A stretch of 64,000 bases of DNA from Candidatus Planktophila versatilis (lineage in GTDB: Bacteria; Actinomycetota; Actinomycetes; Nanopelagicales; Nanopelagicaceae), in contig NZ_CP016778.1 of assembly GCF_002288265.1 (NCBI RefSeq), forward strand, positions 248,001 through 312,000, in the 5' to 3' direction. The number at the start of each line of letters is the position of its first letter. Position 1 is the stretch's first letter. Under the pieces are notes generated by a model. It did not search any database. It was not told the DNA's origin and saw nothing but the letters and a program-made list of their open reading frames with translations. Shown here in pieces: positions 1 through 64,000 of this stretch. Both the position numbers and the translations under genes were made by a program.

Positions 1-566
1 GCGCTAGGCGTTGATATTGTGCGCAAGTCACCAAGTATGACGCCCTCTTTAGATAGGACCTGAGAATTAACTTCCCACCACACGCATCCAGTTTCGGCGG
101 CAACCTGGACTGCGCCACAAACAAATTCGCTGCATGCCTTCACTTGGGAAGCCAGATTGGTCTTTGCCGAGATAACGCTCACCAACTCTTTGCTTGTCGG
201 CACCTTGGCATAGATTCCTGATTCAAACTCAAAGTCCACCGGTGGCCACTTTGGTTTCGGTGACGGAGTAAGCCTTATCTTCTTTCGAGGCTTTGGCTTG
301 GGTTTTGGTTTTGGCTTTGGTTTAGCCGAGACGGTGGGTTTAGCAGTTGTCGTAGATGTCGTTACCGTCGCTTTGGGTGTTGCTGTTGCTTTAGCTGTGG
401 GCTTTGGCTTTGTAGTTGGCTTAGCAGTGGCCTTTGGTGAAGCCTTCACACTCGCCTTGGCTGTCGGCGTTGGTGTTGGCTTCTTAGTTGCAGCGTCGGC
501 ACTGGTTGCGGCAAAGGCAAGGCAGAGCGCAAGTACAAGTGCTGACTTTTTCAGTCGCGCTCCCAC
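1..566 (-). CDS. secreted Lys/Pro-rich protein, partial (runs off left edge)
   Basis: No family recognised. Reading the minus strand from a GTG at 566 gives a basic start (MGARLKK), a hydrophobic stretch and an AxA-like site near residue 25, so it is probably a Sec signal peptide. Residues about 27-97 are low complexity, made of Ala, Thr, Lys and Pro and ending in a (KP) repeat. A more ordinary domain with two Cys and a WW pair follows until the window edge. The start overlaps the end of the upstream ABC permease gene by 16 nt, suggesting translational coupling. The plus strand here shows a Gly/Phe-rich open frame, which is only the shadow of the KP repeat. The export role is inferred and the function is unknown. 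Confidence 0.6.
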   Translation of the reverse strand, partial: MGARLKKSALVLALCLAFAATSADAATKKPTPTPTAKASVKASPKATAKPTTKPKPTAKATATPKATVTTSTTTAKPTVSAKPKPKPKPKPKPRKKIRLTPSPKPKWPPVDFEFESGIYAKVPTSKELVSVISAKTNLASQVKACSEFVCGAVQVAAETGCVWWEVNSQVLSKEGVILGDLRTISTPS

Positions 567-1342
567 TTGAAACTGCGAATTGCCCAGATTAATCCCAGTA
601 CGAGCCATGCGGTAATAATGGCAAAGGTGCGCCCAGTTTCCCAATTGCCGGCAACTTCACGCGTAGCAAATGAGTCAGGTAAGAAGACTGAACGGGCGCC
701 TTGGGTCATCCATTTGAGTGGAAAGATTGCGGCAACTTGCTGCATCCACTGCGGCAGATCGGTAAAGACAAAGAAGACGCCACTGAAGAATTGCAGAACT
801 ATTACAACGGGGGAGACGACGGCAGATGCACCACGGCCAGATTTAGGAACATTGGAGAATGCAATTCCCAGCACCGTTGAACATGCACTGCCAAGAATTA
901 GTAGAGCAGCTAAGAGCAACCATTTATCAGCGCTCTGCGGCAGGTTAACGCCAAAGAAGGCAACGCCAGCAGCCAATAAGAGCGCTACTTGCACCAGCAT
1001 GCTGACAGTGACAAGGATGGCTTTTCCAAGGAAGTAACTACTTGCTGGCATCGGAGTTCCACGTAGTCGCTTGAGCGTTCCAAAGTCGCGCTCCATCGGA
1101 ATCATGATTGCTAGTTGCTGAAAACCCGTATTAACAAGTCCTGATGCAATCATTCCCGCCACAAAATATTGACTAAAGGTAACACCGTCGGCGATCGTGT
1201 TAGAAAATACTGATCCAAAGATGGCAAGCAAGATGAGTGGGAATAACATGGTGAAGACAACTGATTCACGCTGTCGCATAAATTGTTTAATCTCTAACTT
1301 GCCTCGCTGCATACCAATGGAGAGCGCGGTGGGCTTATTCAT
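551..1342 (-). CDS. ABC-2 type transporter permease
   Basis: Membrane subunit of a drug/lipid-type ABC exporter, about 263 aa with six predicted membrane segments typical of the ABC-2 family (DrrB/YadH-like). The motif SGVFFVFTDLPQWMQ near the C-terminus resembles the ABC-2 signature region. The ATG at 1342 is preferred over a TTG at 1354 because it sits in an ATGAATAA overlap with the stop of the ATPase gene. ATPase and permease therefore form a coupled two-gene operon transcribed leftwards. The substrate cannot be told from the sequence. Confidence 0.88.
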   Translation of the reverse strand: MNKPTALSIGMQRGKLEIKQFMRQRESVVFTMLFPLILLAIFGSVFSNTIADGVTFSQYFVAGMIASGLVNTGFQQLAIMIPMERDFGTLKRLRGTPMPASSYFLGKAILVTVSMLVQVALLLAAGVAFFGVNLPQSADKWLLLAALLILGSACSTVLGIAFSNVPKSGRGASAVVSPVVIVLQFFSGVFFVFTDLPQWMQQVAAIFPLKWMTQGARSVFLPDSFATREVAGNWETGRTFAIITAWLVLGLIWAIRSFKWERD

Positions 1343-2189
1343 CGTGACCACCAATCATTTCCAGGTAGATATCTTCTAGTGATGCTCGCTTAATGCTCAG
1401 CTCTGGAATTTCTCCACCAAATTGGGCCGCTAGCTCCGTGACGCGTTCAGTGGGGTTGGCACTCTTCTCACTGCGCACTTGTGCACCATCTCGCCAGGAA
1501 ATAGTGGCAAGTGATGTTGCGCGCCCGCCAAGTTCTGCAGGTGGTGCGATTTCAACAATCCGTCCCTTGATAATGACTGCCACCCGATCTGCCAGTGCTT
1601 CTGCTTCATCAAGGTAGTGAGTGGTAAGAACGATGGTGGCGCCTTCATCGCGCAAGGTGCGAATCAAATTCCAGAATGCTCTACGCGCTTCCGGATCAAA
1701 ACCTGTAGTGGGCTCATCTAAAAAGATTAGTTCCGGACTACCAATAATTCCCAGTGCGACATCTAGGCGACGTCGCTGCCCACCAGAAAGTGTGCGACCT
1801 AAAGCATCAGATTTCTCTGTGAGTCCCACTAATTCAATTACCTCGCGGGCATCTTTCGGATTCTTGTAATAAGTGGCAAAGTGCGAGACGGACTCATAGA
1901 CAGTTAAGTCGCCGGCATCTTGAGTTGATTGAAGAACAATGCCGATGCGATCACGCCATCCTTGTCCGGCGCTGCCTTTAGTTGCTGGGTCAAAACCGAG
2001 AACTTTCACATCACCGGAATCGCGATCACGAAATCCCTCGAGTATCTCCACCGTCGTGGTCTTGCCAGCGCCATTAGGCCCAAGAAGTGCGAAGATTTCG
2101 CCCTGTTCGATTTCAAGGTCAAGCCCATCGACTGCCTGCGTCTGGCCATATTTCTTATGGAGCTGGGAAACGCTGATGACCTTGCTCAT
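1335..2189 (-). CDS. ABC transporter ATP-binding protein (DrrA-like)
   Basis: ATPase subunit of the exporter, 284 aa. Walker A GPNGAGKTT lies near residue 40, signature LSGGQRRRLDVALG near 135, and Walker B ELIFLDEPTTGFDPEARR near 155, followed by the switch His in LTTHYLDEAEALADRV. The C-terminal extension (about residues 220-284) is typical of DrrA/CcmA-type daunorubicin-resistance ATPases. It drives the ABC-2 permease encoded immediately downstream, with overlapping stop and start. Confidence 0.92.
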   Translation of the reverse strand: MSKVISVSQLHKKYGQTQAVDGLDLEIEQGEIFALLGPNGAGKTTTVEILEGFRDRDSGDVKVLGFDPATKGSAGQGWRDRIGIVLQSTQDAGDLTVYESVSHFATYYKNPKDAREVIELVGLTEKSDALGRTLSGGQRRRLDVALGIIGSPELIFLDEPTTGFDPEARRAFWNLIRTLRDEGATIVLTTHYLDEAEALADRVAVIIKGRIVEIAPPAELGGRATSLATISWRDGAQVRSEKSANPTERVTELAAQFGGEIPELSIKRASLEDIYLEMIGGHDE

Positions 2190-2236
2190 AGTGTCATCTT
2201 CTCACTTTGTGGGGCAAAGTGCGAGAAAATGAAGCC

Positions 2237-2554
2237 ATGAGCCCACGTAAGAACTACCCGAAGAATCGTCGGCCGAAGAATAACGATGAAGACCGTGAGA
2301 TTAATCCTTCCAATCAAAGTTTCGAAGAAGATGAAAATGGTTTATGGACTGTTCGTAAATTAACCGGTTCATCTGCAAATAAACCATATCGCTGCCCTGG
2401 TTGTGATCAACTGATCCCGATGGCAACGCCACATACCGTTGCCTGGCTAGATGGCGAAGAAGATAATCGCAGGCATTGGCATAATGCCTGCTGGAGTAAG
2501 CGAAATAATCGTGGCCCGCGCACTGAACGCACGCGCAATGCGCCCCGTTACTAA
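2237..2554 (+). CDS. conserved actinobacterial small basic zinc-ribbon-like protein
   Basis: 105-aa protein beginning MSPRKNYPKNRRPKN, basic at both ends. The centre carries YRCPGCDQLIP, then HTVAWLDGEEDN and RRHWHNACW, a Cys/His arrangement that looks like a small metal-binding fold. Streptomyces and mycobacterial relatives are often labelled 'ATP/GTP-binding protein' with no supporting nucleotide motif, and I see no Walker motif here. It is divergent from the ABC operon with only about 47 nt between starts. Function unknown. Confidence 0.75.
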   Translation: MSPRKNYPKNRRPKNNDEDREINPSNQSFEEDENGLWTVRKLTGSSANKPYRCPGCDQLIPMATPHTVAWLDGEEDNRRHWHNACWSKRNNRGPRTERTRNAPRY

Positions 2555-2574
2555 GTCGAAGTAGACTCACACCA

Positions 2575-3285
2575 ATGTCCGAGCCAATCCGCCCCAGCAC
2601 CGTGCTTGCCGCAACGCGCACGCCATTTACTGTGCTTACCGCTGATGGCCAAACACTTGTAGGAGAAGTTGCTACTCCGATTTCTAATCCAACAACTGCA
2701 ATTTTATGTTGCCACCCCAACCCAACGGGTGGCGGAATGATGGATAGCCACATCTATAAAAAGGCTGCTAACCGATTACCTACAATGGCTGGAGTTACAG
2801 TCGTGCGCTTTAACACTCGTGGAACAAGTAGTGAAGCTGGGACAAGCACGGGTAGTTATGACAATGGACGCGCAGAAAAATACGATGTGGAAGCGATGAT
2901 TGCATACTGCTTTGACACTCTTGGCATCAAAGAGTTATGGGTTATTGGGTGGTCATTTGGAACCAGTATTGCAATTAGCCATGCCCGTGATGTGCGCGTG
3001 AAGGGCTTGATACTGCTGAGCCCCACCTTGCTCGAGATTGTGGATAGCGATCTTGAATTTTGGGCTGCTGATGGCAGACCAGTAGTTGCACTGATTCCCG
3101 AGCATGATGATTACTTAAAGCCAGGGCAAGCACGAAGGCGCTTTAGCGTGATCCCGCAAACCAAGCTGATCGCTGTTGATGGCGCTAAACACCTATGGGT
3201 AGGTGAACCATTTGTGCATAGAGTCTTAAGTGAAATCGTTGCGGTCATTGCCCCGCAGCGATTACCCCTACCTACTGAGATTTAA
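2575..3285 (+). CDS. alpha/beta hydrolase (COG2945-like)
   Basis: 236-aa single-domain alpha/beta hydrolase. The family motif HPNPTGGGMMDSHI (about residues 47-60) forms the oxyanion side. The nucleophile elbow is GWSFG (Ser near 127), and a late His lies in GAKHLWVG. The set resembles the dienelactone-hydrolase-like COG2945 group, whose substrates are mostly unknown. A TAGACT box at 2562-2567 lies 7 nt before the ATG, so the mRNA is probably leaderless. Confidence 0.85.
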   Translation: MSEPIRPSTVLAATRTPFTVLTADGQTLVGEVATPISNPTTAILCCHPNPTGGGMMDSHIYKKAANRLPTMAGVTVVRFNTRGTSSEAGTSTGSYDNGRAEKYDVEAMIAYCFDTLGIKELWVIGWSFGTSIAISHARDVRVKGLILLSPTLLEIVDSDLEFWAADGRPVVALIPEHDDYLKPGQARRRFSVIPQTKLIAVDGAKHLWVGEPFVHRVLSEIVAVIAPQRLPLPTEI

Positions 3286-4397
3286 GACTTTTCTGCGCGA
3301 GGGATAACTACTTCTTCCAGAATTAAGATTATGGAAGCGGCAATTGGTACTGCAAGTAGCCCGCCAACAAGTCCAAGAAGTGATGTACCAATGAGGGCGG
3401 CGATGATTGTTACCGCACCTGGCAGGTTCAGGGTCCGCTTCATGATTTTAGGAGTGAGAATGTAATTCTCAATCTGCACGTAAATGATGTATCCGAGGAA
3501 GGCTGCAATACCTATTGTCACTGATTGTGTGAGGGCAAGTACGGTGAAGATTGCAGCTCCGATGAAGTGTCCAATAAGTGGCACCAGCCCGCAGACAAAG
3601 ATAATGATTCCGATTGCCACAGGCGAAGGAAGACCCAGGATTACTCCGAATATCGTTAAAAAGATCGCAGCCAAGGAAGAGATTAAAACCTGACTTCCAA
3701 CAAATGCTCCCACGCGAGCGATAATTGCATCGGTGAGCAGTGCCACCCGCGGGCGACGACTGGCCGGAACTAGTTTAAGGCCGAGCCCAGTCATCTGATT
3801 AAGTGATGTGATGAAGTAAAGCGTAAGCACCAAAATTGTCAGTGCAGTAAAGGTGCCAGAAAGAACAGTCTTTCCAACGCCAACGACTCCACCGAAGGCA
3901 GAGAACAAGAGCGTGCCATCGGAAGTGACCGAGCTCAATCTTTTTTCTAGGGTATCGATGATCCCGTAGTTTTCATTGATATTTGCGATTGCTGGGTTAT
4001 CTTTTAATTGGCTAAGCAGTGATGGCGCTATCTCAATCAGGTTCGTGCCTTGCGAAATAAGCGGAGGAACAATAAGTGCGCCAAAAAGAACGACTGCGAT
4101 TAGCACCGATACAAAGATTATGGCAACGGCTGAAATACGTGAGAGGCCGCGCTTGCGAATAGCCTCAACTGCTGGGTTTAGACCCATGGCTAAGAAGAGG
4201 GCAACGATGATAAGTACAAATACCTGACTTGCACTTGCAAGTGCCCGCATTAAAACAAATGCACTTAAGGCACCTACTGTTGCGACAAATCCGAAATAAA
4301 ATGGATGAGCGCGGTCCACCGGCGCTCCAGCTGCACCAAAATCTTGTGAAGTTGGTGAATCTTTGACTTTTCGCTTCATTCGCTCTGAAATTGCCAT
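3282..4397 (-). CDS. AI-2E family transporter
   Basis: 371-aa polytopic membrane protein with about eight transmembrane segments and the long soluble-like insertion after the third, as in the PerM/TqsA (AI-2 exporter) superfamily. The C-terminal half carries the conserved glycine-rich VCGLVPLIGHFIGA and VQIENYILTPKIMKRTLNLPG stretches characteristic of this family. Members export small molecules or ions (autoinducer-2, Na+/H+), and the substrate here is unknown. It converges on the hydrolase gene with a 4-nt overlap. Confidence 0.88.
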   Translation of the reverse strand: MAISERMKRKVKDSPTSQDFGAAGAPVDRAHPFYFGFVATVGALSAFVLMRALASASQVFVLIIVALFLAMGLNPAVEAIRKRGLSRISAVAIIFVSVLIAVVLFGALIVPPLISQGTNLIEIAPSLLSQLKDNPAIANINENYGIIDTLEKRLSSVTSDGTLLFSAFGGVVGVGKTVLSGTFTALTILVLTLYFITSLNQMTGLGLKLVPASRRPRVALLTDAIIARVGAFVGSQVLISSLAAIFLTIFGVILGLPSPVAIGIIIFVCGLVPLIGHFIGAAIFTVLALTQSVTIGIAAFLGYIIYVQIENYILTPKIMKRTLNLPGAVTIIAALIGTSLLGLVGGLLAVPIAASIILILEEVVIPRAEKS

Positions 4398-4431
4398 GCT
4401 TTATTGTAAAGCGTAAGAGAGAATAACTCCC

Positions 4432-5679
4432 ATGGCGCTTCGAATAACGGGACTGGGTGAAGAGATTGCTGCCGTCACTGGACTTTCGTGGAACCTGCCA
4501 CTGGAGCAGTGGCCAGAAGATCCGATGCTGGCCGAAAAACGAGGCATCTCCCGCCACGTAGTGCGCTTGGTGCGCTCTACCGATGACCCCGAATCCGAGG
4601 TCTATGCCGTCAAAGAGACGGTGGCAGAGTTTGCAAACCGCGAATACAAGATTTTGCGAGAGCTTACACATCTGAATTCTCCTAGCGTTCAATCGATTGC
4701 CGTCATTGAGGGTCGCACCGATAACAACGGTGAAGAACTTCCCTGCGCCCTCGTCACTAGGTTCTTGCCGTACTCATTGCCCTACCGCGTTGTACTCAGT
4801 GATAAGAACGTTACTGGTGAAGAAGTAACGCTGATGGCCAATGCACTGGCGCTGTTGCTGGTGCGCCTGCACCTGCTTGGTTTCTGGTGGGGCGATTGTT
4901 CACTTTCCAATACTTTATTTCGCAGAGATGCTGAAGCCTATGCCGCCTATCTAGTCGATGCGGAAACGGGTGAGTTTCAAAAAACTTTAACGGCTGGACA
5001 GCGCGAACATGATTTAGAGATTGCCCACTTTAACGTTGCGGCAGAGTTAGAAGATCTACAACTATCGGGTGTTCTCTATCCGGGCATGGACCCAATCCGC
5101 GCAAGTACCGCACTTATCAACCGGTATCACCGGCTGTGGTCTGCACTAAAAGATCGCCAGGTACTTGATCCCACTGATCGCCACGCAGTTGAACGTGCCA
5201 TGCGTCAGCTACATGACCTCGGTTTTGCAGTAGAAGAAGTCTCAGTTTCTATGGAAGAAGGCGAAGATGCAGGACGCTTAGTCTTTCAACCCAAACTTGT
5301 CGCCGCCGGTTATCACAAGAATCGATTACGCGAGCTAATTGGGCTAGAAACAGAAGAGCTGCAAGCAAAAAGACTACTTGCCTCATTTGATCGCTTTCGA
5401 GGCCGTGAAAAATCTCCTAAGCCGCCAGTTGCAGATTCAGCCAAGAGATGGCTTGATGAAGTTTTTAGACCGACAGTTAACTTGATTCCACCAGAGCACG
5501 AGGGAAGAATTGAACTTGCTCAATTTTTTCATGAGACGCTGGAGCACCGTTGGTACTTAAGTGAAAAAGCAGGACATGATGTGGGACTGGAATTTGCGGC
5601 AAAGGCTTATATTGCAGATGTTTTGCCCTTCCGGCGCGATTCTGGCGTCAATGTACGAGTTGATGGCATGATTCAGTAA
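4432..5679 (+). CDS. DUF4032 protein, kinase-like fold
   Basis: 415 aa. Residues about 45-180 look like a degenerate protein-kinase/lipopolysaccharide-kinase lobe: a Lys in VYAVKE, then WWGDCSLSNTLF (catalytic-loop-like) and YLVDAETGEF (DFG-like Asp). The C-terminal half is the actinobacterial DUF4032 region. Family members are not biochemically defined. The stop overlaps the next start by one base (TAATG), so it forms an operon with the thioredoxin/TPR and MFS genes. Confidence 0.85.
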   Translation: MALRITGLGEEIAAVTGLSWNLPLEQWPEDPMLAEKRGISRHVVRLVRSTDDPESEVYAVKETVAEFANREYKILRELTHLNSPSVQSIAVIEGRTDNNGEELPCALVTRFLPYSLPYRVVLSDKNVTGEEVTLMANALALLLVRLHLLGFWWGDCSLSNTLFRRDAEAYAAYLVDAETGEFQKTLTAGQREHDLEIAHFNVAAELEDLQLSGVLYPGMDPIRASTALINRYHRLWSALKDRQVLDPTDRHAVERAMRQLHDLGFAVEEVSVSMEEGEDAGRLVFQPKLVAAGYHKNRLRELIGLETEELQAKRLLASFDRFRGREKSPKPPVADSAKRWLDEVFRPTVNLIPPEHEGRIELAQFFHETLEHRWYLSEKAGHDVGLEFAAKAYIADVLPFRRDSGVNVRVDGMIQ

Positions 5680-6539
5680 TGAGCTTGCCACCTAATTTTT
5701 CTCAGGCAGTAGATTTAAGTTCACTGGGTAAACCAGCGCCAGATACTTCTATTGCGATGCCGGGAATAGTTGTCACTACTGAGAATCTGCAGTCAGAGAT
5801 ACTTCCACTATCAAATACGAAACCAGTAGTAATCATCTGTTGGTCGAATCGTTCTGCCGAATCTGTCACCGTGCTTCGATCACTGGCAAATCTGGAAGCG
5901 GCAGATAATGGAAAGTGGGCGCTAGCAACAGTTGATATCGACACCCAGGCACCTGTTGCCCAAGCCCTGCAAGCGCGCACGATTCCCTATGGCGTTGTCT
6001 TTATCGCAGGCCAAGCAATCCCTTTCCTTGAGCAAGCACTGACTGAAACCCAACTTCGGGAAGTGATGAACAAAATTCTCACCATTGCCGCAAAGCAAGG
6101 AATCGGTGAAGAGCCAGCAGAAAGTTCGGAGCCAGAAGAAGATGAAGCGCTAGCCGCCCTTGATAAGGGAGATTATGAAAGCGCCGAAGCGGCATACAAG
6201 AAACTACTTGCTCGTAAACCGAACGATAATTTTGCAAAGCTTGGGCTTGCGCAAGTGCAACTTCTGCTTCGCACCGAAGGCATTGATGCTCATCAAGTCA
6301 TGGAGTCGGCGGTGAAGAACCCAGATGATATTTCTATTCAGATGCAGTGTGCCGATGTGGAAGTGATGAGTGGATATCTTGAGCCAGGCTTTGAAAGGTT
6401 GTTGCGGTTAGTGCAGATCCTCGATGGGGATGAGCAGAAGATGGTCAAAGATCGCCTCCTTGAACTATTTGCTTTAGTTGATCCTGCTGATCCACGAGTG
6501 ATTAAAGCTCGAGCACAATTAGCAAACGCGCTTTTCTGA
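5679..6539 (+). CDS. thioredoxin-fold/TPR co-chaperone-like protein (YbbN/CnoX type)
   Basis: 286 aa. The N-terminal half (about residues 25-140) is a thioredoxin fold in which the CxxC position reads WSNRS, so the redox cysteines are missing. An acidic linker (EEPAESSEPEEDEA) leads into TPR-like helices to the end. This layout matches the CnoX/YbbN family, holdase chaperones that pass clients to GroEL/DnaK. It overlaps both neighbouring genes by one base. Confidence 0.82.
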   Translation: MSLPPNFSQAVDLSSLGKPAPDTSIAMPGIVVTTENLQSEILPLSNTKPVVIICWSNRSAESVTVLRSLANLEAADNGKWALATVDIDTQAPVAQALQARTIPYGVVFIAGQAIPFLEQALTETQLREVMNKILTIAAKQGIGEEPAESSEPEEDEALAALDKGDYESAEAAYKKLLARKPNDNFAKLGLAQVQLLLRTEGIDAHQVMESAVKNPDDISIQMQCADVEVMSGYLEPGFERLLRLVQILDGDEQKMVKDRLLELFALVDPADPRVIKARAQLANALF

Positions 6540-7744
6540 TGTCATCAGTGATTGACCACAGCAAAGAGAAGAAACTCCTTCATGCTCTCTTTGCTTGTTT
6601 TGGTTTTGGCATTATGGCCTGGCTCCCGCGTTTTCCAGAGGTAAAGGCCAATCTGCAATTAGATAATGGGGCTTTCGGTTCGATTGTGAGCACAGGTGGA
6701 ATTGGTGCATTTCTTGGACTTCTCACCGTTGGGCATATCATCCACAAATTCGGAGCCTTTCGGGTCACGATTACTTCAATTCTTTTACTGTTTTCATCTC
6801 TAGCTTTATTGGTACAGGTGAACTCATCTCTGCCTTTTCTATTCTTTAATGTTTCATTTGGTTTCGGAATTACTGCGGTTCATGTCTGCCTGAATTCACA
6901 TGGCTTTCACCTCCTTGAACGGGGAAAACTCAATGTAATCACCAGTGGAGCCGGTTACTGGAGTGCGGGATCACTTGCCACATCAATCCTCTCCGGGCTA
7001 TTAGTAGGCCGGGTGGCGCTTACGACCCACATCACCATCCTTTCTGTTCTTCTTACTGTGATCATGCTTTCAATAGTGATTCGACTTAAAGCGGTGCTGC
7101 TTGAACCTAATACAAGCACTGATCATGACTACACAATTAAAGACATTTTTACCTCTTTTGAAATTGATTGGCCAGTCAGCCTTGGTATGGCGTGTGTGAT
7201 CTATTTAGAATTTGCACTCGGTGACTGGGGGACAATCTTTCCCAAGGAGCGGCTAGATATCTCGGCGGGCCTGAGTACGGCGCCATTTATTGTTTTCACA
7301 GCCGCCATGATTGTGGGCAGACTCCTCATTGCTCGGTTGCTTAATTTTGCACCGATTCAGATTTGGGCCAAACGTGGAGTTATCTTTGCCGGAATCGGTT
7401 TTGGTGGCTGCATTATTGTGGCAACGCATTTGCCGGCAAATCTGACGTGGTGGTCCTACTCATTGTTCATCCTTGGCTATGCAATGGCAGGCCTTGGCTC
7501 ATCATTTGTGGCACCGTCTTTTTTTGCTGCAGCAAATCGTCGTTCTAAGTTACCGAGTGCTGTGGTGGTGGGTCAGTTTGGTGTGACAAATACTGTTCTT
7601 ACCTTTGCCGTGAAATGGATTGTTGCCTGGACCATTCAGTTCACAGGATCAATCGCACTTGCCATGATGATTCCAACAGCAATGATGCTGGCAACTATCT
7701 TCTTTACAAGCGCTCTCAAACAAGAGAGCGCCAGAGAGAGCTAG
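6539..7744 (+). CDS. MFS transporter
   Basis: 401-aa major facilitator with about 12 hydrophobic segments. The fold is sugar/drug-permease-like (FucP/YbjJ-related group), including the early motif WLPRFPEVKANLQLDNGAFG, typical of YbjJ-type proteins. Its ATG overlaps the preceding stop (TGATG), and it ends only 1 nt from the convergent aceE stop. Substrate unknown. Confidence 0.85.
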   Translation: MSSVIDHSKEKKLLHALFACFGFGIMAWLPRFPEVKANLQLDNGAFGSIVSTGGIGAFLGLLTVGHIIHKFGAFRVTITSILLLFSSLALLVQVNSSLPFLFFNVSFGFGITAVHVCLNSHGFHLLERGKLNVITSGAGYWSAGSLATSILSGLLVGRVALTTHITILSVLLTVIMLSIVIRLKAVLLEPNTSTDHDYTIKDIFTSFEIDWPVSLGMACVIYLEFALGDWGTIFPKERLDISAGLSTAPFIVFTAAMIVGRLLIARLLNFAPIQIWAKRGVIFAGIGFGGCIIVATHLPANLTWWSYSLFILGYAMAGLGSSFVAPSFFAAANRRSKLPSAVVVGQFGVTNTVLTFAVKWIVAWTIQFTGSIALAMMIPTAMMLATIFFTSALKQESARES

Positions 7745-7745
7745 C

Positions 7746-10466
7746 TCAGCCAGAACCTTCGGTGTTGCCGGCATCTGCAGCGTGCACATCAAAGATTCGG
7801 TATTTATCGATAGCTTCTTGCACAACAGATTCTTTTACTTCCCCTGCCTTAGCAAGCTCGGCAAGTGTTGCCACCGTAATTGATTCGGCATCGACCTTAA
7901 AGTGGCGACGAAGTGCACCGCGTGTATCGGAAAGACCAAAGCCATCGGTACCAAGTGAGTGGAATTGATTTGGTACCCATGGTGAAATCTGGTCCTGCAC
8001 CGCGCGCATGAAGTCAGAGACGGCAATAACCGGCCCTGGTGTTCCAGCAAGCTTGTCATGGACGTAGGCACTCTTCTTATCACTTGGATTGAGCATGTTA
8101 TGGCGATCTACTTCTAGCCCATCACGACGAAGTTCATTCCAGGAAGTCACAGACCAGACCGAGGCTGCAACGCCCCAATCTTCGGCGAGTAACTTCTGTG
8201 CCTTAATGGCCCAGTTGACTCCCACACCAGATGCCAGAATTTGAGCATTCTTCTTGCGCTGCTTTGAGGCAGGTGCATAGAGATAAATTCCCTTGAGCAA
8301 ACCTTCAAGATCAAGGTTTGCCGGCTCTTCTGGTTGCAGGTATGGCTCGTTATAGACAGTCATGTAGTAATAAATATTTTCACTGTTCTCGCCATACATC
8401 CGGCGCAGGCCATCTTTAAAGATATGGCCTACTTCGTAAGCAAAGGCAGGATCGTATGCAACCACTGCTGGGTTAGTTGCAGCCAGCAGATGCGAATGTC
8501 CATCTTCATGTTGCAGGCCTTCACCGTTCAAGGTGGTGCGCCCGGCTGTTGCGCCCATGACGAATCCACGTACTAACTGGTCAGAGGCGGCCCAGAAGGC
8601 ATCTCCAGTGCGCTGGAATCCAAACATGGAGTAGAAGATGTAGATCGGAATCATTGGTTCATCATGTGTGGAGTAGGAAGAGCCAACTGCGGTAAAGGAT
8701 GCAACTGATCCCGCTTCGTTAATTCCTTCGTGCAAAATCACGCCAGTAGTTGATTCCTTATAAGAGAGCATGAGTTCGCGGTCCACCGCCATGTATTGCT
8801 GACCATGAGGGGAGTAGATCTTTAGCGTTGGGAACAATGAATCAAGACCAAATGTGCGAGCCTCATCAGGGATGATCGGGACGATGCGGCTGCCAAGTCC
8901 TGGATCTTTGACCAAGTCTTTGAGCATACGAACAAATGCCATCGTTGTGGCAATCTCTTGCTGACCTGAACCACGGCGCACAGATTCATAGACTTCATCT
9001 GCCGGCTGTGGCAAAGGCTTTGAAACTTTGCGACGACGTGGAATTGATCCACCTAATTCTCGGCGACGCTCTTCCAGATATTTCATCTCAGGTGAATCAG
9101 CTGGTGGGCGGTAGTAAGAAGGTGTGTATTTATCTAACTTGTCATCAGTCAGCGGAATATTAAGGCGATCGCGGAATTCGATAATGTCTTCCAGCGTCAT
9201 CTTCTTCATTTGGTGAGTGGAGTTACGTCCTTCGAAGTGCGAACCAAGAGTCCAGCCCTTAATGGTCTTGGCCAGGATGACGGTTGGCTTTCCATTTTTC
9301 TGCACCGCAGCGGTGTATGCGGCAAAGAGTTTGCGATAGTCGTGGCCACCGCGCTTGAGTCCCCAGACTTGATCATCAGACCAACCTGCGATCATTGCGG
9401 CAGTGCGTGGATCGCGACCAAAGAAGTGTTCGCGAACAAATGCGCCACTTTCGGCCTTAAATGTTTGGAAATCTCCATCGAGGGTGGTGTTCATCAAATT
9501 AACGAGAGCGCCTTCACGATCTTGTGCCAGTAGTGGATCCCATTCGCGGCCCCAGACAACTTTGACCACATTCCAACCGGCGCCACCGAACATTGATTCC
9601 AGCTCTTGAATAATCTTGCCATTACCGCGCACCGGACCATCGAGGCGCTGCAAGTTACAGTTCACAACAAAGGTGAGGTTATCGAGCTTCTCGCGAGAGG
9701 CCAGACCGATTGCGCCAATGGTGTCGACCTCATCCATTTCACCGTCGCCTAAAAATGCCCAAACATTTTGATCACTTGTATCTTTAAAGCCACGGTTATG
9801 TAAGTAGCGGTTATAGCGTGCTTGATAAATTGCATTAATCGGACCAATACCCATAGACACCGTTGGGAATTGCCAAAACTCTGGCATTAAACGTGGGTGT
9901 GGGTAGGAAGATAATCCGCCGCCTTGGTGTGAGAGTTCTTGGCGAAATCCATCGAGTTGATTTTCAGTAAAACGTCCTTCGAGAAATGCTCGTGCATACA
10001 TTCCAGGACTGGCGTGACCTTGGAAGAAGATTTGATCTCCGCCACCAGGATGATCTTGTCCGCGGAAGAAGTGGTTAAAACCAACTTCATAGAGGGAAGC
10101 AGATGAAGCGTAGGTAGAGATGTGTCCGCCGACGCCCACACCTGGACGCTGCGCGCGGTGCACCACCATCGCTGCATTCCAGCGATTAAATCTGCGAATA
10201 CGACGTTCCATTACTTCATCGCCAGGAAATTCTGGCTCGTGTTCTGGGGAGATTGTGTTGATGTAATCAGTGGTGCGAAGTTGGGAAATTCCGATGTTCT
10301 TCTCTTGCGCCCGGCGAAGCAGGGAGAGCATCAAATAACGGGCGCGGACTGGACCTGCTGCTGTGAGGGCGGCGTCGAAGGAGGCCTGCCACTCTGCCGT
10401 TTCACCTGGATCCGTATCTACAAGTTGATCGATTATCTGATCTGGGAATCCATCGAATTCAGTCAT
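7746..10466 (-). CDS. aceE: pyruvate dehydrogenase E1 component, homodimeric type
   Basis: 906-aa thiamine-diphosphate enzyme that decarboxylates pyruvate and acetylates the lipoyl domain of E2. The TPP motif is GDGEMDE followed by the [14 protein letters not shown] stretch. HTRs such as [17 protein letters not shown] and the E1 loop [12 protein letters not shown] are intact. The start [10 protein letters not shown] at 10466 is chosen because 42 further upstream codons run through the promoter region and have no homologous look. Actinobacteria use this homodimeric E1. E2/E3 genes are not in the window. It is divergent from the DUF3052 gene. Confidence 0.97.
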
Positions 10467-10565
10467 GGCCGTATTCTCGCCCAAAATGGGTGCAAGCACA
10501 AAAAAAGAAGGGTAAGTACAGGTGAAACCCTTGTAAATATTCGTCACATTCGGTGGACTTATCCC

Positions 10566-10958
10566 GTGGCAATGCGCATGGGGTTTGCTCAAGGAGAGCT
10601 CGTCCTCGAGGTGGGATATGGGGCAGATTGTGATGCCGCTCTCCGCAGCGAGATCATGAAAATTACTGGAACCAAATTTCTTGAAGGTTCCACCAATGAA
10701 GTCATTGATGCCGTTCTCTTATGGTTTCGTGAAGATGATGGCGATCTCGTAGATGAATTAATGGATGCCATGGCGTATCTTTCTGAAACCGGTTCCATCT
10801 GGGTGCTCACTCCAAAGGTTGGTCGCACTGGCCATGTGGAGCCAAGTGATATTCAAGATGCAGCGCCCACATGTGGACTCAGCCAAACTTCATCCTTAGC
10901 GGTGGCAGCTGATTGGACCGCAACTCGTCTAGTGGCACGAAAAGCGGGCAAGCGATAG
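10566..10958 (+). CDS. DUF3052 family protein
   Basis: About 130 aa and actinobacteria-specific. Recognised from [23 protein letters not shown] and the near-invariant [15 protein letters not shown], then [14 protein letters not shown] and TRLVARKAG. The GTG at 10566 is chosen because a GGTGGA sits 8-9 nt upstream; ATGs at 10572 and 10578 are alternatives. Family members are often next to aceE in actinobacteria, as here (divergent), but their role is not known. Confidence 0.85.
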
Positions 10959-10967
10959 ATTCGCGCA

Positions 10968-11426
10968 ATGACAATTGCAATCGGTGATGTAGCCCCAGAT
11001 TTTGAGCTAAAAGATCAGAGCGGCAGCAAGGTTTCCCTCTCATCATTTAAGGGTAAGAAGAATGTAGTTCTTGTCTTTATTCCATTCTCATTTACCGGCA
11101 CCTGCACCGGTGAACTCTGCGCCATCCGCGATGACATTTCAGCGTTTGAAAACGATAACGTGCAAGTCCTTGCCGTCTCGTGCGATTCCATGCACACTCA
11201 GAAGATCTTTGCGGCACAAGAGGGTTACACATTCCCAGTTTTGGCTGACTTTTGGCCACATGGCGCAGCAGCTAAGGCCTATGGGATCTTCAATGAAGAT
11301 ATTGGATGCGCACTGCGTGGAACATTCATCATTGATAAAGTAGGCATTGTGCGCTGGTCAGTAGTTCAAGGCCTAGGCGATGCTCGCAACAATGGCGATT
11401 ACAAAACTGCTATTGCAGCTCTCTAA
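10968..11426 (+). CDS. peroxiredoxin, AhpE/Bcp-like
   Basis: 152-aa thiol peroxidase reducing H2O2 and organic peroxides. The peroxidatic Cys lies in FSFTGTCTGELCAIRDD, with a second Cys five residues on. The late Arg and hydrophobic C-terminal strands fit the AhpE/Prx5-like group common in actinobacteria. A TAGATT box at 10956-10961, overlapping the stop of the DUF3052 gene, lies 6 nt before the ATG, so a separate leaderless promoter is likely in addition to readthrough. Confidence 0.92.
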   Translation: MTIAIGDVAPDFELKDQSGSKVSLSSFKGKKNVVLVFIPFSFTGTCTGELCAIRDDISAFENDNVQVLAVSCDSMHTQKIFAAQEGYTFPVLADFWPHGAAAKAYGIFNEDIGCALRGTFIIDKVGIVRWSVVQGLGDARNNGDYKTAIAAL

Positions 11427-11496
11427 TCTCGCACTTCTTACGCACGATTTTCCTACTTTCGTATATTTAAAGTAGTATTCGCAAGCAGTATTAGCC

Positions 11497-11568
11497 GGGT
11501 GGCTAGCTCAGTGGTAGAGCGCCTCGTTTACACCGAGGATGTCGGGGGTTCGAAACCCTCGCCGCCCA
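11497..11568 (+). tRNA. tRNA-Val (anticodon TAC)
   Basis: A complete cloverleaf. The 7-bp acceptor stem GGGTGGC/GCCGCCC has one G-U pair. The D loop has TAGCTCAGTGGTAGA, the anticodon loop TTTACAC sits on the CCTCG/CGAGG stem, and the T arm is GGGGGTTCGAAACCCTC. The discriminator is A and CCA is not fully encoded. A TAGTAT box at about 11473-11478 could be its -10 element. Confidence 0.97.
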
Positions 11569-11575
11569 CGTTTTA

Positions 11576-12766
11576 TTATTTTTTATTTTCCTTGTACACC
11601 TTCGATGCGACCCTTGATAGCACTACGGATGCTTCATCCCAACTGATTCCGTAAGCCTTTTTGAACGATTCTTCAAATGTCAGACCGTCAGCCCGCTCAA
11701 TTTGCACTTCGAAAGTTTTATCTACACCACCAACTGCAACCAAGGCATCCATGACGATGTATCCAAGACTAAAGAGCATTGAATATGTTTTAGAGGGGCA
11801 AGGCGCCTGCATATTCTCTTTCAAAAATGTTTGAATCGTCTCGGGTTCATAGTCTTTGAGAACCCACTTATTGTCAGTAATCCAGCCCCTTCGAATTTTT
11901 ACGTAGTCCTCATCGCTCTTGGCAAGCGTTGGGATTGAGACTGCCTGCGGTTGCCCTTCCGAGTACCAACAAGGCATTTGCATATTTGGATGAGTCCTTG
12001 TCTTTCCCTTAAAAATCATTTGTTGAACGGCGTGGGTGTACTCGTGCAAATCATTTTGGCCATTAAATTTTTGGACATTGAATCTTGTAACAGGAGTTGC
12101 GACACTTGCAAGCACGATTGCAATTTCGGTGGTTAAGTTTGTCACTGAACCGTCGCAATCTATACCGGAACATTTGTCAGATGCCTGATCTGCGTAGTTA
12201 ATTCCCAAATTAAATGGGCTTACATACTTACTAGCTTCAGTTCTGGCCCAGGAAACATCTTGCTTATTAAACTCAACAAATTTCACCTCTGCAGGTTGTT
12301 TTTGGCCGCCCATAACTCGCGAACCTAAAGTGACCGCATCGATTGTCCATTGATTTGGATATCTCTCAGGAGTATTCGGACCAAAGAGGAAAGAAATCTT
12401 CAGATCCGTTGATTTATAGAGTGTTAAATTCTTCTGTATTTGCTGCCAAGTGGCATATGGAATACCTGCCAAGTTCTCCTCCAAATCACTGAAAGAGGTA
12501 GGAAGAGCCGGCAGCTTCTCAACAACTGGCTCTGGTGTTACAGAAGGAGTAGGCGATGCAATAACAGCCGGCTTTGCTACAGCAACCCCTTTATTCCACA
12601 CCAACTTCTTACCTGACTTAATACAAGTGAACTTCTTACCAGCACTTGTATTGACTAAACCTGCCTTTGAGCAAGCAGCACCTGCCTTCACAGCAGCACT
12701 GGCTGGAGCATTAAGAAATGCAGTAAGGCATAATAATGCTAGAGCCCAGATTCCAATTTTCTTCAT
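11576..12766 (-). CDS. secreted gluzincin-like metalloprotease with shared N-terminal module
   Basis: 396 aa with a signal peptide (MKKIGIWALALLCLTAFL, cleavage near ASA/A at 24). Residues 25-60 form a Cys-containing module (AVKAGAACSKAGLVNTSAGK and on to VWNKG) that is nearly identical in the neighbouring protease. A Pro/Thr linker follows. The catalytic-looking motif HEYTH is at 241-245, with a Glu in WYSEGQPQAV about 25 residues later, the HExxH...E pattern of gluzincins (peptidase MA-like). Exported. Substrate unknown. A TTG-type start farther upstream is unlikely because it has no signal peptide. Confidence 0.75.
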   Translation of the reverse strand: MKKIGIWALALLCLTAFLNAPASAAVKAGAACSKAGLVNTSAGKKFTCIKSGKKLVWNKGVAVAKPAVIASPTPSVTPEPVVEKLPALPTSFSDLEENLAGIPYATWQQIQKNLTLYKSTDLKISFLFGPNTPERYPNQWTIDAVTLGSRVMGGQKQPAEVKFVEFNKQDVSWARTEASKYVSPFNLGINYADQASDKCSGIDCDGSVTNLTTEIAIVLASVATPVTRFNVQKFNGQNDLHEYTHAVQQMIFKGKTRTHPNMQMPCWYSEGQPQAVSIPTLAKSDEDYVKIRRGWITDNKWVLKDYEPETIQTFLKENMQAPCPSKTYSMLFSLGYIVMDALVAVGGVDKTFEVQIERADGLTFEESFKKAYGISWDEASVVLSRVASKVYKENKK

Positions 12767-12770
12767 TACT

Positions 12771-14147
12771 TCAATTTGCCTTGCTAATTGATACGTAAGC
12801 GCCAGCTGTAACACTCTTTATCACCTTGATTTTGAATCCGTTTGTGATTGTCGATTCTCCGACGCCCATAGATCCAAGAAGCACTCTATTTTTTCTTGTA
12901 TCGCTTCCAAATTTCGTCGGGTTGGAGACAATGTTTATAGCACCCTGGTTATCGGGAATACTGGTATCTAACGTGTAGACAATTACACCGGAATTCGCCT
13001 CTGACAGATTATCGAGCTCAGTTTTTCTTCGTAGCTCTACGACCACACCGTTAGATTGACTAATTTTAATCATCGCAATCTTTGTTCCTGTGGAAGTGGT
13101 GCCCACGGGTGTTAAGAGATGAATTGACTCCTTGCTAGAGCTGGCGCTTATGCAATTAACCTGGTTTTCCTCGATCCAACCTAGGAAGTATTTGTTGAAT
13201 CCAAGGAAATCATCCATTCCGAAAACATTGCCCATGACATCCCAACCCGCAGGCCCTCTTGCACCGGCATAAATATGGTTGAGTCCAAGCAGATGGCCCG
13301 TTTCATGAAGCAACCAATTTTTCTTAGTTGAGTCATCTAAATATTCATCAATTGGACCGAGTGTGGCCAGAAACGAAGTTCTTCCATCAGCACTAAAACC
13401 TTGCCCACCAGATGCTCCACCCTCAGTTTTCGGTTTAAATGTGGGAGTTACTACATTAACAAAATCGTATTTCGAGAAATCTATATCAGGGTCAGCCGCG
13501 ACTATTGCATCAGTGAGTAGTTTATTTGTCTCTAGGGCTTGAGCAGGAATTGAACCTGGCGCATTTCCGGCTTCACTTTTTATGTATGCGCCATAAGGAG
13601 TTGAAATACGATAAAACTTTTCTTGCAACTCGTATTTGAGTTTATATCTCCCGTAACTCATTGCAGCAAGAGCCTTTTCCGCCCACGGCACTTGAGTCTG
13701 CTTCCATACGGAAATTGCACGTTGATCTGCAGGTAGATCTGGGAAATCAACAAATAATACGATGGACTTTCGATCACCGGTTGCTGGAATATATTTTCGC
13801 TCTCTAGGAAATCCAGTGTAAAGATCTGGGTTATTTCCTGCCTTATTTAATTTACATTCAGATGCAGAAATGAAATCAGAAGCTAGCGAAACCACAGGAA
13901 GCTCCTCAGGCGCGCCAGATTGATTAGGGGTGGGTGCCTGTGTCGGCGTTGAGGAAATTATGACTACCCCTTTATTCCACACCAGCTTCTTACCTGATTT
14001 AACACAAGTGAACTTCTTACCAGCACTTGTATTCGTAGTTCCTGCTTTCGAGCACGTTGCACCGGCCTTCACAGCGGCTGTGGCAGGTAGGGCAAATGCT
14101 GATAAAAGGAAGGCGGCTGAAATCGTCGTAGCCAATAACTTTTTCAT
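12771..14147 (-). CDS. secreted M6-like (immune inhibitor A-type) metalloprotease
   Basis: 458 aa with a signal peptide (MKKLLATTISAAFLLSAFAL), then the same 25-60 module as its neighbour (KAGATCSKAG ... KSGKKLVWNKG) and a Thr/Pro linker. The zinc site HETGHLLGLNH starts at residue 281, the metzincin-style HExxHxxGxxH, followed by GWDVMGN (Met-turn-like) and FLGWIEENQVNC. This matches M6-family secreted proteases. It is 4 nt upstream of the second protease gene, so they are co-transcribed. The start overlaps the end of the DUF1801 gene. Confidence 0.82.
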   Translation of the reverse strand: MKKLLATTISAAFLLSAFALPATAAVKAGATCSKAGTTNTSAGKKFTCVKSGKKLVWNKGVVIISSTPTQAPTPNQSGAPEELPVVSLASDFISASECKLNKAGNNPDLYTGFPRERKYIPATGDRKSIVLFVDFPDLPADQRAISVWKQTQVPWAEKALAAMSYGRYKLKYELQEKFYRISTPYGAYIKSEAGNAPGSIPAQALETNKLLTDAIVAADPDIDFSKYDFVNVVTPTFKPKTEGGASGGQGFSADGRTSFLATLGPIDEYLDDSTKKNWLLHETGHLLGLNHIYAGARGPAGWDVMGNVFGMDDFLGFNKYFLGWIEENQVNCISASSSKESIHLLTPVGTTSTGTKIAMIKISQSNGVVVELRRKTELDNLSEANSGVIVYTLDTSIPDNQGAINIVSNPTKFGSDTRKNRVLLGSMGVGESTITNGFKIKVIKSVTAGAYVSISKAN

Positions 14148-14494
14148 AGCGCAATCCTTGCCTTAATCAACTTAGCAAGCAAGGTCTTTGTCAGAGGTTT
14201 ATCTACTGGGACGTGAATCGCGCTCTTTGTTGTGGTGAATTTTGCTAGCTCCTCTGGAAATAACTTCAAGATAGATCCACTAAATGGGTAGTACCCGACA
14301 TGCTTCTTATTGGCCAGTAGGCCTGCAACAACCTCGCCATCAACTCTAAAGGCTGGCATGGCATAACTGACAACCTCTTGGGCCTCAGGAATAATCTGCA
14401 GAATTCGCTCGCGCATCTCTAACATCGTCTGGCGATGAGGTGAAGGTGCATTGTCGTAGTAATTCTTCACATCTACAGGGATACGCCGTGCCAT
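14144..14494 (-). CDS. DUF1801 / YdhG-like protein
   Basis: 116 aa, with VKNYYDNAPSPHRQTMLEMRERI, then EVVSYAMPAFRVDGEVVAGLLANKKHVGYYPF, typical of the DUF1801 (YdhG/iron-chaperone-like) fold. The start at 14494 is preferred because GGGAGA lies 7 nt upstream; a longer reading from 14569 would cross the divergent promoter. Biochemical role not established for the family. Confidence 0.8.
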   Translation of the reverse strand: MARRIPVDVKNYYDNAPSPHRQTMLEMRERILQIIPEAQEVVSYAMPAFRVDGEVVAGLLANKKHVGYYPFSGSILKLFPEELAKFTTTKSAIHVPVDKPLTKTLLAKLIKARIAL

Positions 14495-14557
14495 ATGGAA
14501 ATTCTCCCAGATGCCTGCTGATGTGGGTAGGTCTAGATTCGCAGGTACTATGACATT

Positions 14558-14977
14558 ATGCGTGGACATCGGATAAAAGCTAGTAAATTTCTAGACACTT
14601 TGATGTCTGCCAGCACATTCTTACTTCTGGCCTTGATCCTTGTTATCTCTCATATCGCAGCGCCAAGTGCAATCGCCCATGCCGAGATAGCACGGACAAA
14701 CCCCGTGAAAAGCGCCATTCTGACGCAGTCACCTAAATCTGTGTGGATTGAATTTGGCGAAACTTTATTAACGCTAGATAAAGAGAAAATCAATGTTTTA
14801 AAAGTTACTGATTCACGGGGAAAGCGCGTTGATAAGTCACCAACGATTGTCAGTGGTGTGCGAGCAACGACGAAGATCGTGGGCACCCTGAAGAAGGGCA
14901 CGTACTTGGTTACCTACCGTGTGGTCTCAGTAGATGGTCATCCAGTCAAAGGCAGCTACTCCTTCAGCGTTAAGTAG
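14558..14977 (+). CDS. exported CopC-domain protein
   Basis: 139 aa with an N-terminal hydrophobic export signal ending near AIAHA, then a CopC/YobA-like beta-sandwich beginning HAEIARTNPVKSAILTQSPKSVWIEF and ending YRVVSVDGHPVKGSYSFSV. The first His after cleavage and the late VDGHPV His are the usual copper ligands of CopC. A TACTAT box at 14546-14551, 6 nt upstream, supports this ATG and a leaderless mRNA. No CopD partner is adjacent. It probably has a periplasm-side copper role. Confidence 0.85.
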   Translation: MRGHRIKASKFLDTLMSASTFLLLALILVISHIAAPSAIAHAEIARTNPVKSAILTQSPKSVWIEFGETLLTLDKEKINVLKVTDSRGKRVDKSPTIVSGVRATTKIVGTLKKGTYLVTYRVVSVDGHPVKGSYSFSVK

Positions 14978-15053
14978 CCGCTGGCGCACTGGGTAAAGTA
15001 AGGTTCGGCTAAGAATTACATATTGCACCGCCACTTTTCTAGAGGAGAACGCC

Positions 15054-15782
15054 GTGAAAGCTAGCGCTAGCGACCAGCGTTCCATCCTCGATATTCAAAA
15101 TTTTGACCTTCACAGCGCCACCTTAAAGAACAAGGCAGCGACCCTGCCCGAACTAGCTGAGATAACTTCGAGCACCATCAAGGCGAATAATGTGCGCGAC
15201 TTACGTATTGCCGCCGAAACCGAACTCAGTGATGTCAAGCGCGAGCTACTACGTGCTGAAGGTGATGTTGAGCAGATCGTTACTCGCATTACTCGTGATG
15301 AGACCCGACTGGCATCCGGAACCGGAACCCCAAAAGAACTTGAGCAGACCCAACATGAGCTTGTCACCTTAGGCGCTCGCAGATCTGAGTTAGAAGAAGT
15401 TGAGCTTGAAATCATGTTGCGAGTAGATGGACTCAAAGAGCGCATTGCGGCTTTAACGGCAGAGGAAGCAGAGCTTGCGGCAATCATTGCTGATTTAAAT
15501 ATCCGCAAAGAAAACGCTATGGCTGCAATTAACACCGAACTTGAAGGAATTGCCACAGATCGTGCGGCAACCACACAATCAGTCAGCGCTGAATTCCTGG
15601 CGCTCTATGAAAAAATTCGTGGAGCAGATGGTGGCATAGGTGCGGCAGCACTTGCTGGAAATCAATGCAAGGGTTGCCACTTAACCCTTAATGCACATGA
15701 GCTGCAAAGAATCACCGGGTTGGCAGATGATGAAGTTATTAGATGTGAAGAATGTCGGTGCATATTGGTGCGTGATCACTAA
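15054..15782 (+). CDS. zinc-ribbon coiled-coil protein (zf-RING_7 / C4-type)
   Basis: 242 aa. Residues about 30-175 are a long Glu/Lys/Ala-rich coiled coil, and the end carries a CxxC...CxxC ribbon (CKGCHLTLNAHEL, RCEECRCILVRD). This is the family of Rv2229c/CT398, usually next to the RNase H fusion gene as here. The GTG start has a strong GAGGAGA ribosome site. The stop overlaps the next start (TAATGG). Role unclear; scaffold or nucleic-acid-binding functions have been suggested. Confidence 0.88.
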   Translation: MKASASDQRSILDIQNFDLHSATLKNKAATLPELAEITSSTIKANNVRDLRIAAETELSDVKRELLRAEGDVEQIVTRITRDETRLASGTGTPKELEQTQHELVTLGARRSELEEVELEIMLRVDGLKERIAALTAEEAELAAIIADLNIRKENAMAAINTELEGIATDRAATTQSVSAEFLALYEKIRGADGGIGAAALAGNQCKGCHLTLNAHELQRITGLADDEVIRCEECRCILVRDH

Positions 15783-16864
15783 TGGCACGTCACTTTAAGT
15801 TAACCGCCGATGGCGGCTCTCGGGGAAACCCAGGTCCTGCTGGCTATGGCGCAGTGGTTACTGAAAACGGCAAGATCGTCGCCGAACTCTTTGATGTTAT
15901 AGGGGTGGCAACTAATAACGTTGCCGAATACAACGGCCTGCTCGCTGGGCTTGCTCATATCCATCAATTGGATAAAGAGGCAACGGTGGAAGTTGCGATG
16001 GACTCTAAGTTAGTTGTTGAGCAGATGTCTGGCCGTTGGCAGATTAAGCATGCTGATATGCGCGATTTAGCTAAGCAATGCCGCGATGCTCACACGCCAT
16101 CACTTGTCACCTATTCTTGGATTCCCCGTGATGATAATTCACATGCCGATCGCCTTGCCAATAAGGCACTCGATGGTGGCAGTGCCCATAAACCAGCTGC
16201 CGTCATTCAACAGAATTACCTGACAGATCGCTTGCGCAGCGCCGAGATTCCTACCTTTATCTATTTTGTGCGCCACGGGGAAACAGTTCTCACACCCACC
16301 CGTAAATTCTCCGGAACTGGAGCACTTGATCCAGAACTAATGCAAGATGGGCTTGATCAAGCAGAGCTTGTTGCAGAAGAGGCTGTGAAGTTGGGTGCCG
16401 AAGTTCTTATAGCTTCACCACTTAATCGCACGCGACAGACAGCTGAAGCAATCGCGCGCACCACCGGACTTGAAATCATCTTTGATGAAGCCTGGTTTGA
16501 ACTCTCATTTGGATCATGGGATGGGAAATCAATTGAAGAGGTAAAAGAGCAAGAGCCCGATGCCTATCAGGCATGGCTTAACTCAACTGCCTATGCACCC
16601 GGTGGGGGAGAGTCATGGGACCAAGCAACAGTGCGCATTGAAGAAGCGCTCGAGAAGTTGGTGGCCGAGTATCCAGGGAAGAAGATAATTGTTGTGACAC
16701 ATAACGGAGTCATCAAGACTGCGGTGAGATTGGCCATAGGAGCACCAGCCGAAGCCGTCTTCCACGTCGATGCGGCGCCATGTTCGATATCCTCTATCTC
16801 TATCTGGCCATCTGATGGCCTGCGCGCTGTGCGATCCGTCAATGAAAGAGGGCACCTACGTTGA
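15782..16864 (+). CDS. bifunctional RNase H / acid phosphatase
   Basis: 360 aa, homologous in layout to mycobacterial Rv2228c. The N-terminal RNase HI domain has DGGSRGNPGPAGYGAV (catalytic Asp10), AEYNGLLAGL and MDSKLVVEQM. A C-terminal histidine phosphatase (CobC-like) domain has FVRHGETVLTP and VVTHNGVIKTAV. It removes RNA from RNA:DNA hybrids; the phosphatase half resembles alpha-ribazole phosphatase. It overlaps both neighbours. Confidence 0.93.
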   Translation: MARHFKLTADGGSRGNPGPAGYGAVVTENGKIVAELFDVIGVATNNVAEYNGLLAGLAHIHQLDKEATVEVAMDSKLVVEQMSGRWQIKHADMRDLAKQCRDAHTPSLVTYSWIPRDDNSHADRLANKALDGGSAHKPAAVIQQNYLTDRLRSAEIPTFIYFVRHGETVLTPTRKFSGTGALDPELMQDGLDQAELVAEEAVKLGAEVLIASPLNRTRQTAEAIARTTGLEIIFDEAWFELSFGSWDGKSIEEVKEQEPDAYQAWLNSTAYAPGGGESWDQATVRIEEALEKLVAEYPGKKIIVVTHNGVIKTAVRLAIGAPAEAVFHVDAAPCSISSISIWPSDGLRAVRSVNERGHLR

Positions 16865-17751
16865 TTTCATCTACAGAATGGCTAGTAACTGTTGCGGTAC
16901 TTGGCGCAGTCATAGTTGCCGATTTAATCCTGGCAATCGTGCGCAGAAATAAAGAGACAACTCCGCGCGAAGCCTTAAGTTGGACCCTCTTTTACGTTGT
17001 TGCCGCCATTGCATTTGGTTACTTCTTGCCGCAGTGGGCTCCGGCTGAATATCGCAAAGAGTTCATCGCTGGTTGGCTCACCGAGTATTCGCTATCAGTT
17101 GATAATCTCTTCGTCTTTATCATCCTGCTCGCCACACTTAAGATCAAGAAAGAGTCGCAACAACTCGTCCTGCTTTACGGAATTCTGATTGCGATTGTCC
17201 TGCGCGTCATCCTTATCTTCCTTGGCGTAGCACTTGTCTCCAGGTTCACCTGGGTCTTCTTCTTCTTTGGCGCATTCCTGATCTTCACCGCCTATAAGTT
17301 GGTAAATGAGAAAGAGAATGTGGAAGAAGAAGAGTCAAAGCTTGTCGTATTTATGCGCAAACGAGGTTTCAGTAACTTTGCCATCGCACTTGTGGCCCTT
17401 GGCATCACAGATTTAATCTTTGCACTCGATTCCATTCCGGCCATTCTTGGTCTGACGACCAGCAGCTACGTAGTCATAACCGCAAATATCTTTGCGCTGA
17501 TGGGTTTGCGCCAGCTCTACTTCTTACTCCAAGGCCTCATGGATCGACTGATTCACTTATCTCGCGGGCTCTCATTTATCTTGGCATTTATCGGAGTCAA
17601 GATGGTCCTCCACGCCCTACACAGCATCGGGGTTCACGTGCCTGAGATTTCACTCGAGCTAAGTTTGGCGGTCATCATTACTACGCTTACGGTTACCGCG
17701 ATTACTAGCCTCTATGCCACCCGTGGTGGTTCAGGAAAAGAGAAGATTTAA
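16861..17751 (+). CDS. TerC family integral membrane protein (Alx-like)
   Basis: 296 aa with about eight membrane segments. Family motifs are EYSLSVDNLFVFIILLA and LGITDLIFALDSIPAILGLT, acidic membrane residues thought to bind metal. TerC/Alx/MeeF proteins export Mn2+ or metallate secreted proteins. It starts with TTG overlapping the previous stop (GTTGA). A second terC copy at 37385 is under a manganese riboswitch; this one shows no such leader. Confidence 0.9.
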   Translation: MISSTEWLVTVAVLGAVIVADLILAIVRRNKETTPREALSWTLFYVVAAIAFGYFLPQWAPAEYRKEFIAGWLTEYSLSVDNLFVFIILLATLKIKKESQQLVLLYGILIAIVLRVILIFLGVALVSRFTWVFFFFGAFLIFTAYKLVNEKENVEEEESKLVVFMRKRGFSNFAIALVALGITDLIFALDSIPAILGLTTSSYVVITANIFALMGLRQLYFLLQGLMDRLIHLSRGLSFILAFIGVKMVLHALHSIGVHVPEISLELSLAVIITTLTVTAITSLYATRGGSGKEKI

Positions 17752-17821
17752 CCAACCCGCCCTATTGCTTCTTGCTGGCAAGAGAGCAGTATGGAGCCAC
17801 TCAAGAGTTAAGGAGTGGCCT

Positions 17822-18253
17822 ATGAAGATTGGCAGCATAATCTCAGGAAAGCGCGTTGAAACTATTTCAGCTAGTGCCAGCATCCATGATTTGGTGAGCT
17901 CATTAAACTCACACCATGTCGGGGCCCTAGTTGTCTCTAGTGATGGCAAGAAAATTGATGGAATTGTGTCCGAGCGAGACGTTGTCCGAGCGATGCCGGG
18001 CAAACTCGACCAACTAATTGGGATGCATGTTCGCGACATCATGACCGTCGATGTCCACACCTGCACCGCAGATTCCACCGTTGCAGAACTAATGCAGATG
18101 ATGACCGAGCTGCGGATACGTCACGTTCCAGTTGTTGATGGCGAAGGAGCCTTGATTTCTATAGTTTCTATTGGCGATGTGGTTAAAAATCATGTGAATG
18201 AACTCGAATCCGAGCGCCAGGCCCTGAAAGATTACGTAGCAAGCGGTAATTAA
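17822..18253 (+). CDS. CBS-domain protein
   Basis: 143 aa made of two CBS motifs: residues about 5-60 (ISGKRVETISASASIHDLV ... SERDVVRAMPG) and 75-130 (VRDIMTVDVHTCTADSTVAE ... RHVPVVDGEGALISIVSIGDV). Such stand-alone proteins bind adenine nucleotides and regulate partners. AAGGAG 6 nt before the ATG fixes the start. Confidence 0.9.
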   Translation: MKIGSIISGKRVETISASASIHDLVSSLNSHHVGALVVSSDGKKIDGIVSERDVVRAMPGKLDQLIGMHVRDIMTVDVHTCTADSTVAELMQMMTELRIRHVPVVDGEGALISIVSIGDVVKNHVNELESERQALKDYVASGN

Positions 18254-18274
18254 ACTCCCGTACCATTAGCCAAC

Positions 18275-18643
18275 GAAGAGTCGCCCGGATCACCGCGTTG
18301 CAGCTCTAGATTAATTTCTAGACTGGACCGAGGAAAGTCCGGACTTCACAGAGCAAGGTGGTGGGTAACGCCCACCCGGAGCAATCCGCGGGAAAGTGCA
18401 ACAGAAAGTAAACCGCCAATAGCAATATTGGTAAGGGTGAAACGGCGGTGTAAGAGACCACCAGTGCATGTAGTGATACATGTAGCTATGTAAACCCCAC
18501 CTGAAGCAAGACCAAGAAGATAGTGCGTTGCTCGCGCAAGCTATCGGGTAGGTTGCTTGAATCTGCAAGCAATTGCAGATCTAGATGGATGGTGATCGGT
18601 TCGAAAGAACTACAGGATCCGGCTTATAGGGCGACTCTTCTTC
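18275..18643 (+). ncRNA. rnpB: RNase P RNA
   Basis: Bacterial class A RNase P RNA. The 5' end GAAGAGTCGCCCGG pairs with the 3' end CGGGCGACTCTTC-like strand (P1 helix). Conserved cores are visible: GAGGAAAGTCCGGACTTCACAGAGCAAGG near 18330, GGTGGGTAACGCCC, GGAGCAATCCGCGGGAAAGTGC and ACAGAAAGTAAACCGCC, plus the late GGATGGTGATCGG. It matures tRNA 5' ends. Its last ~25 nt recur as direct repeats downstream and mark the edge of a genomic island. Confidence 0.96.
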
Positions 18644-18652
18644 CAATTAGGG

Positions 18653-18675
18653 GGGCGCAGGTTAAAACTGCGCTC
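18653..18675 (+). terminator. hairpin after rnpB
   Basis: GGGCGCAG / CTGCGCTC, 8 bp including one G-U, with a 7-nt loop, starting 10 nt after rnpB. The following T tract (ACCTTTCTG) is short, so termination strength is uncertain. Confidence 0.5.
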
Positions 18676-18850
18676 ACCTTTCTGCATTTTGTTTGTACAA
18701 GTTGTTACATAACCTGTCGCAGATTTGTATGTTTTTATGGGGAAACGATGGGCAAATATGGGCAGTTTTGTGGGCAGATTTCTGACTACAAACAACTTCG
18801 CTTGTGACAGGAAACCCTCAGAATTTACGAGTATGTTTGAGTAGAGATAG
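18676..18850. other. island entry segment, no gene
   Basis: 175 nt with no convincing coding sequence. It contains an inverted pair CCTGTC (18713) and GACAGG (18806), and a stretch TTCGCTTGTGACA...GAGTATGTTTGAGTAG. The latter weakly resembles the start of the repeated non-coding modules at 23365 and may be a decayed relic of one. Confidence 0.35.
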
Positions 18851-19498
18851 ATGGTGGTCATGCAAATCAATATCGACAAGAAAACTGGAATTTTATCAGG
18901 GGTCATAGCAGTACTCATTGGCGTCACTATTTTCTTAATGGGCACTCAAAATAGCTCTTCAGGTTTGTTTGGGATGAACCACTCAGCCATGGATGGAGAA
19001 AACAACTCAACGAACTCCAGTTTGCTTGGTTCAGATGCAATGTTCTTTGAAATGATGATTCCTCATCACCAACAAGCCGTTGATATTTCTGATCTGGCCA
19101 TCTCTCGTTCCAAAGACACCGAACTTATTGAATTGGCTAAGAAAATTAGAAATGGACAAGCCGCTGAGATTATTCAAATGAAAAATTGGCTTGCAGATGC
19201 GGGCGATAGTTCAATGATGGGCCACGGTATGAATCACGGAATGAACCACTCCATGGGTGATGGAATGGGTGGAATGCTCACCGAATCTGAACTGGATACC
19301 CTTAACTCTCTTAGTGGCTCAAAATTTGATAACTACTGGCTGAGGGGCATGATCACCCATCATGAAGGTGCTCTCCACATGGTTACGATGATTAAGGATT
19401 CGAATCGCTCAGAAATTCAAAACTTTGGAAAAGAAATTGTCTCTGTTCAAACTGCCGAGATTGAGCAAATGAAAAAAATGCTCAATCGAATTGGATAA
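18851..19498 (+). CDS. DUF305 family exported protein, copy 1
   Basis: 215 aa. An N-terminal membrane anchor/signal (ILSGVIAVLIGVTIFLMG) is followed by two related DUF305 helical repeats. The first has MMIPHHQQAVDISDLAISRS and the second MITHHEGALHMVTMI. The linker between them is Met/His rich (MMGHGMNHGMNHSMGDGMGG), suggesting copper binding, in line with DUF305 genes commonly accompanying copper systems. It is followed closely by a BNR-type gene. An ATG at 18860 is an alternative start. Confidence 0.88.
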   Translation: MVVMQINIDKKTGILSGVIAVLIGVTIFLMGTQNSSSGLFGMNHSAMDGENNSTNSSLLGSDAMFFEMMIPHHQQAVDISDLAISRSKDTELIELAKKIRNGQAAEIIQMKNWLADAGDSSMMGHGMNHGMNHSMGDGMGGMLTESELDTLNSLSGSKFDNYWLRGMITHHEGALHMVTMIKDSNRSEIQNFGKEIVSVQTAEIEQMKKMLNRIG

Positions 19499-19511
19499 GA
19501 AAGACTTAAGT

Positions 19512-20327
19512 ATGCTTAGTTTTAGAAGAATTACTATTGGATTTCTAGTTCTCACACTTGTGGGTGTATTTGGGTTCAGCAATATCGCATACGCCCAAAC
19601 TCTTGACTCAGTCTCACACATCCACCATGTCAAAGTCATTGAAAAAAACGTGCTTGTCTTAACTCACGAGGGCCTCTTTGAATTAGTTGGTAAGAATGAA
19701 ATGAAGTTAGTTGGAAAAGATAAGTTTGATGTAATGGGATTTACAACTTTGGATAAAGCTTTGATTGCTAGCGGACACCCTGCGCAAGGTTCCAATATGC
19801 CTAATCCAATTGGCCTTGTTAGATCCATTGATGGTGGCTTAACCTGGAAAGCAGTCTCTTTGGTCGGAAAAGTTGATTTCCACTTGCTATAAGGCGCCAA
19901 AACCGATCTTTACGGTGCAGATTCACAAACTGGAAAATTAATGTACTCAGCAGATTCTGGTCTGACATGGCGAACTTTAGGAACAAACATCTATACAGAT
20001 ATTGCTGTTTCACCTGAAATGTCAGGAATGGCTATTGCGATTAAGGATTCAGACTTACTGCTCACCGCTAATTCTTTCAAATCATCGACAAAGATCAAAA
20101 GTAATCTCAAAATTACTCAAGTCGAATGGCGTAAATCAGGACTTTATGTATTGAGTGGCAGTTCGCTCTTTAAATCAACAAATACAGGTAAAACTTGGAA
20201 GAAACTGAACACATTTAGGGGCGCTCCTGGCATTCTGAGTGCCAGTGATCAGATGATGCTGGTAACTGTGGTCTCAGATATCTATACGTCGTTGGATGCT
20301 GGCAGGAAATTCAGACTAGTTCCCTAA
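19512..20327 (+). pseudogene. BNR/sortilin-like exported protein, interrupted by TAA (copy 1)
   Basis: A 272-codon frame beginning with a signal peptide (MLSFRRITIGFLVLTLVGVF), then SVSHIHHVKV and BNR-type repeats (SIDGGLTWKA, ADSGLTWRTL, NTGKTWKKL, LDAGRKFR). It is broken by an in-frame TAA at 19890-19892. The intact paralog at 27184 has GAA at the matching position (HSLEGAG versus HLL*GAK), so a single-base nonsense change is enough. It resembles the F510_1955-type 'glycosylhydrolase' family, which is a naming inference only. The rest of the frame is undamaged, so the stop is recent, suppressed or tolerated. Confidence 0.8.
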
Positions 20328-20350
20328 ACTCACTTATGCGGCGAATCTTC
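20328..20350 (+). repeat. decayed rnpB-tail repeat
   Basis: ACTTATGCGGCGAATCTTC resembles the rnpB 3' tail (about 16 of 23 positions). It starts directly after the stop codon of the BNR gene, exactly as the clearer copy at 28006 follows the intact BNR paralog. Weak alone; supported by position. Confidence 0.4.
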
Positions 20351-20460
20351 ACCATATTTAGAGTTCGCTGAGTAAATTTAGTCTCAGCTCGAAACACGTA
20401 ATATTTCAAATGGAATTTCCCTTGGGTGACCTCTAATATTTGGGGGTGTTTATTAGGGCT

Positions 20461-20871
20461 GTGAAGGTGCGATGGCTAGCCGTGCCACTTACTGCCCTTT
20501 TTCTTCTTTTTAGTTCAGGAGCTGCTGCAGCACCTGACTGCCATGTTGCATCGACGGTGCAACCGACGAGCCAATCTGAGGCAGTGAGTAGTCACGCAGG
20601 GCACACACATAGTCATTCACCTCAAGTAATCACCAGTGCTGTTTCGAATTCTCAAGAAACACTTCTTTCTGTGGGAAGCACGCTCAGCAGTGAAATATGT
20701 GTTGTGGTTGGATTCATCGTTTTGCTTTTGCTTCGCTTCTCACGTGCGATTAGATCAACGCTCACGGCGAAGCAATTTTCTCTACCGAGATATCAGGCAC
20801 CCCTATTTCTGTCCAAAAATCTGGGTTATCTCAATTTAAATCATCTTCAGTTGGGGATAATTCGCATCTAA
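20461..20871 (+). CDS. small His-containing membrane protein (DUF6153-like), copy 1
   Basis: 136 aa. Signal peptide VRWLAVPLTALFLLFSSGAAAA, then CHVASTVQPTSQSEAVSSHA and a His cluster HAGHTHSHS, one transmembrane helix (ICVVVGFIVLLLLRF), and the C-terminal tail LQLGIIRI. The paralog at 23911 ends PQLGVIRI and, like this gene, directly precedes a DUF305 gene. The GTG at 20461 gives the best signal peptide; a GTG at 20446 with TAATAT 6 nt upstream is an alternative leaderless start. A metal-binding role is inferred from His content and neighbours. Confidence 0.65.
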   Translation: MKVRWLAVPLTALFLLFSSGAAAAPDCHVASTVQPTSQSEAVSSHAGHTHSHSPQVITSAVSNSQETLLSVGSTLSSEICVVVGFIVLLLLRFSRAIRSTLTAKQFSLPRYQAPLFLSKNLGYLNLNHLQLGIIRI

Positions 20872-20914
20872 TTCTTCTCTCGTCCAGAAATTAATTACGA
20901 GAAAAGGAGTTTTT

Positions 20915-21457
20915 ATGCTGAAAAAAATCAGTATTTTATTGTTGGCTGTTGGGGTCATTCTGATTCCAAATGGCGCTAATGCTTCGACGCATGCAAAGTC
21001 ATTACAAAATCTAGGCATGAATGAAATCATGTTTGCCCAGATGATGATTCCGCATCATGAGCAAGCGATTTCTATGTCGGAAACCGCTCTTAAGAAGAGT
21101 CGCAACCAGGCAATTTTGAAACTCTCTAACCAGATAAAGAGCCTTCAAGGCACTGAAAAGTCACAATTGGCGTATTGGCTGAAAGCGACAGATTCTTCAA
21201 TGACGATGGATCACGATATGCAGATGTCTGGAATGTTAACTACGAAGGAACTTGCTTCACTGAAACGTCTAACTGGAACCCAGTTCGATCGGACATTCCT
21301 GCAACTGATGATCAAGCATCATCAGGGGGCACTTGAAATGGTTGATCTCATTTCTGATTCCAAAAATGCGGAGGCTAAGGCGCTTGCTAAAGCCATCAAT
21401 TCTGCACAAAGTAAAGAAATAACATCCATGAAACTACTTCTTAAGAAATTGAAATAA
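20915..21457 (+). CDS. DUF305 family exported protein, copy 2
   Basis: 180 aa with signal peptide MLKKISILLLAVGVILIPNGANA. DUF305 motifs are NEIMFAQMMIPHHEQAISMSE and FLQLMIKHHQGALEMVDL. The Met/His linker is shorter (MTMDHDMQMSGM). Strong ribosome site AAAAGGAG. It lies in an operon with the small membrane protein upstream and the next two genes (11- and 9-nt gaps). Confidence 0.9.
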   Translation: MLKKISILLLAVGVILIPNGANASTHAKSLQNLGMNEIMFAQMMIPHHEQAISMSETALKKSRNQAILKLSNQIKSLQGTEKSQLAYWLKATDSSMTMDHDMQMSGMLTTKELASLKRLTGTQFDRTFLQLMIKHHQGALEMVDLISDSKNAEAKALAKAINSAQSKEITSMKLLLKKLK

Positions 21458-21468
21458 GGAGAAATTGA

Positions 21469-22080
21469 ATGCGTAAAGTACTTGTAAGTATTGCGACCGT
21501 GATTGGTCTAGTTTTAAGCTCGAATGTTGCCTTTGCTGATACGGTAAAACCAGGTGCAAGCATGACACACATGAAGACCGCTGCAGGAGTTGCATCAACT
21601 CTTGAAGCAGCAGGTGTAATTCTTTATGTTCAAGGTGGAGCAACATCTGCTGTTGTTGGTGACAATCTGAGTGCGGCAACCAGCCAGGTTGTTTTTCATA
21701 TTCCAATAACTGCAAATAAGGCTGGTGTTCAACATGTTGGAAGCAACATTATTTTCTTCAACACAGAAAACAACCAGTACCTCACACTCAAAAATCCAGT
21801 TATTGATCTAGCCACGGGAGTCGTTTCAGCCACAGTTCCACAGGCAGGAGATGCGATCGTAGATATTTTAACAATCACTAATGCGTCAACTGCTAAGCCA
21901 AAGATCACAAACGATAAGAAGGCAAAGCAGCGTACAACTGCCTACACAGGTACCACATTGGTTCTTGCGCCAGGAGTAGCTGCAACCATCGCATCAGTCT
22001 TAGGTCTACCAGCTGGTTCATTGCCAGATGGATTGGCCTTTGGAACAGCTGATGTCACTCTGTACAGCAAGTTGAAGTGA
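21469..22080 (+). CDS. secreted protein of unknown function
   Basis: 203 aa with signal peptide MRKVLVSIATVIGLVLSSNVAFA. The mature part is beta-rich with Ala/Val/Thr, including FHIPITANKAGVQHVGSNII, LTLKNPVIDLATGVVSATV and a late ATIASVLGLPAGSLPDG. It somewhat recalls HtaA-type surface domains, but I cannot assign it. Ribosome site AAGGAG. It is co-transcribed with the DUF305 and Rieske genes. Confidence 0.7.
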   Translation: MRKVLVSIATVIGLVLSSNVAFADTVKPGASMTHMKTAAGVASTLEAAGVILYVQGGATSAVVGDNLSAATSQVVFHIPITANKAGVQHVGSNIIFFNTENNQYLTLKNPVIDLATGVVSATVPQAGDAIVDILTITNASTAKPKITNDKKAKQRTTAYTGTTLVLAPGVAATIASVLGLPAGSLPDGLAFGTADVTLYSKLK

Positions 22081-22089
22081 GGACTAAAG

Positions 22090-22503
22090 ATGGAACCAAT
22101 CTCGCGTCGTTCTTTGATTGCAGGTGTTTGCGCTGTTGTCGCTTTAGGTGGAAGTGAGATCCCCGCTGCAGCAAATGCGGCGGTGAAGAAGCTTCCTGGT
22201 GGTCGCATATCGGTAAACCTCAATGCAGTGCCGGCATTAGCAAAAGTTGGTGGGGCAACAAGAATTGGTTCCGTAAAGGGGGTGCCAGTAGCGATCGCTC
22301 GTACTGGCACCTCTCAATACATTGCCCTTAATCTTTTATGCCCACATCAAGGAGTAACTGTCACGCGAAATGAGAGTGGATGGGTTTGTAATGCCCACGG
22401 CTCTGAATTCGAACCTGACGGTGATTTGGTGTTAGGACCAGCAACGACAGGGCTTACCCGCCTTCCTATGAAGATCTCAAAGGGTGTAGCAACAATCGGG
22501 TAG
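22090..22503 (+). CDS. exported Rieske [2Fe-2S] protein
   Basis: 137 aa. The N-terminus MEPISRRSLIAGVCAVVALGG looks like a Tat signal (RRSLIA). The Rieske ligand boxes are LLCPHQGVTVTR (CPH) and WVCNAHGSEFEPDGDLVLGPA (CNAH). This is a small soluble Rieske type that would pass electrons outside the membrane. Last gene of the DUF305 copy-2 operon, followed by a tetraloop terminator. Confidence 0.9.
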   Translation: MEPISRRSLIAGVCAVVALGGSEIPAAANAAVKKLPGGRISVNLNAVPALAKVGGATRIGSVKGVPVAIARTGTSQYIALNLLCPHQGVTVTRNESGWVCNAHGSEFEPDGDLVLGPATTGLTRLPMKISKGVATIG

Positions 22504-22534
22504 TAAAGAAGTTGCTTGCCAGATATGTGTGGGA

Positions 22535-22560
22535 AGGCCTCGAGAAATCGAGGCCCTTTC
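22535..22560 (+). terminator. tetraloop terminator, family copy A
   Basis: GGCCTCGA-GAAA-TCGAGGCC, 8 bp with a GNRA loop, then CTTTCTATTT. The same hairpin family recurs at 23757 and 28444 with base-pair-preserving changes. Confidence 0.85.
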
Positions 22561-22566
22561 TATTTC

Positions 22567-22591
22567 TCCGGCTTATAGGGCGACTCTTCTT
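22567..22591 (+). repeat. rnpB-tail direct repeat (exact)
   Basis: 25 nt identical to the last part of rnpB (18618-18642); its core is CCGGCTTATAGGGCGACTCT. It sits 7 nt after a terminator and before the LmeA-like cassette. It is interpreted as an attachment-site remnant. Confidence 0.9.
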
Positions 22592-22660
22592 TTCTAAATT
22601 CACAGGGTATTCACACCAGTGGTTACCGATTTAAAGAATTTGAGCCGATAGGTTCCGCGA

Positions 22661-23329
22661 ATGAAAATTAAAACTATTGCAATTTCTGCAACAGCATTTA
22701 TTCTTTTGGGTGGAGTATTGGGAGTTCAACAATACATTTCATCGCAGATTACTTCAAAGGTTGAGCGAGAGATGCCCAATGCTTCAGGTATTAGCGCCTC
22801 TGTTCCATTGGCAGATGTACCAAGCAATCTGACTTCTGATTCAATTAAATCTGCAGACATAAACATCAAGAGTTTTGCTCTTAAAGGGAGCGGCACAAAG
22901 ACTTCGCTAGACATCTCCGCATCAAATATCAGTAAAGCAAAACCAACCCTAGTTGGCTCTTTGGAAGTAACGGCTACTATTCCTGCATCGACAATTACAA
23001 AATCATCCGAATTCAATGATGCACAAATTGTGGGGAATACTTTACAAGTGTCTGCAGGAGCAGGTAGAATGAGCACAGCGCTCCTAATTCCAAAGTACTC
23101 AAATAGCCAGCTTTATTTTGAACTTCAGAGCGTTTCAATCCTTGGCAATCAAATCCCTGCTTCATCATTACCGGCCGATCTTCAAACTCAAATTAAAAGC
23201 AAGAACCAAAGAAGCCTGACGCCACCTAAGGGGCTTAAAGTTAAATCAGTTTCACTCAGCAGTAAGGGGCTCTCTGTCAAAATGTTCGGTAGCAATGTTC
23301 AACTGGGCAATCTCGGGTCCGGCTTATAG
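22661..23329 (+). CDS. LmeA-like (DUF2993) phospholipid-binding protein
   Basis: 222 aa. N-terminal anchor TIAISATAFILLGGVLGVQQYI, then SKVEREMPNASGISASVPLADVPSNL and a long beta-rich lipid-binding-like domain, matching DUF2993/LmeA. Members act in cell-envelope lipid handling. A TAGGTT box 6 nt before the ATG suggests a leaderless mRNA. The last codons (GSGL-stop) are supplied by the rnpB-tail repeat at 23318, so the insertion event fixed the C-terminus. Confidence 0.8.
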   Translation: MKIKTIAISATAFILLGGVLGVQQYISSQITSKVEREMPNASGISASVPLADVPSNLTSDSIKSADINIKSFALKGSGTKTSLDISASNISKAKPTLVGSLEVTATIPASTITKSSEFNDAQIVGNTLQVSAGAGRMSTALLIPKYSNSQLYFELQSVSILGNQIPASSLPADLQTQIKSKNQRSLTPPKGLKVKSVSLSSKGLSVKMFGSNVQLGNLGSGL

Positions 23330-23343
23330 GGCGACTCTTCTTC
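23318..23343 (+). repeat. rnpB-tail direct repeat (exact, 26 nt)
   Basis: Identical to rnpB 18618-18643. It overlaps the end and stop codon of the LmeA-like gene and opens the first non-coding module. Confidence 0.92.
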
Positions 23344-23351
23344 ACATAATA

Positions 23352-23366
23352 GTTACTGCGAGTAAC
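23352..23366 (+). promoter_or_regulatory. palindrome GTTACTGCGAGTAAC, module 1
   Basis: Perfect 6-3-6 inverted repeat, 8 nt after the rnpB tail and before the first short RNA. The same site recurs at 28039 and 30023 in the same place. It may be an operator for the short-RNA promoter or a recombinase arm site. Confidence 0.65.
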
Positions 23367-23391
23367 TTCACTTTTGTGACATAATTCGAGT

Positions 23392-23440
23392 ACGGTTGTT
23401 TGGTAGTAATTAGGACTTGGTCAATTCCAAGTCCTTTTTG
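23392..23440 (+). ncRNA. short terminator-hairpin RNA, copy 1
   Basis: Core TTTGGTAGTAAT (23399-23410), then hairpin AGGACTTGG/CCAAGTCCT with 6-nt loop and T5. One of six copies. The likely -10 is CATAAT about 20 nt upstream of the core. Predicted ~50-nt transcript; boundaries inferred. Confidence 0.65.
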
Positions 23441-23481
23441 CTTTCTATTCCAACTCTTAAGTTATGTGCAATACTTCCACT

Positions 23482-23531
23482 ACGCATGTTTGGTAGTAAT
23501 CGGGACTTGGTTTATATCCAAGTCCCCTTTG
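23482..23531 (+). ncRNA. short terminator-hairpin RNA, copy 2
   Basis: Core at 23489-23500, hairpin GGGACTTGG/CCAAGTCCC, loop TTTATAT, then CTTT. Extended -10 TGCAATACT at 23467-23475 places the start near 23482. Confidence 0.65.
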
Positions 23532-23615
23532 CTTTAGCACATTCATCTTTCATCCACAGGCCTCTTCATCACACAGTTTCGATAGTGGGTAACGTCCTAA
23601 CTTCACGCTCGTGAT

Positions 23616-23690
23616 GGGGGCGTGTTGTAATTGGCAGCCTGTTCGTTTACCAAACAATCGGAGAGGGTTCGAACCCCGTCGTCTCCACCA
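23616..23690 (+). tRNA. tRNA-like RNA with encoded CCA, copy 1
   Basis: 75 nt. The 7-bp acceptor stem is GGGGGCG/CGTCTCC, then A and CCA. The T loop TTCGAAC has three G-C pairs. A14, G18, G19 and A21 equivalents are present in AATTGGCA. The anticodon loop reads TTACCAA (nominal ACC, codon GGU). The D stem is only about two pairs and the anticodon stem has mismatches, so it is not a normal decoding tRNA as drawn. A conserved sibling at 28303 argues against random decay. Confidence 0.55.
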
Positions 23691-23703
23691 CAGTCTTAGT
23701 TAC

Positions 23704-23741
23704 TGCAGTTCGGTCTATTGGTAATGGTCAAGAGAATTGCA
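23704..23741 (+). ncRNA. conserved hairpin after tRNA-like RNA, module 1
   Basis: Stem TGCAGTTC/GAATTGCA (8 bp with one G-U), inner GGTC/GGTC, loop TATTGGTAAT. The loop contains TTGGTAA, the exact complement of the TTACCAA anticodon loop 50 nt upstream. The outer stem changes with pairing kept in module 2. Confidence 0.6.
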
Positions 23742-23756
23742 ATAGCTGTGCATGGG

Positions 23757-23789
23757 AGAGCCTCGAGAAATCGGGGCTCTTTCTTTTTT
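23757..23789 (+). terminator. tetraloop terminator, family copy B
   Basis: AGAGCCTCGA-GAAA-TCGGGGCTCT, 10 bp with one T-G pair, followed by TTTCTTTTTT. It ends module 1. Confidence 0.9.
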
Positions 23790-23791
23790 AC

Positions 23792-23812
23792 TCTGGCTTA
23801 GAGGATGATTCT
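23792..23812 (+). repeat. decayed rnpB-tail repeat
   Basis: TCTGGCTTAGAGGATGATTCT matches the rnpB tail at 16 of 21 positions. It sits right behind a terminator, like the exact copy at 22567, and precedes the largest cassette. Confidence 0.55.
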
Positions 23813-23910
23813 GGCAATGACTGAAGGTAGTTGTGTATTTTTAGTCACAATTTATTAGCGAGTCCTTCTCAGAAGGCCGACAAAATAGTCGAAACTGGTA
23901 AAGTTTTGCC

Positions 23911-24309
23911 ATGCACTCGGCAACTAAAAGCAATCAGCACTTAGCCCTGCTCTTTGCAATTTTTCTAGCTATATTTTCAACTGGGTTAGTGATTGCCCAT
24001 CAGTGCAATGCCATGTCCAGTAATCCAGTTTCTACGCAACACCATCACTCTGATGCTGTGTCCGGATCAACTGTTGCAAGCAATCCACTCAATGTCTCAT
24101 CAAATAGTAGTGAGCGATTAGTTGATTCTGGATGTGTGGCACTTTTCATCGTAGTGCTTTTACTTGGTAGAAAGTTTTTAGATGTTAGAGCCCCGAGGTC
24201 TAGATTGACTCGTTTTGTGAACTCAGTTCGAGAATCATCTGCTATTTATCGACCGCAGGTCTTCCAGCTAGCTCTTTCTCGTCCTCAATTGGGAGTCATC
24301 CGCATCTAA
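23911..24309 (+). CDS. small His-containing membrane protein (DUF6153-like), copy 2
   Basis: 132 aa. Signal/anchor LALLFAIFLAIFSTGLVIAHQC, a His cluster STQHHHSD, one membrane helix CVALFIVVLLLG, a basic tail and the C-terminus PQLGVIRI, shared with the protein at 20461 (LQLGIIRI). Both directly precede a DUF305 gene by about 45-55 nt. It probably acts with DUF305 in metal handling at the envelope; this is inference from context. Confidence 0.65.
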   Translation: MHSATKSNQHLALLFAIFLAIFSTGLVIAHQCNAMSSNPVSTQHHHSDAVSGSTVASNPLNVSSNSSERLVDSGCVALFIVVLLLGRKFLDVRAPRSRLTRFVNSVRESSAIYRPQVFQLALSRPQLGVIRI

Positions 24310-24362
24310 TCCTTTCTCGATTAAATAGACAGTGTCTTATCAAATCGAGCAAAGGATTCCAA

Positions 24363-24920
24363 ATGTTTAAGAAAACCGTATTACTGATTGCCGTTATTTC
24401 CCTTCCCTTCTTTACCCAGCCTGCAACAGCTGGTTCACATGCCAGTAGTCTGAAAAGTCTGGGCGCGAATGAGATCATGTTTGCTCAAGGCATGATTCCT
24501 CATCATCAGCAAGCGATTGACATGTCCACATCGGCCCTTGCGCGCTCTTCGAATACCAAAGTAAAAGCTCTTGCCTCAGGAATTATCTCTGATCAGAAAA
24601 AAGAGATTAACCAGATGAAGTATTGGCTTGCGGCAAAGAAAGCGCCCCTAAAGATGGGGCATGACATGGGACATGGCATGGGCATGGACGGAATGCTTTC
24701 TGAGAGTCAAGTTGCTGAATTGAAAAAGTTGCGGGGTCCAAAGTTCGATACCGCCTTCCTTAAAGCCATGATTGAGCACCACCAAGGTGCGCTCACTATG
24801 TTGTCAATGCTGAGTGGTTCAAAGAATTCAGAAGCGAGAGCACTGTCGAAGGAGATCCGAGCCGCGCAATCGGGGGAGATCTCATTAATGCAAAAGCTAC
24901 TGATGGAAGTCTCGAAGTAA
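24363..24920 (+). CDS. DUF305 family exported protein, copy 3
   Basis: 185 aa with signal peptide MFKKTVLLIAVISLPFFTQPATA. Motifs NEIMFAQGMIPHHQQAIDMST and FLKAMIEHHQGALTMLSML, linker MGHDMGHGMGMDGM. Clearly paralogous to copies at 18851 and 20915. It heads a run of cell-wall genes rather than a Rieske gene. Confidence 0.9.
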   Translation: MFKKTVLLIAVISLPFFTQPATAGSHASSLKSLGANEIMFAQGMIPHHQQAIDMSTSALARSSNTKVKALASGIISDQKKEINQMKYWLAAKKAPLKMGHDMGHGMGMDGMLSESQVAELKKLRGPKFDTAFLKAMIEHHQGALTMLSMLSGSKNSEARALSKEIRAAQSGEISLMQKLLMEVSK

Positions 24921-24941
24921 GCGAAGTTTTGGAGGCTGAGC

Positions 24942-25940
24942 ATGAAGCGCTTCATCGCTGCTTTTTTAGTAGTTTTCTTTCTATTTGAACCTTCCTTTGC
25001 GTGGGCAGCTCCCTCGGTTTCAGGTGCGCAACGGGAGGTAGATAGATTGCGCACTCTGGCTGCGGATAAATACGAAGCAGCAAATGAAGCAACCATAAAA
25101 ATTGCTTCACTCGAAAGAGAAACGACAAGTTTAAAAGAGCAGGAATCTCTCATCAAATCTGACCTGGAAGAGGCGAAAAAAGTTCTTGGCCGTATCGCTC
25201 TTCAAAATTATCAAGGCTCAGGATTTGGAACGGGACTCGAGTTGCTACTCAGCACCGATCCTTCGCAATATCTCTCCGATGCTTCCATGTTAAATGTGGT
25301 TGGTACCCGATATGCCAATGAAATTCGCAAGTACATGCTAACGAAGCAGAAAGTTCAATCCTCACAGCTTGTAATAGCCGACCGAGTGAATCTGCTCAAG
25401 TCCGAAAATATCAAACTAAGTAGAGAGGTTTCTGCAGCCAAAGCCGCCCTTGCGAAGGCAACTCGAATCCTTAACTCATTAAAAAAGGAAGATCGAGAGC
25501 GGCTGCTTAGTCAAGAAGCTGCAAGAGAAAATAAGATATTTAAAGATTCACAGAAATATGCGACTAGTTACGTCGGTGACAATTCAAGAGGTTCCACTGC
25601 GCTGAAATTTGCACTCAAACAGATCGGTGACATCTATGTGTGGGCAGCTGCCGGGCCAACTCGCTGGGACTGTTCCGGGCTCACGATGCGCGCTTATCAA
25701 GCAGCCGGGGTGTCACTACCTCACTCTTCTCGAGTGCAAGTGAGGTATGGAAAGTCGATTTCTTACGGTTCGTTGAAGCCCGGTGATTTACTTTTCTTTG
25801 GCAAACCAATTAGCCATGTCTCCATATATATGGGTGGCGGAAAAATGGTGCAAGCACCCCGACCAGGAAAAAAAGTCGAAGTAGTCAAATTAACGAAAAT
25901 GTTTGGCAGAAAACCATTTGTAGGGGCTAGGCGACTATGA
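24942..25940 (+). CDS. secreted NlpC/P60 endopeptidase 1
   Basis: 332 aa. Signal peptide MKRFIAAFLVVFFLFEPSFAWA, a coiled-coil region about residues 25-190, then an NlpC/P60 domain with catalytic Cys in WDCSGLTMRAY and His in SHVSIYMGGG. It should cut peptidoglycan peptide stems (RipA-like layout). Strong ribosome site TTGGAGG. The stop overlaps the next start (ATGA). Confidence 0.93.
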   Translation: MKRFIAAFLVVFFLFEPSFAWAAPSVSGAQREVDRLRTLAADKYEAANEATIKIASLERETTSLKEQESLIKSDLEEAKKVLGRIALQNYQGSGFGTGLELLLSTDPSQYLSDASMLNVVGTRYANEIRKYMLTKQKVQSSQLVIADRVNLLKSENIKLSREVSAAKAALAKATRILNSLKKEDRERLLSQEAARENKIFKDSQKYATSYVGDNSRGSTALKFALKQIGDIYVWAAAGPTRWDCSGLTMRAYQAAGVSLPHSSRVQVRYGKSISYGSLKPGDLLFFGKPISHVSIYMGGGKMVQAPRPGKKVEVVKLTKMFGRKPFVGARRL

Positions 25941-27151
25941 CTAAGTTTAAGCTAATTAGAGGGCTAACTACTCTCGTCATTGTCTTCTTTTCGGTTTCGA
26001 TATTGCCACCAGCTTTTGCCACCAAACATAAGCCTACGATTGCTCAGATTGAAGCGGCTAAGAAAATTGAAGAGGAAAAGAAGAAGAGTGCTGCAATTTC
26101 TGCAAAAAAACTCTCATCAGCATTAGGCAACCTCAAGAAACTTGCAATCCTTGCAGCTGAGGCCAACAAAAAATATGTATCGGCGATAAATGAGCTGGCG
26201 ATTGCCGTCAGAGAACTTAACGTTGCGACCAAGGTGATGGAGGCAGCTGAAGCAGAGGTTTTTCAAACTCATCGTGATATTGGTAAATTGGCGGTAGCGG
26301 CTTATATCTCGGGAAGCAATATGGGCGGAATTGAAAATCTTTTAAGCGCCAATGGTCCGCAAGATGCAATTGACACTATCTCCTTACTTGATAATTTAGG
26401 ATCAAAAAATAAGGTCGCACTTGAACGATTCAAGGCGGCTGAAGAAATCGCCAAGCAAGCTAAAGCAATCGCGGTCATTGCAAAGGAACGTCAAGTAAAG
26501 GTTACTGAAAAAGTTGCGGTAGCGAAGAAGGAAGCTGATGCCATTCGAGATGCTCAGCAAGCAGAAGTTGATAAACTGCAAGCGGTCCAAGATAAATTAC
26601 AAAAGGAGCTTGCTTCCGCTAGAAAGGTACGACTGACCCTTGAGCAGAGGCGTCAGTTGGCGCTCTTGGAAGAGGCCAGATCGATCGAAGCTGGCAAGGT
26701 TCCTAATCAGGCAAAAGTCTGGCGTGGTGGCGGTCCCACAGGGGTAGCAAATTCAAGAACCACCGTCGATCAGAGGCTGAAGGCTGTTGAATTTGCTAAA
26801 CGACAAGTGTTGGCAAAGAAACCATATGTTTGGGGCGATGAAGGACCAAACGCATTTGATTGCTCAGGGCTGGTTTACGCTGCCTATAAATCTGCTGGGC
26901 TGGGTTGGCCAATCTGGGATCGCCTTAACTCAGGGTTGTTTTATACCTACACCAAGCAGATTCCAATAGCAGAAATGGAACCGGGTGACTTAATATTTTA
27001 TTCCTACAAAGGAACACAAAGCACCATTCACCATATGAGTATTTATGCAGGTGGCGGAATGATGTGGGAGGCCAGATCAACCAAAAAAGGACTTAGGTAT
27101 TCAGATATTTACAGTATGCCCGGAATGATGCCATTTGCGGGCAGGGTTTAG
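25937..27151 (+). CDS. secreted NlpC/P60 endopeptidase 2
   Basis: 404 aa, same layout as its neighbour: signal peptide ending near PPAFA, Lys/Ala/Glu-rich coiled coil (about 30-250), NlpC/P60 domain with FDCSGLVYAAYKSAGL and the His in HHMSIYAGGG. The domain's substrate loop differs (WPIWDRLNSGLFYTY). It may process peptidoglycan together with the first enzyme. Translationally coupled. Confidence 0.93.
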   Translation: MTKFKLIRGLTTLVIVFFSVSILPPAFATKHKPTIAQIEAAKKIEEEKKKSAAISAKKLSSALGNLKKLAILAAEANKKYVSAINELAIAVRELNVATKVMEAAEAEVFQTHRDIGKLAVAAYISGSNMGGIENLLSANGPQDAIDTISLLDNLGSKNKVALERFKAAEEIAKQAKAIAVIAKERQVKVTEKVAVAKKEADAIRDAQQAEVDKLQAVQDKLQKELASARKVRLTLEQRRQLALLEEARSIEAGKVPNQAKVWRGGGPTGVANSRTTVDQRLKAVEFAKRQVLAKKPYVWGDEGPNAFDCSGLVYAAYKSAGLGWPIWDRLNSGLFYTYTKQIPIAEMEPGDLIFYSYKGTQSTIHHMSIYAGGGMMWEARSTKKGLRYSDIYSMPGMMPFAGRV

Positions 27152-27183
27152 TCGGAAATAGAAGCAATAGAGATGAGGAAAAA

Positions 27184-28005
27184 ATGAGGACGTTAGCCAT
27201 AAAGAGCATAAGAGTCAGATTTCTAACCCTTGCCATCGTTGCGTTCTTGGGTTTGAGTGACGGAGCAAGCGCTGCAACTCTTGATTCCGTCTCACATATA
27301 CATCATGTGAAAGTTGTAGAAAGCAAGATACTTGTTTTAACTCATGAGGGGCTTTATGAGCTAGTTGGCAACAATGAGATGAAGTTAGTAGGAAAAGATA
27401 AAATTGATGTGATGGGGCTGACACCCTTAGGAAAGGTACTATTTGCAAGCGGACACCCTGCTCAAGGATCTAAAGCACCAAACCCAATTGGCCTCGTTAA
27501 ATCTATGGATGGAGGATTAAGTTGGAAAGCCATCTCTTTGGTTGGGAAAGTTGATTTCCACTCTTTAGAAGGTGCCGGCAGTGAGCTCTATGGCACAGAT
27601 TCACAGAGTGGGAATTTACTGTATTCATCAGATTCTGGAAAGACATGGAAATCTTTAGGGACGAGTACCTTTGCAGATATTGCAGTTTCACCCGAGCTGC
27701 CAGGAGTAGCTATAGCACTTAAGAATTCTGAATTGCTAATTACCAAGAATGCATTTAAATCAACAACTAAAATTAAGAATAGCCTCAAATTCACCCAGAT
27801 CGAATGGCGAGATTCGGGTCTATACGCTCTGGGCGGAAACTCGCTCTACAAGTCAACAAATTCTGGTAAAACTTGGATAAAGCTCAGCACATTTAAAGGC
27901 GCTCCTGGGATTCTCAGCGCTAGCGATCAGTTAATGCTGGTAACTGTGGGGTCAGATATCTATACATCCACCAATTCCGGAAAAAGTTTCAAAGTGATTG
28001 CTTAA
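27184..28005 (+). CDS. BNR/sortilin-like exported protein, intact copy 2
   Basis: 273 aa with a signal peptide ending near GASA, then TLDSVSHIHHVKVVESKILV and four BNR-like Asp-box repeats (SMDGGLSWKA, SDSGKTWKSL, NSGKTWIKL, TNSGKSFKV). It is the intact relative of the interrupted gene at 19512. The beta-propeller fold and F510_1955-like family are inferred. Ribosome site GAGGAAAA. Its stop is followed at once by a decayed rnpB tail. Confidence 0.85.
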   Translation: MRTLAIKSIRVRFLTLAIVAFLGLSDGASAATLDSVSHIHHVKVVESKILVLTHEGLYELVGNNEMKLVGKDKIDVMGLTPLGKVLFASGHPAQGSKAPNPIGLVKSMDGGLSWKAISLVGKVDFHSLEGAGSELYGTDSQSGNLLYSSDSGKTWKSLGTSTFADIAVSPELPGVAIALKNSELLITKNAFKSTTKIKNSLKFTQIEWRDSGLYALGGNSLYKSTNSGKTWIKLSTFKGAPGILSASDQLMLVTVGSDIYTSTNSGKSFKVIA

Positions 28006-28030
28006 TCCAGATGATGAGGTGACTCTTCTT
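28006..28030 (+). repeat. decayed rnpB-tail repeat
   Basis: 19 of 25 positions match the rnpB tail; the last ten, GACTCTTCTT, are exact. It opens module 2. Confidence 0.75.
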
Positions 28031-28038
28031 TAGATCTA

Positions 28039-28053
28039 GTTACTGCGAGTAAC
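28039..28053 (+). promoter_or_regulatory. palindrome GTTACTGCGAGTAAC, module 2
   Basis: Same sequence and place as 23352. The flank TAGATCTA between tail and palindrome is shared with module 3. Confidence 0.65.
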
Positions 28054-28077
28054 CGTGCATCTATGCAATACTTTCTC

Positions 28078-28128
28078 CACGACGGTTTGGTAGTAATCGG
28101 GACTTGGTTAATCACCAAGTCCCTTTTG
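28078..28128 (+). ncRNA. short terminator-hairpin RNA, copy 3
   Basis: Core 28086-28097, hairpin GGGACTTGG/CCAAGTCCC, loop TTAATCA, T4. Extended -10 TGCAATACT lies about 20 nt upstream of the core. Confidence 0.68.
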
Positions 28129-28168
28129 CTTTCCACTTCAACTCTCAAGTTATGTGAGATACTTGGCA

Positions 28169-28219
28169 CACAATAGTTTGGTAGTAATCGGGACCTGGTT
28201 AATAGCCAGGTCCCTTTTG
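28169..28219 (+). ncRNA. short terminator-hairpin RNA, copy 4
   Basis: Core 28177-28188, hairpin GGGACCTGG/CCAGGTCCC, loop TTAATAG, T4. One stem pair is C-G where the other copies have T-A, a compensated change showing that the stem matters. Confidence 0.68.
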
Positions 28220-28302
28220 CTTTCCACAGAATTGATTTATCAACAGGTAGTTTCGGTTCTAATTTGGAGTACTGCTCACTTGCGTAACTTCGCTCCAGTG
28301 AT

Positions 28303-28377
28303 GGGGGCGTGTTGTAATTGGCAGCCTAATCGTTTACCAAACTATTGGAGCGGGTTCAAACCCCGTCGTCTCCACCA
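28303..28377 (+). tRNA. tRNA-like RNA with encoded CCA, copy 2
   Basis: 75 nt, same acceptor stem, D region and anticodon loop TTACCAA as copy 1. The T stem here is GCGGG/CCCGT, fully paired with one G-U, and the anticodon stem has four of five pairs. Relative to copy 1, a pair next to the anticodon stem changes G-C to A-T. Confidence 0.55.
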
Positions 28378-28392
28378 CAGTCTTAGATGTTT

Positions 28393-28426
28393 CAACTCGA
28401 CCTATTGGTAATGGTCAAAAGAGTTG
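28393..28426 (+). ncRNA. conserved hairpin after tRNA-like RNA, module 2
   Basis: Stem CAACTC/GAGTTG, inner GACC/GGTC, loop TATTGGTAAT. The loop is unchanged from module 1 while the stems differ but still pair. Confidence 0.6.
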
Positions 28427-28443
28427 TATCAGCTTTGCATGGG

Positions 28444-28469
28444 AGGGCCTCGAGAGATCGGGGCCTTTT
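28444..28469 (+). terminator. tetraloop terminator, family copy C
   Basis: AGGGCCTCGA-GAGA-TCGGGGCCTT, 10 bp, GNRA loop, then TT. It ends module 2. Confidence 0.88.
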
Positions 28470-28487
28470 CCAATTCCTTGGCCCCTA

Positions 28488-28493
28488 TATAAT
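28488..28493 (+). promoter_or_regulatory. -10 box TATAAT of a leaderless gene
   Basis: Consensus TATAAT 6 nt before the ATG at 28500. The transcript should begin at or next to the start codon. Confidence 0.7.
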
Positions 28494-28499
28494 TCAGCC

Positions 28500-28790
28500 A
28501 TGATTCTTGAAATCGCCTTTATGGAAGTTTTACCTGATAGCCATTTGAAATTTGAAACTGCAGTAAAGGGGGCAGTTTCGGAAATCTTGTCCAAGTCGAA
28601 AGGCTTCATCGATTTCGAAATGCACAAGGGAATTGAGCGAGCAAATACTTACACATTGCTTATTCACTGGCAGACCCTGGAAGACCACACCGTGGGATTT
28701 CGTCAGAGCGATGCATTTATCCAATGGCGAGCAGCTATCGGCGGAAACTTGGTAAGCCCACCTCAGGTCGACCACTGGTCGGGCGTATAG
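28500..28790 (+). CDS. antibiotic biosynthesis monooxygenase (ABM)-domain protein
   Basis: 96-aa ferredoxin-like ABM protein: ILEIAFMEVLPDSHLKFETAV, SKGFIDFEMHKGIERANTYTLLIHWQTLEDHTVGFRQSDAF. Such dimeric proteins are small oxygenases or just ligand-binding; the substrate is unknown. Its last three codons and TAG lie in an rnpB-tail-like sequence. It directly precedes the enolase-superfamily gene. Confidence 0.85.
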   Translation: MILEIAFMEVLPDSHLKFETAVKGAVSEILSKSKGFIDFEMHKGIERANTYTLLIHWQTLEDHTVGFRQSDAFIQWRAAIGGNLVSPPQVDHWSGV

Positions 28791-28797
28791 GACGACT
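28779..28797 (+). repeat. decayed rnpB-tail repeat
   Basis: TCGGGCGTATAGGACGACT matches the rnpB tail at 16 of 19 positions. It supplies the stop of the ABM gene, as the exact copy does for the LmeA-like gene. Confidence 0.55.
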
Positions 28798-28798
28798 G

Positions 28799-29977
28799 AT
28801 GAAAATCGATTCCGTAGATCTCTTTTATTTGCGCATGCCAGAGGTGCTAGATATCGGTGATGGTAGCCAAGATGCGCTTTTAGTGCGCGTTACTGCAGAT
28901 GGCTATGTTGGATGGGGAGAGGCTGAGGCGTCACCACTTACTTCGATTGCAAGCTGGATTGCTCCTATGTCACATAGCGCCTGCCATCCAGTAATTGACT
29001 CAGTTTTGGGCGAACCACTGAATTCACCGGAAGATATTTATGCAATTTCTCGTAAAGTACGAGCTAATTCCTTCTATGCCATCATTCAAAGTGATTTAAC
29101 GCTTTCTGGAATTGAGATTGCACTGTGGGATTTGCTTGGTCAGGTAAGGCAAGAGCCCATCTATAGATTGCTTGGCTATAAAGAAGCCACTCGTAAACTT
29201 CCATACGCTTCTGTTCTATTCGGAGATACCGCAGAAGAAACGTTGAAGAAGGCAAGTGAGATTAGAAAAGCTGGATTTAGTGCAATTAAATTTGGGTGGG
29301 GCCCTTTTGGACGTGGAAGTGTGCAAGATGATGCAGACCATATTCATGCTGCGCGAGAGGGCATTGGGGCTGATGCACACCTGATGATCGATGCTGGAAC
29401 TATCTTCCACGAGGATGTGGAAGCCGCTGCCGCAAGATTGCAGGCGCTTTCTGATGCACGTGTTCTTTGGTATGAAGAACCTTTTGACGCTGCTGCGTTA
29501 GCTTCATATGGCGAATTAGCAAAGCGCACACCCAAGGTTAAGTTAGCTGGTGGAGAAGGTGCGCATAATCCATTCCAAGCAGAGCATTTGATCGACCACG
29601 GTGGAGTTGGGTTCGTTCAAATCGACACTGGATATATTGGTGGAATTGGCGATGCCTACCGTGTTGCTCAATATGCAAAGGCACGAGGGGTTCAATTTGT
29701 AAATCACACCTTCACCTCACACTCAGCACTTTCAGCCTCATTACAGCCCTTCGCAGGGCTTAAAGATTCTTGGATTACCGAGTATCCGATGGAACCTAAG
29801 TCACTTTGCGTTGAATTGACTGTAGATAAAATTGAAGTCGAAAGCGATGGAATGATTACTATTCCTGATCGCCCGGGAATCGGTCTTGAAATCAATTTAG
29901 TGGCCGTTAAAAAGTACTTGGTTGACACCGAGATAAAGGTGGGCGGAAAAGTTCTTTACACAACACCAACTCTTTAG
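28799..29977 (+). CDS. enolase-superfamily (mandelate racemase-like) sugar acid dehydratase
   Basis: 392 aa with capping domain and TIM barrel. The acid/base region has KFGWGPFG; the metal ligands are LMIDAGT (Asp), WYEEPF (Glu) and AGGEGAH (Glu), and a late catalytic His lies in NHTFTSHSAL. The family includes rhamnonate, fuconate, gluconate and galactarate dehydratases. The mutarotase, SDR and lactonase-like genes nearby suggest a deoxy-sugar acid, but specificity is not shown. Confidence 0.85.
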   Translation: MKIDSVDLFYLRMPEVLDIGDGSQDALLVRVTADGYVGWGEAEASPLTSIASWIAPMSHSACHPVIDSVLGEPLNSPEDIYAISRKVRANSFYAIIQSDLTLSGIEIALWDLLGQVRQEPIYRLLGYKEATRKLPYASVLFGDTAEETLKKASEIRKAGFSAIKFGWGPFGRGSVQDDADHIHAAREGIGADAHLMIDAGTIFHEDVEAAAARLQALSDARVLWYEEPFDAAALASYGELAKRTPKVKLAGGEGAHNPFQAEHLIDHGGVGFVQIDTGYIGGIGDAYRVAQYAKARGVQFVNHTFTSHSALSASLQPFAGLKDSWITEYPMEPKSLCVELTVDKIEVESDGMITIPDRPGIGLEINLVAVKKYLVDTEIKVGGKVLYTTPTL

Positions 29978-29989
29978 GTGAGTTTCTCC

Positions 29990-30014
29990 TTCAGCTTTTA
30001 GGGCTACTCTTCTT
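29990..30014 (+). repeat. rnpB-tail repeat, near exact
   Basis: 21 of 25 positions match the rnpB tail. It opens module 3. Confidence 0.82.
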
Positions 30015-30022
30015 TAGATCTA

Positions 30023-30037
30023 GTTACTGCGGGTAAC
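30023..30037 (+). promoter_or_regulatory. palindrome GTTACTGCGGGTAAC, module 3
   Basis: Same site as 23352 and 28039 with one change that leaves the GTTAC/GTAAC arms intact. Confidence 0.62.
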
Positions 30038-30061
30038 CGTACATCTATGTAATACTTTAGC

Positions 30062-30111
30062 CACGCATGTTTGGTAGTAATCGGGACTTGGTTAATCACC
30101 AGGTCCCTTTT
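30062..30111 (+). ncRNA. short terminator-hairpin RNA, copy 5
   Basis: Core 30070-30081, hairpin GGGACTTGG/CCAGGTCCC with a T-G wobble, intermediate between copies 3 and 4. -10 TGTAATACT at 30048-30056. Confidence 0.66.
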
Positions 30112-30156
30112 GCTTTCGATTGCAGCTCTCAAGTTGTGTGCAATAATGATTATGCA

Positions 30157-30206
30157 CTTCGGGTTTGGTAGTAATTAGGACTTGGTTAATTCCAAGTCCT
30201 TTTTGC
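30157..30206 (+). ncRNA. short terminator-hairpin RNA, copy 6
   Basis: Core 30164-30175, hairpin AGGACTTGG/CCAAGTCCT, loop TTAATT, T5. Like copy 1 in the stem base. Confidence 0.65.
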
Positions 30207-30211
30207 TTTTT

Positions 30212-30345
30212 CACAGTCATATTTCATCCTCAAGCCCCTTCATCACACAGTTTCGATGGTGGGTAACGTCTTAATTTCACGCTCGCGATGAGGGCTCTTG
30301 CTATTTTCAATACTCTTGATTATTGCCCTTTTCATTCATCTAGTT
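30212..30345 (+). other. truncated module 3 end (tRNA-like RNA lost)
   Basis: 30212-30290 aligns with the segment before the tRNA-like RNA in module 1 (CATCACACAGTTTCGAT, then GGGTAACGTC). After CGCGATGAGGG the tRNA-like sequence is missing. A poor GGGC...GCCC hairpin with TTTT near 30327 may be the remains of the terminator. Confidence 0.55.
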
Positions 30346-30378
30346 CACATGAACTGAGGAATAAAGCACAAATAATTG

Positions 30379-30407
30379 TTGACATTTGAATAATTCCCAC
30401 CTAGGTT
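30379..30407 (+). promoter_or_regulatory. promoter of the mutarotase gene
   Basis: TTGACA at 30379-30384, 17-nt spacer, TAGGTT at 30402-30407. A TTAGGAG ribosome site follows before the ATG at 30438. Confidence 0.6.
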
Positions 30408-30437
30408 TTCATTACTATCTCGTTTAGGAGTCGAATA

Positions 30438-30752
30438 ATGGCAAGAATGTGTTTTATGTTCGAAATATTCGAAGGTCAAGAGGCCGAGTACAAGAAGCGT
30501 CATGATGAAATCTGGCCTGAGTTGGTAACAGCGATTAAGGATGCCGGCTTTAAAAATTACAGTCTTTTTCGTCGCGGAGTTCACGTTATTGGGTATTTTG
30601 AAGTTGAGCCTGATGTGAAGACAGCTTTCGAAAAGCTTGGCAAGAGTGAGGCAAATGCTCGCTGGGCAGAATGGTTTAAAGATGTCATCGTTAATTTGAC
30701 CGATAACCAGGGAAACCTGCTTGAGTTTAAAGAAGTCTGGCACCTAGACTAA
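30438..30752 (+). CDS. rhaM: L-rhamnose mutarotase-like protein
   Basis: 104 aa, full length for the RhaM (DUF718) family: CFMFEIFEGQEAEYKKRHDEIWPELVTAIKDAG with the conserved His, NYSLFRRGVHVIGYFEV, and WAEWFKDVI. It interconverts anomers of L-rhamnose or a related 6-deoxy sugar. Own promoter. It converges on the VOC gene. The gene symbol is by family resemblance. Confidence 0.82.
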   Translation: MARMCFMFEIFEGQEAEYKKRHDEIWPELVTAIKDAGFKNYSLFRRGVHVIGYFEVEPDVKTAFEKLGKSEANARWAEWFKDVIVNLTDNQGNLLEFKEVWHLD

Positions 30753-30787
30753 AAAAGCCTGGGATTCGGTGTTATTACAAATTGAGC

Positions 30788-31243
30788 TTATGCGTCGGCG
30801 GGACGCATAAACAATTCGATTGGGTAACCATCTGGATCTAGCAGATACAAAGAACGCCCGCCAGCATTTGGTCCTTCAGTGATGTCAACGCAACTTTCGC
30901 TACGTGCGATGTATCCCATTTTGAACATCTTTTCTGCAATTTCATCAATTTTTGAAACGTAGAAGCTAATGTGCCCGCCACCAAAATCGCAGGGACGCGA
31001 TGCCGCTGACAGTTTTTCAATACCTTGATAATCCAGTAGCTCGATAAATCCGCCACCAGGAACTTCAAGAAAGGCAACGTTTATCGCATCAAATTTTAGA
31101 TTCAGGACCGTTCTTAAGTAAGGACCATTGAGGAGCTTTTCAAACTTCACCTTAAGCCCAAGTCCGTCGTGATAAAACTTCAGGGATTTTTGCAAATCCT
31201 TAACAGTAATTCCGCCGTGAAAAAATCCCAATATTTCGCCCAT
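30788..31243 (-). CDS. VOC (glyoxalase/dioxygenase-fold) protein
   Basis: 151-aa vicinal-oxygen-chelate protein: HGGITVKDLQKSLKFYHDGLGL, FIELLDY, GGGHISFYVSKIDEI and LYLLDPDGYPIELF, giving the His/Glu metal ligands of the fold. The role could be lactoylglutathione-lyase-like or epimerase. It is 38 nt downstream of the SDR gene in the same direction. Confidence 0.82.
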   Translation of the reverse strand: MGEILGFFHGGITVKDLQKSLKFYHDGLGLKVKFEKLLNGPYLRTVLNLKFDAINVAFLEVPGGGFIELLDYQGIEKLSAASRPCDFGGGHISFYVSKIDEIAEKMFKMGYIARSESCVDITEGPNAGGRSLYLLDPDGYPIELFMRPADA

Positions 31244-31281
31244 CTCTCATTCCTTTCGGTTGGTTGTTTGTTGCGGGAAAA

Positions 31282-32016
31282 CTACATAACGATTCCACCA
31301 TCTTGGCTGAGAGCTTGTCCTGTGAAGTAGGAGCCCTCATCCGAGATGAGAAAGAAAATAAAGCCAGCTGTTTCATATGGCTCTGATGCCCGACCTAGAG
31401 GCACTGAAGTTAAGCGCTTTGACGTGATGTCTTCAACGGGGATTCCACGAATTTCGGCAAGTCTTTCTAAAACTTTGTCTTGCATCGGAGTATCAACAAT
31501 GCCTGGGCAAATCGCATTGACGCGCACACCTTTTGATCCAAATGCATAAGCGAATGAGCGCGTAATCGAAAGCACCGCCGTCTTAGAGGAGGCATAAACA
31601 GCAGTTTCTGGAGTTGTCGCCAGCTTGGCAGAGACTGAACTTAAGTTAACAATGCTCGCACCTGTTGTCATCGTGCGCCCGATCCGGCTTGTCAGGTCCC
31701 AGACAGCCTCTACGTTAACTGCATAGATATCGCGAATATCTTGAACGGTGAATTCAAGAATTGGTTTCAAGCGAATGAGCCCAGCGGCATTAACTAGGGC
31801 ATGTGCACCTTGTGCGGCTGCTACTAACTTATCGCGGTCCTCGCTCTTGGAGAGATCGGCAACAAGGTGCTCAACGCCCGTGACCTTCTCCAACGCATCC
31901 TTATTCATATCCACGGCAATGACTCGCATGCCTTCATCACGCAACCTGATGGCAGTTGCTTGACCAATTCCAGAAGCTGCGCCGGTAACTACCGCGAGTT
32001 TTCCTTTATGAGACAT
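31282..32016 (-). CDS. short-chain dehydrogenase/reductase (sugar dehydrogenase-like)
   Basis: 244-aa classical SDR: TGAASGIGQAT cofactor motif at the N-terminus, VNAAG, catalytic Ser in NLSSVSAKL and YASSKTA (Tyr, Lys), C-terminal GQALSQDGG. The Asp in VDMNKD after beta-2 predicts NAD preference. The context fits oxidation of an L-sugar (fucose/rhamnose type) to its lactone, which is inference. Confidence 0.85.
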   Translation of the reverse strand: MSHKGKLAVVTGAASGIGQATAIRLRDEGMRVIAVDMNKDALEKVTGVEHLVADLSKSEDRDKLVAAAQGAHALVNAAGLIRLKPILEFTVQDIRDIYAVNVEAVWDLTSRIGRTMTTGASIVNLSSVSAKLATTPETAVYASSKTAVLSITRSFAYAFGSKGVRVNAICPGIVDTPMQDKVLERLAEIRGIPVEDITSKRLTSVPLGRASEPYETAGFIFFLISDEGSYFTGQALSQDGGIVM

Positions 32017-32121
32017 CTTTTCCCCTTAATTGAAAGTCGAACTTCGGTAGAACTGCAGAATCAAAACAGTATTGGAAGGTGTGGGCTGGCGGCAATAGAT
32101 TTCCTAGAGTGAAAGTTGACA

Positions 32122-32952
32122 TTAGGAGGTCAGGGCTAAGGCATAGATACCGATGGCAATCGCAATGGCGCTAAAGACCACTGGGCGTGAAGGACGAGTT
32201 CGATAAACGATTACCTCAATCAGAATTACCCACAGTGGAATAGTCGCCATCACCGACTGAGCAACTACGGGCGAGCCTTCGCGGATCGCATAAATAGAGG
32301 CAAGCCATCCCATGCTCATAAAAAATGATCGCCTTACTAGTTGCAGGAAATCTCGCCAATGCAGCCCTATAGGCGGGAAGATGGCCATGAAAATAAAACC
32401 AGCGAGCAATTGGCGAACAATAAAAGTTTCAGTTGTGCCCACTCCGGCCCTATCTAGAAGGACAACAGCCACAGTCACAAGGCCACTTAATACGCCAATG
32501 ACAATCATGAGAAAAATTGCTGTAAATGAACTAACTCCAGCCAGACTCTTGCGTAGTGGAAATATTGTCGCAAATACCAATACAACTACCAGCAGAACCT
32601 GTATCGGAATAATGCTGGCTCCCAGTGCAATTGGTCCAGCAAGCAGTACCACCGCCGGCGTGAGAGCTTGCCCGACAGACATCACAGATGCCGAACTCCG
32701 AGAGACCATTCTGAAGATAATTCCAGCCACCACGCCACTGCCTATAGCTCCCACAATATGTAGATAAGGAACTGATCCAGACCAAAGAATCCAACGTGGC
32801 CCAAATGGGATTAATGGAAATACAAAGAGAGCGTTGAGAACAAATAGTGGGCCTATTGCTTTATAAATCGAGATGTTGAGCGCAACGCCCCTAGTTAGAA
32901 AGATTCCAACTGCAAAGGCGAGTGCTGCTGCAATGGCGAGAAGCAAGCTCAC
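32122..32952 (-). CDS. DMT/EamA-type permease
   Basis: 276 aa with about ten hydrophobic helices in two related halves, as in EamA/RhaT-like drug-metabolite transporters. It may move a pathway sugar or product. 105 nt upstream of the SDR gene, same strand, divergent from the P450 gene. Confidence 0.8.
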   Translation of the reverse strand: MSLLLAIAAALAFAVGIFLTRGVALNISIYKAIGPLFVLNALFVFPLIPFGPRWILWSGSVPYLHIVGAIGSGVVAGIIFRMVSRSSASVMSVGQALTPAVVLLAGPIALGASIIPIQVLLVVVLVFATIFPLRKSLAGVSSFTAIFLMIVIGVLSGLVTVAVVLLDRAGVGTTETFIVRQLLAGFIFMAIFPPIGLHWRDFLQLVRRSFFMSMGWLASIYAIREGSPVVAQSVMATIPLWVILIEVIVYRTRPSRPVVFSAIAIAIGIYALALTS

Positions 32953-33051
32953 ACATTGACTATACCCTTCCTATCTTACGAATATAGAGATAAGGTATCT
33001 CCATTCGCATATAAATTGCTGCTTTAAGTTGGCATGATGGGGAGGTTGCTG

Positions 33052-34287
33052 GTGCAGACAATTCACAGCCGTGCAGATGAGAAGTTTTTATCGACTGAGT
33101 ATTTTCAAAATCCATATCCCATATATCGAGAAATCCTAGAGTCCAGCCCAATTTTTTGGAGTGAAAAAGCACGCGCCTGGATTGTGAGTCCTTTTCAAGA
33201 AGTAGAAGATGGGCTTCATTTAGATGTTTTCACTCAGAAACAGCGCATGCTCAAAGCGAGTTCTCATTTCACCGCAGATGAATTAGCAAAAATGCCACAC
33301 ATACTTACTAACTTGAGCAATTAGGTGGTGTTTCAAGATCCACCAGAACACACTCGTTTACGCCGCTTAATTAGTAAATCCTTTACACCTCGTAGCATCA
33401 ACGCACTTGAGCCTAAAATTGAAGCTATCGTCTCCAATTTACTTGATGAGGCGATGAAGAAAGAGACCTTTAATTTAGTTGATGAATTCTCATTCCAACT
33501 ACCAGCCATGGTTATTTGCGAGCTACTTGGAATCCCACTTGAGAAACAATGGGATCTCAAACGCTGGTCAGATGGTGTGGCTGGATTTACCGCCTCTGCT
33601 CGAATTACTCATGAACAAGCAGCATATGCCGAAGAGGTAGCACGAGAAGCCGAGGAATATCTCATGGGCTTCTTCGAGCAGGTTCGTAAAACACCCAATG
33701 ATGGACTCTTAAGCAGAATCATTAATTCACAAGGTGCCGAAGATGGATTAACGGATAAAGAAATAGTTGGTCTAACAATCAACCTATTCTTTGCTGGTTT
33801 TGAAACAACTGAAGGATTAATTGGCAATATGGTGATGACGCTAGTCAATCACCCTGAGCAATTGGCTTTATTGCGCAGTAATCCTGAATTAATGGATGCA
33901 GCGGTGGAAGAGACTTTGCGCTATGAATCCTCGATTTTAAAACAATCTCGAGTTGCGAGTGAAGATATCGAAATTCTTGGCGAAACTATTAAAGCTGGTG
34001 ATTATGTTCATTTTATGATTGGCGCTGCAAACTATGATCCGGCACGCTTTTCCAACCCTGAAGTATTTGATATCACTCGAGCAGATGCCGGTAACATCAG
34101 TTTCGGCCATGGTATCCATTTCTGTATTGGGGCCCCCCTTTCCCGTCTTGAAGCCCGAATCGCCATGCGTCAATTGCTGGAGCGGATGCCTAAGCTTTCA
34201 ATCCTTGACCCACAACCAACATTTCCGGAACTACTTGCTGTCCGTAAACCACTTCAACTATGGGTGACTAACGCGCAAGTGAATTGA
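33052..34287 (+). pseudogene. cytochrome P450 with in-frame TAG
   Basis: The frame is complete apart from one TAG at 33322-33324, just before VVFQDPPEHTRLRRL. Bacterial P450s usually have a Trp or similar residue there (LSxW...DPPEH), so TGG to TAG is the simplest cause. All later motifs are intact: I-helix FFAGFETTEG, ExxR as EETLRY, heme loop FGHGIHFCIG. The GTG at 33052 is chosen since GGGGAGG precedes it by 6 nt. It is a recent pseudogene, a readthrough case, or a downstream restart (GTG at 33325). Confidence 0.78.
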
Positions 34288-34288
34288 A

Positions 34289-35173
34289 TTAGAAGTTATA
34301 TAGGCGCTTTGCATTAGTACGGCAGATTGCTTCTTGCTCTGAAGCGCTAAATGTTGAGATGTAATCGCGCGTAAAGCCCATAATGATGTCGTATGAGCTG
34401 TAGAGACGATCCACTGGCCAGTTAGAGCCAAGCACACAACGATTTGGACCAAATGCTTCCAAGCACACTTCAGCCCATTTACGCAGTGATTCCTTGCTAA
34501 AACGTGGGTCCGTCATTGGCATACCAGAAATCTTCATGGTCACATTGGGAGCTTTTGCTAATTCGCGTACTGCCTTTGACCAGTTGGCAAAGTACTCATC
34601 ATCACGCGCACGTGGGAATCCAATGTGCTCCAGAACAATCTTCAAATCTGGGTGACGCTTGGCCAGCTCTACGGCTGCGCCCATATTCGGCCAGCCGCAG
34701 TCAAGATCAAAGACAACATTTTGCTTGGTGAGTTTCTTCAGTGATGCCTCATATGCGGGATTGATTTCACCACTTGCCAACATGGGCTCTGCATTGAAAT
34801 CTCGGATACCGGCATAGAGCGGAGATTCGGCATGTTCATCTAGTTGCTGGGCCGCCTCTGGTGCTCCAAGTGGGCAGTCGGCGACGATTCGCATCGGCAC
34901 TGGACCAGTTTTTGCCATTTCCGTCAACCATCGAGTTTCAGTGACTGGGTTTGGCGAACCAATTGCTGCTTGTACGTGAACGAATGCTTCGATACCTGCA
35001 AAGCGAGCCTCTGACCAAAGATCATTAAGTACGAATGCTTCGGACTTAATGGCATCGATATTTCCAATAATCGGATGAATAAAGTCCGGACTAAGCCAAA
35101 CCCACTTGAGCTCTGGATGTTTAAAATCCCAAAGGTGAATATGAGTATCAATAATTGGAATAGGTGTGCTCAT
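34289..35173 (-). CDS. amidohydrolase family protein (L-fuconolactonase-like)
   Basis: 294 aa, COG3618-type TIM barrel: IIDTHIHLWDF (HxH), VLEHIGFPRA, CVLGSNWPVDRL (late Asp). The group includes L-fuconolactonase and 2-pyrone-4,6-dicarboxylate lactonase. With the SDR and dehydratase it would form dehydrogenase, lactonase, dehydratase steps. Tail-to-tail with the P450, 1 nt apart. Confidence 0.83.
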   Translation of the reverse strand: MSTPIPIIDTHIHLWDFKHPELKWVWLSPDFIHPIIGNIDAIKSEAFVLNDLWSEARFAGIEAFVHVQAAIGSPNPVTETRWLTEMAKTGPVPMRIVADCPLGAPEAAQQLDEHAESPLYAGIRDFNAEPMLASGEINPAYEASLKKLTKQNVVFDLDCGWPNMGAAVELAKRHPDLKIVLEHIGFPRARDDEYFANWSKAVRELAKAPNVTMKISGMPMTDPRFSKESLRKWAEVCLEAFGPNRCVLGSNWPVDRLYSSYDIIMGFTRDYISTFSASEQEAICRTNAKRLYNF

Positions 35174-35262
35174 GTGGGGCCTCTCAGTAATGGTTTTTCA
35201 CTAGAACCTGCTGGCTCTAAGTTACCGCGTGGGCGCCCAAAATTGAAGACCTCGGGAGCCCC

Positions 35263-36285
35263 TTATTTAAATCGGGTACCTATCTGCGAGCCAATGGTGA
35301 GGGCAGTCTTGATATTGGCAAGTGACTCTCGGTGCGTATAGAGCGGGGCCTCTAGAAGTCCTGCTTCCACATATTGAGCAAATGCATTGACCTGATGGAT
35401 CAGCCCAAGGTGTTCGACCAAGCCCGATTCATCACTCCAGGTCGCAAGCGGCTCATTGAGCCCATTGCCATGCAGCGTTACCGATGTTGATGAAAACCAT
35501 GGCGGCCCAAAAGAGATGCTGCCCTTGGGGCCAGAGATAGCGGCGGTAATGGGCATCGAGGTTCGAGCTGAGAGCACAAAGTTAGAGCGGGCCCCACTTT
35601 CAAATCTCATAAAGGCATGAGTCTCTTCATCTATTTCATTGTGGTGCAGCTTTCCAAAACCATGAATCTCACTGGGCTCACCTAGAAATTCTTGCGATAG
35701 AGCAATGGGGTAGATGCCCATATCAATGATTGGGTTACCGCCACCGAGTGTGTAAAGCCGGGCAACTCCCAAGTTTGCTTGGCAGAAACTAGAAACAACT
35801 AATTCAACATCGCCAATGGCGCCATCTGCCACCAGCTGTCGTGCGATATCCATATGCGGCAGGAAGCGAGTCCACATCGCCTCCACTGCCAAGACCTTCT
35901 TCGCTTTAGCAGCAGCATAAATCTGCGCTGCTTCACTAACGTCCATCGTAATTGGTTTTTCAATTAATACGTGTTTACCTGCATTAATTGCAATGAGCGC
36001 AACTTCAAGTCGGTTAGAGGGAAGAGTGCCAATATAAATTACATCAATATCTGGGCGGGCGGCTAGCTCTTCGTATGAGGCATAAAAATCAGCGATGCCA
36101 AATGTCTTTGCAAAAGTCTCTGCCTTACCTGGTGTTCTAGAGGCAACTGCAACAAAATTCTGCCTTGAATTCTTCTGCGCAGTCTTAATCATCTGCTCAG
36201 CGATCCAGCCAGCGCCGAAGATTCCCCATCGCAGCGGCCGTGAATCTTCTGGTCTAAAGAGATGCGGCTTGGGAAGTGATGTCAT
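35263..36285 (-). CDS. Gfo/Idh/MocA family oxidoreductase
   Basis: 340 aa. N-terminal Rossmann fold (GIFGAGWIAEQMIKTAQ), VLIEKPITMDVSEAA with the catalytic Lys of EKP, C-terminal alpha/beta domain with GGNPIIDMGIYPI. NAD(P)-dependent sugar or inositol-type dehydrogenase. Probably co-transcribed with the amidohydrolase gene 90 nt downstream. Confidence 0.87.
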   Translation of the reverse strand: MTSLPKPHLFRPEDSRPLRWGIFGAGWIAEQMIKTAQKNSRQNFVAVASRTPGKAETFAKTFGIADFYASYEELAARPDIDVIYIGTLPSNRLEVALIAINAGKHVLIEKPITMDVSEAAQIYAAAKAKKVLAVEAMWTRFLPHMDIARQLVADGAIGDVELVVSSFCQANLGVARLYTLGGGNPIIDMGIYPIALSQEFLGEPSEIHGFGKLHHNEIDEETHAFMRFESGARSNFVLSARTSMPITAAISGPKGSISFGPPWFSSTSVTLHGNGLNEPLATWSDESGLVEHLGLIHQVNAFAQYVEAGLLEAPLYTHRESLANIKTALTIGSQIGTRFK

Positions 36286-36315
36286 TGAGGCAACTTATCT
36301 CTACTTATCCAGATT

Positions 36316-36362
36316 TGGAACGGTGACAGGGCGCAGCTATCCGAGATCCAGGAAGACCTTCT
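36316..36362 (+). promoter_or_regulatory. partial yybP-ykoY-like riboswitch relic
   Basis: ACGGTGACAGGGCGC, then CCGAGATCCAGGAAGACCTT. These match the second half of the full manganese riboswitch at 37261 (ACGGTG, GGGCGC, CCGAGAT, AGGAAGACCTT, same order). The first half (GGGGAGTA...CGTCAATACGG) is not in front of it. A GAGGAGTACCGTCA piece appears 60 nt later. No Mn transporter gene follows. Confidence 0.45.
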
Positions 36363-36476
36363 CGGTGATACCCCTCTTTGTTGAACTTCTCCGGAGAAAC
36401 TTCTTCTAAATCCAGGCAACGAGGAGTACCGTCACAGGAAACCTGGGCATTTCTGCCCACCTCAAAGGAGTTGTCA

Positions 36477-36533
36477 TGACAGATTATGTTGCACCCGGTA
36501 ACTACGGGTGCATACTGACACTTCTTACTTAAA
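36477..36533 (+). CDS. possible 18-aa small protein
   Basis: MTDYVAPGNYGCILTLLT preceded by AAAGGAG at a 5-nt spacing. The hairpin GCACCCG/CGGGTGC lies inside it. The strong ribosome site is the only evidence. It overlaps the end of the convergent alkD-like gene by 9 nt. Confidence 0.3.
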
Positions 36534-37208
36534 GCCCAACTTCTGCGCTTCGCGAACCGCCACTCGGTCTAACTCTGGATGATCTGCTAAGAACTTCTTC
36601 ACTGCTCGATTATCAATCCGCGATAGATCTCTTAACGCCCAACCAATAGCTTTGGCAATAAAGAATTCTGATTCGTTGGCGTGCTGATGCATGAGTTCAA
36701 AGAGAAGTGCAATATCAGTCTCAGATTTGCGCCCACGTTGGTGTTGGATTGCCGCTCGATTAAGCCACATATTTGGACTCTTACTCCAACTACGCATCAG
36801 TTTCACCGATGGGTATTTCACAGTCAGTGGAGAGATGGCAACGGATCCCAGGGTGTCAACTGTGTCCCACCACGACTTGTGGCTGACTAGGTACTCAACA
36901 TGATCTGCTAAGAATTTTCTATCAGCGCAATCAATGAAGTAATCAATGAGATCGCAACCGGCATAGTGGTACTCGCGCTCCGGCAATTTCCACAAGGCTT
37001 TCGCTGTCAGACCTAATTCATCTGATGTGGGAATGGGTAACGACTTAAATATTTCCTTAAAGAGTTTGCGCCGCTCAGGTGCTCTGACTCCGAGAAAGGG
37101 CGCAGCGCCCTTCATATATGCATAAGCACCAAAGGCCACTGATTTATCACCCAGTGGGGGCAATTCTCGTGTGAGCGCCTTCACGGCCTGCACATTAAAT
37201 CCGGACAT
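36525..37208 (-). CDS. DNA alkylation repair protein (AlkD-like HEAT repeat)
   Basis: 227 aa, all-helical HEAT-like repeats: FLGVRAPERRKLFKEI, REYHYAGCDLIDYF, SHKSWWDTVDTLGS with the Trp-Trp-Asp typical of the AlkC/AlkD pocket, and NMWLNRAAIQHQRGRKSETD. Such glycosylases remove bulky or cationic alkylated purines without base flipping. Confidence 0.88.
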   Translation of the reverse strand: MSGFNVQAVKALTRELPPLGDKSVAFGAYAYMKGAAPFLGVRAPERRKLFKEIFKSLPIPTSDELGLTAKALWKLPEREYHYAGCDLIDYFIDCADRKFLADHVEYLVSHKSWWDTVDTLGSVAISPLTVKYPSVKLMRSWSKSPNMWLNRAAIQHQRGRKSETDIALLFELMHQHANESEFFIAKAIGWALRDLSRIDNRAVKKFLADHPELDRVAVREAQKLGFK

Positions 37209-37260
37209 ATTGGGATTTTACTTTGTTTCACCAAAGCCTTTGCCGTATTCTCCTCTTCAA

Positions 37261-37378
37261 TTAAGGGGAGTACCTAGATACAGCTACCTCGTCAATACGG
37301 TGTGAAAACCCGGGGCGCTGGCCGAGATTCGGTTAGGAAGACCTTGACCTCGTTCTTACATACGCGCGTCAAGGGGAG
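37261..37378 (+). promoter_or_regulatory. yybP-ykoY manganese riboswitch
   Basis: Conserved blocks in order: AAGGGGAGTA, CTCGTCAATACGG, GGCGC, CCGAGATTCGG, AGGAAGACCTTGACC. P1 is TTAAGG (37261) with CCTTGA (37342). The same CCTTGAC can instead pair with GTCAAGG at 37368-37374, which overlaps the ribosome site AAGGGGAG (37371-37378). Metal binding that favours P1 would therefore free the ribosome site and switch terC translation on. Confidence 0.9.
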
Positions 37379-37384
37379 AAAACT

Positions 37385-38374
37385 ATGGATGTTTCACTAA
37401 CTGTTTGGTCAATAACAATCGGAGCAATTATTGTTCTGATTGCCGTCGATCTATTTACCGTGAGTGCTAAACCTCACGAAGTTAAATTCAAAGAAGCAGC
37501 CAGCTGGTCACTGTTCTATATTGGTATTGCAGTGGCATTTGGGGTGTGGGTCTTGCAAGAATATGGAAGCACCGCAGGTACTGAGTACTTCGCCGCCTAC
37601 CTAGTCGAGAAATCACTTTCCGTAGATAACCTCTTCGTATTCGTCATTATTTTGGCTCAGTTTGCTGTTCCAAGCATCTATCACCAGCGAATTCTTCTTA
37701 TTGGAGTGATTTTGGCGCTGGTCTTACGAGGCATCTTCATTGCAGTCGGTGCCGCCGCCCTTGCTGCGTTCTCATTCACCTTCGTAATTTTTGGTGCCAT
37801 CCTTATCTGGACCGGTGTTGGGCTCTTTAAGCACTGGGATGAAGATCCTGAGCCAAATGACAATGCGATTGTGAAGAAGATTAGAGCTCGCATCAAGATG
37901 GTCAATGAATATCATGGTTCAAAAATGTTTATCCGCATTGATGGCAAGCGAATTGCAACCCCAATGTTCTTAGTCATGATTGCCATTGGCTCGACCGATT
38001 TACTCTTCGCCCTCGACTCAATCCCAGCAACCTTCGGGGTTACTTCAGAGACATTTTTGGTATTTGCCGCCAACGCCTTCGCACTCCTTGGATTAAGAGC
38101 GCTCTACTTCTTAGTCAAAGGCTTGTTGGATCGCCTTATCTATCTCTCACTTGGACTATCAATTATTCTGATGTTTATCGGCGTAAAACTGATCATGACC
38201 TACCTGCACGAGCAGTTTGATTCAATCCCTAAGATTTCCACTCCGATTGGGTTAGCCGTTATCGGGGGAATTCTTATAGTTTCAACTGTGGCCAGCCTCA
38301 TCAAATCCAAATCCGATCCTGCTGCACGTGCCCATGCCGGGCGAGTAACATCGGGGCATGACCCAGAAGAGTAA
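37385..38374 (+). CDS. TerC family membrane protein, riboswitch controlled
   Basis: 329 aa with about eight membrane segments: LVEKSLSVDNLFVFVIILAQF and AIGSTDLLFALDSIPATFGVT, and an internal soluble stretch after helix 4. Likely Mn2+ efflux (MeeF/Alx-like), supported directly by the manganese riboswitch in its leader. Paralog of the gene at 16861, but longer by an added loop. Confidence 0.93.
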   Translation: MDVSLTVWSITIGAIIVLIAVDLFTVSAKPHEVKFKEAASWSLFYIGIAVAFGVWVLQEYGSTAGTEYFAAYLVEKSLSVDNLFVFVIILAQFAVPSIYHQRILLIGVILALVLRGIFIAVGAAALAAFSFTFVIFGAILIWTGVGLFKHWDEDPEPNDNAIVKKIRARIKMVNEYHGSKMFIRIDGKRIATPMFLVMIAIGSTDLLFALDSIPATFGVTSETFLVFAANAFALLGLRALYFLVKGLLDRLIYLSLGLSIILMFIGVKLIMTYLHEQFDSIPKISTPIGLAVIGGILIVSTVASLIKSKSDPAARAHAGRVTSGHDPEE

Positions 38375-38639
38375 ATTTCTCGCCACCTGGAAAACACTTC
38401 CTGCCGGGATGCGAAAAATAATTGTCTCAGTCATTGGCTTTACCTTAATAGTTTTAGGCTTACTGCTGATTGTGCTTCCTGGGCCTTTTACTATCCCGTT
38501 CTTAGTCCTGGGACTTGCCATACTGGCGCTGGAATTTGCCTGGGCTGATCGAATGCTGGATCAAGTCAAAGCGCAGGGGAAGAAAGTTGATCCAAGAAAG
38601 TTGCTCAAGCGAAAACCGAAAAATCCAGAGCCTAATTAA
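38358..38639 (+). CDS. PGPGW-type small membrane protein
   Basis: 93 aa with two membrane helices around LLLIVLPGPFTIPFLVLGLA, a variant of the PGPGW motif (TIGR02611-like), and a basic C-terminal tail. Its start overlaps the terC end by 17 nt, so it is translated from the same mRNA. Function unknown. Confidence 0.78.
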   Translation: MTQKSKFLATWKTLPAGMRKIIVSVIGFTLIVLGLLLIVLPGPFTIPFLVLGLAILALEFAWADRMLDQVKAQGKKVDPRKLLKRKPKNPEPN

Positions 38640-39078
38640 GGGCAATCCGGTACTGACGTTTTCCAGATTCTAAGGCGTAGGTGTCATAGAGCTTTCTAGC
38701 TGTTGCATTATCTTCATCAGTATTCCAATAAAGACGCGAGCAGTTATTTTCTATCGCATAGCTCTTCACATACTCAATCAGAGCGCGCCCTACACCTTTT
38801 CCGCGCGCAGCTGGATCCACAAAGAGATCTTCCAGATAGCAATGCCCGTTTTCAGACCAGGTTGAGTTCTGCAGGCTATATGTCGTAAAGCCAACGATGA
38901 GGCCATCATGAATTGCAAGAGCGCACTTCATATTAAATTCTGAATCCAGAATTCGCTGCCAGGTGAGTTCGCTCTGTTCAGTCGAAAGCTCAGTCTTGTA
39001 AAAGTCGAGATAGCCCTGCCAGAGAATGAACCAACGTTGCTTATCTGCAGCTAGCGCAGCTCTGATTTCAAGAGACAT
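38632..39078 (-). CDS. GNAT family N-acetyltransferase
   Basis: 148 aa: acetyl-CoA loop PAARGKGVGRALIEYV, then SRLYWNTDEDNATARKLYD, typical of GNAT enzymes acting on small amines. The ATG at 39078 shares bases with the DUF4389 stop (CATTAG on the plus strand), so the longer reading from 39144 is rejected. Confidence 0.87.
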   Translation of the reverse strand: MSLEIRAALAADKQRWFILWQGYLDFYKTELSTEQSELTWQRILDSEFNMKCALAIHDGLIVGFTTYSLQNSTWSENGHCYLEDLFVDPAARGKGVGRALIEYVKSYAIENNCSRLYWNTDEDNATARKLYDTYALESGKRQYRIALN

Positions 39079-39662
39079 TAGAGTGCAAATGAAGGGTACT
39101 TGTCGGAGACCAAGATAAATGCATAACCGTTCACACGGTTCCAAAAGCGCATGGTCTTAAGGACAAACTTGCCAGCCCACTTTGGATAATTTCCGGTCGC
39201 AGAAGTCATGATCCAGGCAATGAAAGTCATGCCGAGAGCTATCAGTGAGTAAATAACGCCAACAATGATGAGTGGAATTGCTAAGAACCACTTGACCAAA
39301 GGAAGCCATCGATTAAGTGCTTTCCCGCCATTGATATCTGGGAAAACTACCTCAATATTTTTGTTGCGCTCAATAGAGGGGTAATCATCAGTGAGCAGGA
39401 GAACATAGGCAACAACACGAGTCTGCAATTCAAGAAATGCGTGGTTGAAAGTCAGCAGGTAGCTTGGATAGACCTCACGGAATACCAGGGCAAGTAGCGC
39501 TGGCACGATGATAAATCCAGCGGCAAAACCAGCGTTGCTCTGAACGGCAAAGGAGCAGATGAAGACGGCGACTGGGAACACGAGGATGCCACGCCAAAAG
39601 ACTGTGGTCTGATTACGCTTCTTATAGTTGATTTCCACATCTGTCTTTATTTGTTTGCTCAT
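39078..39662 (-). CDS. DUF4389 membrane protein
   Basis: 194 aa with three or four hydrophobic segments: ILVFPVAVFICSFAV, FIIVPALLALVF, VKWFLAIPLIIVGVIYSLIAL. Ends with the family-typical RVNGYAFILVSDKYPSF. Function unknown. Coupled to the acetyltransferase gene. Confidence 0.82.
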   Translation of the reverse strand: MSKQIKTDVEINYKKRNQTTVFWRGILVFPVAVFICSFAVQSNAGFAAGFIIVPALLALVFREVYPSYLLTFNHAFLELQTRVVAYVLLLTDDYPSIERNKNIEVVFPDINGGKALNRWLPLVKWFLAIPLIIVGVIYSLIALGMTFIAWIMTSATGNYPKWAGKFVLKTMRFWNRVNGYAFILVSDKYPSFAL

Positions 39663-39698
39663 ATCTTAATTCTATCTCGCACCTGTACTCTTAACTCC

Positions 39699-40454
39699 AT
39701 GAGCGCGCGCGAATATGCAGTTATTACTGGAGCAAGTAGTGGAATCGGCGCGGCAACAGCGCGACTATTGGCAAGCAATGGTTATCACGTGATTGCCGCA
39801 GCAAGACGGGCAGATCGATTAGCTGCCCTTGCGGCAGAAGATCAGAACATTGAAGCCTTCACACTCGATGTCACCAAGCAAGATTCCGTTGATTCACTCA
39901 CCAAGCACTTGCAAGGAAAACCAGTCTCCATTCTTATCAACTGCGCTGGTGGGGCATTTGATGCAGCTGCTATTAATGACTCAGATCCTGAAATTTGGAA
40001 GAAGACATTTGATATCAATGTTGTGGGTTCGGTGCGGATGGTCAAAGCAATGACCCCGCTGATGCAGGCATTTGGCCATGGGCATATCGTGATGATTTCA
40101 TCAACTGCCGGACACCGCGTCTATGAAAATGGTGGAAGTTATGTGGCGGCAAAGTTTGCCGAAACTTCTCTCGTTGAAACACTTCGCCTAGAACTTAATG
40201 GGCAACCGATTCGGGTGACAGAGATTGCTCCTGGAATGGTCAAGACCGATGAGTTTGCCGTGCAACGCTTTGGTGGTGATACCGAAAAAGCGGCAAAGGT
40301 CTATGAAGGTGTCACAAGACCGTTGGTGGCAGAAGATGTGGCTGAGGCAATTAGATGGTCAGTGATGCTGCCATCTCACTTCAATGTGGATTCTTTAGTG
40401 ATTCGCCCACTTGCGCAAGCACAGAGTCATAAGGTGTATCGACAACCGCTTTAA
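39699..40454 (+). CDS. short-chain dehydrogenase (YdfG-like)
   Basis: 251 aa: TGASSGIGAATARL, NCAGG, catalytic Ser in MISSTAGH, YVAAKFAE, and RVTEIAPGMVKTDEF. YdfG-type enzymes oxidise serine or reduce malonic semialdehyde. A TACTCT box 7 nt before the ATG supports this start and leaderless expression; an in-frame ATG at 39651 lies inside the divergent gene. Confidence 0.87.
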   Translation: MSAREYAVITGASSGIGAATARLLASNGYHVIAAARRADRLAALAAEDQNIEAFTLDVTKQDSVDSLTKHLQGKPVSILINCAGGAFDAAAINDSDPEIWKKTFDINVVGSVRMVKAMTPLMQAFGHGHIVMISSTAGHRVYENGGSYVAAKFAETSLVETLRLELNGQPIRVTEIAPGMVKTDEFAVQRFGGDTEKAAKVYEGVTRPLVAEDVAEAIRWSVMLPSHFNVDSLVIRPLAQAQSHKVYRQPL

Positions 40455-41887
40455 CTTCTCTTTACGACTCGATACTTGGCAAGAGTGGGATCAGTTGCAT
40501 AGGCGATGCGAACGCCTGCAGCACGTGAAGCCCCCAAACCCTCAACAATCTGGGCGGTAAGAATTTCACCAGGTGCAACAACTGCAACACCTGGCGGATA
40601 TGGCGCAATCAGATCTGCTGAAATACACCCAATGGCATCACGGGCGCTGACTAACTCGGTCTCTGCAAAATAGGCATCACGCATAGAAATTGCGCGCTGT
40701 GGCACAACAGACCAACTCAGCGCCGCCGCACTCTCTCGCCGTTGTTCCTGTCTGCGCTTAAGAATCGGAATTAACACATCGGCTAAGTGGTCAAAATCTG
40801 CTTTGGTATCGGCAATAGTGCCCAGGAAGACAATCGTGTCTCGATCTGCCATCTCCACCCGAATTCCTTCGGCTTGTAGATCTTGCTCAATCTCAACTCC
40901 GGAAGCGCCCAGCTGCTGCACGCGCAGAACTATCTTGGAAGCATCAAAGCGGCCAGCTGGAAAATCGTGTGGATAGAGAAAGATAGGAAGGGCAAATTCT
41001 GCTTGCACCAGCTCTTTGAAGTGGTGAACATTTTCAAGCAGGGCGCCGATTAACTCTTCCCCGCGAGTTTGCAGAAGCGCGCGCACGCCATCGATGGAAG
41101 CAAGAGGTGCGCCAGCTGGTGAAGTTGTGTGGGTTGTTTCAAAGCTTTGTTCCAAACGTTCTGCGCTAAGCAACGTGGTGCGGGCAAGTAAGAGTGCGGA
41201 GGCGCTATAACCAGGCAGAGCTTTATGTGTACTAGTGATCAGCGCATCAGCACCTAACTGAAATGCATGCTGTGGCAGGTGTGGGTGAAAACCAAAGTGT
41301 CCGCCCCATGCTGCATCTAAAATCACTGGAACACGTTGTGCATGTGAAAGTTCAATCAGCGCCGGCAGATCTGAGATTGTTCCCAAATAACCTGGCTCGG
41401 TAAGCAGCACTGCAATTGGTTTCTCACTCAAAGCTTTTGCAAGTTCGCCAGCTGTAATTCCGGTGGGAACACCTGTTGCGCCATCAATCTCGGGTGACAT
41501 CCAGATTGGCTCAAGGCCAGCAAGAACAAGTGCGCTTAAGACCGAACGATGGGCGGTTCTAGATACAGCGACCTTATCGCCGGGCTTTCCTAGTGCAAAG
41601 ATAATTGCCTGGTTTGCATGAGTGGAACCACCTGTTGAAAAGCGTGCGTAATCTGCGCCCCACAAGGTGGCCGCCAGTGATTCAGCCATCTTTAGAGTCT
41701 GATTCGTTAACTTAATTTCATCAAGGCCGCCATATAAAGGTGTATCTGCATCCACCACAGCACCTAAGTCGGCATCTAGCGCGCTCGCCTTCTGCTTATG
41801 TCCAGGAATGGTGAAAGGAGTTCTGGTGCGCTCGAAGTAGGCGAGGTAGGCATCAAGTAGCGGTGCGCTATCTCTGAGTCTGCTCAT
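40451..41887 (-). CDS. Orn/Lys/Arg decarboxylase-family PLP enzyme
   Basis: 478 aa, the short Gram-positive SpeA-like class of fold-I decarboxylases: TPFTIPGHKQKA, FSTGGSTHANQAII, DAAWGGHFGFHP, and the PLP Lys in TSTHKALPGYSA. It would make a polyamine or cadaverine-type amine. The GabT gene next door could handle the downstream aminoaldehyde/GABA step. Divergent from gabT. Confidence 0.87.
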   Translation of the reverse strand: MSRLRDSAPLLDAYLAYFERTRTPFTIPGHKQKASALDADLGAVVDADTPLYGGLDEIKLTNQTLKMAESLAATLWGADYARFSTGGSTHANQAIIFALGKPGDKVAVSRTAHRSVLSALVLAGLEPIWMSPEIDGATGVPTGITAGELAKALSEKPIAVLLTEPGYLGTISDLPALIELSHAQRVPVILDAAWGGHFGFHPHLPQHAFQLGADALITSTHKALPGYSASALLLARTTLLSAERLEQSFETTHTTSPAGAPLASIDGVRALLQTRGEELIGALLENVHHFKELVQAEFALPIFLYPHDFPAGRFDASKIVLRVQQLGASGVEIEQDLQAEGIRVEMADRDTIVFLGTIADTKADFDHLADVLIPILKRRQEQRRESAAALSWSVVPQRAISMRDAYFAETELVSARDAIGCISADLIAPYPPGVAVVAPGEILTAQIVEGLGASRAAGVRIAYATDPTLAKYRVVKRS

Positions 41888-41958
41888 GTGGCAAGCCTAA
41901 CTCTTAGTCAGAGCTGGTGAGGTCTGCGAGTAGGAAATACGGGGCTTAGAATTAGGCC

Positions 41959-43299
41959 ATGACATCACAGGATCGACTCCCGCAAACTCGTCATCTGGTC
42001 ACAGAAATTCCTGGGCCGAAATCGACGGCGGCGATGGCGCGACGCAAAGAGGCTGTCTCTGGGGGACTAGGAACTGCGATGCCGGTCATTGTTTCGCGTG
42101 CACACGATGCGATTATTGAAGATATCGATGGCAACCGAATTATCGATCTCGGCGCAGGTATCGGTGTTGTCACCGTAGGAAACGCCGCACCTCGCGTTGT
42201 AAAAGCTGTGCAAGAAGCAGTGGAGAAATTCACTCACACCAACTTCACCACTGCTCCATATCTGGGCTATATCGAAGTCTGCGAAGCCCTCAATCGTTTA
42301 ACTCCTGGAAAATTTGCCAAGAAGTCAATTCTGCAAAACTCAGGAGCAGAAGCGGTAGAAAATGCAATCAAAATTGCGCGTCACTACACAAAGCGCCCAG
42401 CAGTAGTTGTCTTTGAACACGCTTATCACGGCCGCACAAACCTGACTATGGCCCTTACAGCAAAGAACTTGCCATATAAAGATGGTTTCGGTCCTTTTGC
42501 CAATGAGATCTACCGAATGCCGATGCCATATTCCTATCGTTGGCTTGGAAATCCTGACACTATCGCCGAAGACGCACTTGATATGGTGATTCATAAAATT
42601 GAGAAAGAAGTGGGAGCACATAACGTTGCCGCCATTTTGATTGAGCCAGTTGTTGGCGAGGGTGGATTTATCGTGCCACCAGTTGGATTTATGCCAGGGC
42701 TGCAGAAGTTTGCCACCGAGAACAAGATTGTATTTATTGCCGATGAAGTGCAATCAGGTTTTGCCCGCACCGGAAAAATGTTTGCCGTCGAACATGAAGG
42801 TATGGAGCCGGACATGATCATTTCGGCTAAGGGAATTGCTGGTGGACTGCCACTAGCTGCAGTGACTGCTCGCGCTGAAATCATGGATTCATCACATGTG
42901 GGTGGCCTCGGTGGCACCTATGGTGGAAATCCGATTGCCTGCGCCGCAGCACTTGCCGTGATTGAAATGATTGAAGAAGAGAAGTTAGTCGAACGCGCAG
43001 CCCACATCGGTGACATTCTCTTTGCTGCGCTGAATGCACTCAAGGCGCAATACCCAATCATTGGTGAAGTTCGCGGACGTGGCGCCATGGTTGCAATTGA
43101 ATTGATACATGCCGGAACAAAGGATCCCAACCCAGAGGCGATGGCAAAGGTGATTAAGTATTGCCAGAGCAAGGGCGTGTTGATCCTGACCGCCGGCACT
43201 TACGGCAACGTGATTCGCTTCTTGCCGCCAGTTGTCATTACAGATGAGCTATTAAAGGATGCACTCGGGGTATTAGCCGAAGGCTTTGCCTCGCTCTAG
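41959..43299 (+). CDS. gabT: 4-aminobutyrate--2-oxoglutarate transaminase
   Basis: 446-aa class III aminotransferase: NSGAEAVENAIKIARHYT, VFEHAYHGRT, FIADEVQSGFARTGKMFA and the PLP Lys in IISAKGIAGGLP. Converts GABA to succinate semialdehyde. A TAGAAT box 6 nt before the ATG suggests leaderless expression. Confidence 0.93.
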   Translation: MTSQDRLPQTRHLVTEIPGPKSTAAMARRKEAVSGGLGTAMPVIVSRAHDAIIEDIDGNRIIDLGAGIGVVTVGNAAPRVVKAVQEAVEKFTHTNFTTAPYLGYIEVCEALNRLTPGKFAKKSILQNSGAEAVENAIKIARHYTKRPAVVVFEHAYHGRTNLTMALTAKNLPYKDGFGPFANEIYRMPMPYSYRWLGNPDTIAEDALDMVIHKIEKEVGAHNVAAILIEPVVGEGGFIVPPVGFMPGLQKFATENKIVFIADEVQSGFARTGKMFAVEHEGMEPDMIISAKGIAGGLPLAAVTARAEIMDSSHVGGLGGTYGGNPIACAAALAVIEMIEEEKLVERAAHIGDILFAALNALKAQYPIIGEVRGRGAMVAIELIHAGTKDPNPEAMAKVIKYCQSKGVLILTAGTYGNVIRFLPPVVITDELLKDALGVLAEGFASL

Positions 43300-43328
43300 C
43301 CTGATTTAGGATTAATCACCGCAGAACC

Positions 43329-43346
43329 TCACCCCAGAAGGGGTGA
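43329..43346 (+). terminator. hairpin between gabT and the LuxR gene
   Basis: TCACCCC-AGAA-GGGGTGA, 7 perfect pairs. It is followed by TTACTTCTTC rather than a clean T tract. Could be a gabT terminator or part of the GGTGA/TCACC cluster at the start of the next gene. Confidence 0.45.
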
Positions 43347-43388
43347 TTACTTCTTCACAATCGCCACCGCGTGCATCACCCTTTACTC

Positions 43389-45998
43389 ATGGCGAAGGTG
43401 AAAGGTGAGGCTCTCACCCAATTTGAGGTGACTTCCGGGGTCACCCTCTCTCGCACGGTAATTCCCACCCTGCCACCCAACTATTTATCACGTAAGCATC
43501 TCTTTCACTTACTAGTCCATCCTGCACCGCAGACCACAGTTGTACTTGCCCCTGCCGGATATGGAAAAACTTCCTTGGTTGCAGAGTGGGCCAGTACCCA
43601 ACGAGATCGCGTTATCTGGCTAACTCTTACCGAAAGTGATTCACTGGAAGAGATGTCCCAGATTTTCATTCAAGCAACCCGCAATGTGATTCCAGGTTTT
43701 GCAAGCTGGTTTGATGACGAGCCTGGAATTCGCCCGGTAGAAAATGTACGCCGTTGGGGTAATGAGTTGTTTGCAACAGGCAAGGATTACATTTTAGTCA
43801 TTGACAATTTACGTCAGCACACAGCTAGAGATGTTGATATTGCCGTAAAGTTAATTGAACAATTCCCACCAAATTTGCAATTCATTACGATTCGAAGAGA
43901 TTCAATTGAAACCGTCTATGCAACATTTGCATCTCGTGGACTCCTGGCAATCGTAGGCAAGAATGAATTAGCATTTTCAGAGAGCGAGACTCAGGCGCTA
44001 GCGGGTCAATACTCAATTGATTTTTCTAATCCAAGTATTAAATCTTCACTGAATTCAGCCCAAGGGTGGCCAGCGGCTGTTTCTATGATTGCTCATCAGA
44101 TTTCTGGCACTGGCTCGGAAATTGATTTTGAAAAAGTATTGGCCTCGCAATCAAACCCGTTGCGAGTCCTAGCTGTATCAGTTCTTGACACGCTCCCAGC
44201 ATCGCTGCGGACAAAATTGCAATCCTTGAGCATTGTCGGTGAATTTAGCCACGAATTAGCACAGATTATTCTTGAAGCAGATTACTCGTATGACGAGATC
44301 AATCAATTTGCCCTGGATGGCAACATCTTCTCCCAGACCGGATCTCCAGAAGTATCCTTTGAGTTCAACTCGATTTTTCGAGAGATTCTGCTCGCTGAAC
44401 TTCGGGCAGATAAATTTAGAAAGTTGCGTATACATGCAAAACTTCTGCAGTTCCATGAGCATCGAAACGAGCCAAATTTAGCGCTAGAACATGCATACCT
44501 AGCTGAGGATTATGAAAAAGTAGGCGAGATTTTTCCAGATGCGGCCCGCATCCTGCAGGCAACCGGTAAAGGGCGAGAACTTATAAAGTGGTCGATTTTT
44601 GCTGGCGATGCATCTGAACTTGGATTGTTAAAAAGAGCCACCGTTGAAATAGCGGGCCGGCTAGCTAACTTGGAATTTTCAGAGGTATCGAACATGGCAG
44701 ATCAGATGAACCTTGATGCCAAAGGAACAGATTTGGAAGGTTTCATTAGCCAACTCACCCACGGCGCTAAGGCTTATGTGGATATATCGCAGGCAAAATT
44801 TGAAGAATTTAGCCAAGACTTTTCATTGGCGATGCAACCGGCCAACAGCCCACTGATGTTAGGTGCCGATGAGCAGCTGGCACTCCACAGATTGGCGGCA
44901 ACACGCTCCTTCATGCTGGGCCAGACATCAGAGCTAGAGCAGATTTTTGAGGAAGCAAACACGCTAGTCAACTCTTCAAAAATTTCGAAAAACAATCTCA
45001 TGCTTATGTCAATCAATGCAATGGTCCAACTAGAAATGGGTGATTACCGAAGAGCTTTTGAAGTTGCCCAAAATTGCAGTATGCAATTTACCAAGCAGGG
45101 TTATGTCGGAATCTTTGGGCCACTGGAGTCACTCTTTGTCATCGCTAGATGTCAACGTGAATTCTTGCGATATCGCGAAGCAGATGAGCGGTTTGAGCAA
45201 ATCAAAACCCTGGCTGAGGGATGGAAACAGTGGCATTGGTATTTCATGGCAGAGGGAAGTTTGGCTAAAACTATGGCGATGCAGGCAAATGCGCGCGGCG
45301 CCGTTGAAGCAATAAATGGCATGCGCCGGAAAGCTTCAGAGCTGGCCTATTCGCAAGGAATTGAAACTCTCATTGATGTAGCCGAGCTCAGTGTGCGCTA
45401 TGAGATAAAAGATTACGATCGACTCTCAGCACTTTTGCAACGTGTACCTGAACTCCCACAAGTTCAACTCATCAAACTGGCGCTGGCTCGCCATGGGAAC
45501 AAGGGCAACTCAATTGATATTGCTGGTTCCCTGCCCGATAAAACTCCGAGAGAGCAGATAGTTAAACATCTTGTCATGGCTGGAGGGGTAATAGACCAAG
45601 AGCGAGTCGCCCTGATTGAGATGAAGAAAGCCCTTGATATTGGATCGCGCGTGGGGGCTAAGGAGATTTTCTTGCGCCTATCAGATGAGATGGGAAACTT
45701 AATTTTGAAAATCGCAAGTGAGAGTCCCACTGTCTATCTAGAAGATCTAGCTGCCAGCGTGGCCGAAAAGATTAAGAGTCGGCGTGCCGGGTCTTCCGAA
45801 TTTTCAGCACCACTGACTAAGCGAGAATTGGAAGTATTGCGTCATCTATCAACAGATCGCCCAATTAGTTCTATTGCAATCACACTTCACATCTCACACA
45901 ACACGATGAAAACTCACCTAAAGAATCTCTATCGAAAGATGGGCGTTGATGGCCGGGTAACGGCCGTGGAAAAAGCGCGAGCAAACTACATTCTCTAA
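43389..45998 (+). CDS. MalT-like LuxR-family regulator with NTPase domain
   Basis: 869 aa. STAND NTPase: Walker A VLAPAGYGKTSLVAEW near residue 52, and VIDNLRQH as Walker B-like. The middle is a long TPR-like helical region, and the C-terminal LuxR HTH is LTKRELEVLRHLSTDRPISS with HNTMKTHLKNLYRKMGV. A large ligand-responsive activator of the MalT type; the ligand is unknown and gabT is a likely target by position. A GTG at 43371 is an alternative start. Confidence 0.88.
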   Translation: MAKVKGEALTQFEVTSGVTLSRTVIPTLPPNYLSRKHLFHLLVHPAPQTTVVLAPAGYGKTSLVAEWASTQRDRVIWLTLTESDSLEEMSQIFIQATRNVIPGFASWFDDEPGIRPVENVRRWGNELFATGKDYILVIDNLRQHTARDVDIAVKLIEQFPPNLQFITIRRDSIETVYATFASRGLLAIVGKNELAFSESETQALAGQYSIDFSNPSIKSSLNSAQGWPAAVSMIAHQISGTGSEIDFEKVLASQSNPLRVLAVSVLDTLPASLRTKLQSLSIVGEFSHELAQIILEADYSYDEINQFALDGNIFSQTGSPEVSFEFNSIFREILLAELRADKFRKLRIHAKLLQFHEHRNEPNLALEHAYLAEDYEKVGEIFPDAARILQATGKGRELIKWSIFAGDASELGLLKRATVEIAGRLANLEFSEVSNMADQMNLDAKGTDLEGFISQLTHGAKAYVDISQAKFEEFSQDFSLAMQPANSPLMLGADEQLALHRLAATRSFMLGQTSELEQIFEEANTLVNSSKISKNNLMLMSINAMVQLEMGDYRRAFEVAQNCSMQFTKQGYVGIFGPLESLFVIARCQREFLRYREADERFEQIKTLAEGWKQWHWYFMAEGSLAKTMAMQANARGAVEAINGMRRKASELAYSQGIETLIDVAELSVRYEIKDYDRLSALLQRVPELPQVQLIKLALARHGNKGNSIDIAGSLPDKTPREQIVKHLVMAGGVIDQERVALIEMKKALDIGSRVGAKEIFLRLSDEMGNLILKIASESPTVYLEDLAASVAEKIKSRRAGSSEFSAPLTKRELEVLRHLSTDRPISSIAITLHISHNTMKTHLKNLYRKMGVDGRVTAVEKARANYIL

Positions 45999-46004
45999 GT
46001 CCTA

Positions 46005-47255
46005 CTAGTCGCGCGACTGCCCCGATTTATGCTTATAACGGCCCATAAATTCTTTTTTCATATCCTGGAAGTTTCCATCAAGTAGAGCCTGTCGCATCTG
46101 ATCAACTAAGCGCACGATAAATCGTTCATTATGGATTGTGGCCAGGGTGCCAGCAACCATCTCTTTGGCACGAAAGAGATGGCATAGGTAGGCGCGGGTG
46201 TAATGCGTGCAGGTATAGCAATCACATTCATCATCAATCGGATTAAAGTCACGGATAAATGGTTGATTAGAGACGTTAAAACGACCTTCCATCGTATAGA
46301 CCGCACTGGTGCGGGCAATGCGCGATGCCAGCACGCAGTCAAAGGTATCGATTCCGTTCTCCACTCCAACAAATAAGTCTTCCGGGGCGCCGATGCCAAG
46401 CAGATGTTTCGGTTTCTCCTGCGGCAGCGTTGAATTCACCCAGCTCACAATTGTGCCCAGTGAATCTTTATCTAGCGCGCCACCAATACCAAAGCCATCG
46501 AATTCAATTCCAGATGAACTCATGGTCCCCAGATCACCGGCGGCTTTCTTGCGCAAGTCTTCATACTGCGCGCCTTGAATGACGCCAAAGAGTGCTTGAT
46601 ATGGCTTTGCCGTGCGGGCATCGGTCAATTTTTTATGTTCATCCAGGCAGCGAATGGCCCAGTCATAGGTGCGAGACATAGCCAGCTCTTGATAGGGGCG
46701 AGTGTTATGCAGGGTGGTGCACTCATCGAATGCGAACATAATGTCGGCGCCCAACTTATGTTGAATCTGCATAGAGATTTCGGCGGTAAAGCGGTGCATC
46801 GAGCCATCGAGGTGGCTCTTAAAGGTAACGCCCTCATCATCAACATGGGCTAGCCGCTCTTTATTCTTTGCAATCACTTGATCAGAACGGAAGGTCTGCG
46901 CATCCATCGCTAAGACCTTTTTAAATCCCACACCGAGTGAGAGCACCTGAAAGCCACCGCTATCGGTAAAAGTTGGCTTATCCCAATTCATAAATGAACC
47001 AAGGCCGCCGGCCTCATCTAATACATCGGGGCCAGGTTGCAGATAGAGGTGATAAGCATTTGCCAGCAGGGCTTGCGCCCCGAGGTTCTCCATCGCCTCT
47101 GGCAGAACTGTTTTCACCGTTGCCTTGGTGCCCACCGGAATAAAGGCAGGGGTCTGAATCTGCCCATGAGGTGTTGTCAGTGTTCCGACGCGCGCTAAAC
47201 CAGAGTCGGCGGCGTGGTTGATCTCAAAAGCGAAACCGTTTGTGGGTTTACTCAT
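46005..47255 (-). CDS. tgt: queuine tRNA-ribosyltransferase
   Basis: 416 aa: TDSGGFQVLSLG, VDDEGVTFKSHLDGS, GIGAPEDLFVGVENGIDTFDCV and the zinc site CDCYTCTHYTRAYLCHLFRA. Exchanges G34 for preQ1 or queuine in tRNAs with GUN anticodons. No other queuosine genes are in the window, so the base may be salvaged. Ends 6 nt from the LuxR gene stop. Confidence 0.95.
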   Translation of the reverse strand: MSKPTNGFAFEINHAADSGLARVGTLTTPHGQIQTPAFIPVGTKATVKTVLPEAMENLGAQALLANAYHLYLQPGPDVLDEAGGLGSFMNWDKPTFTDSGGFQVLSLGVGFKKVLAMDAQTFRSDQVIAKNKERLAHVDDEGVTFKSHLDGSMHRFTAEISMQIQHKLGADIMFAFDECTTLHNTRPYQELAMSRTYDWAIRCLDEHKKLTDARTAKPYQALFGVIQGAQYEDLRKKAAGDLGTMSSSGIEFDGFGIGGALDKDSLGTIVSWVNSTLPQEKPKHLLGIGAPEDLFVGVENGIDTFDCVLASRIARTSAVYTMEGRFNVSNQPFIRDFNPIDDECDCYTCTHYTRAYLCHLFRAKEMVAGTLATIHNERFIVRLVDQMRQALLDGNFQDMKKEFMGRYKHKSGQSRD

Positions 47256-47286
47256 TGGGGGCCACCATTAGGTAAGTGTGGCAGAG

Positions 47287-49251
47287 CTACCAAATTCGCA
47301 CACGCTCGTGCTCTGCCAGCCAGAGTTCATCGCTCTGACTGACACCGAATGCTTGATAGAACTCGGGCATATTGCGCACAATCTGATTACAACGAAATTC
47401 ATCAGGGGAGTGTGGATCTGTTGCAATCCGGCGACGCACTTCTTCCGGGCGATTCTTATTACGCCAGGAGTGGGCATAGGAAAGGAAGAATCGTTGTTCA
47501 CCAGTGAGTCCGTCAATGACTGGACTTTGCGCACCTCCCAAAGCTAATTTCCATGCCTTATATGCAATCGCCAGGCCACCGAGATCACCAATATTTTCAC
47601 CCAAAGTAAAGGCGCCATTGACGTGGATATCAGGGGTGCTTTCAGGGGATAAGGCATCGAATTGCTTAACCAGCACGGCAGTGAGTTCTTCAAACTTGCT
47701 GCGATCTTCATCGCTCCACCAATCCACCATATTGCCATCACCATCATATTTGGAACCTTGATCATCAAAGCCATGGCCTATTTCGTGGCCAATAACTGCG
47801 CCAATGCCGCCGTAGTTAGCTGCGATATCAGCTTCTAAATCAAAGAAGGGTGGCTGCAAGATTGCCGCCGGAAAGACAATTTCATTGGCAAGTGGGTTGT
47901 AATAAGCGTTGACCGTCTGCGGGGTCATATGCCACTCATCGCGATCAACCGGTGCGCCAATCTTGGCAATGGCATAGGCATGATCGAACTCGGCGATTCG
48001 CCATAAGTTGCCAATCAGATCACTGGCAGAAATTTCTAAGGTGGAATAGTCGCGCCATTTATCGGGATAACCAATCTTGGGGGTGAACTTAGTCAGCTTT
48101 TCTAGCGCCTTTTCCTTCGTTGCCGCTGACATCCAGGGCAGGTCAATAATGCTTAGCCGATAAGCCTCAAGCAGATAATCAACTAATACCTTCATCTCAC
48201 TCTTTGCTTTTTCCGAGAAGTGCTGTTCGACATAAACCTTGCCGATGGCTTCACCGAGGGCGCCTTGGGTGACAGAGACGGCGCGCTTCCAGCGATCGCG
48301 AATCTGTGGCGTGCCAGAGAGGGTCTTGGCATAGAACTCAAAGTTCTGCTGCACGATGTCATCGGTGAGAAATGCGGCGCTAGCAGAGACGAGATTGAGT
48401 TTGAGCCAGGCGACCCACGAATCGCGCTCGCCAGAAAAGTCACCAAGTAGGGCCGAGACGGATTCAAAGAAGGATGGTTCACATACGACCAGGGATTCAA
48501 ATGCTTTCGCTGGCACTTTGGCGTGCTCGGCCCAGAGGTCGAATAAGAAGTGTGGGGCAAGGCTTTCTAGCTCGGCGCGGCTGTATTTGTTATAGGTCAG
48601 AGTTGCATCGCGATCTTTTACCTGATCCCAGTGATGACTAGCAATTTTTGTCTCCAACGCCAGGATCTGTGCTCCGACGGTAGCGCCATCTGCAATTCCC
48701 ACAAGTGCGCACATCTTTGCCACATGCTCCACAAAGGCACTTCGAATCTCGGCAAATTGATCTTCCCGGTAATAGGACTCATCGGGTAGCGATAGCCCGC
48801 CCTGGCCGAGATAGAGAATATTGGTATCAGAATCCATCGCATCGGGATAGATGGCTGCGCCAAAGATTCCGCCAATGCCACGCATTTCAAGTCTGGCCAT
48901 GACTGAGATAAATTCGGGCAAGTTGGTGATGCCATCGATGGCGGCTAAATCTTCGACGATGGGCGCGATACCGCGGGCTTTAATGGCATCGGTATCCATA
49001 AAAGATTTGTAGAGGTCGCCAATTTTCTGCGCCTCACCTGTGCCAGTTGCGCTCTCGATAATCTGTCGAACCTGGGCCTCGGCGGCATCATGTAATTTGC
49101 GAAAGATGCCATCGCTAGATCGGTCATCTGGCATCTGATACTCGGTAATCCACTTTCCGTTGTAGTGACGGAAGAGGTCATCTTGTGGACGCACCTGTGG
49201 GTCGAGGGCAGAAGTTTCGATTCCAGATTTCACCGGGCTCATGAGTTCCAT
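47287..49251 (-). CDS. M13 family metallopeptidase (neprilysin/PepO-like)
   Basis: About 654 aa, standard length. N-terminal RPQDDLFRHYNGKWI, zinc motif VIGHEIGHGFDDQGSKYDGDG, second ligand box LGENIGDLGGLAIA, late family motif and C-terminal VRIW. No signal peptide, so it is probably a cytoplasmic oligopeptidase. Start at 49251 or ATG 49242; a longer reading crosses the operator and the MarR promoter. Confidence 0.92.
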   Translation of the reverse strand: MELMSPVKSGIETSALDPQVRPQDDLFRHYNGKWITEYQMPDDRSSDGIFRKLHDAAEAQVRQIIESATGTGEAQKIGDLYKSFMDTDAIKARGIAPIVEDLAAIDGITNLPEFISVMARLEMRGIGGIFGAAIYPDAMDSDTNILYLGQGGLSLPDESYYREDQFAEIRSAFVEHVAKMCALVGIADGATVGAQILALETKIASHHWDQVKDRDATLTYNKYSRAELESLAPHFLFDLWAEHAKVPAKAFESLVVCEPSFFESVSALLGDFSGERDSWVAWLKLNLVSASAAFLTDDIVQQNFEFYAKTLSGTPQIRDRWKRAVSVTQGALGEAIGKVYVEQHFSEKAKSEMKVLVDYLLEAYRLSIIDLPWMSAATKEKALEKLTKFTPKIGYPDKWRDYSTLEISASDLIGNLWRIAEFDHAYAIAKIGAPVDRDEWHMTPQTVNAYYNPLANEIVFPAAILQPPFFDLEADIAANYGGIGAVIGHEIGHGFDDQGSKYDGDGNMVDWWSDEDRSKFEELTAVLVKQFDALSPESTPDIHVNGAFTLGENIGDLGGLAIAYKAWKLALGGAQSPVIDGLTGEQRFFLSYAHSWRNKNRPEEVRRRIATDPHSPDEFRCNQIVRNMPEFYQAFGVSQSDELWLAEHERVRIW

Positions 49252-49269
49252 TTCATCGTGTGTAAAAGT

Positions 49270-49287
49270 AGTTGAAAGTTCAACTTT
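49270..49287 (+). promoter_or_regulatory. MarR-type operator
   Basis: Overlapping palindromes AGTTGAA-AG-TTCAACT and AAAGTT-C-AACTTT in the 63-nt gap between the divergent M13 peptidase and MarR genes. TACTAT (-10 of marR) follows at 49302. MarR regulators usually bind such sites and control both genes. Confidence 0.6.
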
Positions 49288-49314
49288 GTCACTAAAGAGC
49301 GTACTATTGCCGCT

Positions 49315-49797
49315 ATGGCAGGGCAAAACGCTACAACACCGCGCTGGCTTAATGCTGCCGAAATGAAGGCTTGGCGCCGATACATCATCGCTAGCCGCCG
49401 GTTACTTGAAGCACTCGATTTAGATCTTGCCAGCCATGAGCTTTCGATGGCCGACTATGAAGTCTTGGCCCAACTCAGTGATGCCCCAGAACGCAGGATG
49501 CGCATGAGTGAGCTAGCCGATGTTGCCATGCTCTCGCGCTCGCGCCTTTCCCACCGGATCAAGGTGATGGAGAAGGCGGGCTGGGTAAAGCGAGAGGCCT
49601 GCCCGGAAGATAAGCGGGGCTACTTCGCGGTCATGACCGCCAAGGGGTGGAAGGCAATTGTTTCTGCTGCCCCTGATCATGTGGAGAGTGTGCGCACTAG
49701 GTTTGTTGATCACTTAACGAAAGAAGATCAACGAGTGTTATCAGAAATATTTGAACGAGTAACGCATTCCCTGAAAATCAATCCGCCAGCAGAATAA
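49315..49797 (+). CDS. MarR family transcriptional regulator
   Basis: 160 aa winged helix: HELSMADYEVLAQLSDAPERR, MSELADVAMLSRSRLSHRI recognition helix, VKREACPEDKRGYFAVMT wing, C-terminal dimer helices. TACTAT lies 7 nt before the ATG (leaderless). Likely autoregulated with the divergent peptidase. Confidence 0.92.
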   Translation: MAGQNATTPRWLNAAEMKAWRRYIIASRRLLEALDLDLASHELSMADYEVLAQLSDAPERRMRMSELADVAMLSRSRLSHRIKVMEKAGWVKREACPEDKRGYFAVMTAKGWKAIVSAAPDHVESVRTRFVDHLTKEDQRVLSEIFERVTHSLKINPPAE

Positions 49798-49830
49798 AAA
49801 ACCCCGCCAGTTACCTGGCGGGGTTTTTTA
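49796..49830. terminator. bidirectional terminator
   Basis: ACCCCGCCAG-TTAC-CTGGCGGGGT, 10 perfect pairs, flanked by A5 and T5, between the convergent marR and histone-like genes. Confidence 0.95.
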
Positions 49831-49842
49831 TAAGTAAATGAA

Positions 49843-50241
49843 TTACTTAGCTGCTGCCTTCTTACGACGACGGCGCTTTGGAGCAGCTGCTGGAGCTGCT
49901 GCCTTCTTCTTGCGACGCTTTGGAGCAGCCTTCTTTGCTGCTGCCTTCTTACGACGCTTTGGAGCAGCCTTCTTTGCTGCTGCCTTCTTACGACGCTTTG
50001 GAGCAGCCTTCTTTGCTGCTGCCTTCTTACGACGCTTTGGAGCAGCCTTCTTTGCTGCTGCCTTCTTACGACGCTTTGGAGCAGCCTTCTTTGCTGCTGC
50101 CTTCTTACGACGCTTTGGAGCAGCCTTCTTTGCTGCTGCCTTCTTACGACGCTTTGGTGCTGCTGCCTTTGCGGCAGCCTTCTTACGACGCTTCTTAGGT
50201 GCTGCTGGTGCAGCTGCCTTCTTACGACGCTTTGCAGCCAT
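49843..50241 (-). CDS. histone H1-like Lys/Arg/Ala-rich DNA-binding protein
   Basis: 132 aa made only of Ala, Lys, Arg and Pro plus the first Met. Built from about six tandem 13-residue units (KAAPKRRKKAAAK), with diverged ends. It resembles the basic tails of actinobacterial HU/Lsr2-type and H1-like proteins, but no globular domain is present. It probably coats nucleic acid. Ribosome site AGGAG 7 nt upstream. The opposite strand's long open frames here are shadows of the repeat. Confidence 0.85.
   Translation of the reverse strand: MAAKRRKKAAAPAAPKKRRKKAAAKAAAPKRRKKAAAKKAAPKRRKKAAAKKAAPKRRKKAAAKKAAPKRRKKAAAKKAAPKRRKKAAAKKAAPKRRKKAAAKKAAPKRRKKKAAAPAAAPKRRRRKKAAAK
49915..50155. repeat. tandem 39-bp repeat inside the histone-like gene
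   Basis: About six nearly identical 39-bp units, each coding 13 residues. Their near-identity at silent sites indicates recent expansion or homogenisation, and copy number probably varies between strains. Confidence 0.85.
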
Positions 50242-50443
50242 CTGTTTTCTCCTAATCGGAAGGGTTCGGATCCGTCACCCAAACCTGTTTCGTGGATAAG
50301 TGTGACGGAATTTTGAAAGAAATACCACTACATAGTGAGAAATATTTCAGTGCGTGTCGCAAATTATTTTTTGATTATTTCTATGCATCTACGGAAATTT
50401 CTTGGTGTTTTTTTCTAAAAAAGTAAGAAAATCGAATGGAATT

Positions 50444-51718
50444 TTAGGAATTTTCCAGATTTTTGCGATTTTGGCGTTCTCGAACCGCGAATTCGTTCGT
50501 TTCGACGTCGTATTTCCACATTTTCGGCAAGAAAAAGGCCAGAAATGCGACCACGATGGCACATAAAATGCCCCCGGAAGTTACCGAAAAGGACAAACTA
50601 GTAGCAGAGGCGATTGTCGCCGCCCGTAATTGTCCGGCCAGCGGACCGACCGAGTAAGAAAGTAATTCGATACCGGCAAGTCGTCCGCGGAAGTGGTCCG
50701 GGATTGTTTGGTTCCAGATATTTGCACGAAACAGGGCGCTGATCATGTCAAAGGCCCCGGCGATAGTCAGGAAGAGTAAGACAAGAACCAAGGATGTACT
50801 CAGGCCAGCAACAGCGATGGCAAGACCCCAACCGATGGCGGCCAGAATTACCGCTCTGCCATGAAAGCGATAGCGAGTTGTCCATCCGGATGTCACAGTG
50901 ACAAGCACAGAGCCGACTGTAATTGCGGAATAGAACATTCCAAGGGCCCACGGCGCATTAAGTTGGTCGGCCCAGAATGGATAGAGCGCCATCGGCATTG
51001 CAAGTGTCATGGCCGCCAAGTCAATGATGTATGTGCCAATTAAATCTTGGCGACTAAATGCATATTTCACACCATCTAATAACGCTGCCAGAGATGGCTT
51101 TTTCGCCTCTTTTGAAGAAGGCATAGATCGCACACGTGCCAGAAAAACGAGTGCAACAACATAAGTTGCCATATCTACTGCGAAACCAGCCGAGATCGAA
51201 AATGTGGAGAAGATAATGCCGCCCACTGTGGGGCCCACGATCAGACCCAGCTGCCAACGCAAACTCATCAGCGCAGTAGCTGCCGGCAGATCTTGGTGGC
51301 CAACTAATCGAGGCAACATGGCATCGGCGCTAGGACGTTGTAAACCATCGACTACCGCAAAGAGTCCGGCTGCGATGTAGATGACCCAGACCTTTGGCTC
51401 CCACAGCATCGAGTTGGCAAGAAGTAGCGCCACCAACAACATGGCGCCAGCTTCGGTCGCCCAGACCATCTTCTTTCGGTTGACTGAATCGGCAAGGACC
51501 CCGCCGTAGAGACCAAAAACAATCAGTGGCACGAGTTCGATGGCACCGACGATACCTACCGCAAGGTAGGAATTGGTGAGCTCTTTAATCTGAAAAGGGA
51601 TAGCGACATAGGTAATCATCGATCCGAGGTAAGAAATCAGCCCGGCCGCCCAGAGATTACGAAAATCCGGGTATTTCTTAAGCGGAGTGAGATCTATTGA
51701 ATGCTTTGCCACTACCAA
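50444..51718 (-). CDS. MFS transporter (enterobactin exporter-like group)
   Basis: 424 aa with 12 hydrophobic helices. Early motif FRNLWAAGLISYLGSMITYVAIPFQ and loop YGGVLADSVNRKKMV are typical of MFS_3 (EntS-like) exporters. The C-terminus is charged. 3 nt downstream of panB on the same strand. Substrate unknown. Confidence 0.87.
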   Translation of the reverse strand: MVVAKHSIDLTPLKKYPDFRNLWAAGLISYLGSMITYVAIPFQIKELTNSYLAVGIVGAIELVPLIVFGLYGGVLADSVNRKKMVWATEAGAMLLVALLLANSMLWEPKVWVIYIAAGLFAVVDGLQRPSADAMLPRLVGHQDLPAATALMSLRWQLGLIVGPTVGGIIFSTFSISAGFAVDMATYVVALVFLARVRSMPSSKEAKKPSLAALLDGVKYAFSRQDLIGTYIIDLAAMTLAMPMALYPFWADQLNAPWALGMFYSAITVGSVLVTVTSGWTTRYRFHGRAVILAAIGWGLAIAVAGLSTSLVLVLLFLTIAGAFDMISALFRANIWNQTIPDHFRGRLAGIELLSYSVGPLAGQLRAATIASATSLSFSVTSGGILCAIVVAFLAFFLPKMWKYDVETNEFAVRERQNRKNLENS

Positions 51719-51721
51719 AGA

Positions 51722-52537
51722 CTAGTGAAAGCTCTGCGCCTCAGTGGGAAATGCTCCGGTGCGAACTTCGCTAGCAAACTCTTGGGTGGCAGCTAACAAT
51801 TCCTGGCGCAGATTGCGATATGCCTTAGCAAGTTTGGGTGGATTGGCGGTAAAGCCAGCCATATCTGTCCAGACTAAAACTTGGGCATCGCATTGTGCGC
51901 CGGCGCCGATTCCGATGGTGGGAATGGATAAAGCCGCCGTAATTCTGGCCGCCAATTCGGCCGGCACAAGTTCTAGCACGAGGGCAAAAGCACCTGCTTT
52001 TTCGAGGGCGAGTGCGGCCTCCAACATGGCATCGCCATCGGTGCGACCCTGCACTCGATAGCCGCCTAATTGATGAAGTGATTGCGGAGTAAGGCCTAGG
52101 TGGGCCATGACCGGAATGCCAGATGAAGTGAGTTTTTCAACGGTTGCAATATGTGCACCTTCTAACTTCACCGCCATCGCACCGGCCTCTTTGAAAAATC
52201 GGGTAGCAGTTGTCAGTGCTTGTTCCGGGGAAGCTTCATAAGAACCAAAGGGCAGATCTGCCACGACCATTGCCCGCGCGGATCCGCGTACTACTGCTCG
52301 GGTTAAGGGAATCAAATCATCAACCGTGACCGGAATGGTGTTCTCTTCGCCGAGAAAATTATTGCCGGCGCTATCACCGACGAGCAGTACTGGAATTTGG
52401 GCCTCATCGAAAATTGATGCCGTGATCTGTTCATAGCTGGTGAGCATCGGCCACTTCTCACCGCGCACCTTGGCTGCGCGCAGATCAAGGATGGTCACGC
52501 GGCGATGGGAGGCGCCACCGTAAAGGGTTGTACTCAT
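51722..52537 (-). CDS. panB: 3-methyl-2-oxobutanoate hydroxymethyltransferase
   Basis: 271 aa: ISRs LTSYEQITASIFDEAQIPVL, LVGDSAGNNFLG (Mg site), VKLEGAHI, PVMAHLGLTPQSLHQLGGYRVQGR. First step of pantothenate synthesis. The start at 52537 has GGAGAAA upstream; a longer reading would overlap nadE. Confidence 0.94.
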   Translation of the reverse strand: MSTTLYGGASHRRVTILDLRAAKVRGEKWPMLTSYEQITASIFDEAQIPVLLVGDSAGNNFLGEENTIPVTVDDLIPLTRAVVRGSARAMVVADLPFGSYEASPEQALTTATRFFKEAGAMAVKLEGAHIATVEKLTSSGIPVMAHLGLTPQSLHQLGGYRVQGRTDGDAMLEAALALEKAGAFALVLELVPAELAARITAALSIPTIGIGAGAQCDAQVLVWTDMAGFTANPPKLAKAYRNLRQELLAATQEFASEVRTGAFPTEAQSFH

Positions 52538-52626
52538 TATTTCTCCTGCCTCGAAGCCGCTTGGCGCGGTCCCCGGGTCAAAAACAATGGTACCCCTGAT
52601 ACGCAACTGGGCGATAATCTTGAACA

Positions 52627-54294
52627 ATGAAGTTGCGATTGGCCCTGGCGCAGGTGAACCCAACGGTCGGAGACCTCGCGGGTAATGCCGCGATGGTTAT
52701 TAAATGTGCCCACCAAGCGCAGTTAGCTGGCGCCCACATTGCGATCTTTCCAGAGATGGTTCTGACCGGTTATCCGGTCGAAGATTTAGCGCTCCGGCCA
52801 TCTTTTCAAGTAGCAAGTAAGAGCGCACTGGAATCACTGGCGCGCCAGATCAACCCGGAGATTGTCAGCATCGTTGGCTACCTCGATCACCTAGCTGGGC
52901 GACCACAAAATATGGTTGCAGTTATTGCTGGGGGTGAAGTAAAAGCCCGCTATGCCAAGTGCCACCTACCTAATTACGGCGTCTTTGATGAGTACCGCAA
53001 TTTTGTTGCCGGAGATTCCACGCTGGTCGTGCGCATTCATGGCGTTGATGTGGGCATCGCAATTTGTGAAGATCTCTGGATCGATGGTGGCATCACCACC
53101 CAACTCGCAGCGCGCAAGCCTGGACTTGTCATCGTGCCCAATGGTTCACCCTTTGAGCGCGCTAAAGATGATGTGCGCCTAGAACTTGTTACCCGGCGCG
53201 CTGCCCAAATGAACGCACCACTTGCCTATCTCAATATGACCGGCGGCCAAGATGATTTAGTTTTCGATGGCGACAGTATTGTGGTCGACAAAGCTGGTGC
53301 ACTGATTGCTCGTGCTCCACAATTTGAAGATGGCGTGATGCTGGTCGATGTCGAAGTTGCCACGACAACATCGAAGCCCGATGTCATCATTTCGGAAAGC
53401 CCGGTAGAAATTGCTCAGCCACTGATTCCTGGAATCGCACAACGCCTTGGCGATGAAGAGCAGATGTGGAAGGCCATTGTTGTGGGGCTGCGCGATTATG
53501 TGGCCAAGAATGGATTTACCTCCGTCCTACTTGGTTTATCTGGCGGCATCGATTCTGCCGTTGTGGCAGCCCTGGCTGTTGATGCACTCGGCCCGGAGCA
53601 GGTGCACGCGGTTGCCATGCCAAGTAAATATTCTTCCGAACATTCCATCGCTGATGCGCAAGCGATGGCCAGCGCCACCGGCCTTGGTTTTCGCGTTATT
53701 GAAATACAGAAGATGGTCGATGCCTTCACTGGCCAAGTGGAACTGACCGGACTTGCCGAAGAGAATGTGCAGGCGCGCGTGCGCGGCACAACTCTGATGG
53801 GACTTTCCAATCAGAATGGCCACTTGGTGTTAGCAACCGGAAATAAATCAGAGCTGGCGTGTGGGTACTCCACGCTTTATGGCGATGCCGTCGGTGGCTA
53901 TGCCCCGATTAAAGATATTTACAAGACCGATGTTTGGGCACTTGCTCGTTGGCGCAATCGCGTTGCAATCGAAGCTGGCGAGGTTGCTCCCATTCCGGAG
54001 AACTCCATTACGAAGGAGCCATCGGCTGAACTTCGACCTGATCAAAAAGATTCCGATTCTCTTCCTGAATATGAATTGCTAGATCGAGTCCTTAAGGCAT
54101 ATGTCGATGAAGACCTAGGCCACGATGCCCTGATTGCAGCAGGCTTTGATAAAGAGTTAGTGATTCGCGTGATCGGCATGGTCGATCGGGCCGAATACAA
54201 GCGCCGCCAATATCCGCCTGGCACCAAGGTCTCCCAGCGTGCTTTTGGTAAAGATCGGCGCCTGCCTATGACAAGTAAGTGGCGCGAACTCTAG
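52627..54294 (+). CDS. nadE: glutamine-dependent NAD+ synthetase
   Basis: 555 aa, two domains. The N-terminal glutaminase (nitrilase fold) has Glu in IFPEMVLTGYP, Lys in YAKCHLPNYGVFDE and Cys in IAICEDLWIDGG. The C-terminal synthetase has LLGLSGGIDSAVVAAL and ATGNKSELACGYSTLYGD. Makes NAD+ from deamido-NAD+. TAATCT lies 6 nt before the ATG. Short two-domain form rather than the ~680-aa mycobacterial form. Confidence 0.94.
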   Translation: MKLRLALAQVNPTVGDLAGNAAMVIKCAHQAQLAGAHIAIFPEMVLTGYPVEDLALRPSFQVASKSALESLARQINPEIVSIVGYLDHLAGRPQNMVAVIAGGEVKARYAKCHLPNYGVFDEYRNFVAGDSTLVVRIHGVDVGIAICEDLWIDGGITTQLAARKPGLVIVPNGSPFERAKDDVRLELVTRRAAQMNAPLAYLNMTGGQDDLVFDGDSIVVDKAGALIARAPQFEDGVMLVDVEVATTTSKPDVIISESPVEIAQPLIPGIAQRLGDEEQMWKAIVVGLRDYVAKNGFTSVLLGLSGGIDSAVVAALAVDALGPEQVHAVAMPSKYSSEHSIADAQAMASATGLGFRVIEIQKMVDAFTGQVELTGLAEENVQARVRGTTLMGLSNQNGHLVLATGNKSELACGYSTLYGDAVGGYAPIKDIYKTDVWALARWRNRVAIEAGEVAPIPENSITKEPSAELRPDQKDSDSLPEYELLDRVLKAYVDEDLGHDALIAAGFDKELVIRVIGMVDRAEYKRRQYPPGTKVSQRAFGKDRRLPMTSKWREL

Positions 54295-54357
54295 TTTTGT
54301 AACATGGGCGTAACGTGACTTTGGCACGATGTGACCATGTCCCCAGATAGTGAAAAT

Positions 54358-55650
54358 ATGAGCAAGCAGCAAGAGTTCGTCCTGCGCACGGTGGAAGAAC
54401 GCGATATTCGTTTTATTCGCTTGTGGTTTACCGACATTCTTGGCACCTTGAAATCTGTTGCCATTGCACCGGCCGAACTTGAAAATGCATTTGAAGAGGG
54501 AATCGGTTTCGATGGTTCTGCGATTCAAGGCTTCGCTCGCGAATTTGAATCAGATATGTTGGCAAAACCTGATCCGGCAACTTTTACTATCTTGCCCTGG
54601 CGGGCAGAGGCGCAAGGCGCCGCCCGTATGTTCTGTGACATTACCTTGCCTAGCGGGCAAGCATCCCCGGCCGACCCGCGCAATGTGTTGCGCCGCACCT
54701 TAGCGAAAGCTGCCGAGATGGGTTACACCTGTTACACCCATCCAGAAATTGAATTCTTTCTCTTCACCTCACAACCAGAAAAAGGCGTTCCACCTGTTCC
54801 AGTTGATCAAGGCGGCTACTTCGATCACACCCCAGCAGTTGTGGGCCACGACTTTCGCCGGCAAGCAATTACCTTGCTGGAAGCAATGGGTGTCTCAGTT
54901 GAATTTAGCCATCATGAAGGCGCTCCAGGACAACAAGAAATTGATCTTCGTTATGCAGATGCTTTAAGCACTGCCGATAACATCATGACCTTCCGTCATG
55001 TGATTAAAGAAGTGGCCCTTAATCAAGGCTTCTTCGCCTCCTTTATGCCCAAGCCCTTTACCGAACATCCTGGCTCTGGAATGCATACCCACGTCTCACT
55101 CTTTGCAGGTGAGAAGAACGCTTTCTATGATGACAAGGCCGAGCTCAATCTCTCTGCTGTTGGTCGCCAATTTATTGCCGGAATTTTAAAGCACGCTGCT
55201 GAAATCACGGCCGTCACAAATCAATGGGTAAACTCTTATAAGCGCTTACAAGGTGGGGGAGAAGCACCTTCCATCATTAACTGGGGCCACAATGATCGTG
55301 GGGCGCTGGTGCGCATCCCGATGTATAAACCAAATAAAGAGAACTCCACCCGGATTGAATTTCGTTCACCAGATTCAGCATGTAATCCATACCTTGCCTA
55401 TGCCGTGATGTTGGCAGCAGGGCTGCAAGGTATTGAGAAGAAGTATGTGCTGGAAGCTTCCACTGATACACAGCTGCTTCCATCGAACCTGGAAGAAGCA
55501 ATTACTGTGATGGAGAAGAGCGAACTCGTGCGCCAGACTCTAGGCGAGCATGTCTTTGATTACTTCCTGCGCAATAAGCGCTCTGAGTGGCAGGACTATC
55601 GCCGCCAGGTGAGTGCCTATGAGTTAGATCGTTATTTACCTGTTTTGTAA
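54358..55650 (+). CDS. glnA: type I glutamine synthetase family, GlnA2-like
   Basis: About 430 aa: IRFIRLWFTDILGTLKSVAI, GIGFDGSAIQGFA, EFSHHEGAPGQQEIDLR, GSGMHTHVSLF and RIEFRSPDSACNPYLA. Closest in feel to mycobacterial GlnA2, which starts with MDRQKEFVLRT, so MSKQQEFVLRT at 54358 is taken as the start; ATG 54337 is possible. In Streptomyces some GlnA-like relatives glutamylate polyamines, so plain glutamine synthesis is not certain. Confidence 0.88.
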   Translation: MSKQQEFVLRTVEERDIRFIRLWFTDILGTLKSVAIAPAELENAFEEGIGFDGSAIQGFAREFESDMLAKPDPATFTILPWRAEAQGAARMFCDITLPSGQASPADPRNVLRRTLAKAAEMGYTCYTHPEIEFFLFTSQPEKGVPPVPVDQGGYFDHTPAVVGHDFRRQAITLLEAMGVSVEFSHHEGAPGQQEIDLRYADALSTADNIMTFRHVIKEVALNQGFFASFMPKPFTEHPGSGMHTHVSLFAGEKNAFYDDKAELNLSAVGRQFIAGILKHAAEITAVTNQWVNSYKRLQGGGEAPSIINWGHNDRGALVRIPMYKPNKENSTRIEFRSPDSACNPYLAYAVMLAAGLQGIEKKYVLEASTDTQLLPSNLEEAITVMEKSELVRQTLGEHVFDYFLRNKRSEWQDYRRQVSAYELDRYLPVL

Positions 55651-55689
55651 CTCTTAGTAATAGAAATCAGAATTTTGCTACAACCAGGA

Positions 55690-55842
55690 GATTCTTTTCC
55701 AAGGGTGACGCCAAGTTACCCAGTTCCGTAGAAAGATTCTGCTAGAAATAGCCCATCCGGAGAGCATCTGCCCTCCGGATGAGTGTTCGGTTCAAGCACT
55801 TGGTGGAGGCTCGCCGTTTATGCGGCGGGCTTTCCTTTTTTC
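55690..55842 (+). ncRNA. structured small RNA candidate
   Basis: The gap 55651-56098 has no gene. It holds three hairpins in a row: GGGTGA/TTACCC (loop 7), CATCCGGAG/CTCCGGATG (9 perfect pairs, 55754-55781), and a terminator GCTCGCCG/CGGCGGGC (55809-55830) with TTTCCTTTTTT. It could be the 3' leader of glnA mRNA or an independent RNA; I do not recognise the family. Confidence 0.5.
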
Positions 55843-56098
55843 AATAATTTCAAAAATAGATTTGAATATCTCAAAAAGGAATCTCAGTAATAAAATTACT
55901 GATTCCACTTCGTCCTCCTCCCTCGTTATGCACTCTTTGTGCAATCTCTGGCTAGTTGCCAGAGAGAGTTAGCGAGGAAGCAGCCGTTGGCTCACAAGAA
56001 GCCTTCGATGAGGGAGTTGAAGCGAACAGGCGGAGAATATTTCGATTAGCCATCGATATTGCCGAGAAAATGGCTGGCTGTGGATATAACCTGAGGTT

Positions 56099-56866
56099 AT
56101 GGCTAAAGAGATCAATACTCAGAAGATTCGTAATTACAACCTCATTGCAGGTTTCTTCCACCTCGTTCAAATGGCGGTAGTGCTTGTCCTATCAAGTGAC
56201 TTCACCTTGCCTATTGTTGCCCGTTACGCAGCAGGACCTCCAGGAAGTGACTTTGCAGAACCTGTCACTCTGCTCGAGGCTCCAATCGGAATAACAGTTG
56301 CAATCTTCTTAGGCCTTTCAGCCTTCTTCCACTTTATTGTTGTAAGCCCACAATTCTTCCCGCGCTATGCCGCCGGCCTTGCGGCTCACCGCAACTACTT
56401 CCGTTGGGTTGAATATTCAATTAGCTCATCAGTAATGATTGTTCTTATTGCGCTCATTACTGGCGTCTCTGATGTTGTTGCAATCATCGCCCTCTTTGGG
56501 GTCAATGCATCGATGATTCTCTTTGGTTGGCTGCAAGAGAAATATGAAGAGCCAGGAAATGGTGGATGGCTTGCATATATCTTTGGCTGCATTGCCGGTG
56601 CTATTCCTTGGCTCGCACTCGCGTTCTATGTTCTTGCTATCGGTGGCCCAGGAGACACAAAGGCTCCTGCATTTGTTTATGGCATCGTCTTCTCAATATT
56701 TCTTCTCTTTAATACCTTTGCTGTTGTTCAATACCTTCAATATAAGAAGGTTGGAAAATGGTCGGATTATTTGCGCGGTGAGAAGACTTATATAACGCTC
56801 TCACTTGTGGCTAAATCTGCACTCGCATGGCAGATCTTCTCGGGGACCTTGATTCCACCTCAATAA
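56099..56866 (+). CDS. heliorhodopsin
   Basis: 255 aa with seven membrane helices. Signature stretches are HRNYFRWVEYSISSSVM (counterion Glu105), FGVNASMILFGWLQEKYE and SLVAKSALAWQIFSGTL with the retinal Schiff-base Lys239. These closely follow the 48C12 type protein. Heliorhodopsins have an inverted topology, slow photocycles and an unsettled, probably sensory or regulatory, role. No retinal synthesis gene is in the window. Confidence 0.95.
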   Translation: MAKEINTQKIRNYNLIAGFFHLVQMAVVLVLSSDFTLPIVARYAAGPPGSDFAEPVTLLEAPIGITVAIFLGLSAFFHFIVVSPQFFPRYAAGLAAHRNYFRWVEYSISSSVMIVLIALITGVSDVVAIIALFGVNASMILFGWLQEKYEEPGNGGWLAYIFGCIAGAIPWLALAFYVLAIGGPGDTKAPAFVYGIVFSIFLLFNTFAVVQYLQYKKVGKWSDYLRGEKTYITLSLVAKSALAWQIFSGTLIPPQ

Positions 56867-56910
56867 GCCGCTTGATTGAATATGCATTCTCGCGTTATGC
56901 TCTACCCACT

Positions 56911-56955
56911 ATGAAGCTCCGCGGACTCCTCCTTATCCGCCGTAGCGAGGCCTAA
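56911..56955 (+). CDS. leuL: leucine leader peptide
   Basis: 14 aa, MKLRGLLLIRRSEA, with four Leu codons, three in a row (CTC CTC CTT), 81 nt before leuA. Its function would be to sense charged tRNA-Leu by ribosome stalling. Confidence 0.82.
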   Translation: MKLRGLLLIRRSEA

Positions 56956-57005
56956 AGACCGGTCTCCTCGCTGCGGAGTTTGGTGTTGCCGGTAAACCTT
57001 TTTTT
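56956..57005 (+). terminator. leuA attenuator
   Basis: The RNA can pair CTCCGC (56917-56922, within the leader peptide) with GCGGAG (56973-56978). Alternatively ACCGG/CCGGT encloses CTCC/GGAG, ending in T7 at 56999-57005. A ribosome stalled on Leu codons would cover the first strand and change the choice. Confidence 0.7.
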
Positions 57006-57024
57006 CCGACTACCAAACACATAG

Positions 57025-58752
<1,728 letters not shown>

Positions 58753-58766
58753 CTACCGTACGCAGT

Positions 58767-59513
58767 ATGTCTGCTCCTCAGTCCAAGCTTTATCGCGATG
58801 AGGCAATCATTTTGCGCACGCAAAAACTGGGCGAAGCAGATCGCATTATTACGTTGCTCACCAAAGAGCATGGGCGTATTCGTGGTGTGGCAAAAGGTGT
58901 TCGTCGCACCATGTCTAAATTCGGTGCGCGCCTAGAGCCTGGCAGCCATGTCGATATTCAGATGCATGCCGGCAAGACCTTTGACACCATCACCCAAGTT
59001 GAAGCGATTATGAATTACGGGGAAGCACTCACCAACGATTATCAGCGTTGGACAATTGCCCACGCCATCCTGGAAACCGCTGAGCGCTTTACCCAGCAAG
59101 AGGAAGAGCCAGCTCCACAAGAATTTCACTTAGTAGTTGGTGGCATGAAAGCCCTGGCTGATAATCGTTACGATTCATCGCTAATTCTCGATGCATTTCT
59201 ATTGCGCTCACTTTCTATTGGTGGTTATGAACCATCGATGACAGCATGTTCTCGTTGTGAAAAGCCAGGACCACATCGTTATTTCTCATTAGTGGGCGGT
59301 GGATCTGTTTGCATGGATTGTCGGCCATCAGCATCGGCTACCGCATCTGCAGAAGCGCTCGAGCTGATGCAAGCGCTATTGCGTGGTGATTGGGATGTGG
59401 CGGAAAAAAGTGAAGCTCGCTATCGCCGAGAGGCTAGTGGTTTGGTTACTGCCTACCTACAATGGCACCTGGAACGTGGACTGCGAAGTTTGCCGATGGT
59501 GGAAAGGGCTTAA
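58767..59513 (+). CDS. recO: DNA repair protein RecO
   Basis: 248 aa. N-terminal OB fold (DEAIILRTQKLGEADRIITLLTKEHGRIRGVAKGVRR), helical middle, zinc knuckle CSRCEKPGPHRYF and CMDC. Works with RecR in loading RecA at gaps. 14 nt after leuA and 10 nt before uppS. Confidence 0.93.
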   Translation: MSAPQSKLYRDEAIILRTQKLGEADRIITLLTKEHGRIRGVAKGVRRTMSKFGARLEPGSHVDIQMHAGKTFDTITQVEAIMNYGEALTNDYQRWTIAHAILETAERFTQQEEEPAPQEFHLVVGGMKALADNRYDSSLILDAFLLRSLSIGGYEPSMTACSRCEKPGPHRYFSLVGGGSVCMDCRPSASATASAEALELMQALLRGDWDVAEKSEARYRREASGLVTAYLQWHLERGLRSLPMVERA

Positions 59514-59523
59514 CTAGAAATAC

Positions 59524-60234
59524 ATGAGTAAGAAGATTGATATTCCCCAACACATCGCAATCGTGATGGATGGAAATGGGCGCTGGGCAAAAGAGCGCGG
59601 ATTACCTCGCACTGCCGGACATCAAGCTGGTGAAAAAGTTCTCTTTGATTTAGTAGAAGCTGCAATTGGTTTTGGTGTCAAAGAGATCAGTGCCTATGCA
59701 TTCTCGACTGAAAATTGGAAGCGCAGCCCAGAAGAAGTGAAGTTCTTGATGGGCTATAGCCGCGAAATGCTGCGCACTCGCCGGGATAGTTTGAATGAGA
59801 TGGGAGTCAAGATTCAATGGCTCGGGCGCCCACAGCGGCTATGGAAATCAGTGATTTCAGAGCTAGAAGAAGCCCAAGAGTTAACGAAGAAAAATAAGAA
59901 ATTGACCCTTAATATGTGTGTGAATTACGGCGGGCGCGCAGAGATCGTTGATGCAGCGACAGAGCTAGCTCGCGATGTAAAGCGCGGTAAAGTCAAAGCA
60001 GATTCCATTAATGAGAAGACTCTAGAAAAGTATCTCTATTCACCAAAGATGCGCGATGTCGATATGTTCCTGCGTTCATCCGGTGAACAGCGCACCAGCA
60101 ACTTCTTGCCGTGGCAATCTTCTTATGCAGAGTTTGTCTTTATGGATGTCTTGTGGCCAGATATGACGCCGGAATTATTGTGGAAAGCGATTGAGATTTA
60201 TTCGGCGAGAGAGCGACGTTTCGGAAGCGCTTAA
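59524..60234 (+). CDS. uppS: isoprenyl (undecaprenyl-type) diphosphate synthase
   Basis: 236 aa cis-prenyltransferase: [26 protein letters not shown] with catalytic Asp, [55 protein letters not shown]. The recO-uppS order is typical of actinobacteria. Makes the lipid carrier for wall synthesis; chain length cannot be told. Confidence 0.94.
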
Positions 60235-60416
60235 GCGGCCGGGTGATCTATAGGTGTTGGGGCTGTCAACAATGAGTGGCAAACGGCACAACATGCATTG
60301 TCGAGTAGATACATCTCAAGCTCATATGTGTGAGGGCAAAATGCCGCAGTTATTTGAATCAGATGTGAGCCACATGCCGGACATGCACATGTAGGGATTC
60401 CTCGAAAATTACCCAT
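60231..60416 (-). CDS. small Cys-rich zinc-ribbon-like protein
   Basis: 61 aa: CACPACGSH, then [24 protein letters not shown], two CxxC-type pairs. The start ATG lies 1 nt after the zur stop (TGAAATG), suggesting coupling. Overlaps the end of uppS by 4 nt. Family not recognised. Confidence 0.5.
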
Positions 60417-60417
60417 T

Positions 60418-60783
60418 TCAACACTTGGTGCAGAGGCCGAAGATTTCCGCAGTGTGTCCCACTTCGCGAAAACCGTGTTCTTCAGCCATGACCTTGGCCC
60501 ATTTTTCAATTGCTCCCCCTTCAATCTCGACTGTATCGCCGCAACCTTTACAGACTAAGTGATGATGGTGAGCCTCTCCGCAGAGACGGTAGATAGCTTC
60601 TCCATCTTCGCGGCGCAGTACATCGACAATCTTGTCATTGACCAAACTCTGCAGAGAGCGATAGACAGTAGTTAAACCAATACTTTCGCCTTCTCTTTGC
60701 ATGAGTCTGTAAACCTCTTGCGCGCTGGCAAAACCGCCAGCGCGTTCGAGAGTACTTAAGACTCTAGGGTTGGAACGAGACAC
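60418..60783 (-). CDS. Fur family regulator, Zur-like
   Basis: 121 aa: winged helix FASAQEVYRLMQREGESIGLTTVYRSLQSL, HHHHLVCKGCGDTVEIE metal site and final CTKC. The next upstream gene is a ZIP transporter whose promoter has a perfect Zur/Fur box, so a zinc-sensing role is most likely. Confidence 0.9.
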   Translation of the reverse strand: MSRSNPRVLSTLERAGGFASAQEVYRLMQREGESIGLTTVYRSLQSLVNDKIVDVLRREDGEAIYRLCGEAHHHHLVCKGCGDTVEIEGGAIEKWAKVMAEEHGFREVGHTAEIFGLCTKC

Positions 60784-61631
60784 TACTTATGATCTTCCTC
60801 TTCATGGTCGCCATGCTCTTCACCTTCATGCTCTTCACCTTCATGCTCTTCATGAATAGCAGTGGTCGAGCCATGAGTATGTGAATCACCTGAATGCAGA
60901 TAACTGACAAGTCCCCACATAATGAGAACTCCACCGATCGTTGCCAAAATTGTGTAGCGAGACTTATGTCGTGAATGTGCCTCTGGCAAGATATGTGATG
61001 TTGCAAGGTAGATAACAATTCCAGAGAAAGCAGCGAGGTAGATAGCGATTACGTTATCTCCAAGAGCCAAGCTAGTTCCAAGTGCGGCGCCGCTGATGCG
61101 AGCAAGTGCATCGACTGCTAAAAGCCATATGCCCTTTTTGCTCCACTTTCCGCTCTTGATTAGAAATGAAACTGTATTGAGGCCATCACTGAATGCGTGG
61201 ACCAAGAGTGCAATAAAGACAGCGACACCCAAATCTGAGCTGACCTTAAATGCAACGCCCAGCGCTAGACCGTCGAGGAATACGTGACCGCCCATTGCAA
61301 CTGCGCCCAGAACTCCAACAGAGCTCGCTGAGTGCGTGTGGTCATGACCGTAATCTGATTCAGCTGGTTCGTGCGAACCAAAAATCTGCTCGTAGAAGTG
61401 AAGCAGAAGGAATCCTGCAATGAGTGCTACTGATACGGCAGGTGCATGGAAAATCTCTTGAGTTCCAAGTTCAAAGACCTCAGGAAGAAGATCAAATGCA
61501 ACAAGACCTAGAAGTAGTCCTGCGGATAATCCAAGAACCAAGTGGAGTTTGTCCTTGGCGCGGATTGCTAAATAGCCACCCGCTGTAGTTGCTATAGCTG
61601 TTAAGGCTGCTAGGCCGATTGCGATATTCAT
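60783..61631 (-). CDS. ZIP family metal transporter
   Basis: 282 aa with about eight helices: LVAFDLLPEVFELG, MGGHVFLDGLALGVAFK and VHAFSDGLNTVSF (metal-binding helices 4 and 5 equivalents). The C-terminal tail is rich in His, Glu and Asp (HSGDSHTHGS, then EEHEGEEHGDHEEEDHK). Imports Zn2+ or Fe2+. Stop shared with the zur start (one base), so one mRNA. Confidence 0.9.
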   Translation of the reverse strand: MNIAIGLAALTAIATTAGGYLAIRAKDKLHLVLGLSAGLLLGLVAFDLLPEVFELGTQEIFHAPAVSVALIAGFLLLHFYEQIFGSHEPAESDYGHDHTHSASSVGVLGAVAMGGHVFLDGLALGVAFKVSSDLGVAVFIALLVHAFSDGLNTVSFLIKSGKWSKKGIWLLAVDALARISGAALGTSLALGDNVIAIYLAAFSGIVIYLATSHILPEAHSRHKSRYTILATIGGVLIMWGLVSYLHSGDSHTHGSTTAIHEEHEGEEHEGEEHGDHEEEDHK

Positions 61632-61649
61632 AGCCGGACCGTATCACAA

Positions 61650-61666
61650 ATGAAAATGATTTTCAT
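61650..61666 (-). promoter_or_regulatory. Zur/Fur box
   Basis: ATGAAAAT-G-ATTTTCAT, a perfect 8-1-8 palindrome, 19 nt upstream of the ZIP gene start and 30 nt before the divergent ABM gene. It should make the transporter-zur operon metal-repressed and autoregulated. Confidence 0.88.
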
Positions 61667-61696
61667 TCCCGTTCCCCACCACTCTAGGCTCAGCCC

Positions 61697-61966
61697 ATGA
61701 TTGCAATCTCCCGATTTGAGCTCCCCTTGGCTGAAGGAGAGAAATTCCGCGTAGAACTAGAGGCGGTGCGCGATGTCTTGGCAGAGGCAACCGGCTTTAT
61801 TTCAGGTGTGGTTGGGCAGAATCTAGATGAGCCAACGCTCTGGGTGCTCACAACTGAGTGGCAGAACGTGGGCTCCTATCGAAGGGCGCTTAGCTCTACC
61901 CGCGCAAAATTAGAAGCAATTCCTGTTCTTGCCAGAGCGATCGATGAGCCTGGAGCGTACGAGTAA
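61697..61966 (+). CDS. ABM-like dimeric alpha/beta-barrel protein
   Basis: 89 aa: IAISRFELPLAEGEKFRVEL, ATGFISGVVGQNLDEPTLWVLTTEWQNVGSYRRALSS. This matches small ferredoxin-like ABM proteins commonly near glyS in actinobacteria. TAGGCT lies 6 nt before the ATG (leaderless). Function unknown. Confidence 0.8.
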   Translation: MIAISRFELPLAEGEKFRVELEAVRDVLAEATGFISGVVGQNLDEPTLWVLTTEWQNVGSYRRALSSTRAKLEAIPVLARAIDEPGAYE

Positions 61967-62029
61967 ACTAAGTACACGATTTCAACGACCGTTGTAATTC
62001 GCCGACAGCCAGCCGGATGGAGATTTGTA

Positions 62030-63409
62030 ATGGCGGTAGACCGTTTAGAAAATATTGTTTCACTCTCAAAGCGTCGTGGATTTGTATTCCCTTCCTCAGA
62101 AATTTATGGCGGCCTTCGAGCATCTTGGGATTACGGCCCACTCGGAGTTGAAGTCAAGAACAACGTAAAGCGCCAATGGTGGAAGTCGATGGTCATGGGG
62201 CGCGAAGATGTCGTCGGTCTTGATTCGTCGGTTATTTTGGCCCGTGAAGTCTGGGAAGCATCTGGTCACGTTGCAACATTTAGCGATCCGCTCACAGAGT
62301 GCACCGCGTGTCATAAGCGTTATCGCGCAGATCACCTTGAAGAGCAGTATGAAGCAAAGCATAAGAAGAAGCTTGATTCACTTGCTGATATGAACTGCCC
62401 GGCATGTGGCAACAAAGGACAATTTACAACACCTAAACAATTCTCTGGCTTACTCAAGACTTTTCTTGGCCCAGTAGAAGATGAGACAGGGCTTGCCTAT
62501 TTGCGACCTGAGACAGCCCAAGGAATCTTTATTAACTTTGATAATGTGATGACAACATCACGCAAGAAGCCACCTTTTGGTATTGGCCAGATTGGTAAAT
62601 CTTTCCGCAATGAAATTACCCCAGGCAACTTCATCTTTCGTACTCGTGAATTCGAGCAGATGGAGATGGAATTCTTTGTGGTTCCTGGCACTGATGAGGA
62701 ATGGCATAAGTACTGGATCGAGACTCGCCTTAATTGGTATAAAGATCTAGGAATTAACCCAGAACGTCTGCGCCTATTCGAGCATCCAAAAGAGAAGCTC
62801 TCACATTATTCAAAGGGCACAACAGATATTGAATACAAATTTGAATTCAACGGAACTGAGTGGGGTGAGCTAGAAGGTATTGCTAACCGCACCGATTTCG
62901 ACCTCAAGGCGCACTCAGCAGCATCTGGAAAAGATTTGTCCTACTTTGATCAAGAGAAGAATGAGCGCTGGACACCATATGTCATCGAACCTGCAGCAGG
63001 TGTGGACCGCTGCGCGCTCACATTTATGATGGATGCATTTACTGAAGATGAAGCACCGAATGCAAAGGGCGAGATGGAAAAGCGTGCGGTGATGAAATTT
63101 GATCACCGCATTGCTCCCGTAAAAGCTGCGGTATTGCCGCTTTCTCGTAACGCTGATTTATCACCTAAAGCACGTGATTTGGCGACAGAGCTACGCAAGA
63201 ACTGGAATATCGATTTCGATGATTCTGGTGCTATCGGTCGCCGCTATCGTCGCCAAGATGAAATCGGTACTCCGTACTGCATCACCATTGACTTCGAAAC
63301 TTTGGAAGATCAAGCAGTCACAATTCGCGATCGCGACACAATGGGGCAAGAACGTATTGCACTTGATCAAGTTCAAGCATGGCTAGCACCTCGTCTACTC
63401 GGCTGCTAG
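62030..63409 (+). CDS. glyS: glycine--tRNA ligase (alpha2 type)
   Basis: 459 aa class II synthetase: motif 1 region [17 protein letters not shown], zinc site CTACHKRY ... [22 protein letters not shown] (motif 2 side), [25 protein letters not shown], and C-terminal anticodon-binding domain. Dimeric eukaryote/Gram-positive type. A TTGTA... leader of about 60 nt precedes it; I see no T-box. Confidence 0.96.
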
Positions 63410-64000
63410 CGCCGCTAGAACTCCCTCTTAAAGATGGAGTTCATTTAATCGATCCGCCGGTAGTTCTGGCGCCGATGGCCGGAATTACCAACGCACCATT
63501 TCGCATGCTCTGCCGCGAACAAGGCGCAGGTTTATTTGTCTCGGAAATGGTGACTGCGCGCGCATTACTAGAGCGCATCCCGGAAACACTTCGCATGATT
63601 GAACCAGGTGCGGGCGAGTGGCCACGTTCGGTGCAGCTCTATAGCGTTGATCCACACCATATGGCCGAAGCGGTCAAAATGATTGGGCGCGAGAATCTAG
63701 CTGATCATATTGATATGAACTTTGGTTGCCCGGTTCCGAAAGTTACTCGTAAAGGTGGGGGAGCAGCGCTTCCCTTTAAACGTAATCTTTTTCGTGAAAT
63801 TGTGAAAGCTGCAGTAGAAAACGCAAAGCCTTATGGAATTCCAGTCACAGTCAAGATGCGTATTGGTATCGATTCAGATCACCACACTTACTTAGAGGCA
63901 GCAAAGTCAGCCGCTGACTTAGGTGTTGCTTGGGTGGCTTTGCATGCGCGCACCGCCCAGCAAATGTATGAAGGTAAATCTGATTGGTCTGCCATTGCCC
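63379..64000 (+). CDS. dusB: tRNA-dihydrouridine synthase, partial
   Basis: N-terminal 207 residues of a Dus flavoenzyme: [53 protein letters not shown] (catalytic Cys), [10 protein letters not shown]. Runs off the right edge. The ATG overlaps the glyS end by 31 nt. Reduces specific uridines in the tRNA D loop. Confidence 0.9.

Follow-up and report, generated by a model that had tools for sequence, protein, structure and literature searches.

Structure of the cassette array next to rnpB

A 64,000-nucleotide stretch of the genome of the freshwater bacterium Candidatus Planktophila versatilis was analysed (RefSeq assembly GCF_002288265.1, contig NZ_CP016778.1, positions 248,001 to 312,000, forward strand), hereafter referred to as the window. 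Small cassettes follow the RNase P RNA gene rnpB, two of them containing a tRNA-like RNA with a downstream hairpin, and each containing two short RNAs. The features are as follows, with positions counted from the first letter of the window.

18277-18642, plus strand: rnpB (RNase P RNA; Rfam RF00010, 310.7 bits); its last 25 nt (18618-18642) are the sequence repeated at the cassette borders
22567-22591, plus strand: border repeat, exact copy of the rnpB 3' end
23318-23342, plus strand: border repeat, exact copy, left edge of cassette 1
23352-23366, plus strand: palindrome GTTACTGCGAGTAAC before short RNA 1
23392-23444, plus strand: short RNA 1, a 5' antisense seed plus terminator hairpin, cognate of tRNA-like RNA 1 (start inferred)
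23482-23535, plus strand: short RNA 2, not cognate to either tRNA-like RNA of the window
23616-23690, plus strand: tRNA-like RNA 1 including ACCA, with loop UUACCAA at 23647-23653 and antisense target at 23647-23661; the T-stem has 4 of 5 pairs (143.7 bits with our model R1; supported by alignment and covariation)
23706-23739, plus strand: downstream hairpin 1, with loop UUGGUAA at 23718-23724 complementary to the tRNA-like loop
23756-23783, plus strand: terminator-like hairpin ending module 1, with conserved copies
28006-28030, plus strand: decayed border repeat (6 substitutions), left edge of cassette 2
28039-28053, plus strand: palindrome GTTACTGCGAGTAAC
28079-28132, plus strand: short RNA 3, pairing 12 of 13 with tRNA-like RNA 2 with an internal mismatch, weaker than short RNA 4
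28170-28223, plus strand: short RNA 4, cognate of tRNA-like RNA 2
28303-28377, plus strand: tRNA-like RNA 2, with loop at 28334-28340 and antisense target at 28334-28348
28393-28426, plus strand: downstream hairpin 2, with loop UUGGUAA at 28405-28411
28443-28470, plus strand: terminator-like hairpin ending module 2
29990-30014, plus strand: decayed border repeat (4 substitutions), left edge of cassette 3
30023-30037, plus strand: palindrome with one substitution
30063-30116, plus strand: short RNA 5, of a cassette that has lost its tRNA-like RNA
30157-30209, plus strand: short RNA 6, pairing 13 of 13 with a tRNA-like RNA of another genome (L081; L and G numbers designate loci and genomes of relatives)
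30263-30301, plus strand: scar in which the leader of the tRNA-like RNA runs straight into the terminator tail, with the tRNA-like RNA and hairpin missing (same scar in G494)

In this genome, the palindrome was found only in the three cassettes (up to 1 mismatch). ARAGORN and Rfam call module 2 a tRNA (28303-28377, Gly-ACC; 37.7 bits with RF00005, cut-off 29), while module 1 is not listed by either. The eight tRNA-like copies listed in a further Rfam search of relatives also exceed the RF00005 cut-off (36.5-51.3 bits, the highest values in distant copies), so that membership in this family is indicated for some modules and is left undecided for the group. No other Rfam family scored above its gathering cut-off in the module regions examined. 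Hits below the cut-off (mir-9412, sX12, IMES-3, RAGATH-22, tmRNA, mascRNA and others) were taken as chance or as the tRNA clan.

Complementarity within the window

The sequence-only reading had noted that the tRNA-like loop is the exact complement of the loop of the downstream hairpin in both modules, and this observation is confirmed. TTACCAA lies at 23647-23653 and 28334-28340, and its exact complement TTGGTAA at 23718-23724 and 28405-28411, inside hairpins whose stems differ but pair. One correction is needed: the constant segment GUUUGGUA, ascribed to short RNAs 2, 4 and 5, is present in all six short RNAs. All six also contain UUUGGUA, but TTTGGTA is common in the window (13 plus-strand copies), so within the window the shared 7-mer alone is weak evidence and the case rests on relatives.

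The real complement in trans is 13-14 nt long. Short RNA 1 fits tRNA-like RNA 1, and short RNA 4 fits tRNA-like RNA 2, over 14 contiguous pairs. Predicted duplex energies were −19.4 kcal/mol for short RNA 1 on tRNA-like RNA 1 and −18.6 kcal/mol for short RNA 4 on tRNA-like RNA 2, against −13.2 kcal/mol for short RNA 1 on tRNA-like RNA 2 and −11.0 kcal/mol for short RNA 4 on tRNA-like RNA 1. The other four short RNAs gave −12.2 to −16.1 kcal/mol. Cross-pairing inside the genome is thus weaker, not absent. The isolated loop-loop duplex is only −5.8 kcal/mol. In 5 of 6 predicted folds of the short RNAs, the first 13 nt are free.

Covariation in relatives

In order to test the pairing beyond the window, modules of relatives were compared. 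The first ~13 nt of the short RNA, variable part included, pair with the loop plus the 3' stem of the anticodon arm of the tRNA-like RNA in their own cassette. Of 75 eligible modules, 64 have 11-15 contiguous pairs at a fixed position, and 55 have at least 13; the match starts 110-140 or 219-226 nt before the tRNA-like RNA. Over 49 distinct targets, the summed score was 595.5 against a maximum of 418 in 20,000 permutations. Six further modules of at least 85 bits, found later and not used in that test, all have 11-15 contiguous pairs at the expected place, although two of the six (L199 and L200) share one target and the same antisense stretch. In 45 main-clade cognate pairs, 569 of 585 positions are Watson-Crick, 12 are G:U and 4 are mismatched. 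Comparisons of neighbour pairs and the tree also support the contact, and specific pairing of the antisense RNA with its own tRNA-like RNA is near-certain from sequence.

Variation is concentrated in the paired arm, with a mean entropy of 0.99 bits in the arm, 0.12 in the rest of the tRNA-like RNA, 0.09 in the loop and 0.50 in the part downstream of the tRNA-like RNA. The seed needs at least 32 changes on the main-clade tree, which is poorly resolved, while staying matched to the tRNA-like RNA.

The tRNA-like loop and the downstream hairpin also covary. Among 78 modules (2 skipped), loop A occurs with hairpin U in 60, G with C in 15, G with U in 3 and A with C in 0; two apparent A:C rows in the tree analysis (L084 and L186) arose from the search pattern catching TGGC inside the seed. 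This evidence rests on 2 well-supported independent switches, which go the expected way in nearly all pairings but are too few for significance. Inside the main clade, both loops are practically invariant and say nothing. Independent divergence of the two loops, named in advance as the observation that would contradict the contact, was not found.

The sequence-only reading's interpretation, namely a kissing interaction in cis, antisense or decoy contacts in trans and a possible T-box-like contact of UGGU with the 3' ACCA end, is partly supported. The trans antisense contact is strongly supported, and the cis contact is supported to the extent given above. The T-box-like contact is not supported, because in several distant modules the 3' end is UCCG or UCUG, while the hairpin base follows the loop base. 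That reading missed the variable half of the pairing, the cognate short RNA of each tRNA-like RNA, the rnpB-attached cassette array, the palindrome and the loss pattern.

Distribution, borders and loss of the tRNA-like RNA

The cassettes were found only in one family, Nanopelagicaceae. Model R1 also scores ordinary tRNAs at about 50-62 bits, so the 384 of 396 genomes matched by it are background. Acidobacterial and viral pattern hits (L029, L044, L049, L063, L071 and L072) look like other tRNAs or unrelated sequences and were left out of the alignment. Module 1 has no match in 50,697 phage records and module 2 none in 72,556 plasmid records; the one IMG/VR pattern hit looks unrelated.

The arrays are bounded by copies of the 3' end of rnpB, as expected of an integrative element at the end of an RNA gene. 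Border-like copies within 3 kb upstream were counted in 46 of 86 rows, and in many loci the terminator-like hairpin is followed by a border repeat at +177/+178 rather than a gene. Some cassettes elsewhere follow tRNA-Arg or tRNA-Val; a tRNA-Arg-derived repeat was found at L156, but none at tRNA-Val in L151 and L160 nor at tRNA-Arg in L164. No integrase lies by the array. A Pfam search of 16 ORFs of the array and its right edge found no integrase, replication, recombinase or Cas family, and the genome has two PF00589 genes (tyrosine recombinases), both over 300 kb away; serine integrases were not sought, and other genomes were not searched for integrases.

Loss of the two partners is asymmetric. 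Of the 75 modules, 60 have cognate antisense and an intact tRNA-like RNA, 4 have cognate antisense and a T-stem below 5 pairs, 8 intact ones have instead a longer upstream RNA with a complementary loop, and the 3 without any complement are broken. By this criterion, no intact tRNA-like RNA lacks a complementary upstream RNA. However, the criterion was chosen after seeing the data, and module 1 of the window itself falls among the 4 with a weakened T-stem. The complementarity of the 8 long-RNA modules (about 4-6 nt) was judged by eye, and in L161 the hairpin is barely predicted (−0.9 kcal/mol). Whether the tRNA-like RNA fails to persist without its partner is therefore not settled by these counts.

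The reverse, antisense RNA with the tRNA-like RNA gone, is read directly at 30063-30209 of the window (also in G494), in G520 and in L062, with different junctions in window/G494 and in G520. Of 15 short RNAs listed without a tRNA-like RNA, 3 are wrong hits (L012, L038 and L184), and L156 has a diverged tRNA-like RNA; L185 and L217 are doubtful, and L042, L193, L228 and L234 rest on the pattern alone or on a short inspection. A looser short-RNA filter was not used for counts. Loss of a tRNA-like RNA could simply be deletion between short GGGG repeats. Among non-cognate antisense RNAs, 9 of 19 pair 13 of 13 with a tRNA-like RNA of another module, against a mean of 0.3 and a maximum of 4 in 2000 seed shuffles; four of the 19 are false hits of the search pattern.

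Possible function of the cassettes

We tentatively interpret the cassettes as an RNA-only, toxin-antitoxin-like system with a tRNA-like effector. In this view, each cassette makes two RNAs: a tRNA-like RNA followed by a hairpin and a terminator, and a ~53-nt antisense RNA, apparently from its own promoter, upstream on the same strand. The downstream hairpin probably holds the anticodon-arm loop in cis in the precursor, for which the evidence is moderate. The tRNA-like RNA, once cut free, would harm or burden the cell, perhaps through translation, and the antisense RNA would neutralise it by occupying the arm. This would be an RNA-only addiction cassette in arrays that look mobile, attached to rnpB or tRNA genes, and spare antisense RNAs would protect against tRNA-like RNAs of other cassettes. 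The anatomy, pairing, covariation, loss asymmetry and location are read from the sequences, whereas promoters, expression, processing, toxicity, neutralisation and mobility are our inference. Both partners are short, end in terminator-like hairpins and show RNA covariation, but transcription data were lacking, so that their RNA-only nature is not decided here; toxicity and its neutralisation were not assayed. RNA-only toxins are rare, and no host target is identified. Acceptor features that could explain toxicity (G3:U70, A73 and CCA) are not conserved across the family. Mischarging by AlaRS through G3:U70 was rejected as the general mechanism, since this pair is G:U in 44 of 52 aligned copies, U:A in 6 and other in 2. 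tRNA D-loops were considered as a host target, since UUGGUAGAGC resembles the short RNA core, but the motif is not enriched in the genome (9 sites against 9 for the reversed control), and this is only a thought.

An alternative, which we consider unlikely but not negligible, is antisense control of the mobile element itself. The tRNA-like RNA would be needed for establishment or replication of the cassette, and the antisense RNA would set copy number, incompatibility or immunity against similar incoming elements, as in ColE1-type plasmids or satellite phage P4. The borders, the fast diversification of matched pairs, which resembles incompatibility groups, and the spare antisense RNAs fitting tRNA-like RNAs of other genomes are consistent with this. 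A TTATCCACA-like box also lies between the short RNA and the tRNA-like RNA in many modules, as judged by eye. Against it are the lack of replication or recombinase families in the 16 ORFs and of matches among the phage and plasmid records searched; moreover, this model does not need every intact tRNA-like RNA to keep its antisense RNA.

Less likely, the tRNA-like RNA is a sponge or processing guide for short RNAs that regulate other genes. tRNA-derived sponges of small RNAs occur in enterobacteria, and the short RNAs are compact, with a 5' end that is free in most predicted folds. However, a regulator of conserved genes could hardly afford the number of seed changes observed, and cassettes with short RNAs but no tRNA-like RNA persist.

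Slightly less likely still, the tRNA-like RNA works in translation as an odd Gly- or Ala-type tRNA whose use is tuned by the antisense RNA. The ARAGORN call of Gly-ACC in the main clade, the frequent G:U at position 3:70 and the Rfam tRNA scores support this, and a plain tRNA-like role is not excluded. On the other hand, loop length differs by 2 nt between clades, the called anticodon shifts among Gly, Ala and Val, the discriminator and encoded 3' CCA vary and the anticodon stem is hypervariable. Charging was not examined, and the variable loop and stem do not by themselves decide on an elongator function.

A T-box-like riboswitch in cis is very unlikely despite the loop-hairpin covariation, since the 3' contact is contradicted and the terminator-like hairpin, in many loci followed by a border repeat, gives no sign of a regulated gene, although control by charging was not measured.

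It is possible, though less likely than not, that the cassettes represent a new class of RNA-only genetic conflict system: tRNA-shaped RNA effectors with private, rapidly diversifying antisense antidotes, carried in arrays that attach to the 3' ends of rnpB and tRNA genes in abundant freshwater actinobacteria. Spare antidotes would act as immunity to foreign cassettes, and two antidote architectures (linear antisense, or structured kissing-loop RNA) would serve the same kind of effector. If the effector reading is right, this would be a tRNA-shaped RNA toxin with an RNA antidote, and a natural library of about 25 main-clade RNA lock-and-key pairs for studying how RNA specificity evolves. Even if the function is different, the covariation makes a trans RNA-RNA contact and a cis kissing contact directly testable, and it reveals cassette arrays at rnpB in streamlined genomes thought to carry little mobile DNA.

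Comparison with known systems

We know of no described family that combines a tRNA-like RNA with matched, hypervariable antisense RNAs. Rfam recognises these modules only as tRNA, where it detects them at all, and literature searches found no report of such a system.

In the CRISPR-regulated RNA toxin-antitoxin system CreTA (PMC8501985), an RNA toxin and a small guide-like RNA antitoxin also lie side by side with partial complementarity, and tRNA biology is the target. However, CreA guides a CRISPR effector to repress the toxin's promoter, and CreT carries a mini-ORF that sequesters a tRNA. Here, the target of pairing is the RNA itself and is tRNA-shaped, and no Cas family was found in the 16 ORFs searched. 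Trans-encoded type I toxin-antitoxin pairs likewise have a neighbouring short antisense RNA with its own pairing region, but type I targets an mRNA for a toxic peptide, whereas the target here is a tRNA-like RNA. The tRNA-Other pseudo-tRNA of Bacillus cereus (PMC3399842) is a tRNA-like element inside a larger RNA beside a genomic island; it is a single pseudo-tRNA, and no matched antisense RNA is mentioned in the abstract. The T-box riboswitch has a codon-like triplet facing an anticodon loop, but here the tRNA-like RNA and hairpin sit in one RNA, the 3' end contact is not conserved and no regulated gene is seen. In ColE1 RNA I/RNA II and P4 CI RNA, hypervariable antisense pairing with loops defines compatibility groups of mobile elements. 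Those antisense RNAs overlap or copy their target region, while here the partner is a separate gene on the same strand about 110-230 nt upstream.

Validation of the complementary loops and search for relatives

The positions of the two complementary 7-mers were checked first, and both are located in both modules where the sequence-only reading had placed them; the observation holds. Six short RNAs are present, and all of them carry GUUUGGUA. A pattern search for their core, with up to 3 mismatches allowed, found only these six in the 1.33-Mb genome. A search of the same genome with module 1 returned module 1 itself, module 2 and a 31-base terminator fragment.

A DNA-level search showed the region in 15 of the 100 genomes searched, own genome included, all in the same genus. 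A pattern scan of named genomes gave 53 stretches, among them Ca. Planktophila lacus NZ_CP016769 and other Nanopelagicaceae. Stretches and other sources from the relatives are referred to below by L or G numbers. Some public MAG contigs with other taxon names carry this Nanopelagicaceae-type module and are probably mislabelled or misbinned, namely L036, L037, L042, L051, L058 and L069 (Bifidobacterium breve), L038, L054 and L070 (Streptomycetaceae) and L052 (Ferrovum). Fifty-two distinct tRNA-like plus hairpin sequences were aligned, with six acidobacterial or viral hits left out. RNAalifold on this alignment shows compensatory changes in the acceptor stem, anticodon stem and downstream hairpin (13 of 32 pairs).

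A covariance model was used to search 201 genomes of the order, all of one family, and 70 listed matches scored 85 bits or more, in 51 genomes by a count of the list. In 396 genomes drawn across the phylum, only the own genome exceeded 85 bits, and the next best score was 61.6. Both searches used strict filters and scored few candidates per genome. So the family seems to be confined to the window's family, taken to be Nanopelagicaceae.

Pairing in trans

The model was run on 81 of 208 sources, with overlapping copies left out by hand. It gave 87 matches, of which 86 remained after one duplicate was dropped. Seventy-five of them have at least 85 bits and at least 200 nt upstream. In 64 of these, a stretch upstream pairs with the loop plus 3′ stem of the anticodon arm over at least 11 contiguous bases, and in 55 over at least 13. 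The stretch starts 110–140 nt before the tRNA-like in 60 modules and 219–226 nt before it in 4. With 49 distinct targets, the cognate mean score is 12.15 against 7.46 for non-cognate combinations, and none of 20,000 permutations comes near. The specificity is not absolute, as 80 of 2352 non-cognate combinations also reach 13 contiguous pairs, against 33 of 49 cognate ones.

Relatedness inflates such tests, so nearest neighbours with different targets were also compared in the main clade. In 32 of 35 such pairs, each upstream region fits its own target better than the neighbour's, including pairs that differ at only 2 of 111 positions outside the arm. A later model run on 47 more sources gave 43 matches, 33 of them duplicates. 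The 6 new ones above 85 bits all show 11–15 contiguous pairs at the expected place, in agreement with the main set, and of 4 new weak ones, one does so. On a tree built without the loops, the main-clade target needs at least 32 changes over 48 modules, and so does the antisense stretch; the tree is poorly resolved, so the number is rough. Deviations from Watson–Crick pairing are mostly G:U (12 G:U and 4 mismatches of 585 positions in 45 pairs), which favours RNA pairing.

Kissing interaction in cis

Covariation of loop and counter-loop in homologs had been put forward with the sequence-only reading as the point on which its cis contact would stand or fall, and it was examined in 78 modules with both loops readable (2 skipped). 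Loop A faces hairpin U in 60, G faces C in 15, G faces U in 3 and A faces C in none. A previous tally of 75, with 9 rows skipped, gave 59, 12, 2 and none, respectively, with 2 misread rows. The tree needs 4 loop switches, of which 2 are on well-supported branches, too few for a significant sign test, and within the main clade both loops are practically invariant. So the cis contact is likely, but less well shown than the trans contact. The proposed interpretation is supported in part. The upstream RNA follows the loop base as well: of 72 rows, with 6 missing, A occurs with U in 52 and G with C in 18, and 2 rows are artefacts of the search pattern.

Second architecture of the upstream RNA

Eight intact modules (L161, L176, L152, L154, L158, L171, L168 and L090) have no linear antisense RNA but a longer upstream RNA of about 115 nt, behind a palindrome of the same type. 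The palindrome was found by pattern in 7 of the 8 and was seen in the alignment of L168. The longer RNA contains a short hairpin whose loop complements the tRNA-like loop. This complementarity is 4 to 6 nt and was judged by eye, and the hairpin energies run from −0.9 to −6.2 kcal/mol. A far-diverged candidate at L158:104-221 (minus strand; 51 bits, inside the range of ordinary tRNAs) has the loop UAGCCA and an upstream hairpin loop UGGCUA, a possible third loop pair. It hints that more distant members exist below the cut-off of the model.

Genomic location of the cassettes

The 25-nt border repeat is the 3′ end of rnpB. In 16 of 86 rows, the rnpB gene itself lies upstream on the same strand within the fetched stretch. 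A border-like copy (up to 5 substitutions) lies within 3 kb upstream in 46 of 86, often near −200 (one short RNA) or −290 (two), and in many also at about +178 downstream; these counts were tallied from the rows. Some other modules follow tRNA-Arg or tRNA-Val genes. A tRNA-Arg-derived repeat flanks the L156 module, and none was found for L164, L151 or L160. In many modules, e.g., L005, L006 and L013, a TTATCCACA-like box, which resembles a DnaA box, recurs upstream of the tRNA-like, between it and the short RNA; the box was seen by eye and not counted. The features of the window that bear on the arrangement of the cassettes are as follows.

18851, 20915 and 24363: DUF305 proteins, present in both islands
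19491-20327: two adjacent ORFs resembling the first and last parts of the single ORF 27184-28005
22567-23342: 751-bp unit between two exact rnpB-end repeats, like a single-gene cassette
22661-23329: the one ORF of this unit, without a Pfam match, whose stop codon lies inside the border repeat
23352-23366, 28039-28053 and 30023-30037: palindrome GTTACTGCGAGTAAC (up to 1 mismatch)
27184-28005: single ORF

Judging by the translations, the copy of the ORF in the first island looks disrupted, and the DUF305 proteins in both islands appear as if cargo were duplicated. The palindrome is found only in the three cassettes of this genome (the reversed control gives 1 site on each strand), so its binding factor, if any, may be dedicated to them. 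The ORFs of the array are cargo-like and belong to DUF305, Rieske, NlpC/P60, a BNR/Sortilin-type repeat protein, ABM and mandelate racemase families, with no recombinase among the 16 ORFs of the array and its right edge that were searched. The two tyrosine recombinases of the genome are over 300 kb away. Module 1 has no match among phage records, and module 2 has none among plasmid records.

Pattern of loss

The three eligible modules without a complement are broken, by a criterion of intactness chosen after the data had been seen. L153 has 5 of 7 acceptor pairs and 4 of 5 T-stem pairs, L159 has 2 of 5 T-stem pairs and an altered loop, and L178:3273 lacks a normal 5′ half, with 4 of 7 acceptor pairs. 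Four modules with a cognate RNA have a weakened T-stem too: module 1 of the window, L185 and L177 with 4 of 5 pairs, and L156 with 2 of 5, apparently because of an insertion. Conversely, the third cassette of the window keeps the palindrome and both short RNAs, while the leader and terminator tail are fused. The same is seen in G494 (same species) and, with another junction, in G520, whereas L062 has a short RNA followed by a cut-off tRNA-like. Further candidates are L228, L234, L042 and L193.

A count over the sources gave 72 short RNAs with a tRNA-like, 15 without and 5 truncated. The 15 include 3 wrong hits (L012, L038 and L184) and L156, which has a diverged tRNA-like; L185 and L217 are doubtful, and L042, L193, L228 and L234 rest on the pattern alone or on a short look. 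Of 46 main-clade modules with at least 260 nt upstream, 45 have an RNA with at least 12 of 13 pairs; the other, L182, has a 12-nt run in the search for contiguous pairs. Of 19 non-cognate or tRNA-less RNAs (4 of them false pattern hits), 9 fit a tRNA-like of another module perfectly, against 0.3 for shuffled seeds.

Possible mechanism and comparison with known systems

The simplest account of the seemingly obligatory pairing, the tolerated loss of only one partner, the spare antidotes and the cassette arrays is an addiction module whose effector is the tRNA-like RNA. The pairing, losses and arrangement were read from the sequences, while toxicity and the host target are inferred. In this view, the cis hairpin could keep the precursor silent until processing, with the antisense RNA covering the mature form; that order of events is a guess. 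The conserved acceptor and T-arm suggest a need for RNase P or another tRNA-binding factor. A rival explanation, element immunity or copy control, fits much of the same evidence, but is considered unlikely.

Literature searches, judged from their listings, gave no report of these cassettes. The systems considered for comparison are CreTA, the CRISPR-regulated RNA toxin–antitoxin (PMC8501985), and the tRNA-Other pseudo-tRNA of Bacillus cereus (PMC3399842), along with T-box, type I and type VIII systems, ColE1 and P4, and AlaRS identity and RNA sponges were also considered.
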